Shown: piece after piece, positions 1-44,502 of the stretch | How the letters are laid out: each line of letters opens with the position of its first letter | How positions within the stretch are numbered: position 1 is the first letter of the stretch | From: Flavobacteriales bacterium | GTDB taxonomy: Bacteria; Bacteroidota; Bacteroidia; DT-38 | NCBI GenBank assembly: GCA_013214205.1 | Contig: JABSPQ010000451.1 | Span: forward strand, 1-44,502 | Direction of reading: 5' to 3' | DNA length: 44,502 nt | Position numbers and translations under genes: made by a program | Notes under the pieces: model-generated | Told to the model about the DNA's origin: nothing | Seen by the model: only the letters and a program-made list of their open reading frames with translations | Database searches by the model: none

Positions 1-135
1 AATTTCTTTAACAACAGGAATACAAATGCAAATGCAGAATCTTTTAACGCCAAAATAAAACTCTTTAGAGCTAATCTTAGAGGTGTCTCGGATATTAAGT
101 TTTTCCTATTCAGATTACATAAACTCTTTGCCTAG
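1..135 (+). CDS. C-terminal end of an ISAon1/ISL3-like IS transposase (truncated by window edge)
   Basis: Frame 1 is open from the first base to a TAG at 133-135, giving 44 residues. They contain NTNANAESFNAKIK followed by FRANLRGVSDIKFFLFRL. This matches my memory of the end of Bacteroidota ISL3/ISAon1-type DDE transposases, where the Glu in the N-A-E-S-F-N-x-K-I-K segment is the last acid of the catalytic triad. The rest of the gene lies upstream of the window, so whether the element is intact is unknown. The terminal inverted repeat should lie in about 136-185 but cannot be delimited without the other end. Confidence 0.75.
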   Translation, partial: NFFNNRNTNANAESFNAKIKLFRANLRGVSDIKFFLFRLHKLFA

Positions 136-189
136 TCCCTGAGAAATTCACCTGACCCGTTAATAATAGAAGAGCAAAATTGACGAATC

Positions 190-223
190 AAAAAAGCCAT
201 CCACTTTATAGCGGATGGCTTTT
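190..223 (-). terminator. Rho-independent terminator after the DAO-GcvT gene
   Basis: AAAAGCCATCC at 192-202 pairs with GGATGGCTTTT at 213-223. Read on the minus strand, the stem is followed by a T-run just past the 244 stop. The A/T flanks on both sides could let it work in both directions and also end transcription of the upstream IS. Confidence 0.8.
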
Positions 224-243
224 CTAATTAAGTTTAAAAGCAA

Positions 244-2712
244 CTACGCCTTTATTTGTAAATTTTTAGGATCGTACATAGGAGCTAATGAGGCTACAGC
301 AGGATACATCTTGTTTCCAATTTCAACTTCCCAAGTGCTGTTGGCCATGTATTCTTTATTGATAGGCTCGCCGGCCTCAATCATAAATAAACCAACTGCA
401 CCACCTAAGGTATGACCATAAGATGCTGCTCTTACATAACCTATTGCTTTCCCATTTCTATAAATCACTTCAGCGTGGAACAACATCGGCTCTGGATCTT
501 TTACAAGTATTTGCGCTAAACGATTAGATTTAACACCAGCTGCCTTTAATTCAGCGCAAGCTTCTTTACCTATAAAGTCACTCTCTTTATTTAGGGCTAC
601 TGCAAAACCTAATCCAGTTTCGTAAGCATTGTCTGTATTGTCAATATCATGACCGAAATCACGGTATCCTTTTTCCATTCTAAGGCTCCCAAGAGCTCTT
701 AAACCAGCATGCTTCATGTCGTGCTTTTTACCAGCTTCGCAAATTAAGTCGTATACATGTGTTGCTTGCTCAGTAGGAACGTAAAGTTCGTAACCCAACT
801 CACCAACGTAAGTAATTCGGATACAAAGCACATTGGCAAATCCAATTGGAATATCTTGAGCACGTCTGAAAGGAAATGCTTCGTTAGACATATCCGTAGT
901 CGTTAAGTCTTGCATTAACTTTCTAGAATTAGGGCCTTGAACGTTAATCTGTGCGTAAGCAGAACTCATGTCAGTTACATAGGCTCTATCGTCTTTGCCA
1001 ATATGGCGCTTTAACCACGTTTCCGCATGTCTGTGCATGGTATCGGTAACAACAACCATAAACTTTTCCTCTTCCATTTTCACTACGGTTAAATCAGCTT
1101 CTAATTTACCATCGTGATCCATCCACTGCGTGTAGGTAATTGTGTTTATATCACCATTTACTGAGTTACCCGATATGTAATCTAGAGCTTTACCAGCATC
1201 TGGACCTTGTACGATAAGGTTAGACATGAAAGACATATCTATTAGAGCTACGTTTTCACGAACCGCTTTGTGTTCCGCTTCCCAGTATGGGAACCAGTTT
1301 TCTCTGTTCCAAGTATACGTGTCAATTTTTGCTTCAACGCCCTCAGGTGCGTACCAGCTAGCACTTTCCCAACCACTAACATCAATGAAATATGCTCCAT
1401 TGTCTTTCATTCTGTCATAATAAGCAGGTTTTTTTACGCCTCTAGCAGTTTTCCAACCCAAAGAAGGGTAGTGAGGTGCGTACACTTTGCCTAATGATTC
1501 AAAAGCTCTTTGTCTTCTAAATTCAGGTGTGTTGTGGTAGGCATGGAATCGATCGATGTTGAAACCAGTGATGTCAATATCTGGTTTGCCGTTCAAAATC
1601 CAATGCGCCAATACTTTTCCAAGGCCTCCACCAATTGTAATACCAATTGAGTTCATACCCGCAGCAACGAAATAATTTTTAAGCTCTGGACTTTCACCTA
1701 CAATCGCTCCAAGGTCTGGAGTAAAGCTTTCTGGTCCGCAGAAAAATTTATGCACACCCGTATCCAATGTAATTGGAACACGCGACATGGCTTTTTCTAA
1801 ATATGGTCCCATTCTATCCCAATCCGGTTCAATTTCTCCAAAGCTGAAATCATTAGGAATTCGATCCACTTTCCAAGGAGCTGGTCCTGGCTCAAACAAT
1901 CCTACCATAAGCCCACCAACTTCATCTCTGTAATACCCGTGGCTAGAAGCATCTTCCAAAACAGGCATATTAGGTGGCATACCTTCTATTTGATCTGTAA
2001 TTAAATAGTAATGCTCTGCGGCTTGATTGGGAATAATTACTCCCGCTTCATCACCCAGCTGACGTGCCCACATACCAGCACAGTTCACTACAAACTCTGC
2101 TTCTATTGTTTGTCCATCCAATGTTTTAGCACCTGTAACTGCTCCATTCTTTTTAGTAACCCCTACAACAGTAACTTCTTCTATAATGTTAGCTCCTTTC
2201 TGCTTTGCACCTCTTGCAATAGACATGGTCCCATCTACAGGATTTACCCTCCCATCATTTTTTGAATAAAAACCACCTACAAGATCGCTTACTTCAGCAA
2301 GTGGGAAAAGTTCTTTTATTTCGCTCGGTGAAATCTCTTCAACGTTTACGCCTTGATATCTATTAAAGGCAGCAATACGTCTACCTTCTTCCATTCGGTC
2401 TTTGTCGGCAGCTGCTGAAATAAATCCAGTTTTTTTAAAACCTGTCGCTAATCCAGTTTCTGCTTCCATGGTTTCGTACATGGCTTTTGTAATACTTCGG
2501 AGCTCTATTTGAACGTCAGATAACGAACCATATACAGACATAAGACCTGCTGCATGCCAAGTAGTTCCGGATGTTAACTTATTTCGTTCTAGAAGAACAA
2601 CATCTTTACAGCCCATATCAGCTAAATGATACGCAAGTGAAACACCAACAATACCTCCTCCAATAATCACAACTTTTGCGTGCGTGGGTAAACTTTTCTT
2701 ATTTTCTTCCAT
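244..2712 (-). CDS. FAD-dependent oxidoreductase fused to GcvT (dimethylglycine/sarcosine dehydrogenase family)
   Basis: This 822-residue protein has the domain order of mitochondrial-type dimethylglycine and sarcosine dehydrogenases: an N-terminal DAO/FAD domain (about 14-370), a linker (about 375-430), then folate-binding GcvT (about 435-715) and GcvT C-terminal barrel (about 725-815) domains. The Rossmann motif GGGIVG is at 18-23. GTTWHAAG follows, with His53 at the position where family members attach FAD covalently. In the family, N-methyl groups are oxidised and handed to tetrahydrofolate as 5,10-methylene-THF. GKLEADLTV and the YVGELGYE segment match the GcvT core. The substrate (dimethylglycine, sarcosine or another N-methyl compound) cannot be told from sequence. 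It is divergent from a GcvT/flavoprotein operon starting at 3147, which suggests shared one-carbon chemistry. It starts 51 nt downstream of a TATTTTTG -7 box. Confidence 0.88.
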   Translation of the reverse strand: MEENKKSLPTHAKVVIIGGGIVGVSLAYHLADMGCKDVVLLERNKLTSGTTWHAAGLMSVYGSLSDVQIELRSITKAMYETMEAETGLATGFKKTGFISAAADKDRMEEGRRIAAFNRYQGVNVEEISPSEIKELFPLAEVSDLVGGFYSKNDGRVNPVDGTMSIARGAKQKGANIIEEVTVVGVTKKNGAVTGAKTLDGQTIEAEFVVNCAGMWARQLGDEAGVIIPNQAAEHYYLITDQIEGMPPNMPVLEDASSHGYYRDEVGGLMVGLFEPGPAPWKVDRIPNDFSFGEIEPDWDRMGPYLEKAMSRVPITLDTGVHKFFCGPESFTPDLGAIVGESPELKNYFVAAGMNSIGITIGGGLGKVLAHWILNGKPDIDITGFNIDRFHAYHNTPEFRRQRAFESLGKVYAPHYPSLGWKTARGVKKPAYYDRMKDNGAYFIDVSGWESASWYAPEGVEAKIDTYTWNRENWFPYWEAEHKAVRENVALIDMSFMSNLIVQGPDAGKALDYISGNSVNGDINTITYTQWMDHDGKLEADLTVVKMEEEKFMVVVTDTMHRHAETWLKRHIGKDDRAYVTDMSSAYAQINVQGPNSRKLMQDLTTTDMSNEAFPFRRAQDIPIGFANVLCIRITYVGELGYELYVPTEQATHVYDLICEAGKKHDMKHAGLRALGSLRMEKGYRDFGHDIDNTDNAYETGLGFAVALNKESDFIGKEACAELKAAGVKSNRLAQILVKDPEPMLFHAEVIYRNGKAIGYVRAASYGHTLGGAVGLFMIEAGEPINKEYMANSTWEVEIGNKMYPAVASLAPMYDPKNLQIKA

Positions 2713-2762
2713 TACTTCCGATCTTGCTTCCTACTTATTAGTAATCAATATTAATTCTGCTG

Positions 2763-2770
2763 CAAAAATA
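2763..2770 (-). promoter_or_regulatory. Bacteroidota -7 box (TATTTTTG) for DAO-GcvT gene
   Basis: On the minus strand TATTTTTG is an exact TAnnTTTG match, 50 nt before the start codon at 2712. No TTG lies at the usual 19-21 nt upstream, so the call rests on the -7 box only. Confidence 0.45.
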
Positions 2771-3030
2771 GAGAGTATTATTTGAATAAAATAGGGCTTG
2801 GCGCAGGTTTTTGGCTGCTTTGTGTTAATATCTTTAAATAGGCAAATTACTAGATTTTAATTCTTTCTGTTTCATCGAAAAAAGCAGGAAAATTAAGCTA
2901 TATCGACGCTCTCTTAGGTAAAACTCACCGATGATAAATGTCGGGATAAGGTATGGAGAGCCTTGCAGGGGCGTAACGTTGTATAGATTAGTGTTAATAA
3001 TCTGTTTTGCGGGTATTCCTGTCGAGGCTC

Positions 3031-3066
3031 TAGAATAATATTCTGTTTAAACAAAATATTATTCTA
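3031..3066. repeat. Near-perfect 36-nt AT-rich palindrome upstream of the GcvT operon
   Basis: Each arm is 18 nt. The left arm begins TAGAATAATATT and the centre is TTTAAA (3046-3051). The arms match at 17 of 18 positions, the exception being C3043 against A3054. It ends 80 nt before the 3147 start codon. Its symmetry suits a dimeric regulator site or a cruciform. It is not a normal terminator for either flanking gene, because both genes are transcribed away from this region. Confidence 0.6.
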
Positions 3067-3146
3067 TTTATTAGTGCGGATATGCTTAATTCCATAGCTT
3101 TACGACAATGATAAACGGGTAAAAATCATCTTAAATAATTAAAAAT

Positions 3147-4355
3147 ATGCCAATAGGAACTCCATTTCATGAAAGGACAGAGGAGCATTGCAAGAATAAA
3201 GACTGGAAAGATTGGGCTGGGTTTTTTACAGCTAATTCTTATAATGTTGTAAACGACTTCGAATATTTTGCTTTCAGACATTCTGCAGGTCTAATAGATA
3301 TTACTCCTTTATTTAAGTACAAAATAACTGGAGCTGATTCAGGTTCTTTTCTGTCGAGGTTAATGACAAAGGACATCAGTAAGCTTAGGCTCAATCAAGC
3401 TACCTATTGCTGCTGGTGTGATAATCGCGGTATGGTTGTAGATGATGGTACTGTAATGAGATTAGAGGAGAACGAGTATTTTGTTACAGCAGCAGATCCT
3501 TCGTACTCTTGGTTCAACAGGTTTGTAAAAACCTCGGATGTTACTATTGAAGATGTTACAGAAACAATGTGTGGTTTGGCAATACAAGGGCCTACATCTA
3601 GAGACATCTTAAAGAAAATGTGTGATGCTGATTTAGATAACTTAAAGTTCTTCTGGACAACCAAGGCTAAGGTTGATGGCGCTGATTTCTTTATTTCGAG
3701 AACGGGCTACACTGGCGATTTGGGTTATGAAGTTTGGACGGAGAATGAAAACGCAATTAAATTGTTCGATGCCATTTGGGCAGCTGGTAAAGGTTACAAC
3801 ATTAGAATGGCTGGTATAGCTGCTTTGGATGTTGCGAGAATTGAAGCAGGTTTGGTTATGAACGGTGTTGATTATCACAGTTCGCTACATGCTTTAACTC
3901 CAGCACAAATGTCTACACCTTACGAATTGGGTTTGGGGTGGACAGTTAATTTGGAAAGAGATTCGTTTATGGGGCAAAAGGCTTTAAAGAAAGAAAAGAA
4001 AGAAGGATCTAAATGGGCAACTGTAGGTTTAGATATTAACTGGCCAGAATTAGAAGAGATTTTTAACGAGCATAACTTAGCTCCGCACACTGCTGCTGGA
4101 GCATGGAGAGATTCTATTCCTGTATATCATAGAGATGATGTAACACGACAAATTGGTTATGCAACCAGTGGTACTTGGTCGCCAGCTGTTAAAAAGAACA
4201 TTGCAATGGCAACTATCGAAGCGGCATACGCAAAACCCGGAACTAAGGTAAACTTTGAAGTTACAGTTGAGCATCAAAGAAGAACAGTGAGTGCAATTGT
4301 GGAAAAACCACAATTCTTTAATCCTGAGAGAAAAAGATCTAATCCAAAAAAATAG
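3147..4355 (+). CDS. Stand-alone GcvT-family (aminomethyltransferase-like) protein
   Basis: The 402 residues are a single GcvT fold plus its C-terminal barrel, without the FAD domain of the divergent gene. Family signatures are GMVVDDGTV, with Asp99/Asp100 where T-proteins keep the catalytic Asp, and RTGYTGDLGYE at 185-195. GcvT relatives move a methyl or methylene group from an N-, O- or S-methyl donor to tetrahydrofolate; members include GcvT, the DMSP demethylase DmdA and aryl O-demethylases. The N-terminal 25 residues (TPFHERTEEHC) differ from housekeeping GcvT, and no gcvH or gcvP is nearby, so a catabolic demethylase is more likely than glycine cleavage. It leads an operon, with only 6 nt before the next gene. 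The C-terminus is basic (ERKRSNPKK). The exact substrate is unknown. Confidence 0.8.
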   Translation: MPIGTPFHERTEEHCKNKDWKDWAGFFTANSYNVVNDFEYFAFRHSAGLIDITPLFKYKITGADSGSFLSRLMTKDISKLRLNQATYCCWCDNRGMVVDDGTVMRLEENEYFVTAADPSYSWFNRFVKTSDVTIEDVTETMCGLAIQGPTSRDILKKMCDADLDNLKFFWTTKAKVDGADFFISRTGYTGDLGYEVWTENENAIKLFDAIWAAGKGYNIRMAGIAALDVARIEAGLVMNGVDYHSSLHALTPAQMSTPYELGLGWTVNLERDSFMGQKALKKEKKEGSKWATVGLDINWPELEEIFNEHNLAPHTAAGAWRDSIPVYHRDDVTRQIGYATSGTWSPAVKKNIAMATIEAAYAKPGTKVNFEVTVEHQRRTVSAIVEKPQFFNPERKRSNPKK

Positions 4356-4361
4356 AAGACG

Positions 4362-5951
4362 ATGGCAAAAAAATACGACGCAATAATTATTGGTGGTGGG
4401 CACAACGGATTGATCTGCGCAGCTTACTTAGCAAAAGCAGGAAAAGATGTTTTGGTGCTTGAAAAACGCCATATTGTAGGAGGGGCTGCGGTTACAGAAG
4501 AAATTTACCCAGGGTTTAAATTTTCTGTTTGTTCTTATGTGGTTAGTTTATTTAGACCACACATTGTAAGAGAGCTGAATTTGGCGCAACATGGATACGA
4601 CATTATCCCGATGGATTCTTCGTTTCAACCATTGCACAACGACGTAGGTCTTTGTAGATGGGGAGATGGAGCTAGATCTAGAAGAGAAATAGCTCGTTTC
4701 AGCAAGCACGATTCTGAGGTATATGGCGAATTTGGTAAAGTGATGACGCACATGGCTCGATTGGCTAAAGAAGTGATTGATCATCCAGCACCAGATGTAG
4801 CTTCTATCAACCCTAAAGAATTAGCTTCTTTATTAAGAATGGGTAAAGTGTTTAAAAATCTTGGGCCAGAGATGCTTCAAATGAACACGAAATTGTTAAC
4901 CATGAGTTCTGCCGATTTCTTAGACCTTTGGTTTGAGAGCGAAGTATTAAAAGGGCCAATGGCTGTTTCGGGTGTTATCGGAACATTTTTAGGAGTACGT
5001 TCGCCAGGAACTGCATACGTTTTGCTTCACCATTATATGGGTGAACTAGATGGTGCTTTCCGTTCGTGGGGATTCTCTAAAGGTGGTACTGGTGGAGTGA
5101 GTGATGCTTGCGCAAGTGCAGCTCGTTCTTATGGTGTAGAGATAAGAACGGAAGTTGCCGTATCTCATGTGAAAATTGTTAATGGAAAAGCAAAAGGTGT
5201 TGTACTTGCTAATGGTGATGAGATAGAATCAAAAATAGTAATATCTAATCTTGATCCTAACAGAACTTATCTGAAAATGATTGGTGAAAACAACTTGGAT
5301 GCTGACATTACTACCGAAATAAAGAGATTTAAAATGAGAGGTAGTTCAGGAAAAGTGAACTTCGCTTTAAGTGGCTTACCGCAGTTTTGCAAAGGAAGAG
5401 AAGGTGATGAGTACATGAGAGGTGATATTGCAATCGTTCCGAATGTGGATTATCTTGAAAAAGCTTACGATCAAGCTAAATATGGCGAGTTCTCGGAAAG
5501 ACCATTTATCAACATTGTAATTCCATCGTTAACAGATCCAACATTGGCGCCTCCGGGCAAACACGTGATGTCGTGCTTTGTTCAATATGCACCGTTCGAC
5601 ATAAAAGAAGGGCCAGAACATTGGCCTCAGCTTTCTGAGAAATTCGGTGATGCAGTTCAAGCAACTATTAAGGAGTATGTGCCAGATTTTGATAGTTTGG
5701 TTTTACACAGACAAGTTGTTACTCCATGGGACATGCAAGAAACGTTTGGATTAACTGAAGGAAATATTTTCCAAGGCGAGTTAACATTGGAACAATTGCT
5801 ATTTCAACGTCCAATTGCTGGATATGCGAAGTACAAAACACCAATAGATGGTCTTTGGATGTGTGGTTCTGGTACACACCCAGGAGGTGGAATAATGGGC
5901 TCTGGTGGTGAATTATCAGCGAAAACAATATTAAACGACAAAGCGATATGA
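4362..5951 (+). CDS. PYROXD2/phytoene desaturase-like FAD-dependent oxidoreductase (first of two)
   Basis: The 529 residues carry the N-terminal dinucleotide motif GGGHNG at 11-16, an acidic ribose-binding Glu near 34 in VLEKRHIVGG, and the conserved C-terminal FAD segment GLWMCGSGTHPGGGIMGSGG at about 497-516. That pattern is typical of the CrtI/PYROXD2 branch of amine-oxidase-like flavoproteins. No carotenoid genes (crtB, crtE) are present, so the phytoene desaturase name often given to this family would probably be wrong here. The gene sits 6 nt after the GcvT-like gene and its stop overlaps the start of a paralogue, so the three are probably co-transcribed. A role in oxidising the product or substrate of the GcvT reaction is an inference from context. 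Confidence 0.82.
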   Translation: MAKKYDAIIIGGGHNGLICAAYLAKAGKDVLVLEKRHIVGGAAVTEEIYPGFKFSVCSYVVSLFRPHIVRELNLAQHGYDIIPMDSSFQPLHNDVGLCRWGDGARSRREIARFSKHDSEVYGEFGKVMTHMARLAKEVIDHPAPDVASINPKELASLLRMGKVFKNLGPEMLQMNTKLLTMSSADFLDLWFESEVLKGPMAVSGVIGTFLGVRSPGTAYVLLHHYMGELDGAFRSWGFSKGGTGGVSDACASAARSYGVEIRTEVAVSHVKIVNGKAKGVVLANGDEIESKIVISNLDPNRTYLKMIGENNLDADITTEIKRFKMRGSSGKVNFALSGLPQFCKGREGDEYMRGDIAIVPNVDYLEKAYDQAKYGEFSERPFINIVIPSLTDPTLAPPGKHVMSCFVQYAPFDIKEGPEHWPQLSEKFGDAVQATIKEYVPDFDSLVLHRQVVTPWDMQETFGLTEGNIFQGELTLEQLLFQRPIAGYAKYKTPIDGLWMCGSGTHPGGGIMGSGGELSAKTILNDKAI

Positions 5952-7492
5952 GTAAAGTAGACGTAATCGTAATTGGTGGTGGTCACAACGGACTTACTAC
6001 CGCAACAATGCTTGCTAAAAAAGGCAAAAGTGTTGTGTTGCTCGAAAAAAGAAACATTTTAGGTGGTATTGCCGCTGGTGAAGAGTTTCATCCTGGTTAT
6101 TCTACATCTGGTTTATTACACGACACAAGTGCAGTAAGAAGTAATGTAATTAAAGAGTTGGGTTTAGAAGGGCATGGTTTGGTTGTTAAAAATACCCGAC
6201 CTACTGTAAGTATTTTAGCAGACGACGGAAGAAGCATTGAACTTAACGGTGATACTGCTACGGCTGCTCAAAATATTGCAAAAATATCTGAAAAAGATGG
6301 TAAGGCTTATACAGACTACAGAGCATTTTTAGATAAGATTTCTAAAGTAATCAACGATCTTTTCGATAATCCTCCTCCAGGTATCGATGTAGAAAACTTA
6401 ACCATGTCGAGCTTGGTAATGTTGGCTAAAAAAGGATTGGCATTAAAAGGATTGGGAAAAAAAACAATGTTGGAATTGTTGAAAGTTACTCCTATGTGCT
6501 TGAATGATTTCTTGTCAGAAAAATTCGAAACAGAATTCTTGAAAGCAGGTATTGCAGGTCCAGCAATCTATGGAACTTATGCAGGCCCATGGTCGGCTTA
6601 TTCTACAGTTAACTTGTTAATTTGGGAATGCGCTGCTAGAAACACCATAATTGGAGGCCCACAGGCGTTGGTAGAAGCTTTAGAAAAAGCTGCGAAACAA
6701 GCTGGTGTTACTATTAGAACAGAAGCTGAAGTAGAAAAGATTTTGTTGGATGACAACGACGATGAAAAAGTTAAAGGTGTTAGACTTAAAGGAGGCGAGG
6801 TAATTGAAGCAACTACTATTGCTGCGTCTTGTACACCCAAAATTACTTTTTTAGAATTGTTCGACCCTTTCGAAATCGATTACGATTTAGATTACTGGAT
6901 TGATAAAGTAAGATCTAGAGGAACTACTGCTAAAGTGAACATCGCTTTAAACAAGCAATTGGAATTAAATGGTGCTGCTGTTGAGTTTGCTAGAACTGGA
7001 AATACATTCGATGAAATGGAAAAATCATTCGATCCAGTTAAATATCGTGAAATAACTACAGCGCCAATTTTAGATATTCATGTACCATCAATGTCTAATG
7101 CTGGCCTAGCGCCTAGTGGACATAGCGTTGTGTCTGTTTTGGTTCACCATGCACCATACAATTTTGAAGCAGGTTGGTCGGAAGAAGAAAAGAGCAAACT
7201 AAAAGATAGTGTATTGAAACAATTGGAGAAGTATTCTCCGGGAATTTATGATGCTGTAGAAGGTGTTGAAGTATTGTCTCCACTTGATTTAGAAAGTAGA
7301 TACAGTCTTACAGAAGGACATATCTATCATGGAGAACATTTTGTAGATCAGTTGGTTACAAGACCGATTCCTTCATGCGCTCAATACGATACCCCAATCA
7401 AAGGATTATACCTTTGTGGAAGCGGATCGCATCCAGGTGGTGGAATTACTTGTGCTCCAGGAAGCTTTGCCGCAAAAGCTATATTGAAGTAA
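5948..7492 (+). CDS. PYROXD2/phytoene desaturase-like FAD-dependent oxidoreductase (second)
   Basis: This 514-residue paralogue of the preceding gene starts in an ATGA overlap (5948-5951), which favours translational coupling and perhaps a heteromeric enzyme. GGGHNG is at 10-15, EKRNILGG follows, and the C-terminal block GLYLCGSGSHPGGGITCAPGS is at about 486-505. The two proteins share the same layout but differ in the region after the FAD motif (FHPGYSTSGLLHDTS here, YPGFKFSVCSYVVSLF in the first), so they are probably not redundant. It is the last gene of the operon; its terminator is interrupted by the element at 7524-8012. Substrate unknown. Confidence 0.82.
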   Translation: MSKVDVIVIGGGHNGLTTATMLAKKGKSVVLLEKRNILGGIAAGEEFHPGYSTSGLLHDTSAVRSNVIKELGLEGHGLVVKNTRPTVSILADDGRSIELNGDTATAAQNIAKISEKDGKAYTDYRAFLDKISKVINDLFDNPPPGIDVENLTMSSLVMLAKKGLALKGLGKKTMLELLKVTPMCLNDFLSEKFETEFLKAGIAGPAIYGTYAGPWSAYSTVNLLIWECAARNTIIGGPQALVEALEKAAKQAGVTIRTEAEVEKILLDDNDDEKVKGVRLKGGEVIEATTIAASCTPKITFLELFDPFEIDYDLDYWIDKVRSRGTTAKVNIALNKQLELNGAAVEFARTGNTFDEMEKSFDPVKYREITTAPILDIHVPSMSNAGLAPSGHSVVSVLVHHAPYNFEAGWSEEEKSKLKDSVLKQLEKYSPGIYDAVEGVEVLSPLDLESRYSLTEGHIYHGEHFVDQLVTRPIPSCAQYDTPIKGLYLCGSGSHPGGGITCAPGSFAAKAILK

Positions 7493-7530
7493 CCTAAAGA
7501 AATTTTATTAATACAATGAAGAGAGTCCCG

Positions 7531-8007
7531 TTAAGCGTATTTGCGTCAGGGTTAGGGGTATGGTATTGCGTGTTTTCTGAATACTGGTGGGCTTTCCGTT
7601 GATTTATAAATAAGCAATATTCTGAAAGAGATAATACGATAGTAGTGGCGTCTTTCTGTGTATGGCTGAGGTCGGTATGGATGTAGTGTGATTCTTATTG
7701 TCATTGTCCGGTGGCGGACTGCCACTTACTTTTTTGCTTGGGCAAAAAAAGTAAGCAAAAACCCCCAGGCCTTCAAATTAAAAGCTATTGCTCCCTTCAT
7801 GTGTACTAAGTAGACTGGATGATCTCCAAACGTGTTCGGAGCTATCCAGTTCTACTAAGTACATATTTTGAGATCAACAGCTTTTAATTTGAGGGCCGTC
7901 CAGTACATTGAGGCATACCCTGTGGGAGATATTCTATTGTCGCGACACTCAATTTCGGAATAAAGGGTGTAATCCTTTCCTTAACTTGACTGGGATGCGT
8001 TTAAGCG
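7531..8007. mobile_element. Non-coding palindromic MITE-like element with flanking TTAA(GCG) repeat
   Basis: A segment of about 465 bp lies between two TTAAGCG copies (7531-7537, 8001-8007) and holds no plausible gene. Its ends form an imperfect inverted repeat. The left end reads GCGTATTTGCGTCAGGGTTA, and the reverse complement of the right end reads ACGCATCCCAGTCAAGTTAA. If those ends are the true termini, the duplication is TTAA; otherwise it is TTAAGCG. Inside are a GTCCG/CGGAC hairpin (7706-7719), a CTTAC-T6-GC/GC-A7-GTAAG hairpin (7725-7755) and a 130-nt hairpin (7768-7897). Base composition is visibly different from the neighbouring genes. It would need a transposase supplied elsewhere. 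I see no other copy in this window. Confidence 0.65.
7768..7897. repeat. 130-nt long hairpin (inverted repeat) inside the element
   Basis: The outer arms of 19 nt (7768-7786 and 7879-7897) match at 18 positions, with one G-T wobble. Inner arms 7802-7813 and 7852-7863 match at 11 of 12. CTGGAT (7815-7820) pairs with ATCCAG (7844-7849), and CTCC (7824-7827) with GGAG (7838-7841). The whole can fold into one rod with a few small internal loops. Confidence 0.85.
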
Positions 8008-8142
8008 GGACTTTTTTTGTTAGCTATTTATGGAACGTTTTTTGAATCCAGATGTATCATACGGTAAATATTTGTTATTTTCAGGCTCTGTTTGTTATAT
8101 AACAACACAGAAACGTAACGTCATTACAATACTTTGATATAG

Positions 8143-11100
8143 ATGGGATTGAATAGGATTTTTGCTTTGTGTACCAAATTAGTTATCGTGCTAATTTTAA
8201 TTTCTGGTACATCAGCTTTTGCACAGGATGAGGGATTTGAATTGACTGTTTCTGCAACGATTAAAAACAACGAGACAGGAAAGAAAATTACAGGTGCATT
8301 TGTTGTTCTATATACCAACGGAAGTAAATCAGGAACCATTGTTACCCTTTCTGATGGGCGTTTTGAGTTTGTATTAAAAGAAAATAACGAGTACTTAATA
8401 GATATTGGTAAAGCAGGACTTGTTGGGAAAAAACTAGCCATTTCTACTAAAAATATTCCCGAAGAAAACTTAGAACCAGGATATACATTTGGTGGTTTTG
8501 AAATTTACTTGTTGAAAGAACGTGAAGGACTTGATTTATCGTTTTATAAGAATAACCCAGTAGCCAAAGCATATTTCGATCAAAGGTTAGGAGGTTTCGA
8601 TTACGATCAACAGTATGCTAAGCAAGTAATACAGGAAGGCGCTCGAATTCAAGAGAATTTAGATAGACTGAGAGAAGAAGAAGCAGAGGAGAAAGCACGC
8701 CAGGCTGATTTTGATAGGCGAATTGCTAAAGCAGATAAATATTTCACAGGCAAGAACTACAAATCGGCTATAAAGGAATATGAAGGTGCATTAAAGGTAA
8801 TTCCTGGTGAAGTATATCCTCAGTCTAAATTAGATGAGATTGCAGGTATTAATAAAGGTGCAAACGATGCATTGGCTGCCGAACAGAAAAAGAAAGAAGC
8901 ATACGACAAGTTGATTAAAGAAGGAGATGCAGCCATGGCTTCTAAAAATTACGAAGAAGCTAAAAGTGATTACAAAGGTGCGCTTAATATAAAGGCAGGT
9001 GAGGCATATCCGACCGGTAAGTTGGCTGAGATTGATAAATTAATTGCCAATAATGCTGCCGACTTAGCTGCTAAGAAAAAATTACAAGAAGATTACGACA
9101 AGTTAATTGCTGCTGCCGATCAAAAGTTTGTAAAACAGGACTATCCTAGTGCACAGAAAGATTATGAAGCTGCGTTGGTATTAATGTCGAGCGAGGCTTA
9201 TCCGAAATCTAAGATTGCAGAAATTAGAGAGGTAATGGCTGCTGCGGCGTCTAAGTTAGATGCGGAAAAGAAGAAGAAAGAAGCTTATGCTGCTTTAATT
9301 GCTAAGGCTGATAAGTTTTTAGGTGCTAAGAACTACGAGGAAGCAAAAAAAAATTATAAATCGGCATTGGCTGTGATGGGCAGCGAACCTTATCCAAAAG
9401 GGAAGATTGCTGAGATTGATAAAATTTTAGGCGATAACTTGGCCAATGCAGAAGCTGAAAAAGCAACCAAAGCTAAGTTTGATGGTTTAATTGCAGAAGC
9501 AGATAGATTATTGGCGAGCAAAAGCTACCCAGCAGCAAAAGCTAAGTATGAAGCAGCATTAGCTGTAATTCCGGGAAAAGAATACCCTACGCATAAAATA
9601 GAAGATATAAATGGCATAATGGCCGATGCTTCCGCGCAAGAATTAGCTGCTAAGAATAAGAAAGCGGAGTATGAAAAATTCGTAAAAATGGCGGATGCTT
9701 CATTGGCATCTAAAAATTATAAAGAGGCCATCTCTCATTATAATGAAGCGCTATCTGTAAGTTCGAGCGAGGCATATCCTAAAACTAAGATCGCTGAAAT
9801 AGAAAAGATTTTGTCGGATGAGAATGCTTTGGCCGCTGCTGATGCAAAGAAAAGAAGCGATTACGATAAATTAATAGCTACTGCCGATAAGAATTTTGGA
9901 TCTAAGAAATACAATGAAGCTGAAAAGGTATACAAAGCCGCACTTGCAATGTTTCCTTCAGAAGTTTATCCAGAACATAAGTTAGAGGAAATTAAAGGGA
10001 TTAATGATGAAGGTGCTCGATTGGCTGCTGCTAATAAAAAGAAAGCGGCATACGATAAGTTAATTGCTTCGGCAGATGCTGCTTTTGATGAGAAGAACTG
10101 GGCAGTTGCGAAAAAAGCGTATCAAGATGCATTAGCGCTCCATGAAGATGAGAAGTATCCGAATTCTAAATTGGCCGATATTCAAAGAGCAATAAATGCT
10201 GAAAGTTCGGCTGCACTGGCAGGCAAACAAAAGCAAGATAAATACGATGCTTTAATTAAGGATGCTGATGGTCTTTTTGCAAGTAAAAAATACCACGAAT
10301 CTGTTTTGAAGTTTGAAGCTGCATTAGGAGTAATTCCTGGTAAAGGATATCCTAAAACAAAAATTGAACAGATCGAAAATTTAATGTCGAAGGCAGAAGC
10401 TTCGGAAACAGCCGAGAAAAACAAACGTGCTGCGTACGAAAAGTTAATAGCCAAAGGGGATGAGTTGTTCGATAAAAAGATTTACGCCGATGCAAGTGCT
10501 AAATTCGGCGATGCATCATCCATGTATCCAAACGAGCCATATCCGAAAGGAAAAGTTGCTGAGATTAAAAAGATCCAAGATGAAAATCAATTGTTGAAAG
10601 CCGAAGCAGAGAAGAAGCAAGCCGATCACGATAGGTTTATAAGTGCTGGCGATAAAGCTTTTGATGCTAAGAAGTTTACAAATGCACTTAGTAGCTTTCA
10701 AGCAGCATTAAGCCTTTTCCCGAATGAGTTGTATCCGAAAACAAAAATTGACGAAATCAATAAGTTGATGTCGGATAAAGCAACTGCCGAAGCTGCTGCT
10801 AAAAAGGCTGCTGCCGAGAAAAAAGCTTCTTACGCTAGGTTGATTGCTTCTGCGGATGCAGCTGCTGGGTCTAAAGATTATGCTTCTGCGTTAAGAGATT
10901 ATAAATCGGCCAAAAGCATTATGCCAAGTGAAAAATATCCACCACAAAAGATTGCTGAAATAGAGAAATTGTTAGCGGATAAATCGCTTGCCGATGCAGC
11001 AAAAAATAAGAAGCAGGCCGAATACGATCAATTGATTGCTTCTGGAGATGCGTTTAAAGATGCCAATAATTACGCTGGTGCAATTGCCGATTACCAAAAG

Positions 11101-11688
11101 GCTTTAGCAATAATGCCTGCCGAAGTATATCCTAAGTACAAAATTGAAGAGCTAAATAAATTACTGGCAGATGAAAAATCGAAAGAGGCCGATGCTGCTA
11201 AGAATAAGTCTAAATATGCTTCTTTAGTATCTAAAGGAAATCAATTCTTTAATAGCAAAAACTACTCGATGGCTTCTAAAAGCTACACAGATGCGTTAAT
11301 TCTTTTCCCTGCCGAGAAGTATCCAAGAGAGCGTTTGGCCGAGATAGATAAGATGAGAAAAGCTAAGGTGGATGCAGCAGCAGCAGCCACAGCAAGGAAG
11401 AAAGCAGAAGTTGCGGCATCAGTTCAGCCAGAGAAACTATACGCTCCTCAAACAGCTTCTGATAGAGAGAAATTTGTGCAAAAGTTAGCACTAGAATATC
11501 CTCAAGGAATGACGGAAGAGATTCTTGTATATAAGAACAAGAAAGTAACTCGACGTATTGTGGTGGATGGCGACAAAGGGTATGAGTATTTAAAAGTAGT
11601 GATGAACTATGGTGGTGTGTTCTACAAAAAGAACAATGTCGACATTACCAGATATACTTACGAAACGGAAACGAAACCTAGACAATAG
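8143..11688 (+). CDS. Secreted protein with 14 tandem ~64-residue TPR-like repeats
   Basis: The 1181 residues begin with a signal peptide (hydrophobic LVIVLILISGTSAFAQ, cleavage near 28). A beta-rich CarboxypepD_reg-like domain follows (about 30-125), then a coiled-coil linker. From about residue 187 to 1090 come 14 repeats of about 64 residues with the consensus Y-D-K-L-I-A-x-A-D, K-N-Y-x-x-A, Y-x-x-A-L, (P/S)-x-E-x-YP-x-x-K-(I/L)-x-E-I. Each ends in an alanine/lysine-rich helix. The first part of each repeat resembles one TPR hairpin. A C-terminal domain of about 90 residues (EKLYAPQTASDREKF onward, including TRRIVVDGDKGYEYLKVV) looks globular. No T9SS sorting domain is visible, so a periplasmic scaffold is more likely than a surface protein. 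Function is unknown. It stands alone between the element and a convergent gene pair. Confidence 0.8.
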   Translation: MGLNRIFALCTKLVIVLILISGTSAFAQDEGFELTVSATIKNNETGKKITGAFVVLYTNGSKSGTIVTLSDGRFEFVLKENNEYLIDIGKAGLVGKKLAISTKNIPEENLEPGYTFGGFEIYLLKEREGLDLSFYKNNPVAKAYFDQRLGGFDYDQQYAKQVIQEGARIQENLDRLREEEAEEKARQADFDRRIAKADKYFTGKNYKSAIKEYEGALKVIPGEVYPQSKLDEIAGINKGANDALAAEQKKKEAYDKLIKEGDAAMASKNYEEAKSDYKGALNIKAGEAYPTGKLAEIDKLIANNAADLAAKKKLQEDYDKLIAAADQKFVKQDYPSAQKDYEAALVLMSSEAYPKSKIAEIREVMAAAASKLDAEKKKKEAYAALIAKADKFLGAKNYEEAKKNYKSALAVMGSEPYPKGKIAEIDKILGDNLANAEAEKATKAKFDGLIAEADRLLASKSYPAAKAKYEAALAVIPGKEYPTHKIEDINGIMADASAQELAAKNKKAEYEKFVKMADASLASKNYKEAISHYNEALSVSSSEAYPKTKIAEIEKILSDENALAAADAKKRSDYDKLIATADKNFGSKKYNEAEKVYKAALAMFPSEVYPEHKLEEIKGINDEGARLAAANKKKAAYDKLIASADAAFDEKNWAVAKKAYQDALALHEDEKYPNSKLADIQRAINAESSAALAGKQKQDKYDALIKDADGLFASKKYHESVLKFEAALGVIPGKGYPKTKIEQIENLMSKAEASETAEKNKRAAYEKLIAKGDELFDKKIYADASAKFGDASSMYPNEPYPKGKVAEIKKIQDENQLLKAEAEKKQADHDRFISAGDKAFDAKKFTNALSSFQAALSLFPNELYPKTKIDEINKLMSDKATAEAAAKKAAAEKKASYARLIASADAAAGSKDYASALRDYKSAKSIMPSEKYPPQKIAEIEKLLADKSLADAAKNKKQAEYDQLIASGDAFKDANNYAGAIADYQKALAIMPAEVYPKYKIEELNKLLADEKSKEADAAKNKSKYASLVSKGNQFFNSKNYSMASKSYTDALILFPAEKYPRERLAEIDKMRKAKVDAAAAATARKKAEVAASVQPEKLYAPQTASDREKFVQKLALEYPQGMTEEILVYKNKKVTRRIVVDGDKGYEYLKVVMNYGGVFYKKNNVDITRYTYETETKPRQ

Positions 11689-12014
11689 CCTTAATGTCCG
11701 TCATCCTCGTGATTTTTATTTGAGTTAGATTTATCTAACTCAAGAAAAATATACGGGGATCTCTTACGCCAAGTCAAACTTCTGGTATGGTATGCTTAGT
11801 GGAGTAAACCCGCTCTAAGGGTCGGGTAAACGCACAAAATCCAAGTCTTATTTTATAGCTGAAATTTTCAAAGGCCGATAAAGAATATATTCGGCATCGT
11901 GGCATAAATAAAGAAATCACAGAAACTCTGTATCCCTTATTCATATTGGCTTTATATAAGTAATTATTTTAAAGATATGTACACGATAGCTTAAGGAATT
12001 GTCGAAACTAGATT
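11689..12014. other. Convergent intergenic region with hairpin at 11713-11750
   Basis: These 326 nt have no ORF I can support. TTTGAGTTAGAT (11719-11730) pairs with ATCTAACTCAA (11733-11743) across a TT loop, and the stem extends through A/T pairs to 11713 and 11750. It is flanked by TCCTCGTG and CGGGGATC, like the short palindromic intergenic repeats found in many genomes. There is no T-run directly after the stem, so it is not a typical terminator. Confidence 0.6.
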
Positions 12015-12665
12015 TTAGTTTTTCTTCTTTTTCTTGAAATCGCCTGCTCGCCATGCCTGAATAAATTTGGCCCAAGCAAAAGGGTCTAGCAGTTTATTAA
12101 TAGGAGTTTGGCCTCCTGCGTAGTACAGCTTGTTGTTAACACCCGTCATAAAATTGGAGTAATTCATGCTGCCATCCATGGCCATATATTCAAATTTCAT
12201 TCGCATTTTATCCTGATTCAAGTTTTTCATTGCAATTGTATATTGGTCATCAGGGATTTCCATATGAATAAAAGCCCATTTAAATTGTTCTTTAGTAGGC
12301 CAAGGGTAAATAATGGATTCGTCTAGCAACATGGTATCGTTGCTCAAAATCTGAATTAAAGAATAACTTTTGCTTTTAAGCGTGTCTGGAATAATATAAC
12401 GCCCTTTTTTAAACCCAATACACGAAAATTCAACCGTGTCGCCACTAAGCGCCACGAAAGAGAAATAGCCATTAAAATCGGTAGTAGTACCGCGGTTAAC
12501 ATTTTTGATAATTACATGTGTAAAAGGAACACCAAGCAAACTATCGCCCGTTAATACCACTCCCGAGAATTGCAAAATGTTTTTTGCAGTATCTGTTTGG
12601 GCAAAAGAATTACTCCCAAAACTAGATAGGCAACAAGCAAATATGGCAACACAAATTAATTTCAT
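12015..12665 (-). CDS. Secreted CarboxypepD_reg-like (carboxypeptidase regulatory-like) domain protein
   Basis: I take the ATG at 12665, giving 216 residues. It starts a clear signal peptide (MKLICVAIFACC to NSFAQ) and lies 7 nt after the stop of the upstream M23 gene; an upstream in-frame start at 12728 would overlap that gene and hide the signal. After cleavage comes FSGVVLTGDSLLGVPFTHVIIKN with a TTTDFNGYFSF turn, the beta-sandwich seen at the start of many Bacteroidota outer-membrane proteins. The remaining ~110 residues (WPTKEQFKWAFIHMEI, then a lysine-rich end) are shared by short envelope proteins of this group. It is probably periplasmic and co-transcribed with the peptidase. Function unknown. 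Confidence 0.7.
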   Translation of the reverse strand: MKLICVAIFACCLSSFGSNSFAQTDTAKNILQFSGVVLTGDSLLGVPFTHVIIKNVNRGTTTDFNGYFSFVALSGDTVEFSCIGFKKGRYIIPDTLKSKSYSLIQILSNDTMLLDESIIYPWPTKEQFKWAFIHMEIPDDQYTIAMKNLNQDKMRMKFEYMAMDGSMNYSNFMTGVNNKLYYAGGQTPINKLLDPFAWAKFIQAWRAGDFKKKKKN

Positions 12666-12672
12666 GTTTGGT

Positions 12673-14400
12673 TTAACGGAAAAACTGGGTATTATATTCG
12701 TTTCTATTGCCTCTTTTATCCACCACATACAATTTAATGTCGTGTTTGCCTGCTACGAGTGCTTTGTTTAAATAACCTGTTAGCCTGTGGTACTTGGCGT
12801 CGTACTCCATTAAAAACCATTTTCCATCAATGGTAGCCTTATAAGTTCTTATACCTGCAAGGCCATCATAAATTTTAAAAGTAACAGTACGCTGATTTTT
12901 CAGGTTTTTATTTGGGTAAATATTTAATGCTCTTATGCTTGGTGCAACAGTATCTACCATCACCGTATATTTCCCGAAATATCTAATGTTTGTTGAGATG
13001 TAGTTTCCCATCATACTGCCACCTTCGTAGCGCGGAGCATCCTTATAACCCAACTTTACAATGCAAGCCTTCGACTTTAAGGAATCGGGCACATCTGTTT
13101 TAATATGGAGCTTAAAATAGGAGTGAAGGGGAATAGATTTTGAATGCAGGTGGTGAGTTCGAGCATACGCCGTTTCTATTTTAGGGGTCGATTTATACTC
13201 GAAATCAATGTTGTGATACAGAATATTGGCAGGCATATCAACAGTAATGTCATCTGCTTTAAACATGTTTCTTTTATTGTAAGCAAACGGTTTAGTGGTA
13301 ATCGCAGTATCTACCTTAACCGTTTTGTTGTAAAATTTGGTTCTAGTACTATCGTAAAATACCTCAAAATTAAATACCGATGTGTTGCCTTCGTGATCGG
13401 TGATTTTGTAAGTGAATTTCTGCCCACCTGGTTTGCTAAAATTTACAATCCCATTATTTACCATATTGGAGTAAATGCCCAACTTATTATTAGGGTCCAC
13501 AAAACATTGGTGAATTTTTAGTCCGTTTTTTATCTTTTCATGGTAGTCGATATGACTATTTAAATATCGGGTTTCGTGAAAACAAAACTTGTCGAGTTTG
13601 TGCTGATAAATAATAGTACTATCCTTTAGTAATTCTACAATGTATGGATCAATAATATTTCCAGATCCCATCATTTGATCAAAAAAGCTAATTCCAAATC
13701 CGATGTTGCCCTTGGCCAAAATTTTAACAGACGAAGAGATAGTCGTTTTTCTTCCATTTCTATAAGTGGCTAATTTTTTTGGTTTACTAACTCCATTAAC
13801 ATAACTCGAATCATCCATCGGATAAATCACCAATTTCTTATACCTCGGGTAGATTCCATCAACAATGTTAAAACCAAAATTTAGAGGGTTTAATGGGCAC
13901 GAGGAACCATCCCGTATCTCGAAATGAAGATGCGGGGCTTGCGATCCGCCAGTGTTGCCGGAAAGCGCAACTAAGTCGCCCTGATTAACTTTTAAAACAC
14001 CTGGGTCAATTATTAAATCGACCTCATACTTTTCTCTTCGATGCTGTTCTTTTAAACAATACTTACGAATATCGCCCGATAAAATTTTTAAATGTCCATA
14101 AACCGTGGTGTAGCCATTAGGGTGAGTGATGTACAAACATTTGCCATATCCACTTGCCGAAATCTTAATTCTCGAAACGTATCCTTCTGCGGCAGCTAAA
14201 ACCCTTTTACCTTCTCGGCCTTCAGTTCTTAGGTCTAATCCACCATGGAAATGATTGGACCTAATCTCGGCGAAATTACCAGCCAAAAGCAATTTGTTTT
14301 CCAAGGGTGCAATAAAGTAACCTTGAGGGTGATTTTGCCCAACGGTTAATTTCGGGAATAATAATGGTGAGATTAAAAATAAAATAGCGGCGAACCTCAT
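12673..14400 (-). CDS. M23 family (LytM-type) metallopeptidase
   Basis: The 575 residues begin with a signal peptide (MRFAAILFLISPLLFPKL, cleavage near 22). The M23 core lies within about 45-165 and has all zinc and catalytic ligands: HGGLD with His52 and Asp56, YGHL with His103, and HLHFE with His157 and His159. The family cuts peptide cross-links of peptidoglycan. Since the metal ligands are intact it should be active, unlike the degenerate EnvC-type activators. The ~400-residue C-terminal part is beta-rich, with no recognised domain, and is typical of large Bacteroidota M23 proteins. It starts divergently from the coiled-coil/zapA pair, which fits a role in wall remodelling at division, but that link is only positional. 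It is followed after 7 nt by a secreted small protein. Confidence 0.88.
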   Translation of the reverse strand: MRFAAILFLISPLLFPKLTVGQNHPQGYFIAPLENKLLLAGNFAEIRSNHFHGGLDLRTEGREGKRVLAAAEGYVSRIKISASGYGKCLYITHPNGYTTVYGHLKILSGDIRKYCLKEQHRREKYEVDLIIDPGVLKVNQGDLVALSGNTGGSQAPHLHFEIRDGSSCPLNPLNFGFNIVDGIYPRYKKLVIYPMDDSSYVNGVSKPKKLATYRNGRKTTISSSVKILAKGNIGFGISFFDQMMGSGNIIDPYIVELLKDSTIIYQHKLDKFCFHETRYLNSHIDYHEKIKNGLKIHQCFVDPNNKLGIYSNMVNNGIVNFSKPGGQKFTYKITDHEGNTSVFNFEVFYDSTRTKFYNKTVKVDTAITTKPFAYNKRNMFKADDITVDMPANILYHNIDFEYKSTPKIETAYARTHHLHSKSIPLHSYFKLHIKTDVPDSLKSKACIVKLGYKDAPRYEGGSMMGNYISTNIRYFGKYTVMVDTVAPSIRALNIYPNKNLKNQRTVTFKIYDGLAGIRTYKATIDGKWFLMEYDAKYHRLTGYLNKALVAGKHDIKLYVVDKRGNRNEYNTQFFR

Positions 14401-14562
14401 GGCGTTTATTAGGAATGAAAATGAGTTACGAAGTTACTTTATCAAAAGTTTGACCAGAATGTTTTGAAATAAAAATATTCACAAAAAGTAGTTAAAAAAA
14501 TTACTAACTTTTCAGCATTAATCAACTGCTCTTTTTCAAGGTTGATTTTAACTAAACAGCAA

Positions 14563-14856
14563 ATGGGAGATATAAGTACAATTTCGAAACGCCTTGAAGA
14601 AAAGGTGAACCGTCTGATAGCAGTATGGGATGCAACCAAGGACGAAAATGAGAAGCTTAAGTTTGAACGCGCAGAGCTTAAAAGAGAGATTGAAGGTTAT
14701 AAAGCAGACATTGCTGGTTTAAATGAAAAAGCAAAGTTGATTAAGCTGGCAAAATCAGTTTCAGGATCGGAAACAGGTAGTTCGGCAGAAGTAAAACTGA
14801 AAATCAACGAGTACATTAGAGAGATTGATAAATGCATAGGAATGCTAAACGAATAA
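14563..14856 (+). CDS. Small coiled-coil protein preceding ZapA (ZapB-like)
   Basis: Starting at the ATG at 14563, it has 97 residues. An alternative TTG at 14542 would add MILTKQQ and is less likely. Residues about 5-65 form one long charged coiled coil (EEKVNRLIAVWDATKDENEKLKFERAELKREIEG), followed by a Ser/Gly linker and a short C-terminal helix. It lies 4 nt before zapA, so the two are co-expressed. Small coiled-coil genes directly upstream of zapA are usual in Bacteroidota and are probably ZapA partners, comparable to ZapB. A 7-bp hairpin (AATCAAC 14520 / GTTGATT 14541) lies in the leader directly upstream of the start. Confidence 0.75.
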   Translation: MGDISTISKRLEEKVNRLIAVWDATKDENEKLKFERAELKREIEGYKADIAGLNEKAKLIKLAKSVSGSETGSSAEVKLKINEYIREIDKCIGMLNE

Positions 14857-14860
14857 TAAG

Positions 14861-15151
14861 ATGGCAGATTTATCTATAAAAGTAGTAATAGCAGGCAGAA
14901 CATATCCACTTACCATAGATATGGCAGAGGAGGAGATGGTGAGAAAAGCAGCTAAAACAATCAATGATAAAATAGAGGAGTACGAACAAAACTATGCCAT
15001 TAAAGACAAGCAAGATGTGCTTGCAATGGTTGCTTTACATTTTGCAAATAGAACTTTTGCCGATACTGGTGTACCTGTTGAAGAAGATTCGGAATTGAAG
15101 GAGCAGTTGTTGGCGATTGAATCTGTGTTAACTGCCTCTTTGAAATCGTAA
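14861..15151 (+). CDS. zapA: Cell division protein ZapA
   Basis: The 96 residues have the ZapA pattern: an N-terminal strand pair with IKVVIAGRTYPLTIDMAEEEMVRKAAKTIND, then a long helix for the antiparallel coiled-coil tetramer (YAIKDKQDVLAMVALHFANR). ZapA binds and bundles FtsZ at mid-cell. Its length is normal for the family. It follows the coiled-coil gene with a 4-nt gap and is followed by a 6S-like RNA fold, the order found in many Bacteroidota. The ribonuclease Y gene that often comes next is absent; a minus-strand gene is there instead. Confidence 0.88.
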   Translation: MADLSIKVVIAGRTYPLTIDMAEEEMVRKAAKTINDKIEEYEQNYAIKDKQDVLAMVALHFANRTFADTGVPVEEDSELKEQLLAIESVLTASLKS

Positions 15152-15163
15152 GGTTTTGTTTTA

Positions 15164-15243
15164 AAGCATTAGACAAACAACGAGCCAGCTATGGGCTGAA
15201 AAGTTGTTCATCTAAATGCAAACCTAGCCAAACACTTATGCTT
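15164..15243 (+). ncRNA. ssrS: Candidate 6S RNA (6S-Flavo type) downstream of zapA
   Basis: The 160-nt gap after zapA can fold with a closing stem AAGCATTAG (15164-15172) / CTTATGCTT (15235-15243, one mismatch). Inside is a stem AACAAC (15176-15181) / GTTGTT (15203-15208) capped by AGCC (15183-15186) / GGCT (15194-15197). About 26 unpaired nt remain on the 3' side (15209-15234). A closing stem, a large one-sided bubble and a terminal hairpin is the 6S plan that mimics an open promoter and binds RNA polymerase. The 6S-Flavo family is known to sit after zapA in Bacteroidota. True ends are probably some tens of nt further out. Confidence 0.5.
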
Positions 15244-15312
15244 CTATTACCCCAAAGGTTTTCTATTACCCTAAATAATTAAATAAGTTTTTATAGAATA
15301 CTTGGTAAGCGC

Positions 15313-16194
15313 TTAGTTATCTAAGCAATCCAAGAATAAAGTAAGCTCCTCAATTTTTTCGGTGTAGCCTAGCTTTCTGTATGATTCGATCAAAGTATTG
15401 ATCATTCGAATTAAAATAGTTTTGTTATCGCAGAATTCGAAATGCGCTTTTTGTGGCTCTAGCTTAATCTGTTTAAGAAATTCTAAAATTTGCTTTTTAG
15501 GAAACACTACACCTTTACTAAAAGGGTCGATGTAAAACATTACATCGCCAGCAACATCTTCGGGTTCTTCCAATAATCCAGATTCATCTTTATATCCTAA
15601 AATAAAGTTCTCTGGTAAATTAACTCCGTAAATGGGTAGATCTAAATCTTGTGCAATGGTTAAATAAATAATGGATAGCGTAAGCGAATTTCCTCGCTTC
15701 GACTCCATAACATCGTTAATAAAAGAGTTAGCCGGCGAAGCAATGTTTTTAAGATTGCCTTTAAATCCAAATGTGGTGTAAATAATTTCGTTAAGCACAT
15801 TTACCTTTTCGAGGGCAGTTAAATTATCATTTAATTCAAGCCAAACATCTCTTTTTATTTTCTCCAGCTCATCGTAAACCGCTTCAACATTAAGATCGGG
15901 GTATTGGTAGCGCGCAATTAGTACAGCACCTTCCATTATATTTAACTCCGATGAGTTGGCCCAACTTTTAAACTCATTGATTAAATTGTTGAATTGAATG
16001 TCGTGAATTAAACACTCTATCCGCTCCTGTATTAACTTATCAATCGTGTTTTCCCACGTAGTTTCAAGCATTGGAATAATCTTATCGCCATAATTCATCA
16101 ATTCATCTTTGATCTGAACGTATACTTTTTCGTCAGGATCATCTATTAAATCGATAAGCGCGTATAACTTTGAAGACATGGATTTCTTTAACAC
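15313..16194 (-). CDS. SirB1/transglutaminase-like family protein
   Basis: The 293 residues begin with HEAT-like helices (about 1-80, DDPDEKVYVQIKDELMNYGDKIIPMLE). The SirB1 core follows: RGNSLTLSIIYLTIAQDLDLPIYGVNLPENFILGY at about 165-200, which aligns with the family pattern R-G-x-(P/S)-x-(S/T)-L-x-x-(I/V)-Y and G-V-x-x-P-x-x-F. The end has tetratricopeptide character. The domain is distantly transglutaminase-like, but the usual catalytic Cys is not evident here, and no activity is established for most members. An alternative start is Met6 at 16179. It is transcribed alone, towards the 6S-like region. Confidence 0.75.
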   Translation of the reverse strand: MLKKSMSSKLYALIDLIDDPDEKVYVQIKDELMNYGDKIIPMLETTWENTIDKLIQERIECLIHDIQFNNLINEFKSWANSSELNIMEGAVLIARYQYPDLNVEAVYDELEKIKRDVWLELNDNLTALEKVNVLNEIIYTTFGFKGNLKNIASPANSFINDVMESKRGNSLTLSIIYLTIAQDLDLPIYGVNLPENFILGYKDESGLLEEPEDVAGDVMFYIDPFSKGVVFPKKQILEFLKQIKLEPQKAHFEFCDNKTILIRMINTLIESYRKLGYTEKIEELTLFLDCLDN

Positions 16195-16422
16195 AATAAA
16201 TTATGGTTATGCAATTTTACTATTATATACGGGCGGTTCAAGGAAGGTTTTCATATGTTTTTAACATTTCGCTATTGATAAGCCTGTCAAAACAGGGGAA
16301 AACGCCCTGAAAAACAGACCTTAAAAATTGTTGATACTCATCATATTTCTTACTTAAAATGACTTAATTTTACAAGATTATTTAAGAGTTTGAATGTTGT
16401 TAAATTAAAATTTTGAATTACA

Positions 16423-17286
16423 ATGGGTGCTAAAAAAAATATGCTTGTAGGAATTGCTTTTTCAGAGCAATCTCAATTAATGTTAGATGAAGCGTGTGTT
16501 TTTGCGAAAGCTGCTGGTGCAGAGATTACATTACTATATGTAATTCCTCCTGGAAGGTTTTTTGACAAATCAACGTCGGCAGAAGAAATTATTCAAATTA
16601 ACGACAAGCTTAATAAATTAGCAGAGGATACTAGGAAAGCAACGGGATTGGTAATTAATACCAAAACAATTGAAGGAAAGGTTTACGGTAAAATTATTGA
16701 TGTATCTAATGAGTTAGATGTTGATTTGATTTTTATGGGAACCAATCAAGTATCTGGTATTAAAGGATCGATGGGATCTAATGCAATTAAAGTTGTTAGA
16801 GATACTGCACGTCCTGTTATTACAATTAATAGTAAAGTAAAACCTCACAATTGCGACGTAATTGTAGTTCCTTTAGATCTTTCTAAAGGAACTAAGGAAA
16901 AAATCGCATACGCTATTGAATACGCTCATTATTTCAATGCTACTCTTAAATTAATGACTGTTTTAAAATCTGATGACGCTAATGCTGTCAATCGGTTAAT
17001 GCGTCAGATTGCTTCTGTGAAAGGAATTGTTGAAGAAAAAAAGATTAATTGCACAGCAGAGGTTGTTAAGTCTTCTAGTTCTAGCGAAAAATTCTCTGAT
17101 TCGATTCTTAATTATGCGAAAGACAATGATGCGGATTTAATTATGATAATGACGCAACAAGAGAACGAAATATCTGAATTCTTTGTTGGTTCTGCCGCTC
17201 AAGAAATAATGAACAATTCGGAAATTCCGGTAATGAGCATTGTGCCATCACCAGAAAATCCATTGTTAATTTCTAATAGATTTTAA
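16423..17286 (+). CDS. Universal stress protein, two Usp domains in tandem
   Basis: The 287 residues are two fused UspA folds (about 4-140 and 146-280), each an alternating alpha/beta unit. The first keeps DLIFMGTNQVSG followed by GSMGSNAIKVVRDTARPVI, close to the ATP-binding G-x-x-G-(9)-G-S pattern. The second ends with FFVGSAAQEIMNNSEIPVMSI. Tandem Usp proteins of this size are common in Bacteroidota and are linked to stress and starvation survival. The stop overlaps the stop of the convergent DUF4197 gene by 4 nt. The leader has two mutually exclusive short hairpins at 16283-16309 with no T-run. Confidence 0.85.
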   Translation: MGAKKNMLVGIAFSEQSQLMLDEACVFAKAAGAEITLLYVIPPGRFFDKSTSAEEIIQINDKLNKLAEDTRKATGLVINTKTIEGKVYGKIIDVSNELDVDLIFMGTNQVSGIKGSMGSNAIKVVRDTARPVITINSKVKPHNCDVIVVPLDLSKGTKEKIAYAIEYAHYFNATLKLMTVLKSDDANAVNRLMRQIASVKGIVEEKKINCTAEVVKSSSSSEKFSDSILNYAKDNDADLIMIMTQQENEISEFFVGSAAQEIMNNSEIPVMSIVPSPENPLLISNRF

Positions 17287-18044
17287 TCTAACGAAGAGAA
17301 TACCTTTTTAAGAACATCGGTAACTCGTGCCATTGGATCTAATCTGATTTTAGCTTCTTCCTTTTCCACTAAAGTAAAGATGCCTTGTAGTGCTCTTTCT
17401 ATTACATACTTTTCGAGGTCAGGATCCTTGTCTTCTGTAAAAGGAATCTTGTTGTAAGTATTAATAAGAGGTGTCCAATATTTGGTAACCTGCACCGTGT
17501 TTAATGCTTCGGCAACAATTGGCTGAAAGGCTGCTTTAAGTTCGGCTGTTGTTTTGGATTTTAAATAAAGCGTAGCTGCATTCTTTTCTCCTTTCAAAAT
17601 TTTAGCTCCGTCTGCAATAGTCATATCTCTTACTGCATTGCTAAAAATAATGAACGCTTTCTTACTGCTTTCTTCAGCGGCTCTATTAAGTGTAGTTTCA
17701 AACTCGGCTACCTTTTTCTCCATGCCCATTTTAATCAACTTCTCTTTTACCTCAATAGCATCGGGAGGGAAAGGAAGTCGTATTAAACTGTTGGCATTAA
17801 ACCCATCTGCTTTAGATACATTTTCTGTTACTATTTTAGCACCTCTGGTTAAGGCCTCTTTTAAACCGTTGGTAATCTCTCCAGATGTTAATGCTTTTAC
17901 AACAGGCGTTTCGGTTGTAGGAACTGTTGCAACGCTCTTAACAGTGTTTAGTAGGTCTGTTGTATTAATTTGAGAACAGGCACTAAAGGAGACCCCTAAT
18001 GACGCATGTATTAATGTTTTTAAAACAGTCTTCTTTAAATTCAT
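17283..18044 (-). CDS. DUF4197 domain protein (probable lipoprotein or secreted)
   Basis: The 253 residues have a positively charged, hydrophobic N-terminus ending in GVSFSACSQIN, where Cys23 could be a lipobox Cys, although the residue at -3 is not ideal. The rest is the all-helical DUF4197 domain: SGEITNGLKEALTRGAKI, then FPPDAIEVKEKLIKMG, AVRDMTIADGAKILKG and a C-terminal ALQGIFTLVEKEEAKIRLDP. These blocks are conserved in this widespread proteobacterial and Bacteroidota family of unknown function. It is monocistronic and converges on the Usp gene, sharing the last 4 nt with it. Confidence 0.85.
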   Translation of the reverse strand: MNLKKTVLKTLIHASLGVSFSACSQINTTDLLNTVKSVATVPTTETPVVKALTSGEITNGLKEALTRGAKIVTENVSKADGFNANSLIRLPFPPDAIEVKEKLIKMGMEKKVAEFETTLNRAAEESSKKAFIIFSNAVRDMTIADGAKILKGEKNAATLYLKSKTTAELKAAFQPIVAEALNTVQVTKYWTPLINTYNKIPFTEDKDPDLEKYVIERALQGIFTLVEKEEAKIRLDPMARVTDVLKKVFSSLD

Positions 18045-18112
18045 ATTAAGCTAATTTTATTGTTTGTAATGGCATATCAACTACTTTGCCAAAGTAAATA
18101 TAAATAAGAATT

Positions 18113-19339
18113 GTGAAGGCGGAAATAATAACCATTGGAGATGAAATATTAATTGGTCAGATTGTGGATACAAATTCTGCTTGGATGGCCGATCGACTTG
18201 AATCCAGTGGGGTAAAAGTTGTACAGGTAACTACAATTTCCGATAATGAAGTGTCTATTTTAAATGCTTTGGAAGGTGCTAAATCAAGGGCCGATATTGT
18301 TTTAATGACAGGCGGTTTAGGGCCTACAAATGATGACATTACCAAGCTTGCTTTGTGTAAATACTTTCAATCTAATCTCGAAATTAGCAATACTGTGCTT
18401 CAGGATGTAGAGGCTGTTTTTAGTCGATTTAATTCGGTTGTTTCTGATATTAATAAGCAACAGGCCGAAGTGCCAAGTAATTGTACCGTAATTAGAAATC
18501 CGAATGGAACCGCGCCTGGTATGTGGTTTGATGAAGACAATACTATATATGTATCTATGCCCGGTGTGCCTCACGAAATGAAGGTAATGATTGACAAAAG
18601 TATTATCCCAATGTTAAAGGAGAAATATACTTTACCAGTCATTATTCATAAAACAATTCTTACACATGGAATAGGGGAGTCTCGACTAGCTGAAATGATG
18701 GAAGACTGGGAGGCATCTTTGGCAGATACTCAGATTAAATTGGCTTATTTACCCGCTCCGGGTATGGTGCGGCTAAGATTAAGTGGAAGCGATGCCGAGC
18801 AAATTGAAAACAAATTGCAACAGCTGCTTCCAATTATAAAGGAGCATGTTTTTGGCTTTGGAAAAGAAACGCTAGAAAGTGTCGTGATTGATTTACTGAG
18901 AAAAAACAAAAAAACGGTATCTACTGCCGAAAGTTGTACTGGTGGATATACGTCACATTTAATTACGTCTGTTGCGGGAAGTTCAGAAGTATATGTGGGA
19001 AGTGTTGTAGCATATAAGAATGATGTAAAAGAAAGAATACTAAATGTTGATCCAGAAATTATTAATCAACATGGGGCAGTTAGTAAAGAAGTTGCCGAAT
19101 TAATGGCTTTAGGAATAAAAAATAAAATGGATTCCGACTACTCAATTTCTACTACAGGAATTGCAGGACCGAGTGGAGGAACTGAAGAGAAACCTGTTGG
19201 AACTGTCTGGATAGCAATTGCATTTGAAGATACGGTAATATCGAAAACGTTTAAATTTGGCGACAATAGAGAGCGGAATATTAGGCGTTCGGCATTGGCT
19301 GCACTCGACATGTTGAGAAGAGAATTGCTTTCTGTATAG
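18113..19339 (+). CDS. cinA: CinA family protein (competence/damage-inducible protein A)
   Basis: The 408 residues start with a GTG codon at 18113, which gives KAEIITIGDEILIGQIVDTNS, the invariant opening of the MoaB/MogA-like N-terminal domain (about 1-170) with the TGGLGPTNDD motif. The C-terminal CinA domain (about 250-405) has AESCTGG at 272-278 and STTGIAGPSGGTEEKPVGTVW. The C-terminal domain is an NMN deamidase and the N-terminal COG1058 domain an ADP-ribose pyrophosphatase-type enzyme, so the protein acts in pyridine nucleotide recycling. It precedes rpmB, the usual order in Bacteroidota. Confidence 0.93.
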   Translation: MKAEIITIGDEILIGQIVDTNSAWMADRLESSGVKVVQVTTISDNEVSILNALEGAKSRADIVLMTGGLGPTNDDITKLALCKYFQSNLEISNTVLQDVEAVFSRFNSVVSDINKQQAEVPSNCTVIRNPNGTAPGMWFDEDNTIYVSMPGVPHEMKVMIDKSIIPMLKEKYTLPVIIHKTILTHGIGESRLAEMMEDWEASLADTQIKLAYLPAPGMVRLRLSGSDAEQIENKLQQLLPIIKEHVFGFGKETLESVVIDLLRKNKKTVSTAESCTGGYTSHLITSVAGSSEVYVGSVVAYKNDVKERILNVDPEIINQHGAVSKEVAELMALGIKNKMDSDYSISTTGIAGPSGGTEEKPVGTVWIAIAFEDTVISKTFKFGDNRERNIRRSALAALDMLRRELLSV

Positions 19340-19346
19340 CAAATTG

Positions 19347-19378
19347 TTGCGAGTTCAAGATAAATTCCATTATATTTG
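19347..19378 (+). promoter_or_regulatory. Promoter of rpmB (TTG-N21-TATATTTG)
   Basis: TTG at 19347-19349 is followed after 21 nt by TATATTTG (19371-19378), an exact TAnnTTTG -7 box. The predicted start is about 25 nt before the rpmB ATG at 19412. Spacing is identical to the rpmG promoter. Confidence 0.7.
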
Positions 19379-19411
19379 CACTCGTTTTGTAGAAAAAAAT
19401 AATAAAAGAAG

Positions 19412-19648
19412 ATGTCAAGAATTTGTCAAATCACTGGAAAGGCAGTAATGTCGGGTAATAACGTGTCTCACTCTAAAAGGAGAACAAAAAGAAAGTTTTA
19501 CCCAAATCTTCAAACTAAGAAGTTTTATATTCCTGAAGAGGATAAATTCATCACGCTTAAGATTTCTGCAAAAGGTATCAGAATCATCAACAAAAAAGGT
19601 GTGGCTGCTACGATCAAAGAAGCGAAAGCTAAAGGATTCTACAAATAG
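19412..19648 (+). CDS. rpmB: 50S ribosomal protein L28 (bL28)
   Basis: The 78 residues open with [21 protein letters not shown], typical of bL28, followed by the basic block [20 protein letters not shown] and a C-terminal [20 protein letters not shown]. Length is normal for Bacteroidota. It has its own strong promoter. In most Bacteroidota rpmG follows directly, but here an M1 peptidase gene lies between. Confidence 0.96.
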
Positions 19649-19695
19649 TACTTTTTTACTACCCATTTTCCTGTTCACATATAAACTGTAATCTC

Positions 19696-19703
19696 TACTT
19701 TTG
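19696..19703 (+). promoter_or_regulatory. -7 box (TACTTTTG) for the M1 peptidase gene
   Basis: An exact TAnnTTTG match 18 nt before the ATG at 19722. No TTG lies at the expected distance upstream, so the -33 element is weak or absent. Confidence 0.4.
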
Positions 19704-19721
19704 ATCAAGCATTGATTGATT

Positions 19722-21368
19722 ATGAGGTATTGCGTTTATATATTCCTATTTACTTGTTTAACTGCAAGTGCTGCGGCTCAAACATTTAGTCGGGCAGATT
19801 CCCTACGCGGTGGCTTAACCGATTTAAGAACCTGCTACGACGTTTACTTCTACGATTTAACCATTGAAGTTAATGCCATCGAAAGATCCATTAAGGGAAG
19901 CAACCGCATCTTATATCATATAGAAAAAGATTTCGACCGATTTCAAATTGACTTATTTGAAAACATGTCGATAGACAGTATTCTTTGGCAAGAAAAGTCC
20001 ATCTCATACAAAAGAGAATTTAATGCCGTATTTGTTGAGTTTCCCGAAACTCAACATAAAGGAAAGCTAGGCGAAGTAGAAGTTTATTATAGCGGAAAAC
20101 CTCAAGTTGCAGAAAACGCCCCTTGGGACGGTGGATTCGTTTGGGAAAAAGACAATAATAATAACGATTGGATAGGTGTGGCTTGCGAAGGTACTGGTGC
20201 AAGTTTGTGGTGGCCAAATAAAGATCATGGATATGATGAGCCAGATAGTATGATAATCCGCGGTTTAATTCCATCAGAGTTGAAATTTATATCTAATGGA
20301 AACTTGATAAAAACAGAAAGCCTTCCAGAGGAAAAACTCGAAATGTCGGAATGGTTTGTGAGCTACCCCATCAACAACTACAACGTTTCAATTTATATCG
20401 GCGATTATGTTCATATTGAAGACAGTTGTTTGAATGGAGGTAAAATGCTCGCCTTAGACTACTATGTTCTGTCGTATAATAAGGAGGAAGCCATTAAACA
20501 ATTCGAACAAGTTAAGCCAATGTTAGAGAGCTACGAGCATTTTTTCGGACCATATCCGTTCTTTAGAGATGGCTTCGCGCTGGTAGAAACATCTTATTTA
20601 GGCATGGAGCATCAAAGTGCAATTGCTTACGGAAACAACTATCAATCGGGGTATCGAGGTGCACTTAAACCCGGAACTGGCAACGATTTTCTTTTTGACT
20701 ATTTATTGATTCACGAAACCGCTCACGAATATTGGGGAAATAATGTTTCCATGGCCGACATGGCTGATATGTGGATTCATGAATCGTTTGGCACATATAC
20801 AGAATGCTTGTACATAGAGTATTTAATGAGCTACGAAAAGGCAATGGCATACGTTAATGGTGCTAAGGATAGGATTTCGAACGATAGGCCTATTATTGGC
20901 GAGTACAATGTTAATCATGAAGGAAGTGGTGACATGTATTTAAAAGGAGCTTTAATGCTCAATACAATCCGTCACGTTATCGACAATGATGAAACCTGGT
21001 TTAAAATAATTAAAGGCATTCAAAAAGATTTTGCTCTCCAACAAATTACTACTCCTGATATTGTTAATTATATAAATAAACATGCTGGTAAAGATTTAAC
21101 CAATATTTTTGATCAGTACTTAAAATACAGTAATCCGCCTATTTTTAAATATCGTATCGTGAAGGTGTATGGCGTATATAATGTTGAGTATAAATGGGAT
21201 GCCGATGTTGATGGGTTTGATATGCCAATTAAAATATCAGTTAAAAAAGGGGAGCCTGTGTTTATTTATCCAACAAATAAATGGCAGTTTATGAAGTTGG
21301 ATAGCAAGGAATTAGACTCCTTCTCGGTAATGGAAAATTTGTTCTATGTAAAAGTTATTGAAGAGTAG
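19722..21368 (+). CDS. Secreted M1 family zinc aminopeptidase
   Basis: I choose the ATG at 19722 (548 residues) over an upstream in-frame TTG at 19716, since MRYCVYIFLFTCLTASAAAQ is a complete signal peptide. The gluzincin site is intact: HETAHEYWG with His331, Glu332 and His335, and the third ligand Glu354 in WIHESFGTYTE, the normal x18 spacing. The substrate-amino-group motif is GMEHQ (294-298) in place of GAMEN, a variant seen in other M1 branches. The N-terminal beta domain (about 25-245) precedes the catalytic domain. At 548 residues it lacks the large C-terminal helical domain of PepN. It probably trims peptides in the periplasm. It lies between rpmB and rpmG with its own -7 box, which suggests insertion into an old ribosomal gene block. 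Confidence 0.9.
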   Translation: MRYCVYIFLFTCLTASAAAQTFSRADSLRGGLTDLRTCYDVYFYDLTIEVNAIERSIKGSNRILYHIEKDFDRFQIDLFENMSIDSILWQEKSISYKREFNAVFVEFPETQHKGKLGEVEVYYSGKPQVAENAPWDGGFVWEKDNNNNDWIGVACEGTGASLWWPNKDHGYDEPDSMIIRGLIPSELKFISNGNLIKTESLPEEKLEMSEWFVSYPINNYNVSIYIGDYVHIEDSCLNGGKMLALDYYVLSYNKEEAIKQFEQVKPMLESYEHFFGPYPFFRDGFALVETSYLGMEHQSAIAYGNNYQSGYRGALKPGTGNDFLFDYLLIHETAHEYWGNNVSMADMADMWIHESFGTYTECLYIEYLMSYEKAMAYVNGAKDRISNDRPIIGEYNVNHEGSGDMYLKGALMLNTIRHVIDNDETWFKIIKGIQKDFALQQITTPDIVNYINKHAGKDLTNIFDQYLKYSNPPIFKYRIVKVYGVYNVEYKWDADVDGFDMPIKISVKKGEPVFIYPTNKWQFMKLDSKELDSFSVMENLFYVKVIEE

Positions 21369-21378
21369 TGCAAAACCT

Positions 21379-21410
21379 TGCGATAATTGGATAATATTAT
21401 TTACTTTTGC
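21379..21410 (+). promoter_or_regulatory. Promoter of rpmG (TTG-N21-TACTTTTG)
   Basis: TTG at 21379-21381, 21 nt spacer, TACTTTTG at 21403-21410, an exact TAnnTTTG box 18 nt before the rpmG start codon. Same geometry as the rpmB promoter. Confidence 0.7.
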
Positions 21411-21428
21411 ACCTCTTAATTAATTGAA

Positions 21429-21611
21429 ATGGCTAAAAAAGGAAATAGAGTACAGGTAATACTTCAGTGCACCGAGCATAAGGAGAGTGGAATGGCGGGA
21501 ATGTCTAGATACATTACGACTAAGAACAAAAAGAACACTCCAGAAAGAATTGAGTTAAAGAAATACAATCCTGTATTGAAAAAACACACAGTTCACAAAG
21601 AAATTAAATAA
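21429..21611 (+). CDS. rpmG: 50S ribosomal protein L33 (bL33)
   Basis: The 60 residues, [20 protein letters not shown] through [24 protein letters not shown], are the full bL33 pattern. The N-terminal cysteine is a single Cys in QCTEH, not the Cys4 zinc ribbon, so this is the zinc-independent (C-) type. It is followed after 6 nt by the DUF4295 gene. Confidence 0.95.
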
Positions 21612-21617
21612 TAAGTT

Positions 21618-21773
21618 ATGGCTAAGAAAGTAGTTGCTACGTTAGGTAAAGGTGGTGGTAAAGATTTTACCAAAGTAATTAAGTTGGTTAAGCAAAGAGG
21701 AAACGGTGCTTACCAATTCAAAGAGGAAATTGTACACAAAGACAAAGTGAAAGACTTTTTCGCTAAGAGTTAA
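21618..21773 (+). CDS. DUF4295 small basic protein (Bacteroidota ribosomal-operon peptide)
   Basis: This is a 51-residue ORF: MAKKVVATLGKGGGKDFTKV, then IKLVKQRGNGAYQFKEEIVH, ending KDKVKDFFAKS. It matches the DUF4295 pattern (MAKK-x-VA, K-x-I-K-x-V-K, G-A-Y-x-F-x-E, V-x-D-F) that in Bacteroidota always follows rpmG. It is lysine-rich and probably binds the ribosome or rRNA. The stop is just before the terminator at 21793. Confidence 0.92.
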   Translation: MAKKVVATLGKGGGKDFTKVIKLVKQRGNGAYQFKEEIVHKDKVKDFFAKS

Positions 21774-21792
21774 TTTCCCGTTCACGAAATTT

Positions 21793-21828
21793 AAAAGCTT
21801 CTTTCAATTTTTGAGAGAAGCTTTTTTT
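21793..21828 (+). terminator. Rho-independent terminator after rpmG-DUF4295
   Basis: AAGCTTCTTTC (21795-21805) pairs with GAGAGAAGCTT (21813-21823) with one mismatch, followed by a run of T to 21828. It lies between the DUF4295 stop and the ftsY start at 21841, which argues against the TTG start for ftsY at 21811 inside the stem. Confidence 0.85.
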
Positions 21829-21840
21829 ATATATTACATT

Positions 21841-22803
21841 ATGATTTTTCACGCATTTTTCGGACTATTCTCTAAGGAGAAGAAAGAAGACCTAAGCAAG
21901 GGCCTTGAAAAAACGAAGGAAAGCGTTTTTCAAAAAATCGGTCGGGCTGTTGCAGGTAAATCCACTGTGGATGCGGATGTATTAGATAACTTAGAAGAAA
22001 TACTTGTTACTTCTGATGTTGGAGTAGATACCACCATTAAAATTATTGAAAGAGTAGAAAAACGAGTTGCTGAAAATAAATATTTAGGAACTTCCGAACT
22101 CAACACAATTCTTAAAGAAGAAATAGGGAATCTATTAGAAGAAGTTGATTCTGGCAACGAAACAGAATTTACTATACCACAACAAAGCGATCCATATGTA
22201 ATTATGGTGGTTGGCATTAATGGAGTTGGTAAAACAACTACCATTGGTAAACTGGCCTACCAATTTAAAAAAGCGGGTAAAAAAGTATTGATTGGAGCAG
22301 CAGATACATTTAGAGCTGCCGCAATAGAGCAATTACAAGTTTGGGCCGAAAGGGTAGACGTGCCAATTGTGATGCAAAAAATTGGTTCAGATCCTGCTTC
22401 GGTTGCCTTTGATACGTTGGAATCGGGCAAAAAACAAGATGTAGATGTTATTTTAATTGATACAGCCGGAAGACTGCACAACAAGATTAATTTGATGAAC
22501 GAACTTTCTAAGATTAAGAAAGTAATGCAAAAGGTAATTCCAAATGCTCCTCACGAGGTATTGTTGGTGTTAGATGCGTCTATTGGTCAGAATGCGATTG
22601 AGCAAGCCCGCCAATTTTCTAATGCTACCGAGGTAACTGCTTTGGCCATGACAAAATTAGATGGTACTGCTAAAGGTGGTGTGATTTTAGGAATTTCAGA
22701 TCAGTTTAAAATTCCTGTTAAATACATTGGGTTGGGAGAGAAGAAGGAAGATTTGCAAGTATTTAACAAGCGTGCCTACGTGGACGCATTATTTGGTGAA
22801 TAA
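21841..22803 (+). CDS. ftsY: Signal recognition particle receptor FtsY
   Basis: The start is the ATG at 21841 (320 residues). MIFHAFFGLFSKEKKEDLSK is the usual short amphipathic membrane-targeting helix, with no acidic A domain, as in other Bacteroidota. The N domain runs to about 110 and the G domain follows with GINGVGKTTT at about 125-134, DTFRAAA, DTAGR at 207-211, TKLDG at 271-275 and the closing GLGEKKEDLQVF. FtsY docks ribosome-SRP complexes at the membrane through reciprocal GTPase activation. The stop TAA abuts the rimO ATG (22801-22804), so the two are coupled. Confidence 0.95.
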   Translation: MIFHAFFGLFSKEKKEDLSKGLEKTKESVFQKIGRAVAGKSTVDADVLDNLEEILVTSDVGVDTTIKIIERVEKRVAENKYLGTSELNTILKEEIGNLLEEVDSGNETEFTIPQQSDPYVIMVVGINGVGKTTTIGKLAYQFKKAGKKVLIGAADTFRAAAIEQLQVWAERVDVPIVMQKIGSDPASVAFDTLESGKKQDVDVILIDTAGRLHNKINLMNELSKIKKVMQKVIPNAPHEVLLVLDASIGQNAIEQARQFSNATEVTALAMTKLDGTAKGGVILGISDQFKIPVKYIGLGEKKEDLQVFNKRAYVDALFGE

Positions 22804-24117
22804 ATGAAGACCAAAACCCTCAAAAAAAATAAAGTAAACGTAATCACCTTAGGGTGTTCAAAAAACATTTATGATTCGGAAGTGCTGATGGGGCAACTGA
22901 AGAACAATAAATTTGATGTTGTTCACGAATCTAACGACGACGATATTTCTACAGTAATAATAAATACTTGTGGATTTATAGAGACAGCTAAACAAGAATC
23001 GATAGATACCATTCTGCAATACGCGCAAGGTAAAAAAGACGGTCTGATTGAAAAGCTTTACGTTACTGGTTGTTTATCGGAACGCTACCGCGACGACCTT
23101 AGAAAAGAAAATCTTGGAGTAGATGGCTTCTTTGGTACAAAAGATTTACCTCGCTTATTAAAAACGCTTAAGGCGGATTACAAGAAAGAACTTTTGGGTG
23201 AGCGATTGCTTACCACTCCTGCTCATTTTGCGTTCTTTAAAATTTCGGAGGGTTGCGACAGACCTTGCTCGTTTTGTGCCATCCCTATAATGCGTGGCAA
23301 GCACGAATCTGTTCCTATTGAGGAATTGGTATCAAGGGCCGAATCGTTGGCAAACAACGGAACAAAAGAGTTGATCTTAATTGCTCAAGATTTAACTTAT
23401 TATGGCTTGGACATTTACAAGAAAAGAAACTTGGCCGAGTTGCTCAATAAATTATCTGATGTTAAAGGAATTGAATGGATCAGGTTACATTATGCTTTCC
23501 CTACAGGTTTTCCCGAAGATATATTAGAGGTAATTAAAGAGAAATCTAATATTTGTAATTACTTAGATATTCCTCTTCAGCATATTTCCGACAATATTTT
23601 GGCTAGTATGAGAAGAGGTACTACCAAGAAAAAAACGACTGACCTTTTAATAAAAATCAAGGAAAGTGTGCCTGGAATTACGGTTAGAACCACTTTGATT
23701 ACTGGCTACCCAGGAGAAACTGAAGAAAACTTTCAGGAAATGCTGGCTTGGGTTAAAGAAATGAAATTTGATAGATTAGGCGTGTTCCCATATTCTCACG
23801 AAGACGATACGCATGCGTTTAAACTAGAAGATGATGTACCTGAAGAGGTAAAACAGTCGAGAGCGGATGAAATAATGGATGCTCAAAGCGAAATTTCGTT
23901 AGAATTGAACGAATTAAAAATTGGTAAGACTTTTAAAGTGCTTATCGATAGAAAAGAAGAAGAAGTTTACATTGGCCGTACGGAGTGCGACAGTCCTGAT
24001 GTTGACAACGAGGTTCTTATAGAAAATACTGCTCAAAATTTAATTGTTGGAAATTTTTATCAAGTAAAAATTGATTCTGCCGAACATTATGACTTATTTG
24101 GTCATGTGGTAGAATAA
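22804..24117 (+). CDS. rimO: Ribosomal protein uS12 methylthiotransferase RimO
   Basis: The 437 residues have the three methylthiotransferase domains. The N-terminal MTTase domain has cluster cysteines in LGCSKNIYDSE, INTCGF and VTGCLSERY. The radical-SAM domain has C151-x3-C155-x2-C158 (GCDRPCSFCAIP). The C-terminal TRAM domain (about 370-437) ends in YDLFGHVV. RimO adds a methylthio group to Asp88/89 of uS12. The variant YHE/DRPC spacing and the LGCSKN start distinguish it from MiaB. It begins directly at the ftsY stop and is followed after 12 nt by a folate enzyme gene. Confidence 0.95.
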   Translation: MKTKTLKKNKVNVITLGCSKNIYDSEVLMGQLKNNKFDVVHESNDDDISTVIINTCGFIETAKQESIDTILQYAQGKKDGLIEKLYVTGCLSERYRDDLRKENLGVDGFFGTKDLPRLLKTLKADYKKELLGERLLTTPAHFAFFKISEGCDRPCSFCAIPIMRGKHESVPIEELVSRAESLANNGTKELILIAQDLTYYGLDIYKKRNLAELLNKLSDVKGIEWIRLHYAFPTGFPEDILEVIKEKSNICNYLDIPLQHISDNILASMRRGTTKKKTTDLLIKIKESVPGITVRTTLITGYPGETEENFQEMLAWVKEMKFDRLGVFPYSHEDDTHAFKLEDDVPEEVKQSRADEIMDAQSEISLELNELKIGKTFKVLIDRKEEEVYIGRTECDSPDVDNEVLIENTAQNLIVGNFYQVKIDSAEHYDLFGHVVE

Positions 24118-24129
24118 ATACTTGAAACT

Positions 24130-24705
24130 ATGCTTAAAGCAGATATCCGACGACAGTTTTCGAAGTTACGATTAAGGTTCAATGCTTCGGAAATGGCCGA
24201 ATTTAGTGATGCTATATCTCAAAGTTTTTTTGAAAACGTAGATTTACGCGAGGTTAACAATGTTCACGCATTCATTCCGATGTTGAGCCGAAACGAGATT
24301 GATACAAGAGTAATTGTCAATACGTTGTGGAGTCAATTTCCAGAGATAAAAACCATCACTTCCAAAAGCGATTTTGATACCATTACCATGGAAAGCCTTG
24401 AGTTTAGCGATCAAACTCACTTTGAAGATGATGAATGGGGGATTCCGACACCCGTAAATGCAGAACATTTTAACGACAACGAGATAGATTTGATTCTGGT
24501 GCCCTTATTGGCGTTCGATTTAAATGGAATGCGTGTAGGCTATGGAAAAGCCTTCTACGATAATTTTTTAGTGGGGTGCAAGCCGGATATTATAAAGGTG
24601 GGAGTTTCAATCCTAGATCCTGTTGATGTGATTGAGGATATTTACGACCACGACATTCCGCTTACGTGCTGCATCACTCCAACCCAATTCTACGATTTTA
24701 GGTAG
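24130..24705 (+). CDS. 5-formyltetrahydrofolate cyclo-ligase
   Basis: The 191 residues start with KADIRRQFSKLRLRFN, the conserved R-x-x-x-(R/K)-x-x-R helix. They carry VPLLAFDLNGMRVGYGKAFYD, which matches the ATP/folate-binding pattern P-x-x-A-F-D-x-x-G-x-R-(L/V)-G-x-G-x-x-(Y/F)-Y-D. The enzyme converts 5-formyl-THF to 5,10-methenyl-THF with ATP. Length is normal. It probably ends the ftsY-rimO transcript. It could help recycle folate for the GcvT-type genes at the other end of the window, but nothing in the sequence ties them together. Confidence 0.9.
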   Translation: MLKADIRRQFSKLRLRFNASEMAEFSDAISQSFFENVDLREVNNVHAFIPMLSRNEIDTRVIVNTLWSQFPEIKTITSKSDFDTITMESLEFSDQTHFEDDEWGIPTPVNAEHFNDNEIDLILVPLLAFDLNGMRVGYGKAFYDNFLVGCKPDIIKVGVSILDPVDVIEDIYDHDIPLTCCITPTQFYDFR

Positions 24706-25114
24706 TAAGAAATGTGCTTTGGTTTAGCCTGTTGTCAGTAGGTCTGTGGCACTAAGTTGTAAATTAATGATACATAATTAATTAGAATGTCGGTTCACCG
24801 ATGATTATGCAAAATCATGCCGCATTTGTTTGTTCAATTGTTCGTAATAATCGGCGAACATTCGCTAATAAACGAATATCAATTGAAATATTCTGTAAGT
24901 GATTCTCTGTTAAGGAATTATTTTCTGCAATGAGCGTCATATTTGGTGAAAATTATTGGGTTGTAGCAGGTATAGACAAAAGGTTATGCATATTTTTAAT
25001 TCCAACCAGATGTATAATTAGACACCAAGGTGCATTTCTAGTTTCATTTCACAATTGCCTGTTTGTCTTTAATTCTATATCGAAAATAGAAACTTTAATT
25101 AAAACCTAGACAGA
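24706..25114. other. Intergenic region upstream of the phosphoesterase tandem
   Basis: These 409 nt are AT-rich without a supported ORF. TGTTCG/CGAACA and ATTCG/CGAAT hairpins lie side by side in about 24838-24877, framed by two CAATTG. No clear -7 box was found before the 25115 start. Confidence 0.5.
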
Positions 25115-27607
25115 ATGAAACAAACCTACATACCAATACTTACCTTATTAATCACGTTATTTAATATGCTGCCAGCTATTTCGCAAGATGGAGCAGGGGC
25201 AGATAGATATCGTTTATCTTTTAGAGACGATCCAGCAACTACAATTGTAATTGGATGGGATCAAGTAAATGGAGCAGATGCTACAGTTTATTATGGTACT
25301 ATCGATGAGGGTACTGTTACTGCAAATTATCCAAGTAATCATGGTGTTGATAGAACAGACAATAACCATGGTATGGAAACTAGGTTTGCAAGACTTACTG
25401 GTTTAACTCCTAACACAATTTATTACTTCGTGCTAGATAACGGTGCACCAGGCACCAGATATTGGTTTAAAACTCAACCAGATTCTCCTGAAGCGATGTC
25501 TATTATTGCTGGTGGCGATACAAGGTCAGATCACAATGTGAGAAGGAATGGATTTACTATTGTGCAAAAGTTAAGTCCTAACTTGGTATATTTTGGCGGT
25601 GATTACACGAATACTGCTGCTGATGCTTCTTGGGAAAAATGGTTAGACGATTGGCAATTAACTATTAGAGCAGATGGTAAAATGATTCCAATTGTAGGAG
25701 CAACAGGTAACCACGAGAATAGAGGCGATGTTCAAGAGATCTTTGATACACCAAATCCAGACGGAGGTAACAATAACGAGTATTATTCATTAGGTTTTGC
25801 TGGAAATATGTGGAAAGCCTACGTGCTTAATACTGAGATTACTGCTGGTGGAGATCAAGAAACTTGGTTTGAAGCTGACTTAGCAGCAAGTCAAGGTTAT
25901 ACTTATAGAACTGCTATTTACCACAGACCATTGAGACCACATACTAAATGGAAAGCAGAATACGATAATGGATATGACGCTTGGGCTCAACACATCTACG
26001 ATTATAAAGTAGCATTGGTAGTTGAATCAGATGCTCACACAGGAAAATCAACAGAAAAAATTGCTCCTTGTAACGGCGGCGGTGGTTGCGATGAGGATTT
26101 TATGCTTGATGCTGATGGAACAGTATACGTAGGCGAAGGATGCTGGGGTGCACCTTTATATGCAGACGAAGACTCAAAAAGTTGGACGAAATGTTACAGT
26201 GAGTTCGATCAGATTAGATGGGTATTTATTTCGCCTTCACAAATTGAGATTCAAGTAATTCGAATAGGGACTTCAGGAGGTTCAGCATCTGTTGATGATG
26301 CAGCTAGATTTACAACACCTAATGGTTTAGATATATGGGATTGTGACGGAGGTTCAATTGTAATTGAAGCACCAGCTGGTGGCGCTCTTGCCGTATTTGG
26401 TACTGCATCATCAGAAGCTTGTTATGGTGATTGTTCAGGAATGGCTACTGCAACTATTACAGGCGGTACAGGTCCATACAACTATAACTGGTCTAATGGT
26501 GCAAGTGGTACTGGTGTAAATGCTGGAAATCATTCTACAACTAGTACTTTATGTCAGGGTACTTATACTATTACTGTAAGCGATGATGCTGGCGCTTCAT
26601 TAACTGCTTCTGTAACAGTTGGTGGTCCTAATATGATCTCAATAACAGAGACTGTAGTAGATGCATTCGATTGTGGAGTTTCTTGTGATGGATCAATTGA
26701 TCTTACAGTAACTGGAGACAACATTGGAGCTCCAACAACAACCTTTACTACTACCGGTTCTGGTTATGGTGGTGCGAACGATATGGATGATGGTAATTGT
26801 AATGCTGATGCGTATTACATTGATTTTACTCCTACGCTTGGATATGATAATGTGGATGAAAATTCAATTGTGTCTATTTGTGTGAGTTTCACTCACCCTA
26901 ATCCTGCAGACCTTAAGATTGATGTTGTTGCCATTACAGATGGTGGTGCATATAAAAATCTAAACTTAGTTGCTCCTGGAGATTTAACAGGTGGAGCAAA
27001 TATAGATATGGCCTGCTTTACTAGAGATGCTACAGTTTCAATGGCTACAGGAACAGCTCCTTATACGGGCAATTGGATGCCAAATGATAATTTTACAGAT
27101 CCTGGTTTTATCTTGGATGGTACCGTGGTAGCTGATTATTGGTATTTATCTGCATGGGATTGCGATGGAAACGGACAAACAGGATCGATAGATTACTTTG
27201 AAGTTACCTTTAGTGATGGTGTTGATCAAACAACTTATTTGTGGTCTGACGGAACAACAACAACAGCAGATATAACAGGACTTTGTTATGGAACGCATAC
27301 AGTTACTGTTACAGATAACAACGGATGTAGCCAAGCTAAAAGCATCGATGTAGGTTGTCCGGTTGGAATTGCAGATCGTGATAATGTTAGCGACCGTGTA
27401 TTCCAAGACAGAGTAGGCAGATTGAAAATCGAGACTGGTAAATCTGTTACTGGTGTAGATGTTTACAATGTAGATGGTAAAAAAGTGTTTACTGGTACAG
27501 CCAGAACTCGTACAATTGATATGTCGAGAGAAAAATCAGGTATGTACTTAGTTAAAGTACGAACTGACAAAGGAAACTTTGTTCAAAAAGTTGTTGTTAA
27601 GAACTAA
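25115..27607 (+). CDS. T9SS-secreted metallophosphoesterase with SprB repeats (tandem copy 1)
   Basis: The 830 residues have a signal peptide (1-24, ending PAISQ) and a purple-acid-phosphatase-like Fn3 domain (about 28-122). The calcineurin-like phosphoesterase domain follows: GGDTR with Asp135, GGDYT with Asp163, GNHE with Asn199/His200, His270 in YHRPLRPH, and His308 in ESDAHTG replacing the more usual GHxH. Then come one SprB repeat (about 435-505) and a second SprB repeat (about 515-752) split by a ~170-residue P-domain-like insert. The last ~78 residues are a type A T9SS sorting domain (VYNVDGKKVFTG ... SGMYLVKVRTDKG). It should be exported through the outer membrane and attached or released; the C-terminal domain is removed on the way. 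The substrate (phosphomonoester or diester) is unknown. A close paralogue follows. Confidence 0.85.
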   Translation: MKQTYIPILTLLITLFNMLPAISQDGAGADRYRLSFRDDPATTIVIGWDQVNGADATVYYGTIDEGTVTANYPSNHGVDRTDNNHGMETRFARLTGLTPNTIYYFVLDNGAPGTRYWFKTQPDSPEAMSIIAGGDTRSDHNVRRNGFTIVQKLSPNLVYFGGDYTNTAADASWEKWLDDWQLTIRADGKMIPIVGATGNHENRGDVQEIFDTPNPDGGNNNEYYSLGFAGNMWKAYVLNTEITAGGDQETWFEADLAASQGYTYRTAIYHRPLRPHTKWKAEYDNGYDAWAQHIYDYKVALVVESDAHTGKSTEKIAPCNGGGGCDEDFMLDADGTVYVGEGCWGAPLYADEDSKSWTKCYSEFDQIRWVFISPSQIEIQVIRIGTSGGSASVDDAARFTTPNGLDIWDCDGGSIVIEAPAGGALAVFGTASSEACYGDCSGMATATITGGTGPYNYNWSNGASGTGVNAGNHSTTSTLCQGTYTITVSDDAGASLTASVTVGGPNMISITETVVDAFDCGVSCDGSIDLTVTGDNIGAPTTTFTTTGSGYGGANDMDDGNCNADAYYIDFTPTLGYDNVDENSIVSICVSFTHPNPADLKIDVVAITDGGAYKNLNLVAPGDLTGGANIDMACFTRDATVSMATGTAPYTGNWMPNDNFTDPGFILDGTVVADYWYLSAWDCDGNGQTGSIDYFEVTFSDGVDQTTYLWSDGTTTTADITGLCYGTHTVTVTDNNGCSQAKSIDVGCPVGIADRDNVSDRVFQDRVGRLKIETGKSVTGVDVYNVDGKKVFTGTARTRTIDMSREKSGMYLVKVRTDKGNFVQKVVVKN

Positions 27608-27631
27608 CAATAGTTAATACTTATAGAAGAA

Positions 27632-27662
27632 AGAGTCCTGCTTATGCAGGACTTTTTTTTTT
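27632..27662 (+). terminator. Rho-independent terminator after phosphoesterase copy 1
   Basis: AGTCCTGC (27634-27641), loop TTAT, GCAGGACT (27646-27653), then nine or more T. The stem is perfect. Confidence 0.92.
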
Positions 27663-27870
27663 GCCCTATTAATAATGAAGAGTTATTTGACTTAGAGTTT
27701 CAATATTGTGAAAATCTCCCTTGATTAACTCCTTTAAACAATCGTTTTTTAAGTAAGTTTAAAGAAACAAATTGTGGTTTTTAGTGAAGCCTATTCAGTT
27801 TGTTTGAACTATTACAGTTTAGAAATAGATTTTAGATTTATATTATATGCTAACAAATCCTCTAGAAAAT

Positions 27871-30363
27871 ATGAAGTCACCTTACTTATACATCACATTA
27901 ATCATCTCGCTTTTCAGCGTTCTGTCAACTTATGCGCAAGACGGTGCAGGGGCCATCAGATATCGTTTATCTTATAGAGATGATCCTGCTACTACTATCG
28001 TAATTGGATGGGATCAAGTAAGTGGAGTTGACGCTACTGTTTATTACGGCACTACCGATGAAGGTACTGTATCTGAAAGCTATACTGATAGTCATGTTGT
28101 GGATAGAATAGAAGATAGCCACGGAATGAAAAGTAGGTTTGCCAGACTTGCTGGGTTAACACCAAATACAGTTTATTATTTCGTATTAGATAATGGTGCA
28201 GCAGGTGATAGATATTGGTTCAAAACTCAACCAGATTCACCAGAAGCGATGTCTATAATAGCGGGTGGAGATACTCGTTCAAATCATGATGTTAGAAGAA
28301 ATGGATTTGACATTGTGCGAAAACTAAGCCCGAACTTGGTGTATTTTGGAGGTGATTACACAAATAGTGCGGACGACGCATCTTGGAAAAAATGGTTGAA
28401 CGATTGGCAGTTAACCACTCGTGAGGATGGGAAAATGATTCCAATTATTGGTGCAACAGGAAATCATGAGAATAGGGGAGATATAGAAGAGATTTTTGAT
28501 GGAGCTAACCCAGACGGCGGTAATAACAACGAGTATTATTCACTTGCTTTTGGTGGCGATATGTGGAAGGCATACGTGCTTAATACAGAGATAACTCCTG
28601 GTGGAAATCAAGGAACTTGGTTAGAAGAAGATTTAATTGCTAGTCAGGATTTTACTTACAGAACAGCGATTTACCATACACCGATGCGACCTCATACCAA
28701 ATGGAAGTCGGAGGAGAATACTCAATACAATGCATGGGCACAGTATTTCTATGATTATAAAGTGGCATTGGTTGTAGAGTCAGATGCACACACAGGTAAA
28801 ACCACAGAGAAAATAGCGCCTTGTTCTGGAGGCCCTGCTTGCGATGAGGATTTTATGATTGACGGGAATGGTACTGTGTACGTAGGTGAAGGATGTTGGG
28901 GAGCACCTTTGTATAAAGATGAAGACTCTAAAAGTTGGACGAAATGTTATAGTGAATTCGATCAAATAAGATGGGTATTTATTACACCTACCGAAATTGA
29001 AATTAAAGTAATTAGAATTGGAATGTCTGGATCGTCAGAATCGGTGGATGATGCAGACAGATTTGCAACGCCTGATGGTCTGTATATTTGGGATTGTGAT
29101 GAATCTTCTACTGTAATTATTGATGCACAAGGAGCTAGTGAGTTTGAATTGTTTGAGTATTCAACTGATGAAGTATGTTATGGAGCTTGCGATGGAATGG
29201 CTTCAGTATTAATTACTGGTGGTACTGCTCCTTACGATTATTCTTGGTCTAATGGCGAAGGTGGGGATGATGTAGAAGCAGGTAGCGTGTCTGTCTCGGT
29301 TGGCCTTTGCGAAGGAACATATACTATTACCGTTACTGATGACGGAGGGAATGGAGTTTCGCAAACAGCTACATTTACTATAGGAAGCCCAACGATGATT
29401 GCTATTACAGAAACTATCGCAGGTACATCTGATTGCGAAACTGCTTGCGATGGCTCTATAGACCTAACAATAGCAGGAAATGTTGGAGCGCAAACTTCAA
29501 CCTTTAGTGCTACATCGTCGGATTACGGTGGTAGAACCGCTTTAAAAGATGGCGATTGCGAAAGTGATGTTTATTACATTGATTTTATTCCTGAGCTTTC
29601 ATATGCTAAGGTTGATAACAACAGTATTATATCTATTTGTGTGAGCTTTACTCATCCCAGCCCTGCAGACTTAACGGTGCAAGTAGTTGGAATAACAGCG
29701 GGCGGAGGTTATAAAGAACTTAATTTAATTGCTCCTGGTGATTTACCAGCAGGGGAAAATATAGATATGGCTTGTTTTACAAGAGATGCAACCGAGTCTA
29801 TATCTACAGGAACGGCACCTTACACAGGTGAATGGAAGCCGATTGACAACTTTACGGATAATATTTTTGCGTTGAGCAATGTAATTACTACAGATTATTG
29901 GTACCTGTCGGCATGGGATTGTGATGGTAACGGTGTTACAGGATCGATAGATTACTTTGAAATTGTTTTCCTAGAAGCAGCAGATGTAACTTCATATACA
30001 TGGTCTAATGGAAGCAGTACAGAAGACATAAGCGGTCTTTGTAATGGAACTTATACGGTAACTGTTTCCGACAATTACGGCTGTACACAAAGTAGAGCCA
30101 TAGGTATAGATTGCTTTTCTAGTATTAACGATCGGGAGGTTGTTAGAGATTTAGTATATCAGGATTTACCAGGTAGATTACGCATCCAAACAAGTAAAGC
30201 TGTAACGGGTGTTGAAGTGTACTCTATGGATGGTAAAAGAGTTTTTAATGGTGGAGCCAGAACTCGCTCAATAGATTTATCGAGAACTAAAACAGGTGTC
30301 TATTTGGTTAAAGTACGAACAGGCAAAAGCAGTTTTGCTCAGAAAATAGTTGTTACCAATTAA
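27871..30363 (+). CDS. T9SS-secreted metallophosphoesterase with SprB repeats (tandem copy 2)
   Basis: With the ATG at 27871 (MKSPYLYITLIISLFSVLSTYAQ, a full signal peptide) the protein is 830 residues, the same length as copy 1; an upstream ATG at 27847 would put MLTNPLEN before the signal. Domain order is identical: Fn3, phosphoesterase (GGDTRSNHD, GGDYTN, GNHENRG, YHTPMRPH, ESDAHTG), SprB, split SprB with P-domain-like insert (about 537-707), and a sorting domain ending SSFAQKIVVTN. The catalytic half is nearly the same as in copy 1, while the linker and repeats have drifted more. This suggests a fairly old duplication with the enzyme under constraint. Each copy has its own terminator, so they can be expressed separately. 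Confidence 0.85.
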   Translation: MKSPYLYITLIISLFSVLSTYAQDGAGAIRYRLSYRDDPATTIVIGWDQVSGVDATVYYGTTDEGTVSESYTDSHVVDRIEDSHGMKSRFARLAGLTPNTVYYFVLDNGAAGDRYWFKTQPDSPEAMSIIAGGDTRSNHDVRRNGFDIVRKLSPNLVYFGGDYTNSADDASWKKWLNDWQLTTREDGKMIPIIGATGNHENRGDIEEIFDGANPDGGNNNEYYSLAFGGDMWKAYVLNTEITPGGNQGTWLEEDLIASQDFTYRTAIYHTPMRPHTKWKSEENTQYNAWAQYFYDYKVALVVESDAHTGKTTEKIAPCSGGPACDEDFMIDGNGTVYVGEGCWGAPLYKDEDSKSWTKCYSEFDQIRWVFITPTEIEIKVIRIGMSGSSESVDDADRFATPDGLYIWDCDESSTVIIDAQGASEFELFEYSTDEVCYGACDGMASVLITGGTAPYDYSWSNGEGGDDVEAGSVSVSVGLCEGTYTITVTDDGGNGVSQTATFTIGSPTMIAITETIAGTSDCETACDGSIDLTIAGNVGAQTSTFSATSSDYGGRTALKDGDCESDVYYIDFIPELSYAKVDNNSIISICVSFTHPSPADLTVQVVGITAGGGYKELNLIAPGDLPAGENIDMACFTRDATESISTGTAPYTGEWKPIDNFTDNIFALSNVITTDYWYLSAWDCDGNGVTGSIDYFEIVFLEAADVTSYTWSNGSSTEDISGLCNGTYTVTVSDNYGCTQSRAIGIDCFSSINDREVVRDLVYQDLPGRLRIQTSKAVTGVEVYSMDGKRVFNGGARTRSIDLSRTKTGVYLVKVRTGKSSFAQKIVVTN

Positions 30364-30387
30364 GAACACAACTTGTATACACATATA

Positions 30388-30418
30388 AAAAGAGTCTCGC
30401 TTATGCGGGACTTTTTTT
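30388..30418 (+). terminator. Rho-independent terminator after phosphoesterase copy 2
   Basis: AGTCTCGC (30393-30400), loop TTAT, GCGGGACT (30405-30412), seven T. The right half GCGGGACTTTTTTTGTTAG (30405-30423) is identical to 8005-8023. Confidence 0.9.
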
Positions 30419-30443
30419 GTTAGTACTAGTTAGAAAATATAGG

Positions 30444-31517
30444 TTATTGCGTATCTATAGAAATCTTAGCCTTAGAAAATAGATCTATGCCGCTTCTGTA
30501 CATCAATATACATATTAAAGGAAGTATACCATGTGGAAGCCTGAATACGGCATGATACCACCATTGGTCGATACTAGACAGTATCATGTTCATGTGGAAG
30601 TTTCCCCATAACCTAGAAACTGCTGTAGCAAATCCCCAAAAAACCATATAATAGAGCGCGTATGCAGCAAACCCCGGAACGAAGATTAATATGCTTGCTA
30701 TAATATCTAAAAAGCCTGCATAGAACAGTATTTGTTCTGCTACACTTTGACTTACTCCTAATATATTCATCACCATACTTGGCCAATAGCCAGGTGCGTT
30801 GTAAATACCAAGTGCATAAAAGGCATGCGAGGCAAAAGTAATTGCACACAATATTTTAATTGTAAGCACCAATGCTCGAATGCTTATTGTTTTAAAAATT
30901 ACGTGATAAAGTAAAAAGGGTAGACCCAACTGAATGGCAAACTCAAAAAACTGAGCCGATGTGAAAAATCGGTCCTTCCAAGTTATTACCGCCAATGCAA
31001 ACATAAAAACGCCTGCAAGATGTAAAAATAGAGGGTAAATATTTTCTGAAAATAGGAGAACGAACCGGTCCTTTTTTAATAAAAGAAACGCCACAATTGG
31101 CGCAAGGCTAAAAATGGTCAGCACAATAAACAAACCACCACGCTCATCAAGGTAGTCTGAATTTATATACGATAAAGAAGCCAGTAGCGCATATCCTAAG
31201 GGGCCCAATAGTAATACTTTATAATCTAATTGTTTTAGTCGGTCTGCTACCAAAGCAATTAAACCAGTGAAGCCAAAAAGCCAACCAACCGAATGTATAA
31301 AGTTTCTGATGTTGCCAGATATTGAGCCAGTTTGTGTATACTCATGAAACTCCATGCCGAGAAAAAACTTGACCACGCCTCCTAAGATTTGTTCGTCCCA
31401 AAAGAATTCCATGTATGGAGGATTGTGATATCTATGACCATACCATCTGCCGATGAACATGCAGAATGTGGCAATTTTTAGCAATAAAATTATCCTTCGT
31501 TCAACTTTGTTTTCCAA
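30444..31517 (-). CDS. Polytopic inner-membrane protein of unknown function
   Basis: The 357 residues hold about nine or ten hydrophobic segments, for example FGFTGLIALVA, LFIVLTIFSLAPIVAFLLL, LAGVFMFALAVI and ILFYAGFLDIIASILIFVPG. The loop near the N-terminus is rich in aromatic residues and His (RWYGHRYHNPPYMEFFWDE), with a further conserved-looking WWYHAVFRLPHG near the end. I do not recognise a family with certainty. The paired His/Trp-rich loops could be a ligand or metal site. It is transcribed alone, converging on the phosphoesterase tandem. Confidence 0.65.
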   Translation of the reverse strand: MENKVERRIILLLKIATFCMFIGRWYGHRYHNPPYMEFFWDEQILGGVVKFFLGMEFHEYTQTGSISGNIRNFIHSVGWLFGFTGLIALVADRLKQLDYKVLLLGPLGYALLASLSYINSDYLDERGGLFIVLTIFSLAPIVAFLLLKKDRFVLLFSENIYPLFLHLAGVFMFALAVITWKDRFFTSAQFFEFAIQLGLPFLLYHVIFKTISIRALVLTIKILCAITFASHAFYALGIYNAPGYWPSMVMNILGVSQSVAEQILFYAGFLDIIASILIFVPGFAAYALYYMVFWGFATAVSRLWGNFHMNMILSSIDQWWYHAVFRLPHGILPLICILMYRSGIDLFSKAKISIDTQ

Positions 31518-31878
31518 ACTTTATACTACTTGTGGTTAAGTTTAAATATACGAATTTAATTGGGCACCTTAATTTAAATCAAGGAAAACAGGTAGTGTTA
31601 AATGATCGAATATTGGTATTAGCTTGCTCTATTTAAAATAATATTTGGGTTATTATAAAATAGGTAGTCAAATTCTTTTAAATTTCATAACGTGCTGTAA
31701 TACATTGGTTCTGAGTTGGGTGTTCTATAGGTAAGTAGTTACAATGGTTCTGATAGATAAATAAATACATGATTTTTTTTACAATAAATTAAGACGAACC
31801 CAGTTTTAACTCGTATATTATTATCACATATCGAGTGCATTTATGTACTTGTTTTACTCACTTTTAAATACTATTTAT
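31518..31878. other. Divergent intergenic region, membrane protein / hpf
   Basis: These 361 nt are AT-rich with no supported ORF, hairpin or clear TAnnTTTG box. It must hold promoters for both flanking genes, but I cannot place them. Confidence 0.4.
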
Positions 31879-32178
31879 ATGCAAATAGATATTCAAGCGA
31901 TACATTTTGAACCAAAAGGCGACTTAATTGAGTTGATAGAAACTAAAGTAGAAGGCTTAAAGAAATTAGCAGATTTATTATCCTGCGAAGTTTATTTAAA
32001 GTTAGAAGGTTCAAGTTCAGTAAGAAATAAACTTGTAGAGATTAAAGTTAATATTCCAAATTCTAAGCATTTTGCTAGTGCCGAATCAGATACTTTCGAG
32101 GCAGCAGCAGATCAAGCTATAGAAGGAATGAGAAGACAATTAAGAAAACAAAAGGGTAAAGTTTTAAATTACAATTAG
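31879..32178 (+). CDS. hpf: Short-form ribosome hibernation promoting factor (HPF/RaiA family)
   Basis: With the ATG at 31879 the protein is 99 residues, the normal short-HPF size; an upstream start at 31843 adds a non-homologous MYLFYSLLNTIY. MQIDIQAIHFEPKGDLIELI is the first strand and helix, and VEIKVNIPNSKHFASAESDTFEAAADQAIEGMRRQLRKQK the conserved second half, including the basic helix that enters the 30S decoding region. It silences ribosomes in stationary phase. The long-form C-terminal dimerisation domain is missing. It has its own terminator. Confidence 0.88.
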   Translation: MQIDIQAIHFEPKGDLIELIETKVEGLKKLADLLSCEVYLKLEGSSSVRNKLVEIKVNIPNSKHFASAESDTFEAAADQAIEGMRRQLRKQKGKVLNYN

Positions 32179-32196
32179 GTCAAATACTTAAACTTA

Positions 32197-32234
32197 AAAT
32201 CCCGATCTGGTTATACTAGATTGGGATTTTTTTT
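32197..32234 (+). terminator. Rho-independent terminator after hpf
   Basis: AATCCCGATCT (32198-32208) pairs with AGATTGGGATT (32218-32228) with one G-T wobble, then a T-run to 32234. Confidence 0.88.
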
Positions 32235-32293
32235 GCTTTATAATTCAAGTTTTAATCTTAGAGACTTAAAACTTAACACTTCAAGCTTAATAT

Positions 32294-32866
32294 TTACTCC
32301 GTAGGAATCCCGTTTGTACGTGCATTAGCATTCTTGTTCTGAATAACGCGCTTGTTGGCAATTCTTTCTTGAGACTTTTTTCGTTTACGTTGCTGCGCCA
32401 TTTTCTTACGATACGCATCCTCCATTCGGTACAACATCACCATTTTTTGAGCTGTAATAATTTCCGTCATGTCCTTGTTAAAGGAAATTTCGAAATCAAG
32501 ATCACGCTGCTTTATATCTGTTCTTTGTTGCAACATGGCAATTCCTCTTTCTATGGTTGCCTTTTTTGCGTTCTCTTTTTTTAGTTCAATAAAATCTATT
32601 CTGATTTCTTCCCTAATAGGCATGTGCTTGTCATATACAGTCCAAAACTTAATAGAGTCTTCTTCGGAAAGCTCCATGCGTTTAGTGATAATTGTTCTTT
32701 TCTCCTTTTTTTGTTTAGCAGCTATTTCTTCTTCCGATAATGCAGGCACTTCAGGAAGAAGTGGATCAACCACATCGGTAGAATCGTTAACTTCACTTTG
32801 CGCTGCACAGCTTAATGCAAAAACGAAAACATAAACAGAGATGTACTGTATAATTGTGTGTTTCAT
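32294..32866 (-). CDS. Secreted Spy/CpxP-like helical protein (unknown function)
   Basis: The 190 residues have a signal sequence (ISVYVFVFALSCAAQS; Cys20 could be lipidated, although Ala at -3 is atypical). An acidic Pro-rich stretch follows, then a charged helical domain with ELSEEDSIKFWTVYDKHMPIREEIRIDFIE and MTEIITAQKMVMLYRMEDAYRKKM. The layout recalls Bacteroidota proteins annotated as sensors of ECF-type sigma factors or Spy-like chaperones. The basic tail (KRKKSQERIANKRVIQ) is unusual for a periplasmic protein. Its ATG overlaps the tktC stop (TAATG at 32864-32868), so it is the last gene of the transketolase/vWA operon. Confidence 0.65.
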   Translation of the reverse strand: MKHTIIQYISVYVFVFALSCAAQSEVNDSTDVVDPLLPEVPALSEEEIAAKQKKEKRTIITKRMELSEEDSIKFWTVYDKHMPIREEIRIDFIELKKENAKKATIERGIAMLQQRTDIKQRDLDFEISFNKDMTEIITAQKMVMLYRMEDAYRKKMAQQRKRKKSQERIANKRVIQNKNANARTNGIPTE

Positions 32867-33819
32867 TATTTTCTAGATATTACTTTTTCCACACTGTTCA
32901 CAATGCCTGTAGTGCTAATGCCGTACTTCTCCATCAATTGATCCGCAGTTCCACTTTCTCCAAAGCTATCGTCAACAGCTACCATTTCAATAGGAGTAGG
33001 GGTGTTTTGTCCAAGTACACGTGCTACACTCTCGCCCAAACCACCATTGTACTGATGCTCTTCTGCAGTTACAACACAACCTGTTTTTTTAGCCGAATCG
33101 ATGATAGCTTGTGCATCAAGAGGTTTAATAGTAGCCATGTTAATTACCTCAGCACTAATTCCTTTTTCTGCAAGAATTTCTTCTGCTTCTATTGCTATCC
33201 AAACCAAGTGGCCGGTAGCAATAATGGTAACGTCGGTTCCTTCAATAATAACATCTGCTTTACCAATTTCAAATTTCTTATCAGCAGCTGTAAAGTTTGG
33301 TACCTTTGGACGTCCAAATCTTAAATAAACTGGACCTTCAAATTCGGCAGCTGCAATAGTTGCTGCTTTGGTTTGGTTGTAATCAGCAGGACAAATAACC
33401 GTCATGTTAGGCAACATTTTCATCATGCCAATGTCTTCTAGTATTTGATGCGTTGCACCATCTTCTCCTAAAGTTAAACCTGCATGAGAAGCAGCAATTT
33501 TTACATTTTTGTTACTGTATGCAATAGATTGTCTTATCTGATCGTAAACTCTACCAGTAGAAAAGTTTGCAAACGTACCAGTAAATGGAATTTTGCCACC
33601 CATTGTTAAACCAGCTGCCATGCCCATCATATTAGCTTCGGCTATTCCTACTTGGAAAAAACGATCTGGAAATTCGTCTTCAAACGCATTCATTTTCAGC
33701 GACCCTGTAAGATCCGCGCACAATGCTACTACATTTTCGTCCTTTTTACCAGCTTCTAATAATCCAGCACCAAAACCCGAACGGGTATCCTTTTTTTCAG
33801 TATATGCAATTTTTGCCAT
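32866..33819 (-). CDS. tktC: Transketolase C-terminal subunit (split transketolase)
   Basis: The 317 residues contain the pyrimidine-binding and C-terminal domains of transketolase: [22 protein letters not shown], then GIAEANM with Glu61, the residue that activates thiamine diphosphate, followed by [17 protein letters not shown], and a Rossmann-like C-terminal domain (about 190-310). With the N-terminal subunit it makes the enzyme that moves C2 units between pentose-phosphate sugars. The split form is common in archaea and many bacteria. Here its partner is not adjacent: a vWA gene ends 3 nt upstream and tktN lies before that. Confidence 0.92.
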
Positions 33820-33822
33820 CTC

Positions 33823-35256
33823 TTAATTCAATTTAACACTTACAGTTTTACCCGATTCAACTTTAAACTTTTTTTCAATAGTATACAGTGATTTTCTAGC
33901 CACTTTTGCTCTAAACACAACCCTGTATCTTCCTGGTTGCAACGATAAAGATTCTCTTGTAAAAACTTCACTTAAGTTGCAAACCCATATTAATTCGTTA
34001 TTCTTTTCCTCATACACACTTCCATAACCCACGCTTAGTCCACTAATTACAGCTAGGCCAGGAGAGGGGATGTAAACCGTAGTGGTATGACTTTGCGTAA
34101 CTTTTACATCTTCAATAATCACGCGTGGTAAACTTAGTATTTCGATGTCATATTTCCCAACAAGATAGCGAACTGTTTCATCTATATTTTGAACATTTAT
34201 TGTTTCCATTTCATCTTGCTTTCTCATAATGCAAGCATATTTTTTGCTTTTGGGTGCAGCCGCGCCACCTTGCTTTATAATAATGTCTCCTTGAGCCGCA
34301 TCAACACCTATAATATTATGCCTTCCAGAACGGATATCAATATCTTTTAAAACAATTTGAGGAATTGTATGCACTACCATTCTGTATTTACTTAAAGGAT
34401 CCAAATAAACCGTATCAGGATTGCCTTTTCCATCCAAAGTGTGCATGTAATTGTATTTGATAATCTTTGTTTTGTTATCGTAGAAAGTCATGTTCACATT
34501 AGTTTCTGTTGGTTCATCCATCATGTCCAACAAATTAACTTGAGTTGTAGTTTTATTTAAAGCTTGATTAACAACAATGCTCAACGCATACTTAAAAGTA
34601 GCCTCGTTAGAAGCGTCAAAATAATTTCCGATACATTTAAATACGTCTGTAAATGACTTCTCCATTCCAATGCCAATTACAAAAGGTTTAAGTACAATGT
34701 TTCTTCTTTGCAGCATTAATGATACAGCGCAAGGATCTTCGTCGCAAGCTTCAATACCATCTGTAATAAGTATGATAATGTTTCTGCAATTATCGCAAGG
34801 TGTAAAGTCTTGGTCGGCTTTTTCCAAAGATCTAGCAATAGGGGTAGTTCCCTTTGCTTGAATCTCGTCTAGTTTCTGTTTGATTTTCTCAAAGTTATCA
34901 GGACCAAACGGAACCTCAAGTTTTGTATCTCCACAATCTTGAGGCGGAACAAAGCTTTGGTGTCCATATACCCTAAGAGCTAATTCTAGATTTTTTAAAG
35001 TAGAGAGACTATCCATAGTCTCCTTAAGAAGTCGTTTTGCAACATGAATCTTTTTGTCGCCGCCTTTCCAATCGGCCAACATACTTCTAGAGCAATCAAA
35101 CACAAATAAAATTCGTGTTATAACTTCTTTTTCAGGAGTGTTTGTGGCTTGAGCTCTTAAATTAGAAGAGCCTAATAAAACAAAGAGGGATAATAAAAGA
35201 AAATGTAAACCGCGAAACGCCGAGAATAGATTTAAATATTTTCTTTTAATAGTCAC
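33823..35256 (-). CDS. Secreted von Willebrand factor A domain protein
   Basis: The 477 residues begin with a signal peptide (LHFLLLSLFVLLGSSNLRAQ, cleavage near 36). A vWA domain (about 46-235) keeps a complete MIDAS: DCSRS with Asp54, Ser56 and Ser58, Thr137/Thr138 in KGTTPIA, and Asp166 in ITDGIEACDED. Cys pairs (QDCGD, PCDNC, EACDEDPC) could form disulfides in the periplasm. The C-terminal ~230 residues are beta-rich, with repeated small domains like CarboxypepD_reg/PEGA folds. There is no T9SS tail. vWA/MIDAS domains bind protein ligands through a divalent metal. The gene starts inside tktN (11-nt overlap) and ends 3 nt before tktC, so it is translationally tied to a cytosolic enzyme it has no obvious link to. 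Confidence 0.85.
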   Translation of the reverse strand: MTIKRKYLNLFSAFRGLHFLLLSLFVLLGSSNLRAQATNTPEKEVITRILFVFDCSRSMLADWKGGDKKIHVAKRLLKETMDSLSTLKNLELALRVYGHQSFVPPQDCGDTKLEVPFGPDNFEKIKQKLDEIQAKGTTPIARSLEKADQDFTPCDNCRNIIILITDGIEACDEDPCAVSLMLQRRNIVLKPFVIGIGMEKSFTDVFKCIGNYFDASNEATFKYALSIVVNQALNKTTTQVNLLDMMDEPTETNVNMTFYDNKTKIIKYNYMHTLDGKGNPDTVYLDPLSKYRMVVHTIPQIVLKDIDIRSGRHNIIGVDAAQGDIIIKQGGAAAPKSKKYACIMRKQDEMETINVQNIDETVRYLVGKYDIEILSLPRVIIEDVKVTQSHTTTVYIPSPGLAVISGLSVGYGSVYEEKNNELIWVCNLSEVFTRESLSLQPGRYRVVFRAKVARKSLYTIEKKFKVESGKTVSVKLN

Positions 35257-36091
35257 CTAAAGTTTCACTTAACTGGTTAAGAGCATCTGCCAACTGTTCG
35301 TCGTTTGGCGCAATACCGTGCCAAGAATGATCTTTCATCATAAAATCAACACCATTACCCATGGTCGTTGTCATTATAATCATAACAGGTTTTTCTTTAC
35401 CCGTTCTTGTCTTAGCTTCTTTTAATTTAGCAACAACATCTTCCATGTCGTTACCATTGCTTTCCATTACGTCCCATCCAAAAGCTTGCCATTTTCCTTT
35501 AAGGTCTCCTAAAGACATCACATCTTCTGTAGAACCATCTATTTGCTGACCATTAAAATCTATGGAAGAAATAAGATTGTCGACCTTTTTGGCAGCAGCA
35601 TAAATAGCAGCTTCCCAAATCTGTCCTTCTTGCATTTCGCCATCACCATGTAAAGTGTAAACGATGCTATCTTCTCCGTTTAATTTTTTTGTGAGCGCTG
35701 CGCCAATTGCTACAGAAAGCCCTTGGCCTAACGAACCAGAAGCTATTCTAATTCCCTCTAATCCTTCTTCTGTTGCAGGGTGGCCTTGCAATCTTGAATT
35801 CAATAATCTGAATGTAGCTAATTCCGAAACTTCAAAGTATCCGCTTCTTGCCAATACGCTATACCAAACTGGCGAAATATGTCCGTTAGACAAAAAGAAC
35901 ATGTCTTCGTCTAAGCCATCCATTGTAAAATTCTTTGGATCGTGGTTCATAACCTCAAAATATAGAGCAGTAAAGAATTCAACGCAACCTAAAGATCCAC
36001 CAGGATGTCCAGAGTTTACAGCGTGCACCATTCTTACAATGTCTCTTCTCACTTGAGAACAAACGTTTTTCATTTCACTTATTTCGGCCAT
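35246..36091 (-). CDS. tktN: Transketolase N-terminal subunit (split transketolase)
   Basis: The 281 residues form the diphosphate-binding half: VNSGHPGGSLGCVEFF near 26-40, SNGHISPVWYSVLA at 68-81, the thiamine motif GDG at 149-151 with its partner Asn180 in DFNGQQIDG, and KDHSWHG near the end. This is the full usual length for the split form. It leads the operon tktN-vWA-tktC-Spy-like. Upstream are a TTG-N21-TAAGTTTT promoter and two matching dyads, so the operon is probably under a dedicated repressor. Confidence 0.92.
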   Translation of the reverse strand: MAEISEMKNVCSQVRRDIVRMVHAVNSGHPGGSLGCVEFFTALYFEVMNHDPKNFTMDGLDEDMFFLSNGHISPVWYSVLARSGYFEVSELATFRLLNSRLQGHPATEEGLEGIRIASGSLGQGLSVAIGAALTKKLNGEDSIVYTLHGDGEMQEGQIWEAAIYAAAKKVDNLISSIDFNGQQIDGSTEDVMSLGDLKGKWQAFGWDVMESNGNDMEDVVAKLKEAKTRTGKEKPVMIIMTTTMGNGVDFMMKDHSWHGIAPNDEQLADALNQLSETLGDY

Positions 36092-36117
36092 TATCTAAAT
36101 TTTAATCTCTTTGTGTA

Positions 36118-36140
36118 ATAATTACCGAATTGGTAATTAT
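36118..36140. promoter_or_regulatory. Operator dyad O2 (TTACC-N5-GGTAA) in tktN leader
   Basis: ATAATTACC (36118-36126), GAATT, GGTAATTAT (36132-36140): perfect 9-nt arms around a 5-nt centre, 27 nt before the tktN start. It shares the core TTACC-N5-GGTAA with the site at 36163, with centres 41 nt apart. Confidence 0.65.
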
Positions 36141-36157
36141 TTACTAACTCTCCTTTA

Positions 36158-36189
36158 AAAACTTACCATTATGGTAATAATAGCCGCAA
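36158..36189 (-). promoter_or_regulatory. Promoter of the tktN operon (TTG-N21-TAAGTTTT)
   Basis: On the minus strand TTG (36189-36187), 21-nt spacer, TAAGTTTT (36165-36158), one base off the TAnnTTTG consensus, with the same spacing as the rpmB and rpmG promoters here. Dyad O1 lies across the spacer and the first bases of the -7 box. Confidence 0.55.
36163..36177. promoter_or_regulatory. Operator dyad O1 (TTACC-N5-GGTAA) overlapping the tktN promoter
   Basis: TTACC (36163-36167), ATTAT, GGTAA (36173-36177), a perfect dyad. Its position between the -33 and -7 elements would block polymerase if bound. Confidence 0.65.
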
Positions 36190-36286
36190 ATAAACGCAAT
36201 TCTCTAGACAATGTTAGTACGAAATAGAAAGATGATTAAAGAATTTATGAACTCGTTTTGAACGATGGAAAACACAATGGAATTAA

Positions 36287-36294
36287 TATCTTTG
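36287..36294 (+). promoter_or_regulatory. -7 box (TATCTTTG) for ychF
   Basis: An exact TAnnTTTG box 25 nt before the ychF ATG. The nearest TTG upstream (36258) is 26 nt away, longer than in the other promoters. Confidence 0.4.
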
Positions 36295-36319
36295 CAGCCT
36301 TAAATTATAATCGTAGAAA

Positions 36320-37417
36320 ATGGGACTAAAGTGTGGAATTGTTGGATTGCCAAATGTGGGAAAATCAACCTTGTTTAATTGTTTGAGTAATGCAAAAGCG
36401 CAAGCTGCTAATTTCCCGTTTTGTACCATCGAGCCAAACGTTGGTGTAATTACGGTTCCCGATAATAGACTAATGCAATTGGAAAAACTGGTTAATCCAG
36501 AAAGGGTTGTGCCTGCCGTTATAGAAATTGTAGACATTGCTGGTTTAGTTAAAGGTGCTAGTAAAGGTGAAGGCTTAGGTAATAAGTTTTTATCTAACAT
36601 TAGAGAAACCGATGCGATTATACATGTAATTAGATGTTTCGAAGACGAGAATGTTGTTCATGTTGATGGTAGCATTGACCCTGTAAGAGATAAAGAAACT
36701 ATCGATTACGAATTGCAGATTAAAGATTTAGAAACGGTTGATAAAAGAATTGAGAAAACTGCCAAGGTTGCCAAAACAGGTGATAAGGATGGTGTTAAAG
36801 AATTAGCGATTCTACAATCGATTAAAGCGATTTTAGAACAAGGTAAATCTGCTAGAGAGTTTGAAACGGACGAAAAAACAGAGATCTTTGTAAAACTTTT
36901 GCAATTACTTACAACTAAGCCTGTTCTTTATGTATGTAATGTAGACGATGAAGCTGCAACTAAAGGGAATGCACATGTTGACGCATTAAAAGAGTTTGTT
37001 AAAAACGAAGACGCAGAGGTAATTATTATTACAGCTGCAACAGAATCGGAAATTGCGCAATTCGACGATCACGAAGAAAAACAAATGTTTTTAGACGACC
37101 TAGGGCTTTTTGAACCAGGTGTTTCTGTGTTAATAAGAACAGCTTATAAATTGTTGAGTTTGTCTACTTATTTTACGGCAGGTGTTAAAGAAGTTAGAGC
37201 TTGGACAATAAATGTTGGCGATAAAGCACCTCAAGCAGCTGGTGTAATTCACGGAGATTTTGAACGTGGATTTATTAAAGCCGAGGTAATTAAGCTTGCC
37301 GACTTTGTTGCTTTGGGTTCTGAACATGCATGTAAAGAAGCTGGGAAGCTTTCTATGGAAGGAAAAGAGTACGTTGTTGAAGACGGAGATATTATGAACT
37401 TCAAATTCAACGTATAA
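36320..37417 (+). CDS. ychF: Redox-regulated ATPase YchF (Obg family)
   Basis: The 365 residues start with GLKCGIVGLPNVGKSTLFNC, with the P-loop GLPNVGKST at 9-17, and IVDIAGLVKGASKGEGLGN as the G3 region. The YchF/OLA1 branch replaces the GTP-specifying NKxD by a motif that favours ATP; here CNVDDEA near 214 occupies that place. The coiled-coil insert (about 130-200) and the C-terminal TGS domain (GVKEVRAWTINVGDKAPQAA, then GFIKAEVIKLADF) complete the normal architecture. It binds the ribosome and affects stress responses. It is divergent from the transketolase operon. Confidence 0.95.
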   Translation: MGLKCGIVGLPNVGKSTLFNCLSNAKAQAANFPFCTIEPNVGVITVPDNRLMQLEKLVNPERVVPAVIEIVDIAGLVKGASKGEGLGNKFLSNIRETDAIIHVIRCFEDENVVHVDGSIDPVRDKETIDYELQIKDLETVDKRIEKTAKVAKTGDKDGVKELAILQSIKAILEQGKSAREFETDEKTEIFVKLLQLLTTKPVLYVCNVDDEAATKGNAHVDALKEFVKNEDAEVIIITAATESEIAQFDDHEEKQMFLDDLGLFEPGVSVLIRTAYKLLSLSTYFTAGVKEVRAWTINVGDKAPQAAGVIHGDFERGFIKAEVIKLADFVALGSEHACKEAGKLSMEGKEYVVEDGDIMNFKFNV

Positions 37418-37488
37418 CAAAACCAAACGGTTAATAACTCTGTTAAAAACTGTTTGCAACTCTACTAGATAGGGTTTTATATATTTTC

Positions 37489-37496
37489 TACATTTG
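37489..37496 (+). promoter_or_regulatory. -7 box (TACATTTG) for parE-parC
   Basis: An exact TAnnTTTG match 52 nt before the parE ATG, with no TTG at the usual distance upstream. Confidence 0.35.
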
Positions 37497-37548
37497 AACC
37501 TCTTGAAACCTCGATTAACAGGGCTTTTAAGTGGAAATTATCTAAAGG

Positions 37549-39462
37549 ATGTCGGAAAATTACACAGAAGATAGTATAAAGTCTCTCGACTGGAAAGAGC
37601 ACATAAGGATGCGTCCCGGTATGTATATCGGTAAACTGGGCGATGGTTCTTCATACGATGATGGGATTTATGTACTCGTAAAAGAGGTAGTAGATAACTG
37701 TATCGATGAGTTTGTAATGGGCAATGGAAAGCGCATTGAAATAACCATTAAAGACAACAAAGTTTCCGTTAGGGATTTTGGTCGTGGCATTCCGTTAGGA
37801 AAAGTTATTGATTGTGTTTCTAAAATTAATACGGGTGGTAAATACGATTCTAAAGCATTTAAAAAATCTGTAGGACTAAACGGTGTTGGTACAAAAGCAG
37901 TTAATGCACTCTCTAGTTATTTTAAAGTAGCTTCAATTAGAGAGGATAAGTGCAAAGCGGTAGAATTTACAAGAGGCGAGATAACCAATAACGCCAACTT
38001 AGAAAAAACCAAGGAAACCGGTGGTACCAGTATTGAATTTATTCCTGATGAAGAAGTATTTGGTAAGTTTCACTTTGTATCCGAATACGTTGAAAAACTA
38101 ATCTGGAATTATGCTTTCTTAAATCCAGGGCTATCAATAATATTTAATGGCAAGCGGTACCATTCTAAAAATGGATTGCTCGATTTGCTTAATGAAAACA
38201 TATCAGGAGCTACATTATATCCAATTATTCACCTTAAAGGCTACGATATAGAAGTTGCCATTACGCATGGCGGTGGATATAGCGAAGAGTACTATTCGTT
38301 TGTTAACGGACAGCACACCACTCAAGGAGGCTCGCATCAAGCAGCTTTTAGAGAATCTGTTGTTAGGGTTATTAGAGATTTCTTTAAGAAGGATTACGAT
38401 GCAGTAGACATTCGGTCTTCTATTATTGCGGCGGTTAGCATTAAGGTAATGGAACCTGTGTTTGAATCGCAAACCAAAACAAAACTAGGCTCTCAGTATG
38501 TAGAGGAAGGTGGTGCTACCATCAGGAACTTCATAATGGATTTCCTTAAAACGGATCTGGATAATTTTCTTCACAAAAATTCGGATGTTGCTGAGGCCAT
38601 TCAAAGAAAAATTTTACAATCGGAAAGAGAACGTAAAGACATGGCTGGTATTCGAAAAATTGCCAGAGAACGTGCTAAAAACTCCAATCTTCACAATAAA
38701 AAATTAAGAGATTGTAGGGTTCATTACAACGATCCTAAAGCAGAGAGAAGACTTGAGTCTACTTTGTTTATTACCGAGGGAGATTCTGCCAGTGGTTCCA
38801 TCACTAAATCAAGAGATGTGAATACACAAGGTGTTTTTAGTTTGAAAGGAAAACCGTTGAACGCTTACGGATTAACAAAAAAGATTGTTTACGAAAACGA
38901 AGAATTTAACTTAGTACAGGCCGCTTTAAATATTGAAGATGGTTTAGAAGGTTTGAGGTACAACAACATTGTGTTGGCTACTGATGCTGATGTTGATGGA
39001 ATGCACATTAGGTTATTGCTAATTACTTTCTTTTTACAATTCTTTCCGGATCTAATAAAGAACAATCACCTGTATATTTTGCAAACACCGTTATTCCGTT
39101 GCAGAAATAAAAAGGACACTTATTATTGTTATTCAGATAAAGAGAAACAAGAAGCGTTGAGCAAATTGGGGGCAAATCCTGAGATTACTCGATTTAAGGG
39201 TTTGGGTGAAATTTCTCCTGATGAATTCAAAAACTTTATTGGTAAAGATATTAGACTGGAGCCTGTTATTATTGGCAAGGAGTTGTCGATTGCTGAGATG
39301 CTTAGTTTTTATATGGGTAAAAACACACCGGATAGACAGATGTTTATTATAGACAACTTGGTGGTTGAAAAGGATATCGACGACGAAGATGACGAAGACG
39401 AAGAAGTTGAGAAACAAACTGATGGCGAAGATAAAGTCGAAGAACAATTAGATGTAGCTTAA
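37549..39462 (+). CDS. parE: DNA topoisomerase IV subunit B (ParE)
   Basis: The 637 residues have the GHKL ATPase domain, with VVDNCIDE (Asn50 for Mg-ATP), DFGRGIPLG and [14 protein letters not shown]. The transducer with QTKTKLGSQ follows. The TOPRIM domain has EGDSASGS (Glu410) and DADVD at 479-483 as Asp479/481/483. [14 protein letters not shown] replaces the PLRGK of classic GyrB, typical of the Bacteroidota ParE branch. The short acidic tail ([13 protein letters not shown]) is mirrored by the acidic extensions of ParC. The stop overlaps the parC start (TAATG at 39460-39464). The pair decatenates daughter chromosomes. Confidence 0.93.
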
Positions 39463-42400
39463 TGCAAGAAAACGAGGAAGAAGAAAACGAAAACAATACT
39501 CCCCAAGACGGGTCTTTCGACCAGTCTGATGATTCTAATGATACGTCTGACGAAACTCCAGAGGGCGTGTCCTCCGAAGCTTTAGCGAAGGAGGAGAATG
39601 TGGAACAATTGCCTGATGGCGCACCGTCTGATGAAGCTTCACCTCAAAACATACTCCATGTTTCGGGCATGTACAAACAATGGTTTTTAGATTACGCCTC
39701 GTATGTAATCTTAGAAAGAGCGGTTCCTTACGTTAATGATGGTCTTAAGCCTGTTCAGCGAAGAATTTTACACGCACTAAAGGAATTAGACGACGGCCGT
39801 TATCACAAAGTGGCCAATATTATTGGTAACACCATGAAATATCACCCGCATGGTGATGCTTCTATTGGTGATGCGTTGGTTCAACTAGGACAAAAAGAAT
39901 TATTGATTGATACCCAAGGTAACTGGGGTAATATTTTAACTGGCGATAGGGCGGCTGCACCTAGATATATTGAAGCGCGACTGAACAAGTTTGCGTTAGA
40001 GGTGGTGTTTAATGCTAAAACTACCGTTTGGAAATCGTCGTACGATGGCAGGGGAAGAGAACCGGTTAATTTGCCTTCTAAATTTCCGCTTTTACTTGCT
40101 CATGGTGCCGAAGGTATTGCTGTTGGATTGGCGTGTAAAATATTGCCACACAATTTTAACGAATTAATTGATGCCTCTATTGGTCACATACGTGGCAGAA
40201 AAGTTGACATCGTTCCTGATTTTTTAACAGGTGGTTCAGCAGATTTTTCTAATTACCAAGGTGGCTTAAGAGGTGGTAAGGTTAGGGTTAGGGCAAAAAT
40301 TAGACAAGAGGATAAAAAGACTTTGGTGATTTCCGAAATTCCTTTTGGTACCACAACCTCTAGTTTAATAGAGTCTATCATTAAGGCGAATGATAAAAAC
40401 AAGATTAAAATCAAGAAAATTGAAGACAACACTGCGGAGTTCGTAGAGATTATCATTCAGCTGCCACCCAATACTTCTCCCGATAATACAATTGATGCAT
40501 TATATGCTTTCACCGATTGCGAAATGTCTATCTCGCCAAATGCTTGTATTATAGAAGACGATACGCCGAAGTTTATTTCGGTAAATAAAATGCTTAAAAT
40601 CTCCACGGACTTAACCGTGAAGTTATCTCAAATGGAATTAGAGATAAAGCGAGATGAACTAGAAGCACAATGGCATTTTACATCGCTCGAAAAAATCTTT
40701 ATTGAAAACAGAATCTATAGAGATATTGAGGAATGTGAAACTTGGGAAGCCGTAATGACGGCCATTCATAAAGGATTAAAGCTTCATGTTAAGCACCTGA
40801 AAAGAGAAATTACCGACGAGGATGTAACAAGGCTTACAGAAATTAAAATCAAAAGGATTTCAAAATTCGATGGGTTTAAGGCCGATGAATTATTAAAAAG
40901 AATTGAGGATCAATTAGCAGAGGTTAACCATCACCTTGATAATCTTAAAGATTACGTAGTTGATTATTTCAAAGAACTCAAAAGAAAATACGGAGAAGGC
41001 AAGGAAAGAAGAACGGAGATTAAATCGTTCGAAACCATTATTGCTTCTAAAGTGGCAATTTCTAACGTAAAACTTTACATCAACAGAGAAGACGGTTTTG
41101 CTGGCTATGGCTTAAGACGAGATGATTTTGTTTGCGATTGTTCTGATATAGACGACGTAATTGTAATTAGAAAAGACGGTATTATGACCGTTTCAAGAAT
41201 TACTGACAAAGCGTTTTTAGGAAAAGATATTCTGCACATTGGTATTTGGAAAAAAGGCGACGATAGAACTACGTACAACCTAGTGTATCAAGATGGACCT
41301 GGTGGGAATGTAATGATGAAACGATTTTCGGTTACTTCCATTACTCGCGATAAGGAATATCCATTAACTAAAGGGAAAGCAGACTCTAAAATATTGTACC
41401 TAACGGCAAATCCTAATGGAGAAACGGAAATTATTAGGGTGGTTTTAAAGCCGAAACCTAAACTGAAAAAGTTAAAACTGAATATAGATTTTGCCGATTT
41501 AGCAATTAAGGGCAGAGGGGCATCTGGAAATATTTTATCAAAGAATGCAGTCAGTAAAATTTATTTAAAAGAACAAGGTGCTTCATCTCTAGGGGCTATT
41601 AAAATATGGTTCGACGATACTGTTCAACGATTAAACACTTCCGAAAGAGGTGAATTGATAGGTGAGTTTTCGGGTGAGGACAAAATTTTAACCATCATGC
41701 AATCGGGTATCTACCAATTGTGTTCTTTTGATTTGAGTACGCATTTTGAGGAAGACATGATTGTTATTGAAAAATGGATCCCTGAAAAGCCTATTTCTGC
41801 CATTTATTTCGATGGCGACAAAAAAGAATATTACGTTAAAAGGTTCTTGATTGAAGGTGGCGATAAGAAAACCAGTTTTATCACGGAACACGAAGAGTCT
41901 TACCTCGAAATTATTTCGCTAAACCTTAAGCCCAAGGTCGATTTAACTTTCAATGTTGTTAAAGGAAAAGAATGGGACAACGAAATCGTTGATCTTCAAG
42001 AGTTTATTAGTATTAAAGGATATAAAGCTTTAGGGAATCGCTTGAATTATAAAAAGGTTAAGGGCATCGATTTAATTCCGTTGACGGAAGAAGAGGAAGC
42101 CGAAGAACTTGAATTGCTTAAGGCCATGATGCCTGAGGAAGAAAGTAAGAATGAGAGTGAAGAGGGTGAGGCGGAAGAAGAGAATGGGAGTGTGAGCGTT
42201 GAGAATGAGGAAGGAAAAAGTGAAGAGAAAACGGAAGAAGAGGACGTGTCGATCGAAGCTTCAGCGAAGGAGGACGTGAAGACGAAAGCGCCGAGAAATA
42301 TCTTTACCAAAAAGGCCGACATTCAAGAAGAGAAGTCTGAAACAAAGGAGGAAACTAAAACAGAAGGGGACGTGTCAGACGAAACTGAAGTGAAGTCTGA

Positions 42401-42491
42401 AGATTCAGCGAAGGAGGAAAAAGTACCGAAAAAGAAATTCACCAAAAAAGAAGACGATTCAGATAAGGATCAGTTTCAAATGGATTTCTAG
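39462..42491 (+). CDS. parC: DNA topoisomerase IV subunit A (ParC) with acidic terminal extensions
   Basis: The 1009 residues are longer than usual for the family. The breakage-reunion core begins about residue 65 (HVSGMYKQWFLDYASYVILERAVPYVNDGLKPVQRRIL), and AAAPRYIEARL places the DNA-linking tyrosine at 169. A coiled-coil tower and a degenerate beta-pinwheel (about 520-860) follow. Residues 1-63 and about 872-1009 are low-complexity acidic tails rich in Glu, Asp, Ser and Lys. The tails share a motif D/G-V-S-x-E-x-x-A-K-E at residues 35-47, 928-939 and 970-988, whose DNA is partly palindromic and uses GCG-AAG-GAG codons unlike the core. FTKK occurs twice in the C-tail. The stop overlaps the convergent gene by 4 nt. 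The tails could act as DNA mimics or flexible linkers, but that is a guess. Confidence 0.92.
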   Translation: MQENEEEENENNTPQDGSFDQSDDSNDTSDETPEGVSSEALAKEENVEQLPDGAPSDEASPQNILHVSGMYKQWFLDYASYVILERAVPYVNDGLKPVQRRILHALKELDDGRYHKVANIIGNTMKYHPHGDASIGDALVQLGQKELLIDTQGNWGNILTGDRAAAPRYIEARLNKFALEVVFNAKTTVWKSSYDGRGREPVNLPSKFPLLLAHGAEGIAVGLACKILPHNFNELIDASIGHIRGRKVDIVPDFLTGGSADFSNYQGGLRGGKVRVRAKIRQEDKKTLVISEIPFGTTTSSLIESIIKANDKNKIKIKKIEDNTAEFVEIIIQLPPNTSPDNTIDALYAFTDCEMSISPNACIIEDDTPKFISVNKMLKISTDLTVKLSQMELEIKRDELEAQWHFTSLEKIFIENRIYRDIEECETWEAVMTAIHKGLKLHVKHLKREITDEDVTRLTEIKIKRISKFDGFKADELLKRIEDQLAEVNHHLDNLKDYVVDYFKELKRKYGEGKERRTEIKSFETIIASKVAISNVKLYINREDGFAGYGLRRDDFVCDCSDIDDVIVIRKDGIMTVSRITDKAFLGKDILHIGIWKKGDDRTTYNLVYQDGPGGNVMMKRFSVTSITRDKEYPLTKGKADSKILYLTANPNGETEIIRVVLKPKPKLKKLKLNIDFADLAIKGRGASGNILSKNAVSKIYLKEQGASSLGAIKIWFDDTVQRLNTSERGELIGEFSGEDKILTIMQSGIYQLCSFDLSTHFEEDMIVIEKWIPEKPISAIYFDGDKKEYYVKRFLIEGGDKKTSFITEHEESYLEIISLNLKPKVDLTFNVVKGKEWDNEIVDLQEFISIKGYKALGNRLNYKKVKGIDLIPLTEEEEAEELELLKAMMPEEESKNESEEGEAEEENGSVSVENEEGKSEEKTEEEDVSIEASAKEDVKTKAPRNIFTKKADIQEEKSETKEETKTEGDVSDETEVKSEDSAKEEKVPKKKFTKKEDDSDKDQFQMDF
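39570..39595 (+). repeat. Palindromic segment inside the parC acidic N-tail
   Basis: TCCTCC (39570-39575) pairs with GGAGGA (39590-39595). Within are GAA bulges on both sides and a GC/GC pair around TTTA. Its right 21 nt (CGAAGCTTTAGCGAAGGAGGA without its first base) recur with one change at 42253-42273, and its last 15 nt, again with one change, at 42404-42418. Confidence 0.65.
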
Positions 42492-42757
42492 TTAGCTCCC
42501 ATAATAATTACTACCCAATTTGCTAAGAGTAAAATTGCACCAAGTGTGCAAAGCCCCACATATAAATAATCGAATTTCTTTTTATTTCGTTTGCTGATTA
42601 AAAAGAATTTGAGTGCTGTTATGTAGCTAATTGTAGCTGCGAAATTAAAAACTAGAAAAAAACAGATTTCTAAATTGGTTACAAAGCGAAGTATTAATAG
42701 TAACGAAAATAATATGGAGAGGTAAATAAACTGTTTGCCTTTGCTATATTTCGACAT
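42488..42757 (-). CDS. Small membrane protein, unknown function
   Basis: The ATG at 42757 gives 89 residues and lies one base after the stop of the upstream lipoprotein gene; a start at 42790 would overlap it. Three hydrophobic helices are visible: FIYLSILFSLLLILRFV, CFFLVFNFAATISYITALKFF and YVGLCTLGAILLLANWVVIIMG. A lysine-rich cytosolic loop (ISKRNKKKFDY) separates the second and third. I do not recognise a family. Tight coupling suggests it is made with the thioredoxin-like lipoprotein. Its stop overlaps the parC stop by 4 nt. Confidence 0.6.
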   Translation of the reverse strand: MSKYSKGKQFIYLSILFSLLLILRFVTNLEICFFLVFNFAATISYITALKFFLISKRNKKKFDYLYVGLCTLGAILLLANWVVIIMGAN

Positions 42758-42758
42758 A

Positions 42759-44207
42759 TTAATTGCTCTTCTCTGCTGCTTCTTGCGCAATTACTTGTTC
42801 TAAAATTTCTCCTAGAGATTCAACTGTTACTCTTTTTGCCATAATCTCCTTGTTCTTGTCTAACAGAAAAAGTACTGGCGTACTGTAAATATCATACTTT
42901 TTTCTCAAGTCAACCTTTCTTTCAATGTCATTTACGTTGATCCAGTTTAGATTGTTAGCATCAATAAAATCCTGCCATTTCTCTAATCCTTCTTCTTCCA
43001 TAATACCTACAGCATAAACTTCAAAATCTTTTCGGCTATGCTTATTGTAAATATCATTCAACACAGGTGTAGCCTCCTTACAATGGCCACAATCAGGATC
43101 CCAAAACCAAAGCACAGTAAAGTCCGATTTGATTTCGTAGATAGATCGGTGCATTCCGATCGCATCTTTTAATACAAGGTTTTCTACCCTGTTGCCCAAT
43201 AATAAAGGTCGCAGTATAGTTGCTCGTTCCTCTATTTTTGACAGCTGTGTAGAATCAACCCAGTCGGCTTGGCCAGTTAGATAATATTTAAACGCCATGT
43301 GAACAAAAATAGCTTCCATGCCCATTATCTTCGATTTTTCGTAATGGTTGGTTAAATAGGATGTGAAGTATTTAAAAGTATCATAATTTCCGTTGGTCTT
43401 TTCCAAAATAAGGTCAATTGCTTTAATTAAAGAATCTGGCTTCTGAATCATAACATTATCTAAATACCTAATAACTCTTTTGTGCAAAACAGGCGATCTT
43501 AATAACCTAGTATCACTTAAATCAACCTCGTCCAAAAAATGACTTTTGTAGTAGTTAAACTCAGCTATAGAATCTCTCCTGCCATTTGATAATAGAAGGA
43601 AATCGGGAATTACTGGGTCTCTCATTGTTTTAAACATCGCACTTACAAACATGTCTCCACCTTCATCAATAATGTCGTTTCTAATATCATTTACCTTAGT
43701 ATCAATATTGACCAACATTTCATTATAAATGGCCGTCGAATCATGAGTTTCTTCTAGAGCGGTAATTCTGTCCTTTATCTCTTTAGATTCTACTTGTTTT
43801 ACTTTGATGAGATTAAGGTACTTGTAGAAAAGCTCATTATCCTTAGAACCAGTTACCTTCATGTTCGATACATAGTCGGCAGTGTCGGTTTCCAGTGTAA
43901 AATGCTGATCGTCAATAATAAATTCGAAATATCTTGTACCTGGTAAAATAATTGAATAAACACCACCTGGCAACGTATCAGTGCCTTCAAACACCGCATA
44001 GCCATCTTCGTTTACCACAGCCGTATCTTTGTAATATTGCTTTGTACCATAATAGTTGGCTAAAAAGCAAATGGTGTCGTTAACCCCAGTTACTTTGATC
44101 TTAATCTTATGTCCAGGTAAATTACTTTCGCAGCCAATAAAAGAGAAAGCTGCTACCAAGCAAAGGCTAAATGTCAATATTAATTGGCGAGGATTATTTC
44201 GTTGCAT
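42759..44207 (-). CDS. Thioredoxin-like (AhpC/TSA-fold) lipoprotein with DUF4369 domain
   Basis: The 482 residues start with a lipoprotein signal (LCLVAAFSFIGCESN, lipid Cys26). A DUF4369 beta-domain (about 32-125) is followed by a helical middle part, DUF5106-like (about 130-335), and a redoxin domain (about 340-470). The active site FWDPDCGHCKEA has Cys373 and Cys376, the CxxC of TlpA/ResA-type proteins. The cis-Pro loop is STPVLFLLD. It is probably anchored in the periplasm and reduces or isomerises thiols, perhaps for cytochrome or envelope maturation. No partner DsbD is seen in the window. A small membrane protein gene follows by one base. Confidence 0.88.
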   Translation of the reverse strand: MQRNNPRQLILTFSLCLVAAFSFIGCESNLPGHKIKIKVTGVNDTICFLANYYGTKQYYKDTAVVNEDGYAVFEGTDTLPGGVYSIILPGTRYFEFIIDDQHFTLETDTADYVSNMKVTGSKDNELFYKYLNLIKVKQVESKEIKDRITALEETHDSTAIYNEMLVNIDTKVNDIRNDIIDEGGDMFVSAMFKTMRDPVIPDFLLLSNGRRDSIAEFNYYKSHFLDEVDLSDTRLLRSPVLHKRVIRYLDNVMIQKPDSLIKAIDLILEKTNGNYDTFKYFTSYLTNHYEKSKIMGMEAIFVHMAFKYYLTGQADWVDSTQLSKIEERATILRPLLLGNRVENLVLKDAIGMHRSIYEIKSDFTVLWFWDPDCGHCKEATPVLNDIYNKHSRKDFEVYAVGIMEEEGLEKWQDFIDANNLNWINVNDIERKVDLRKKYDIYSTPVLFLLDKNKEIMAKRVTVESLGEILEQVIAQEAAEKSN

Positions 44208-44333
44208 GTTTATTGGGTCAATCTATTAAGTAACAAAAATAATTTTATTGGCGACAAAATCGCTTATTCGGCTCATCGGATTGTTCACAATTACATCGAA
44301 AGCATTGGAAGTTGTTAATACTCAGGCGGTCAC

Positions 44334-44358
44334 TAACATGGTGGCACCTTCCATGTTA
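44334..44358. repeat. 8-bp inverted repeat before the last, partial gene
   Basis: TAACATGG (44334-44341) pairs perfectly with CCATGTTA (44351-44358) across a 9-nt loop that contains GGCACC. It ends 24 nt before the ATG at 44383, a place suited to an operator or leader hairpin. Confidence 0.5.
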
Positions 44359-44382
44359 TTGACTCATGTTACGCAGTTATAA

Positions 44383-44502
44383 ATGATAAATTTACATATG
44401 GATGTTGAAAACTTATTGCAGATTTATCAGGAGGGCTTAATGGCCAGTTCTTTTCAGGTAACGTGTACAGGGTTATTAGATATTACAGACAATGTAATAA
44501 GT
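44383..44502 (+). CDS. 5' end of an unidentified gene (runs off the window)
   Basis: An open frame follows a TAA at 44380 and runs to the window end without a stop, 40 residues from the ATG at 44383 (MINLHMDVENLLQIYQEGL...). A second in-frame ATG is at 44398. The composition looks coding, but the fragment is too short to name. It is divergent from the lipoprotein gene. Confidence 0.4.
   Translation, partial: MINLHMDVENLLQIYQEGLMASSFQVTCTGLLDITDNVIS

Follow-up and report, generated by a model that had tools for sequence, protein, structure and literature searches.

Known systems with paired operators

Repression from twin operators, by looping or by cooperativity, is known from systems of the lac, gal and lambda type. 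Operators of the LysR-type regulator CbbR lie at cbb operons, which can include a transketolase gene. LysR-type sites contain a generic T-N11-A box and the lysR gene is adjacent to them, usually in divergent orientation. The locus described here is part of a stretch of 44,502 nucleotides from an uncultured Flavobacteriales bacterium (contig JABSPQ010000451.1), which we refer to as the window. As in the lac, gal and lambda systems, two near-identical dyads stand in helical phase at one candidate promoter. The locus also resembles CbbR sites: TACC-N5-GGTA in both dyads fits T-N11-A and the two sites are a few helical turns apart. In contrast to CbbR loci, the neighbouring gene is ychF and no member of the LysR family was detected among the scanned open reading frames (ORFs) of the window. 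Furthermore both dyads are perfect, whereas at CbbR loci a single dyad is combined with a degenerate activation site, and no Calvin-cycle genes were seen in the window.

In Bacteroides, BtAraR of the NrtR family has paired operators at the araM operon (PMC4666351, doi 10.1093/nar/gkv1005), and the AraR sites in B. vulgatus and B. dorei are 42 nt apart (PMC4666351). What invites the comparison with our locus is a sugar repressor from the Bacteroidota that uses two operators at the same promoter and is released by a pentose (PMC4666351). However, the half-site in the BtAraR operator oligonucleotide GCAAAAGTGTTACTTTTACACCCATGC is of the GTGTTA type, whereas the dyads described here have TTACC. 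The BtAraR regulon consists of arabinose genes, but the window contains neither araR nor arabinose genes. We rejected an AraR/NrtR operator because the published half-site differs from TTACC-N5-GGTAA. A literature search for this motif string returned no match.

Gene neighbourhood and sequence of the dyads

Both dyads are located inside the 228-bp gap between the divergent genes tktN and ychF. tktN (35246..36091, minus strand; Pfam PF00456) encodes the N-terminal half of a split transketolase (281 aa) and is the only transketolase match in the window's own genome (G000). The C-terminal half (317 aa) is encoded by tktC (32866..33819, minus strand; PF02779/PF02780). Between the two halves a Pfam scan identified a gene for a VWA-domain protein (33823..35256, minus strand). 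A VWA-domain homologue is present in 89 of the 110 fetched tktN loci, and the gap between tktN and tktC measures ∼1.4 kb in most loci carrying both halves.

On the other side lies ychF (36320..37417, plus strand; PF06071), a near-universal gene. The probable −7 box of its divergent promoter is TATCTTTG (36287..36294, plus strand), and many orthologous gaps have a GCAAAGATA-like sequence at their ychF end. In most loci for which ychF was found the two genes lie next to each other in divergent orientation, separated by roughly 90–370 bp.

The initial annotation had reported two TTACC-N5-GGTAA dyads with the same half-sites, centred on GAATT and ATTAT and four helical turns apart, and all of this holds: both dyads are perfect. 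The leader-side dyad (36117..36141, no strand assigned) reads AATAATTACC-GAATT-GGTAATTATT, a 25-bp palindrome with perfect 10-bp arms and a 5-bp centre. Its core TTACCGAATTGGTAA (TTACC-GAATT-GGTAA; 36122–36136) lies 31–45 bp upstream of the tktN ATG. The promoter-side dyad TTACCATTATGGTAA (TTACC-ATTAT-GGTAA; 36163–36177, no strand assigned) lies 72–86 bp upstream of the ATG and can also be written as TTACCAT-T-ATGGTAA, with 7-bp arms and a 1-bp centre (7+1+7). The start-to-start distance is 41 bp or 3.9 helical turns and thus the dyads are nearly on one helical face: two copies of one dyad in helical phase upstream of one gene, as sought in a twin operator. An inverted repeat, TACTAAC/GTTAGTA (7 bp, 64 bp apart; 36142–36148 and 36213–36219), flanks the promoter-side dyad on both sides. 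No DNA-binding transcription regulator was identified by Pfam among the main ORFs of the window, in agreement with the earlier remark that no regulator gene is adjacent.

Promoter placement and conservation among relatives

The Bacteroidetes-type sigma-A −7 consensus is TAnnTTTG (PMC9723704). The candidate tkt promoter, TTTG-N21-TAAGTTTT (36158..36190, minus strand), has one mismatch to this consensus and its assignment is uncertain. On the minus strand TTG (36189–36187) is followed by 21 nt and then by TAAGTTTT (36165–36158). The promoter-side dyad occupies the spacer and extends over the TAA of TAAGTTTT.

A comparison with four loci among the closest relatives (L046, L048, L049 and L050) affects this assignment. 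All four show a clear tkt promoter, with TTTG followed by TACTTTTG or TACATTTG at −23/−24 from the ATG; further upstream, near −80, is the element GTTAATAACTTTTAAAA. At −75/−76 they also carry TAACTTTT, but this is not the −7 box in any of them. The window's TAAGTTTT, at −74, is similar in sequence and has nearly the same distance from the ATG, which makes the promoter as drawn doubtful. Of the promoter TTG-N21-TAAGTTTT proposed initially we thus retain the sequence and its overlap with the dyad, but not with any certainty its role. When the window was aligned to these relatives the leader dyad fell on their −7 box. The two alignments pair the upstream element differently, so that the promoter comparison offers evidence of position and no more. 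This leaves two possibilities: an upstream shift of the promoter in this lineage, or an error in the promoter as drawn.

For phylogenetic footprinting we took tktN orthologues from 60 genomes plus the GTDB collection and examined about 110 upstream regions. The conservation that the initial annotation had asked for was not observed: none of about 105 Bacteroidia regions, all at ≤77% protein identity, has the dyads, the nearest tktN orthologue being at 77%. The sole congener compared (G001, rated 97% complete) gave no strong tktN match and no ychF match, probably as a result of an assembly gap or a missing contig. Consequently, dyad conservation can be compared only at ≤77% protein identity. 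The dyad arrangement appears to be lineage-specific, standing in place of the relatives' conserved upstream element and −7 box.

Frequency of the pair and of its motif

A single AT-rich palindrome with 10-bp arms is by our rough estimate not rare in 44 kb, and the whole window had been scanned for palindromes. The two dyads might therefore be AT-rich palindromes that share a five-base half-site by chance and were spotted because of that scan. In order to quantify this we counted pairs with the same half-site in both dyads and at least two G/C per half-site. As null model we simulated order-2 Markov DNA, with 110 kb of the genome's own intergenic sequence as training set. Among 12 Mb of simulated DNA there was one qualifying pair, corresponding to 1.9e-5 per 228 bp and to an expectation of 4e-4 pairs for the 4.6 kb of intergenic DNA in the window. 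We also used a sample of 1.28 Mb of the genome, of which about 114 kb are intergenic. This real intergenic DNA contains one other qualifying pair (at L287), so the more cautious figures are about 0.002 per 228 bp and about 0.04 for the window's intergenic DNA. The empirical rate is higher than the Markov rate, which counts against an operator reading. Within the window the only other dyad pair with identical half-sites is one of TATTT.

The motif itself is not enriched. There are 19 perfect copies of TTACC-N5-GGTAA in the 5.1-Mb genome compared to 19 for a reversed-pattern control and thus no genome-wide excess. Nearly all other placeable perfect copies lie within reading frames, at control density; random occurrence inside genes had been named beforehand as evidence against operators and here it speaks against them. 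Nor did the genome scan reveal the recognisable regulon that had been anticipated. Allowing up to two mismatches to the extended motif we found 78 copies in the same genome compared to 77 for the control, again without excess. The intergenic near-copies adjoin holA, response regulators, a sigma-70-type sigma factor and other genes that have no common theme. The closest of them, TTACCGAATTAGTAA (L280:6566–6580 of this genome), is located immediately before holA (DNA polymerase III delta) and differs by one base from the leader dyad, centre included. Given the lack of excess and of any coherent function among the near-copies, we rejected a regulon defined by the exact or near-exact motif in this genome.

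In the sampled 114 kb of intergenic DNA these two dyads are the only perfect copies, compared to 0.15 expected, and nowhere else in the genome do two copies lie 15–45 bp apart. No second copy of the tkt promoter region was detected elsewhere in the genome. A scan of 395 genomes of the class for the twin motif returned this pair as the only AT-rich one; the three others are more G+C-rich. A chance origin would agree with the missing genome-wide excess, with the lack of conservation in orthologous upstream regions and with the occurrence of other identical-half-site pairs in the genome's intergenic DNA. However, only 4e-4 (Markov) to about 0.04 (empirical) pairs are expected in the window's intergenic DNA, and the pair coincides with a likely promoter, its sites phased at 41 bp. 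Chance thus explains the pair poorly and we regard it as an unlikely, though still substantial, alternative.

Proposed regulation of tktN-VWA-tktC

On balance the dyads are probably a lineage-specific operator pair for one regulator, most likely a repressor of the only transketolase found. The lack of a regulator gene within reach and the uncertain assignment of the promoter count against this reading. From the layout of the sites we infer one homodimeric regulator that binds DNA, is encoded at another place in the genome and would recognise both dyads, each dimer binding one TTACC-N5-GGTAA site. Since the sites are four helical turns apart, the two dimers could touch or act as one tetramer, possibly with looping. 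As one site lies on the probable promoter and the other in the probable leader, repression would be the simplest action: one dimer would cover the promoter and the other the leader, so that tktN-VWA-tktC would be repressed. An effector would then relieve the repression.

The dyads could instead serve a regulator of ychF, or of both genes, and not of transketolase alone. The gap is shared and the divergence of ychF and tktN is conserved in many relatives. However, the dyads are more than 100 bp away from the ychF −7 box (36287–36294) but within 30–90 bp of tktN, and we consider this explanation very improbable. More improbable still is an mRNA hairpin formed by the leader dyad and acting on tktN translation or mRNA stability: the arms can pair as an RNA stem that is present in the centroid structure, but the leader folds no more strongly than shuffled sequences (z = −0.79), there is neither an Rfam match nor a terminator-like site, and the other dyad would sit in the promoter, outside the transcript. 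A replication origin at the tktN-ychF gap was rejected, as the GC skew follows gene orientation.

A DnaA-box-like element in tkt promoters

The upstream regions of the relatives contain a different element. Among 104 distinct tkt upstream regions the DnaA-box-like 9-mer TTWTNMACA occurs 34–38 bp upstream of TAnnTTTG in 41 cases and 53–58 bp upstream, two turns further, in 12 cases; the regions are related by descent and these numbers are not counts of independent events. For comparison, one TTWTNMACA at 34–38 bp was found in 1.16 Mb of sequence taken from elsewhere in these loci. The loci with the box 35–37 bp upstream of the tkt −7 box include L017, L020, L022, L023, L051, L064 and L113. The 9-mer takes the forms TTATTAACA, TTATCAACA, TTTTCAACA and TTATCCACA, at a fixed distance from the tkt −7 box across Bacteroidia.

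Paired boxes precede HU (L299, L308 and L309), dnaB (L298) and purH (L306) in three other genomes, and a related pair lies beside dnaB at L294. In the window's own genome the pair TTATTAACA-N12-TTATCAACA is located upstream of one HU gene (L315). A search of the 1.28-Mb sample of this genome for box pairs gave none, and clusters of three same-strand DnaA-type boxes were absent from eight genomes.

No TTWTNMACA-type box was found in the window's tkt upstream region. As this tkt promoter lacks the box while the HU gene of the same genome keeps its pair, the twin dyads are unlikely to be a drifted form of the element, and they would need a different reader. The 9-mer at tkt, HU, dnaB and purH possibly marks a replication-linked regulon. 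A more far-reaching proposal would be that tkt in Bacteroidia belongs to a replication-linked set (tkt, HU, dnaB and purH) with the DnaA-box-like element at a fixed helical phase, and that tkt of this lineage has left the set for a twin-operator regulator although its HU gene keeps the boxes; we put this forward as speculative and rather doubtful.

Implications

What is proposed here is gene regulation of an ordinary kind, with specifics that are new but unconserved. We found no description of a dedicated transketolase regulator as a pentose-phosphate control point for this group. Should the dyads be operators, the single transketolase found here would have a dedicated regulator and thus be a control point for pentose-phosphate flux. 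The element common to tkt and DNA-replication genes, in turn, makes a possible link between ribose-5-phosphate supply and replication testable.
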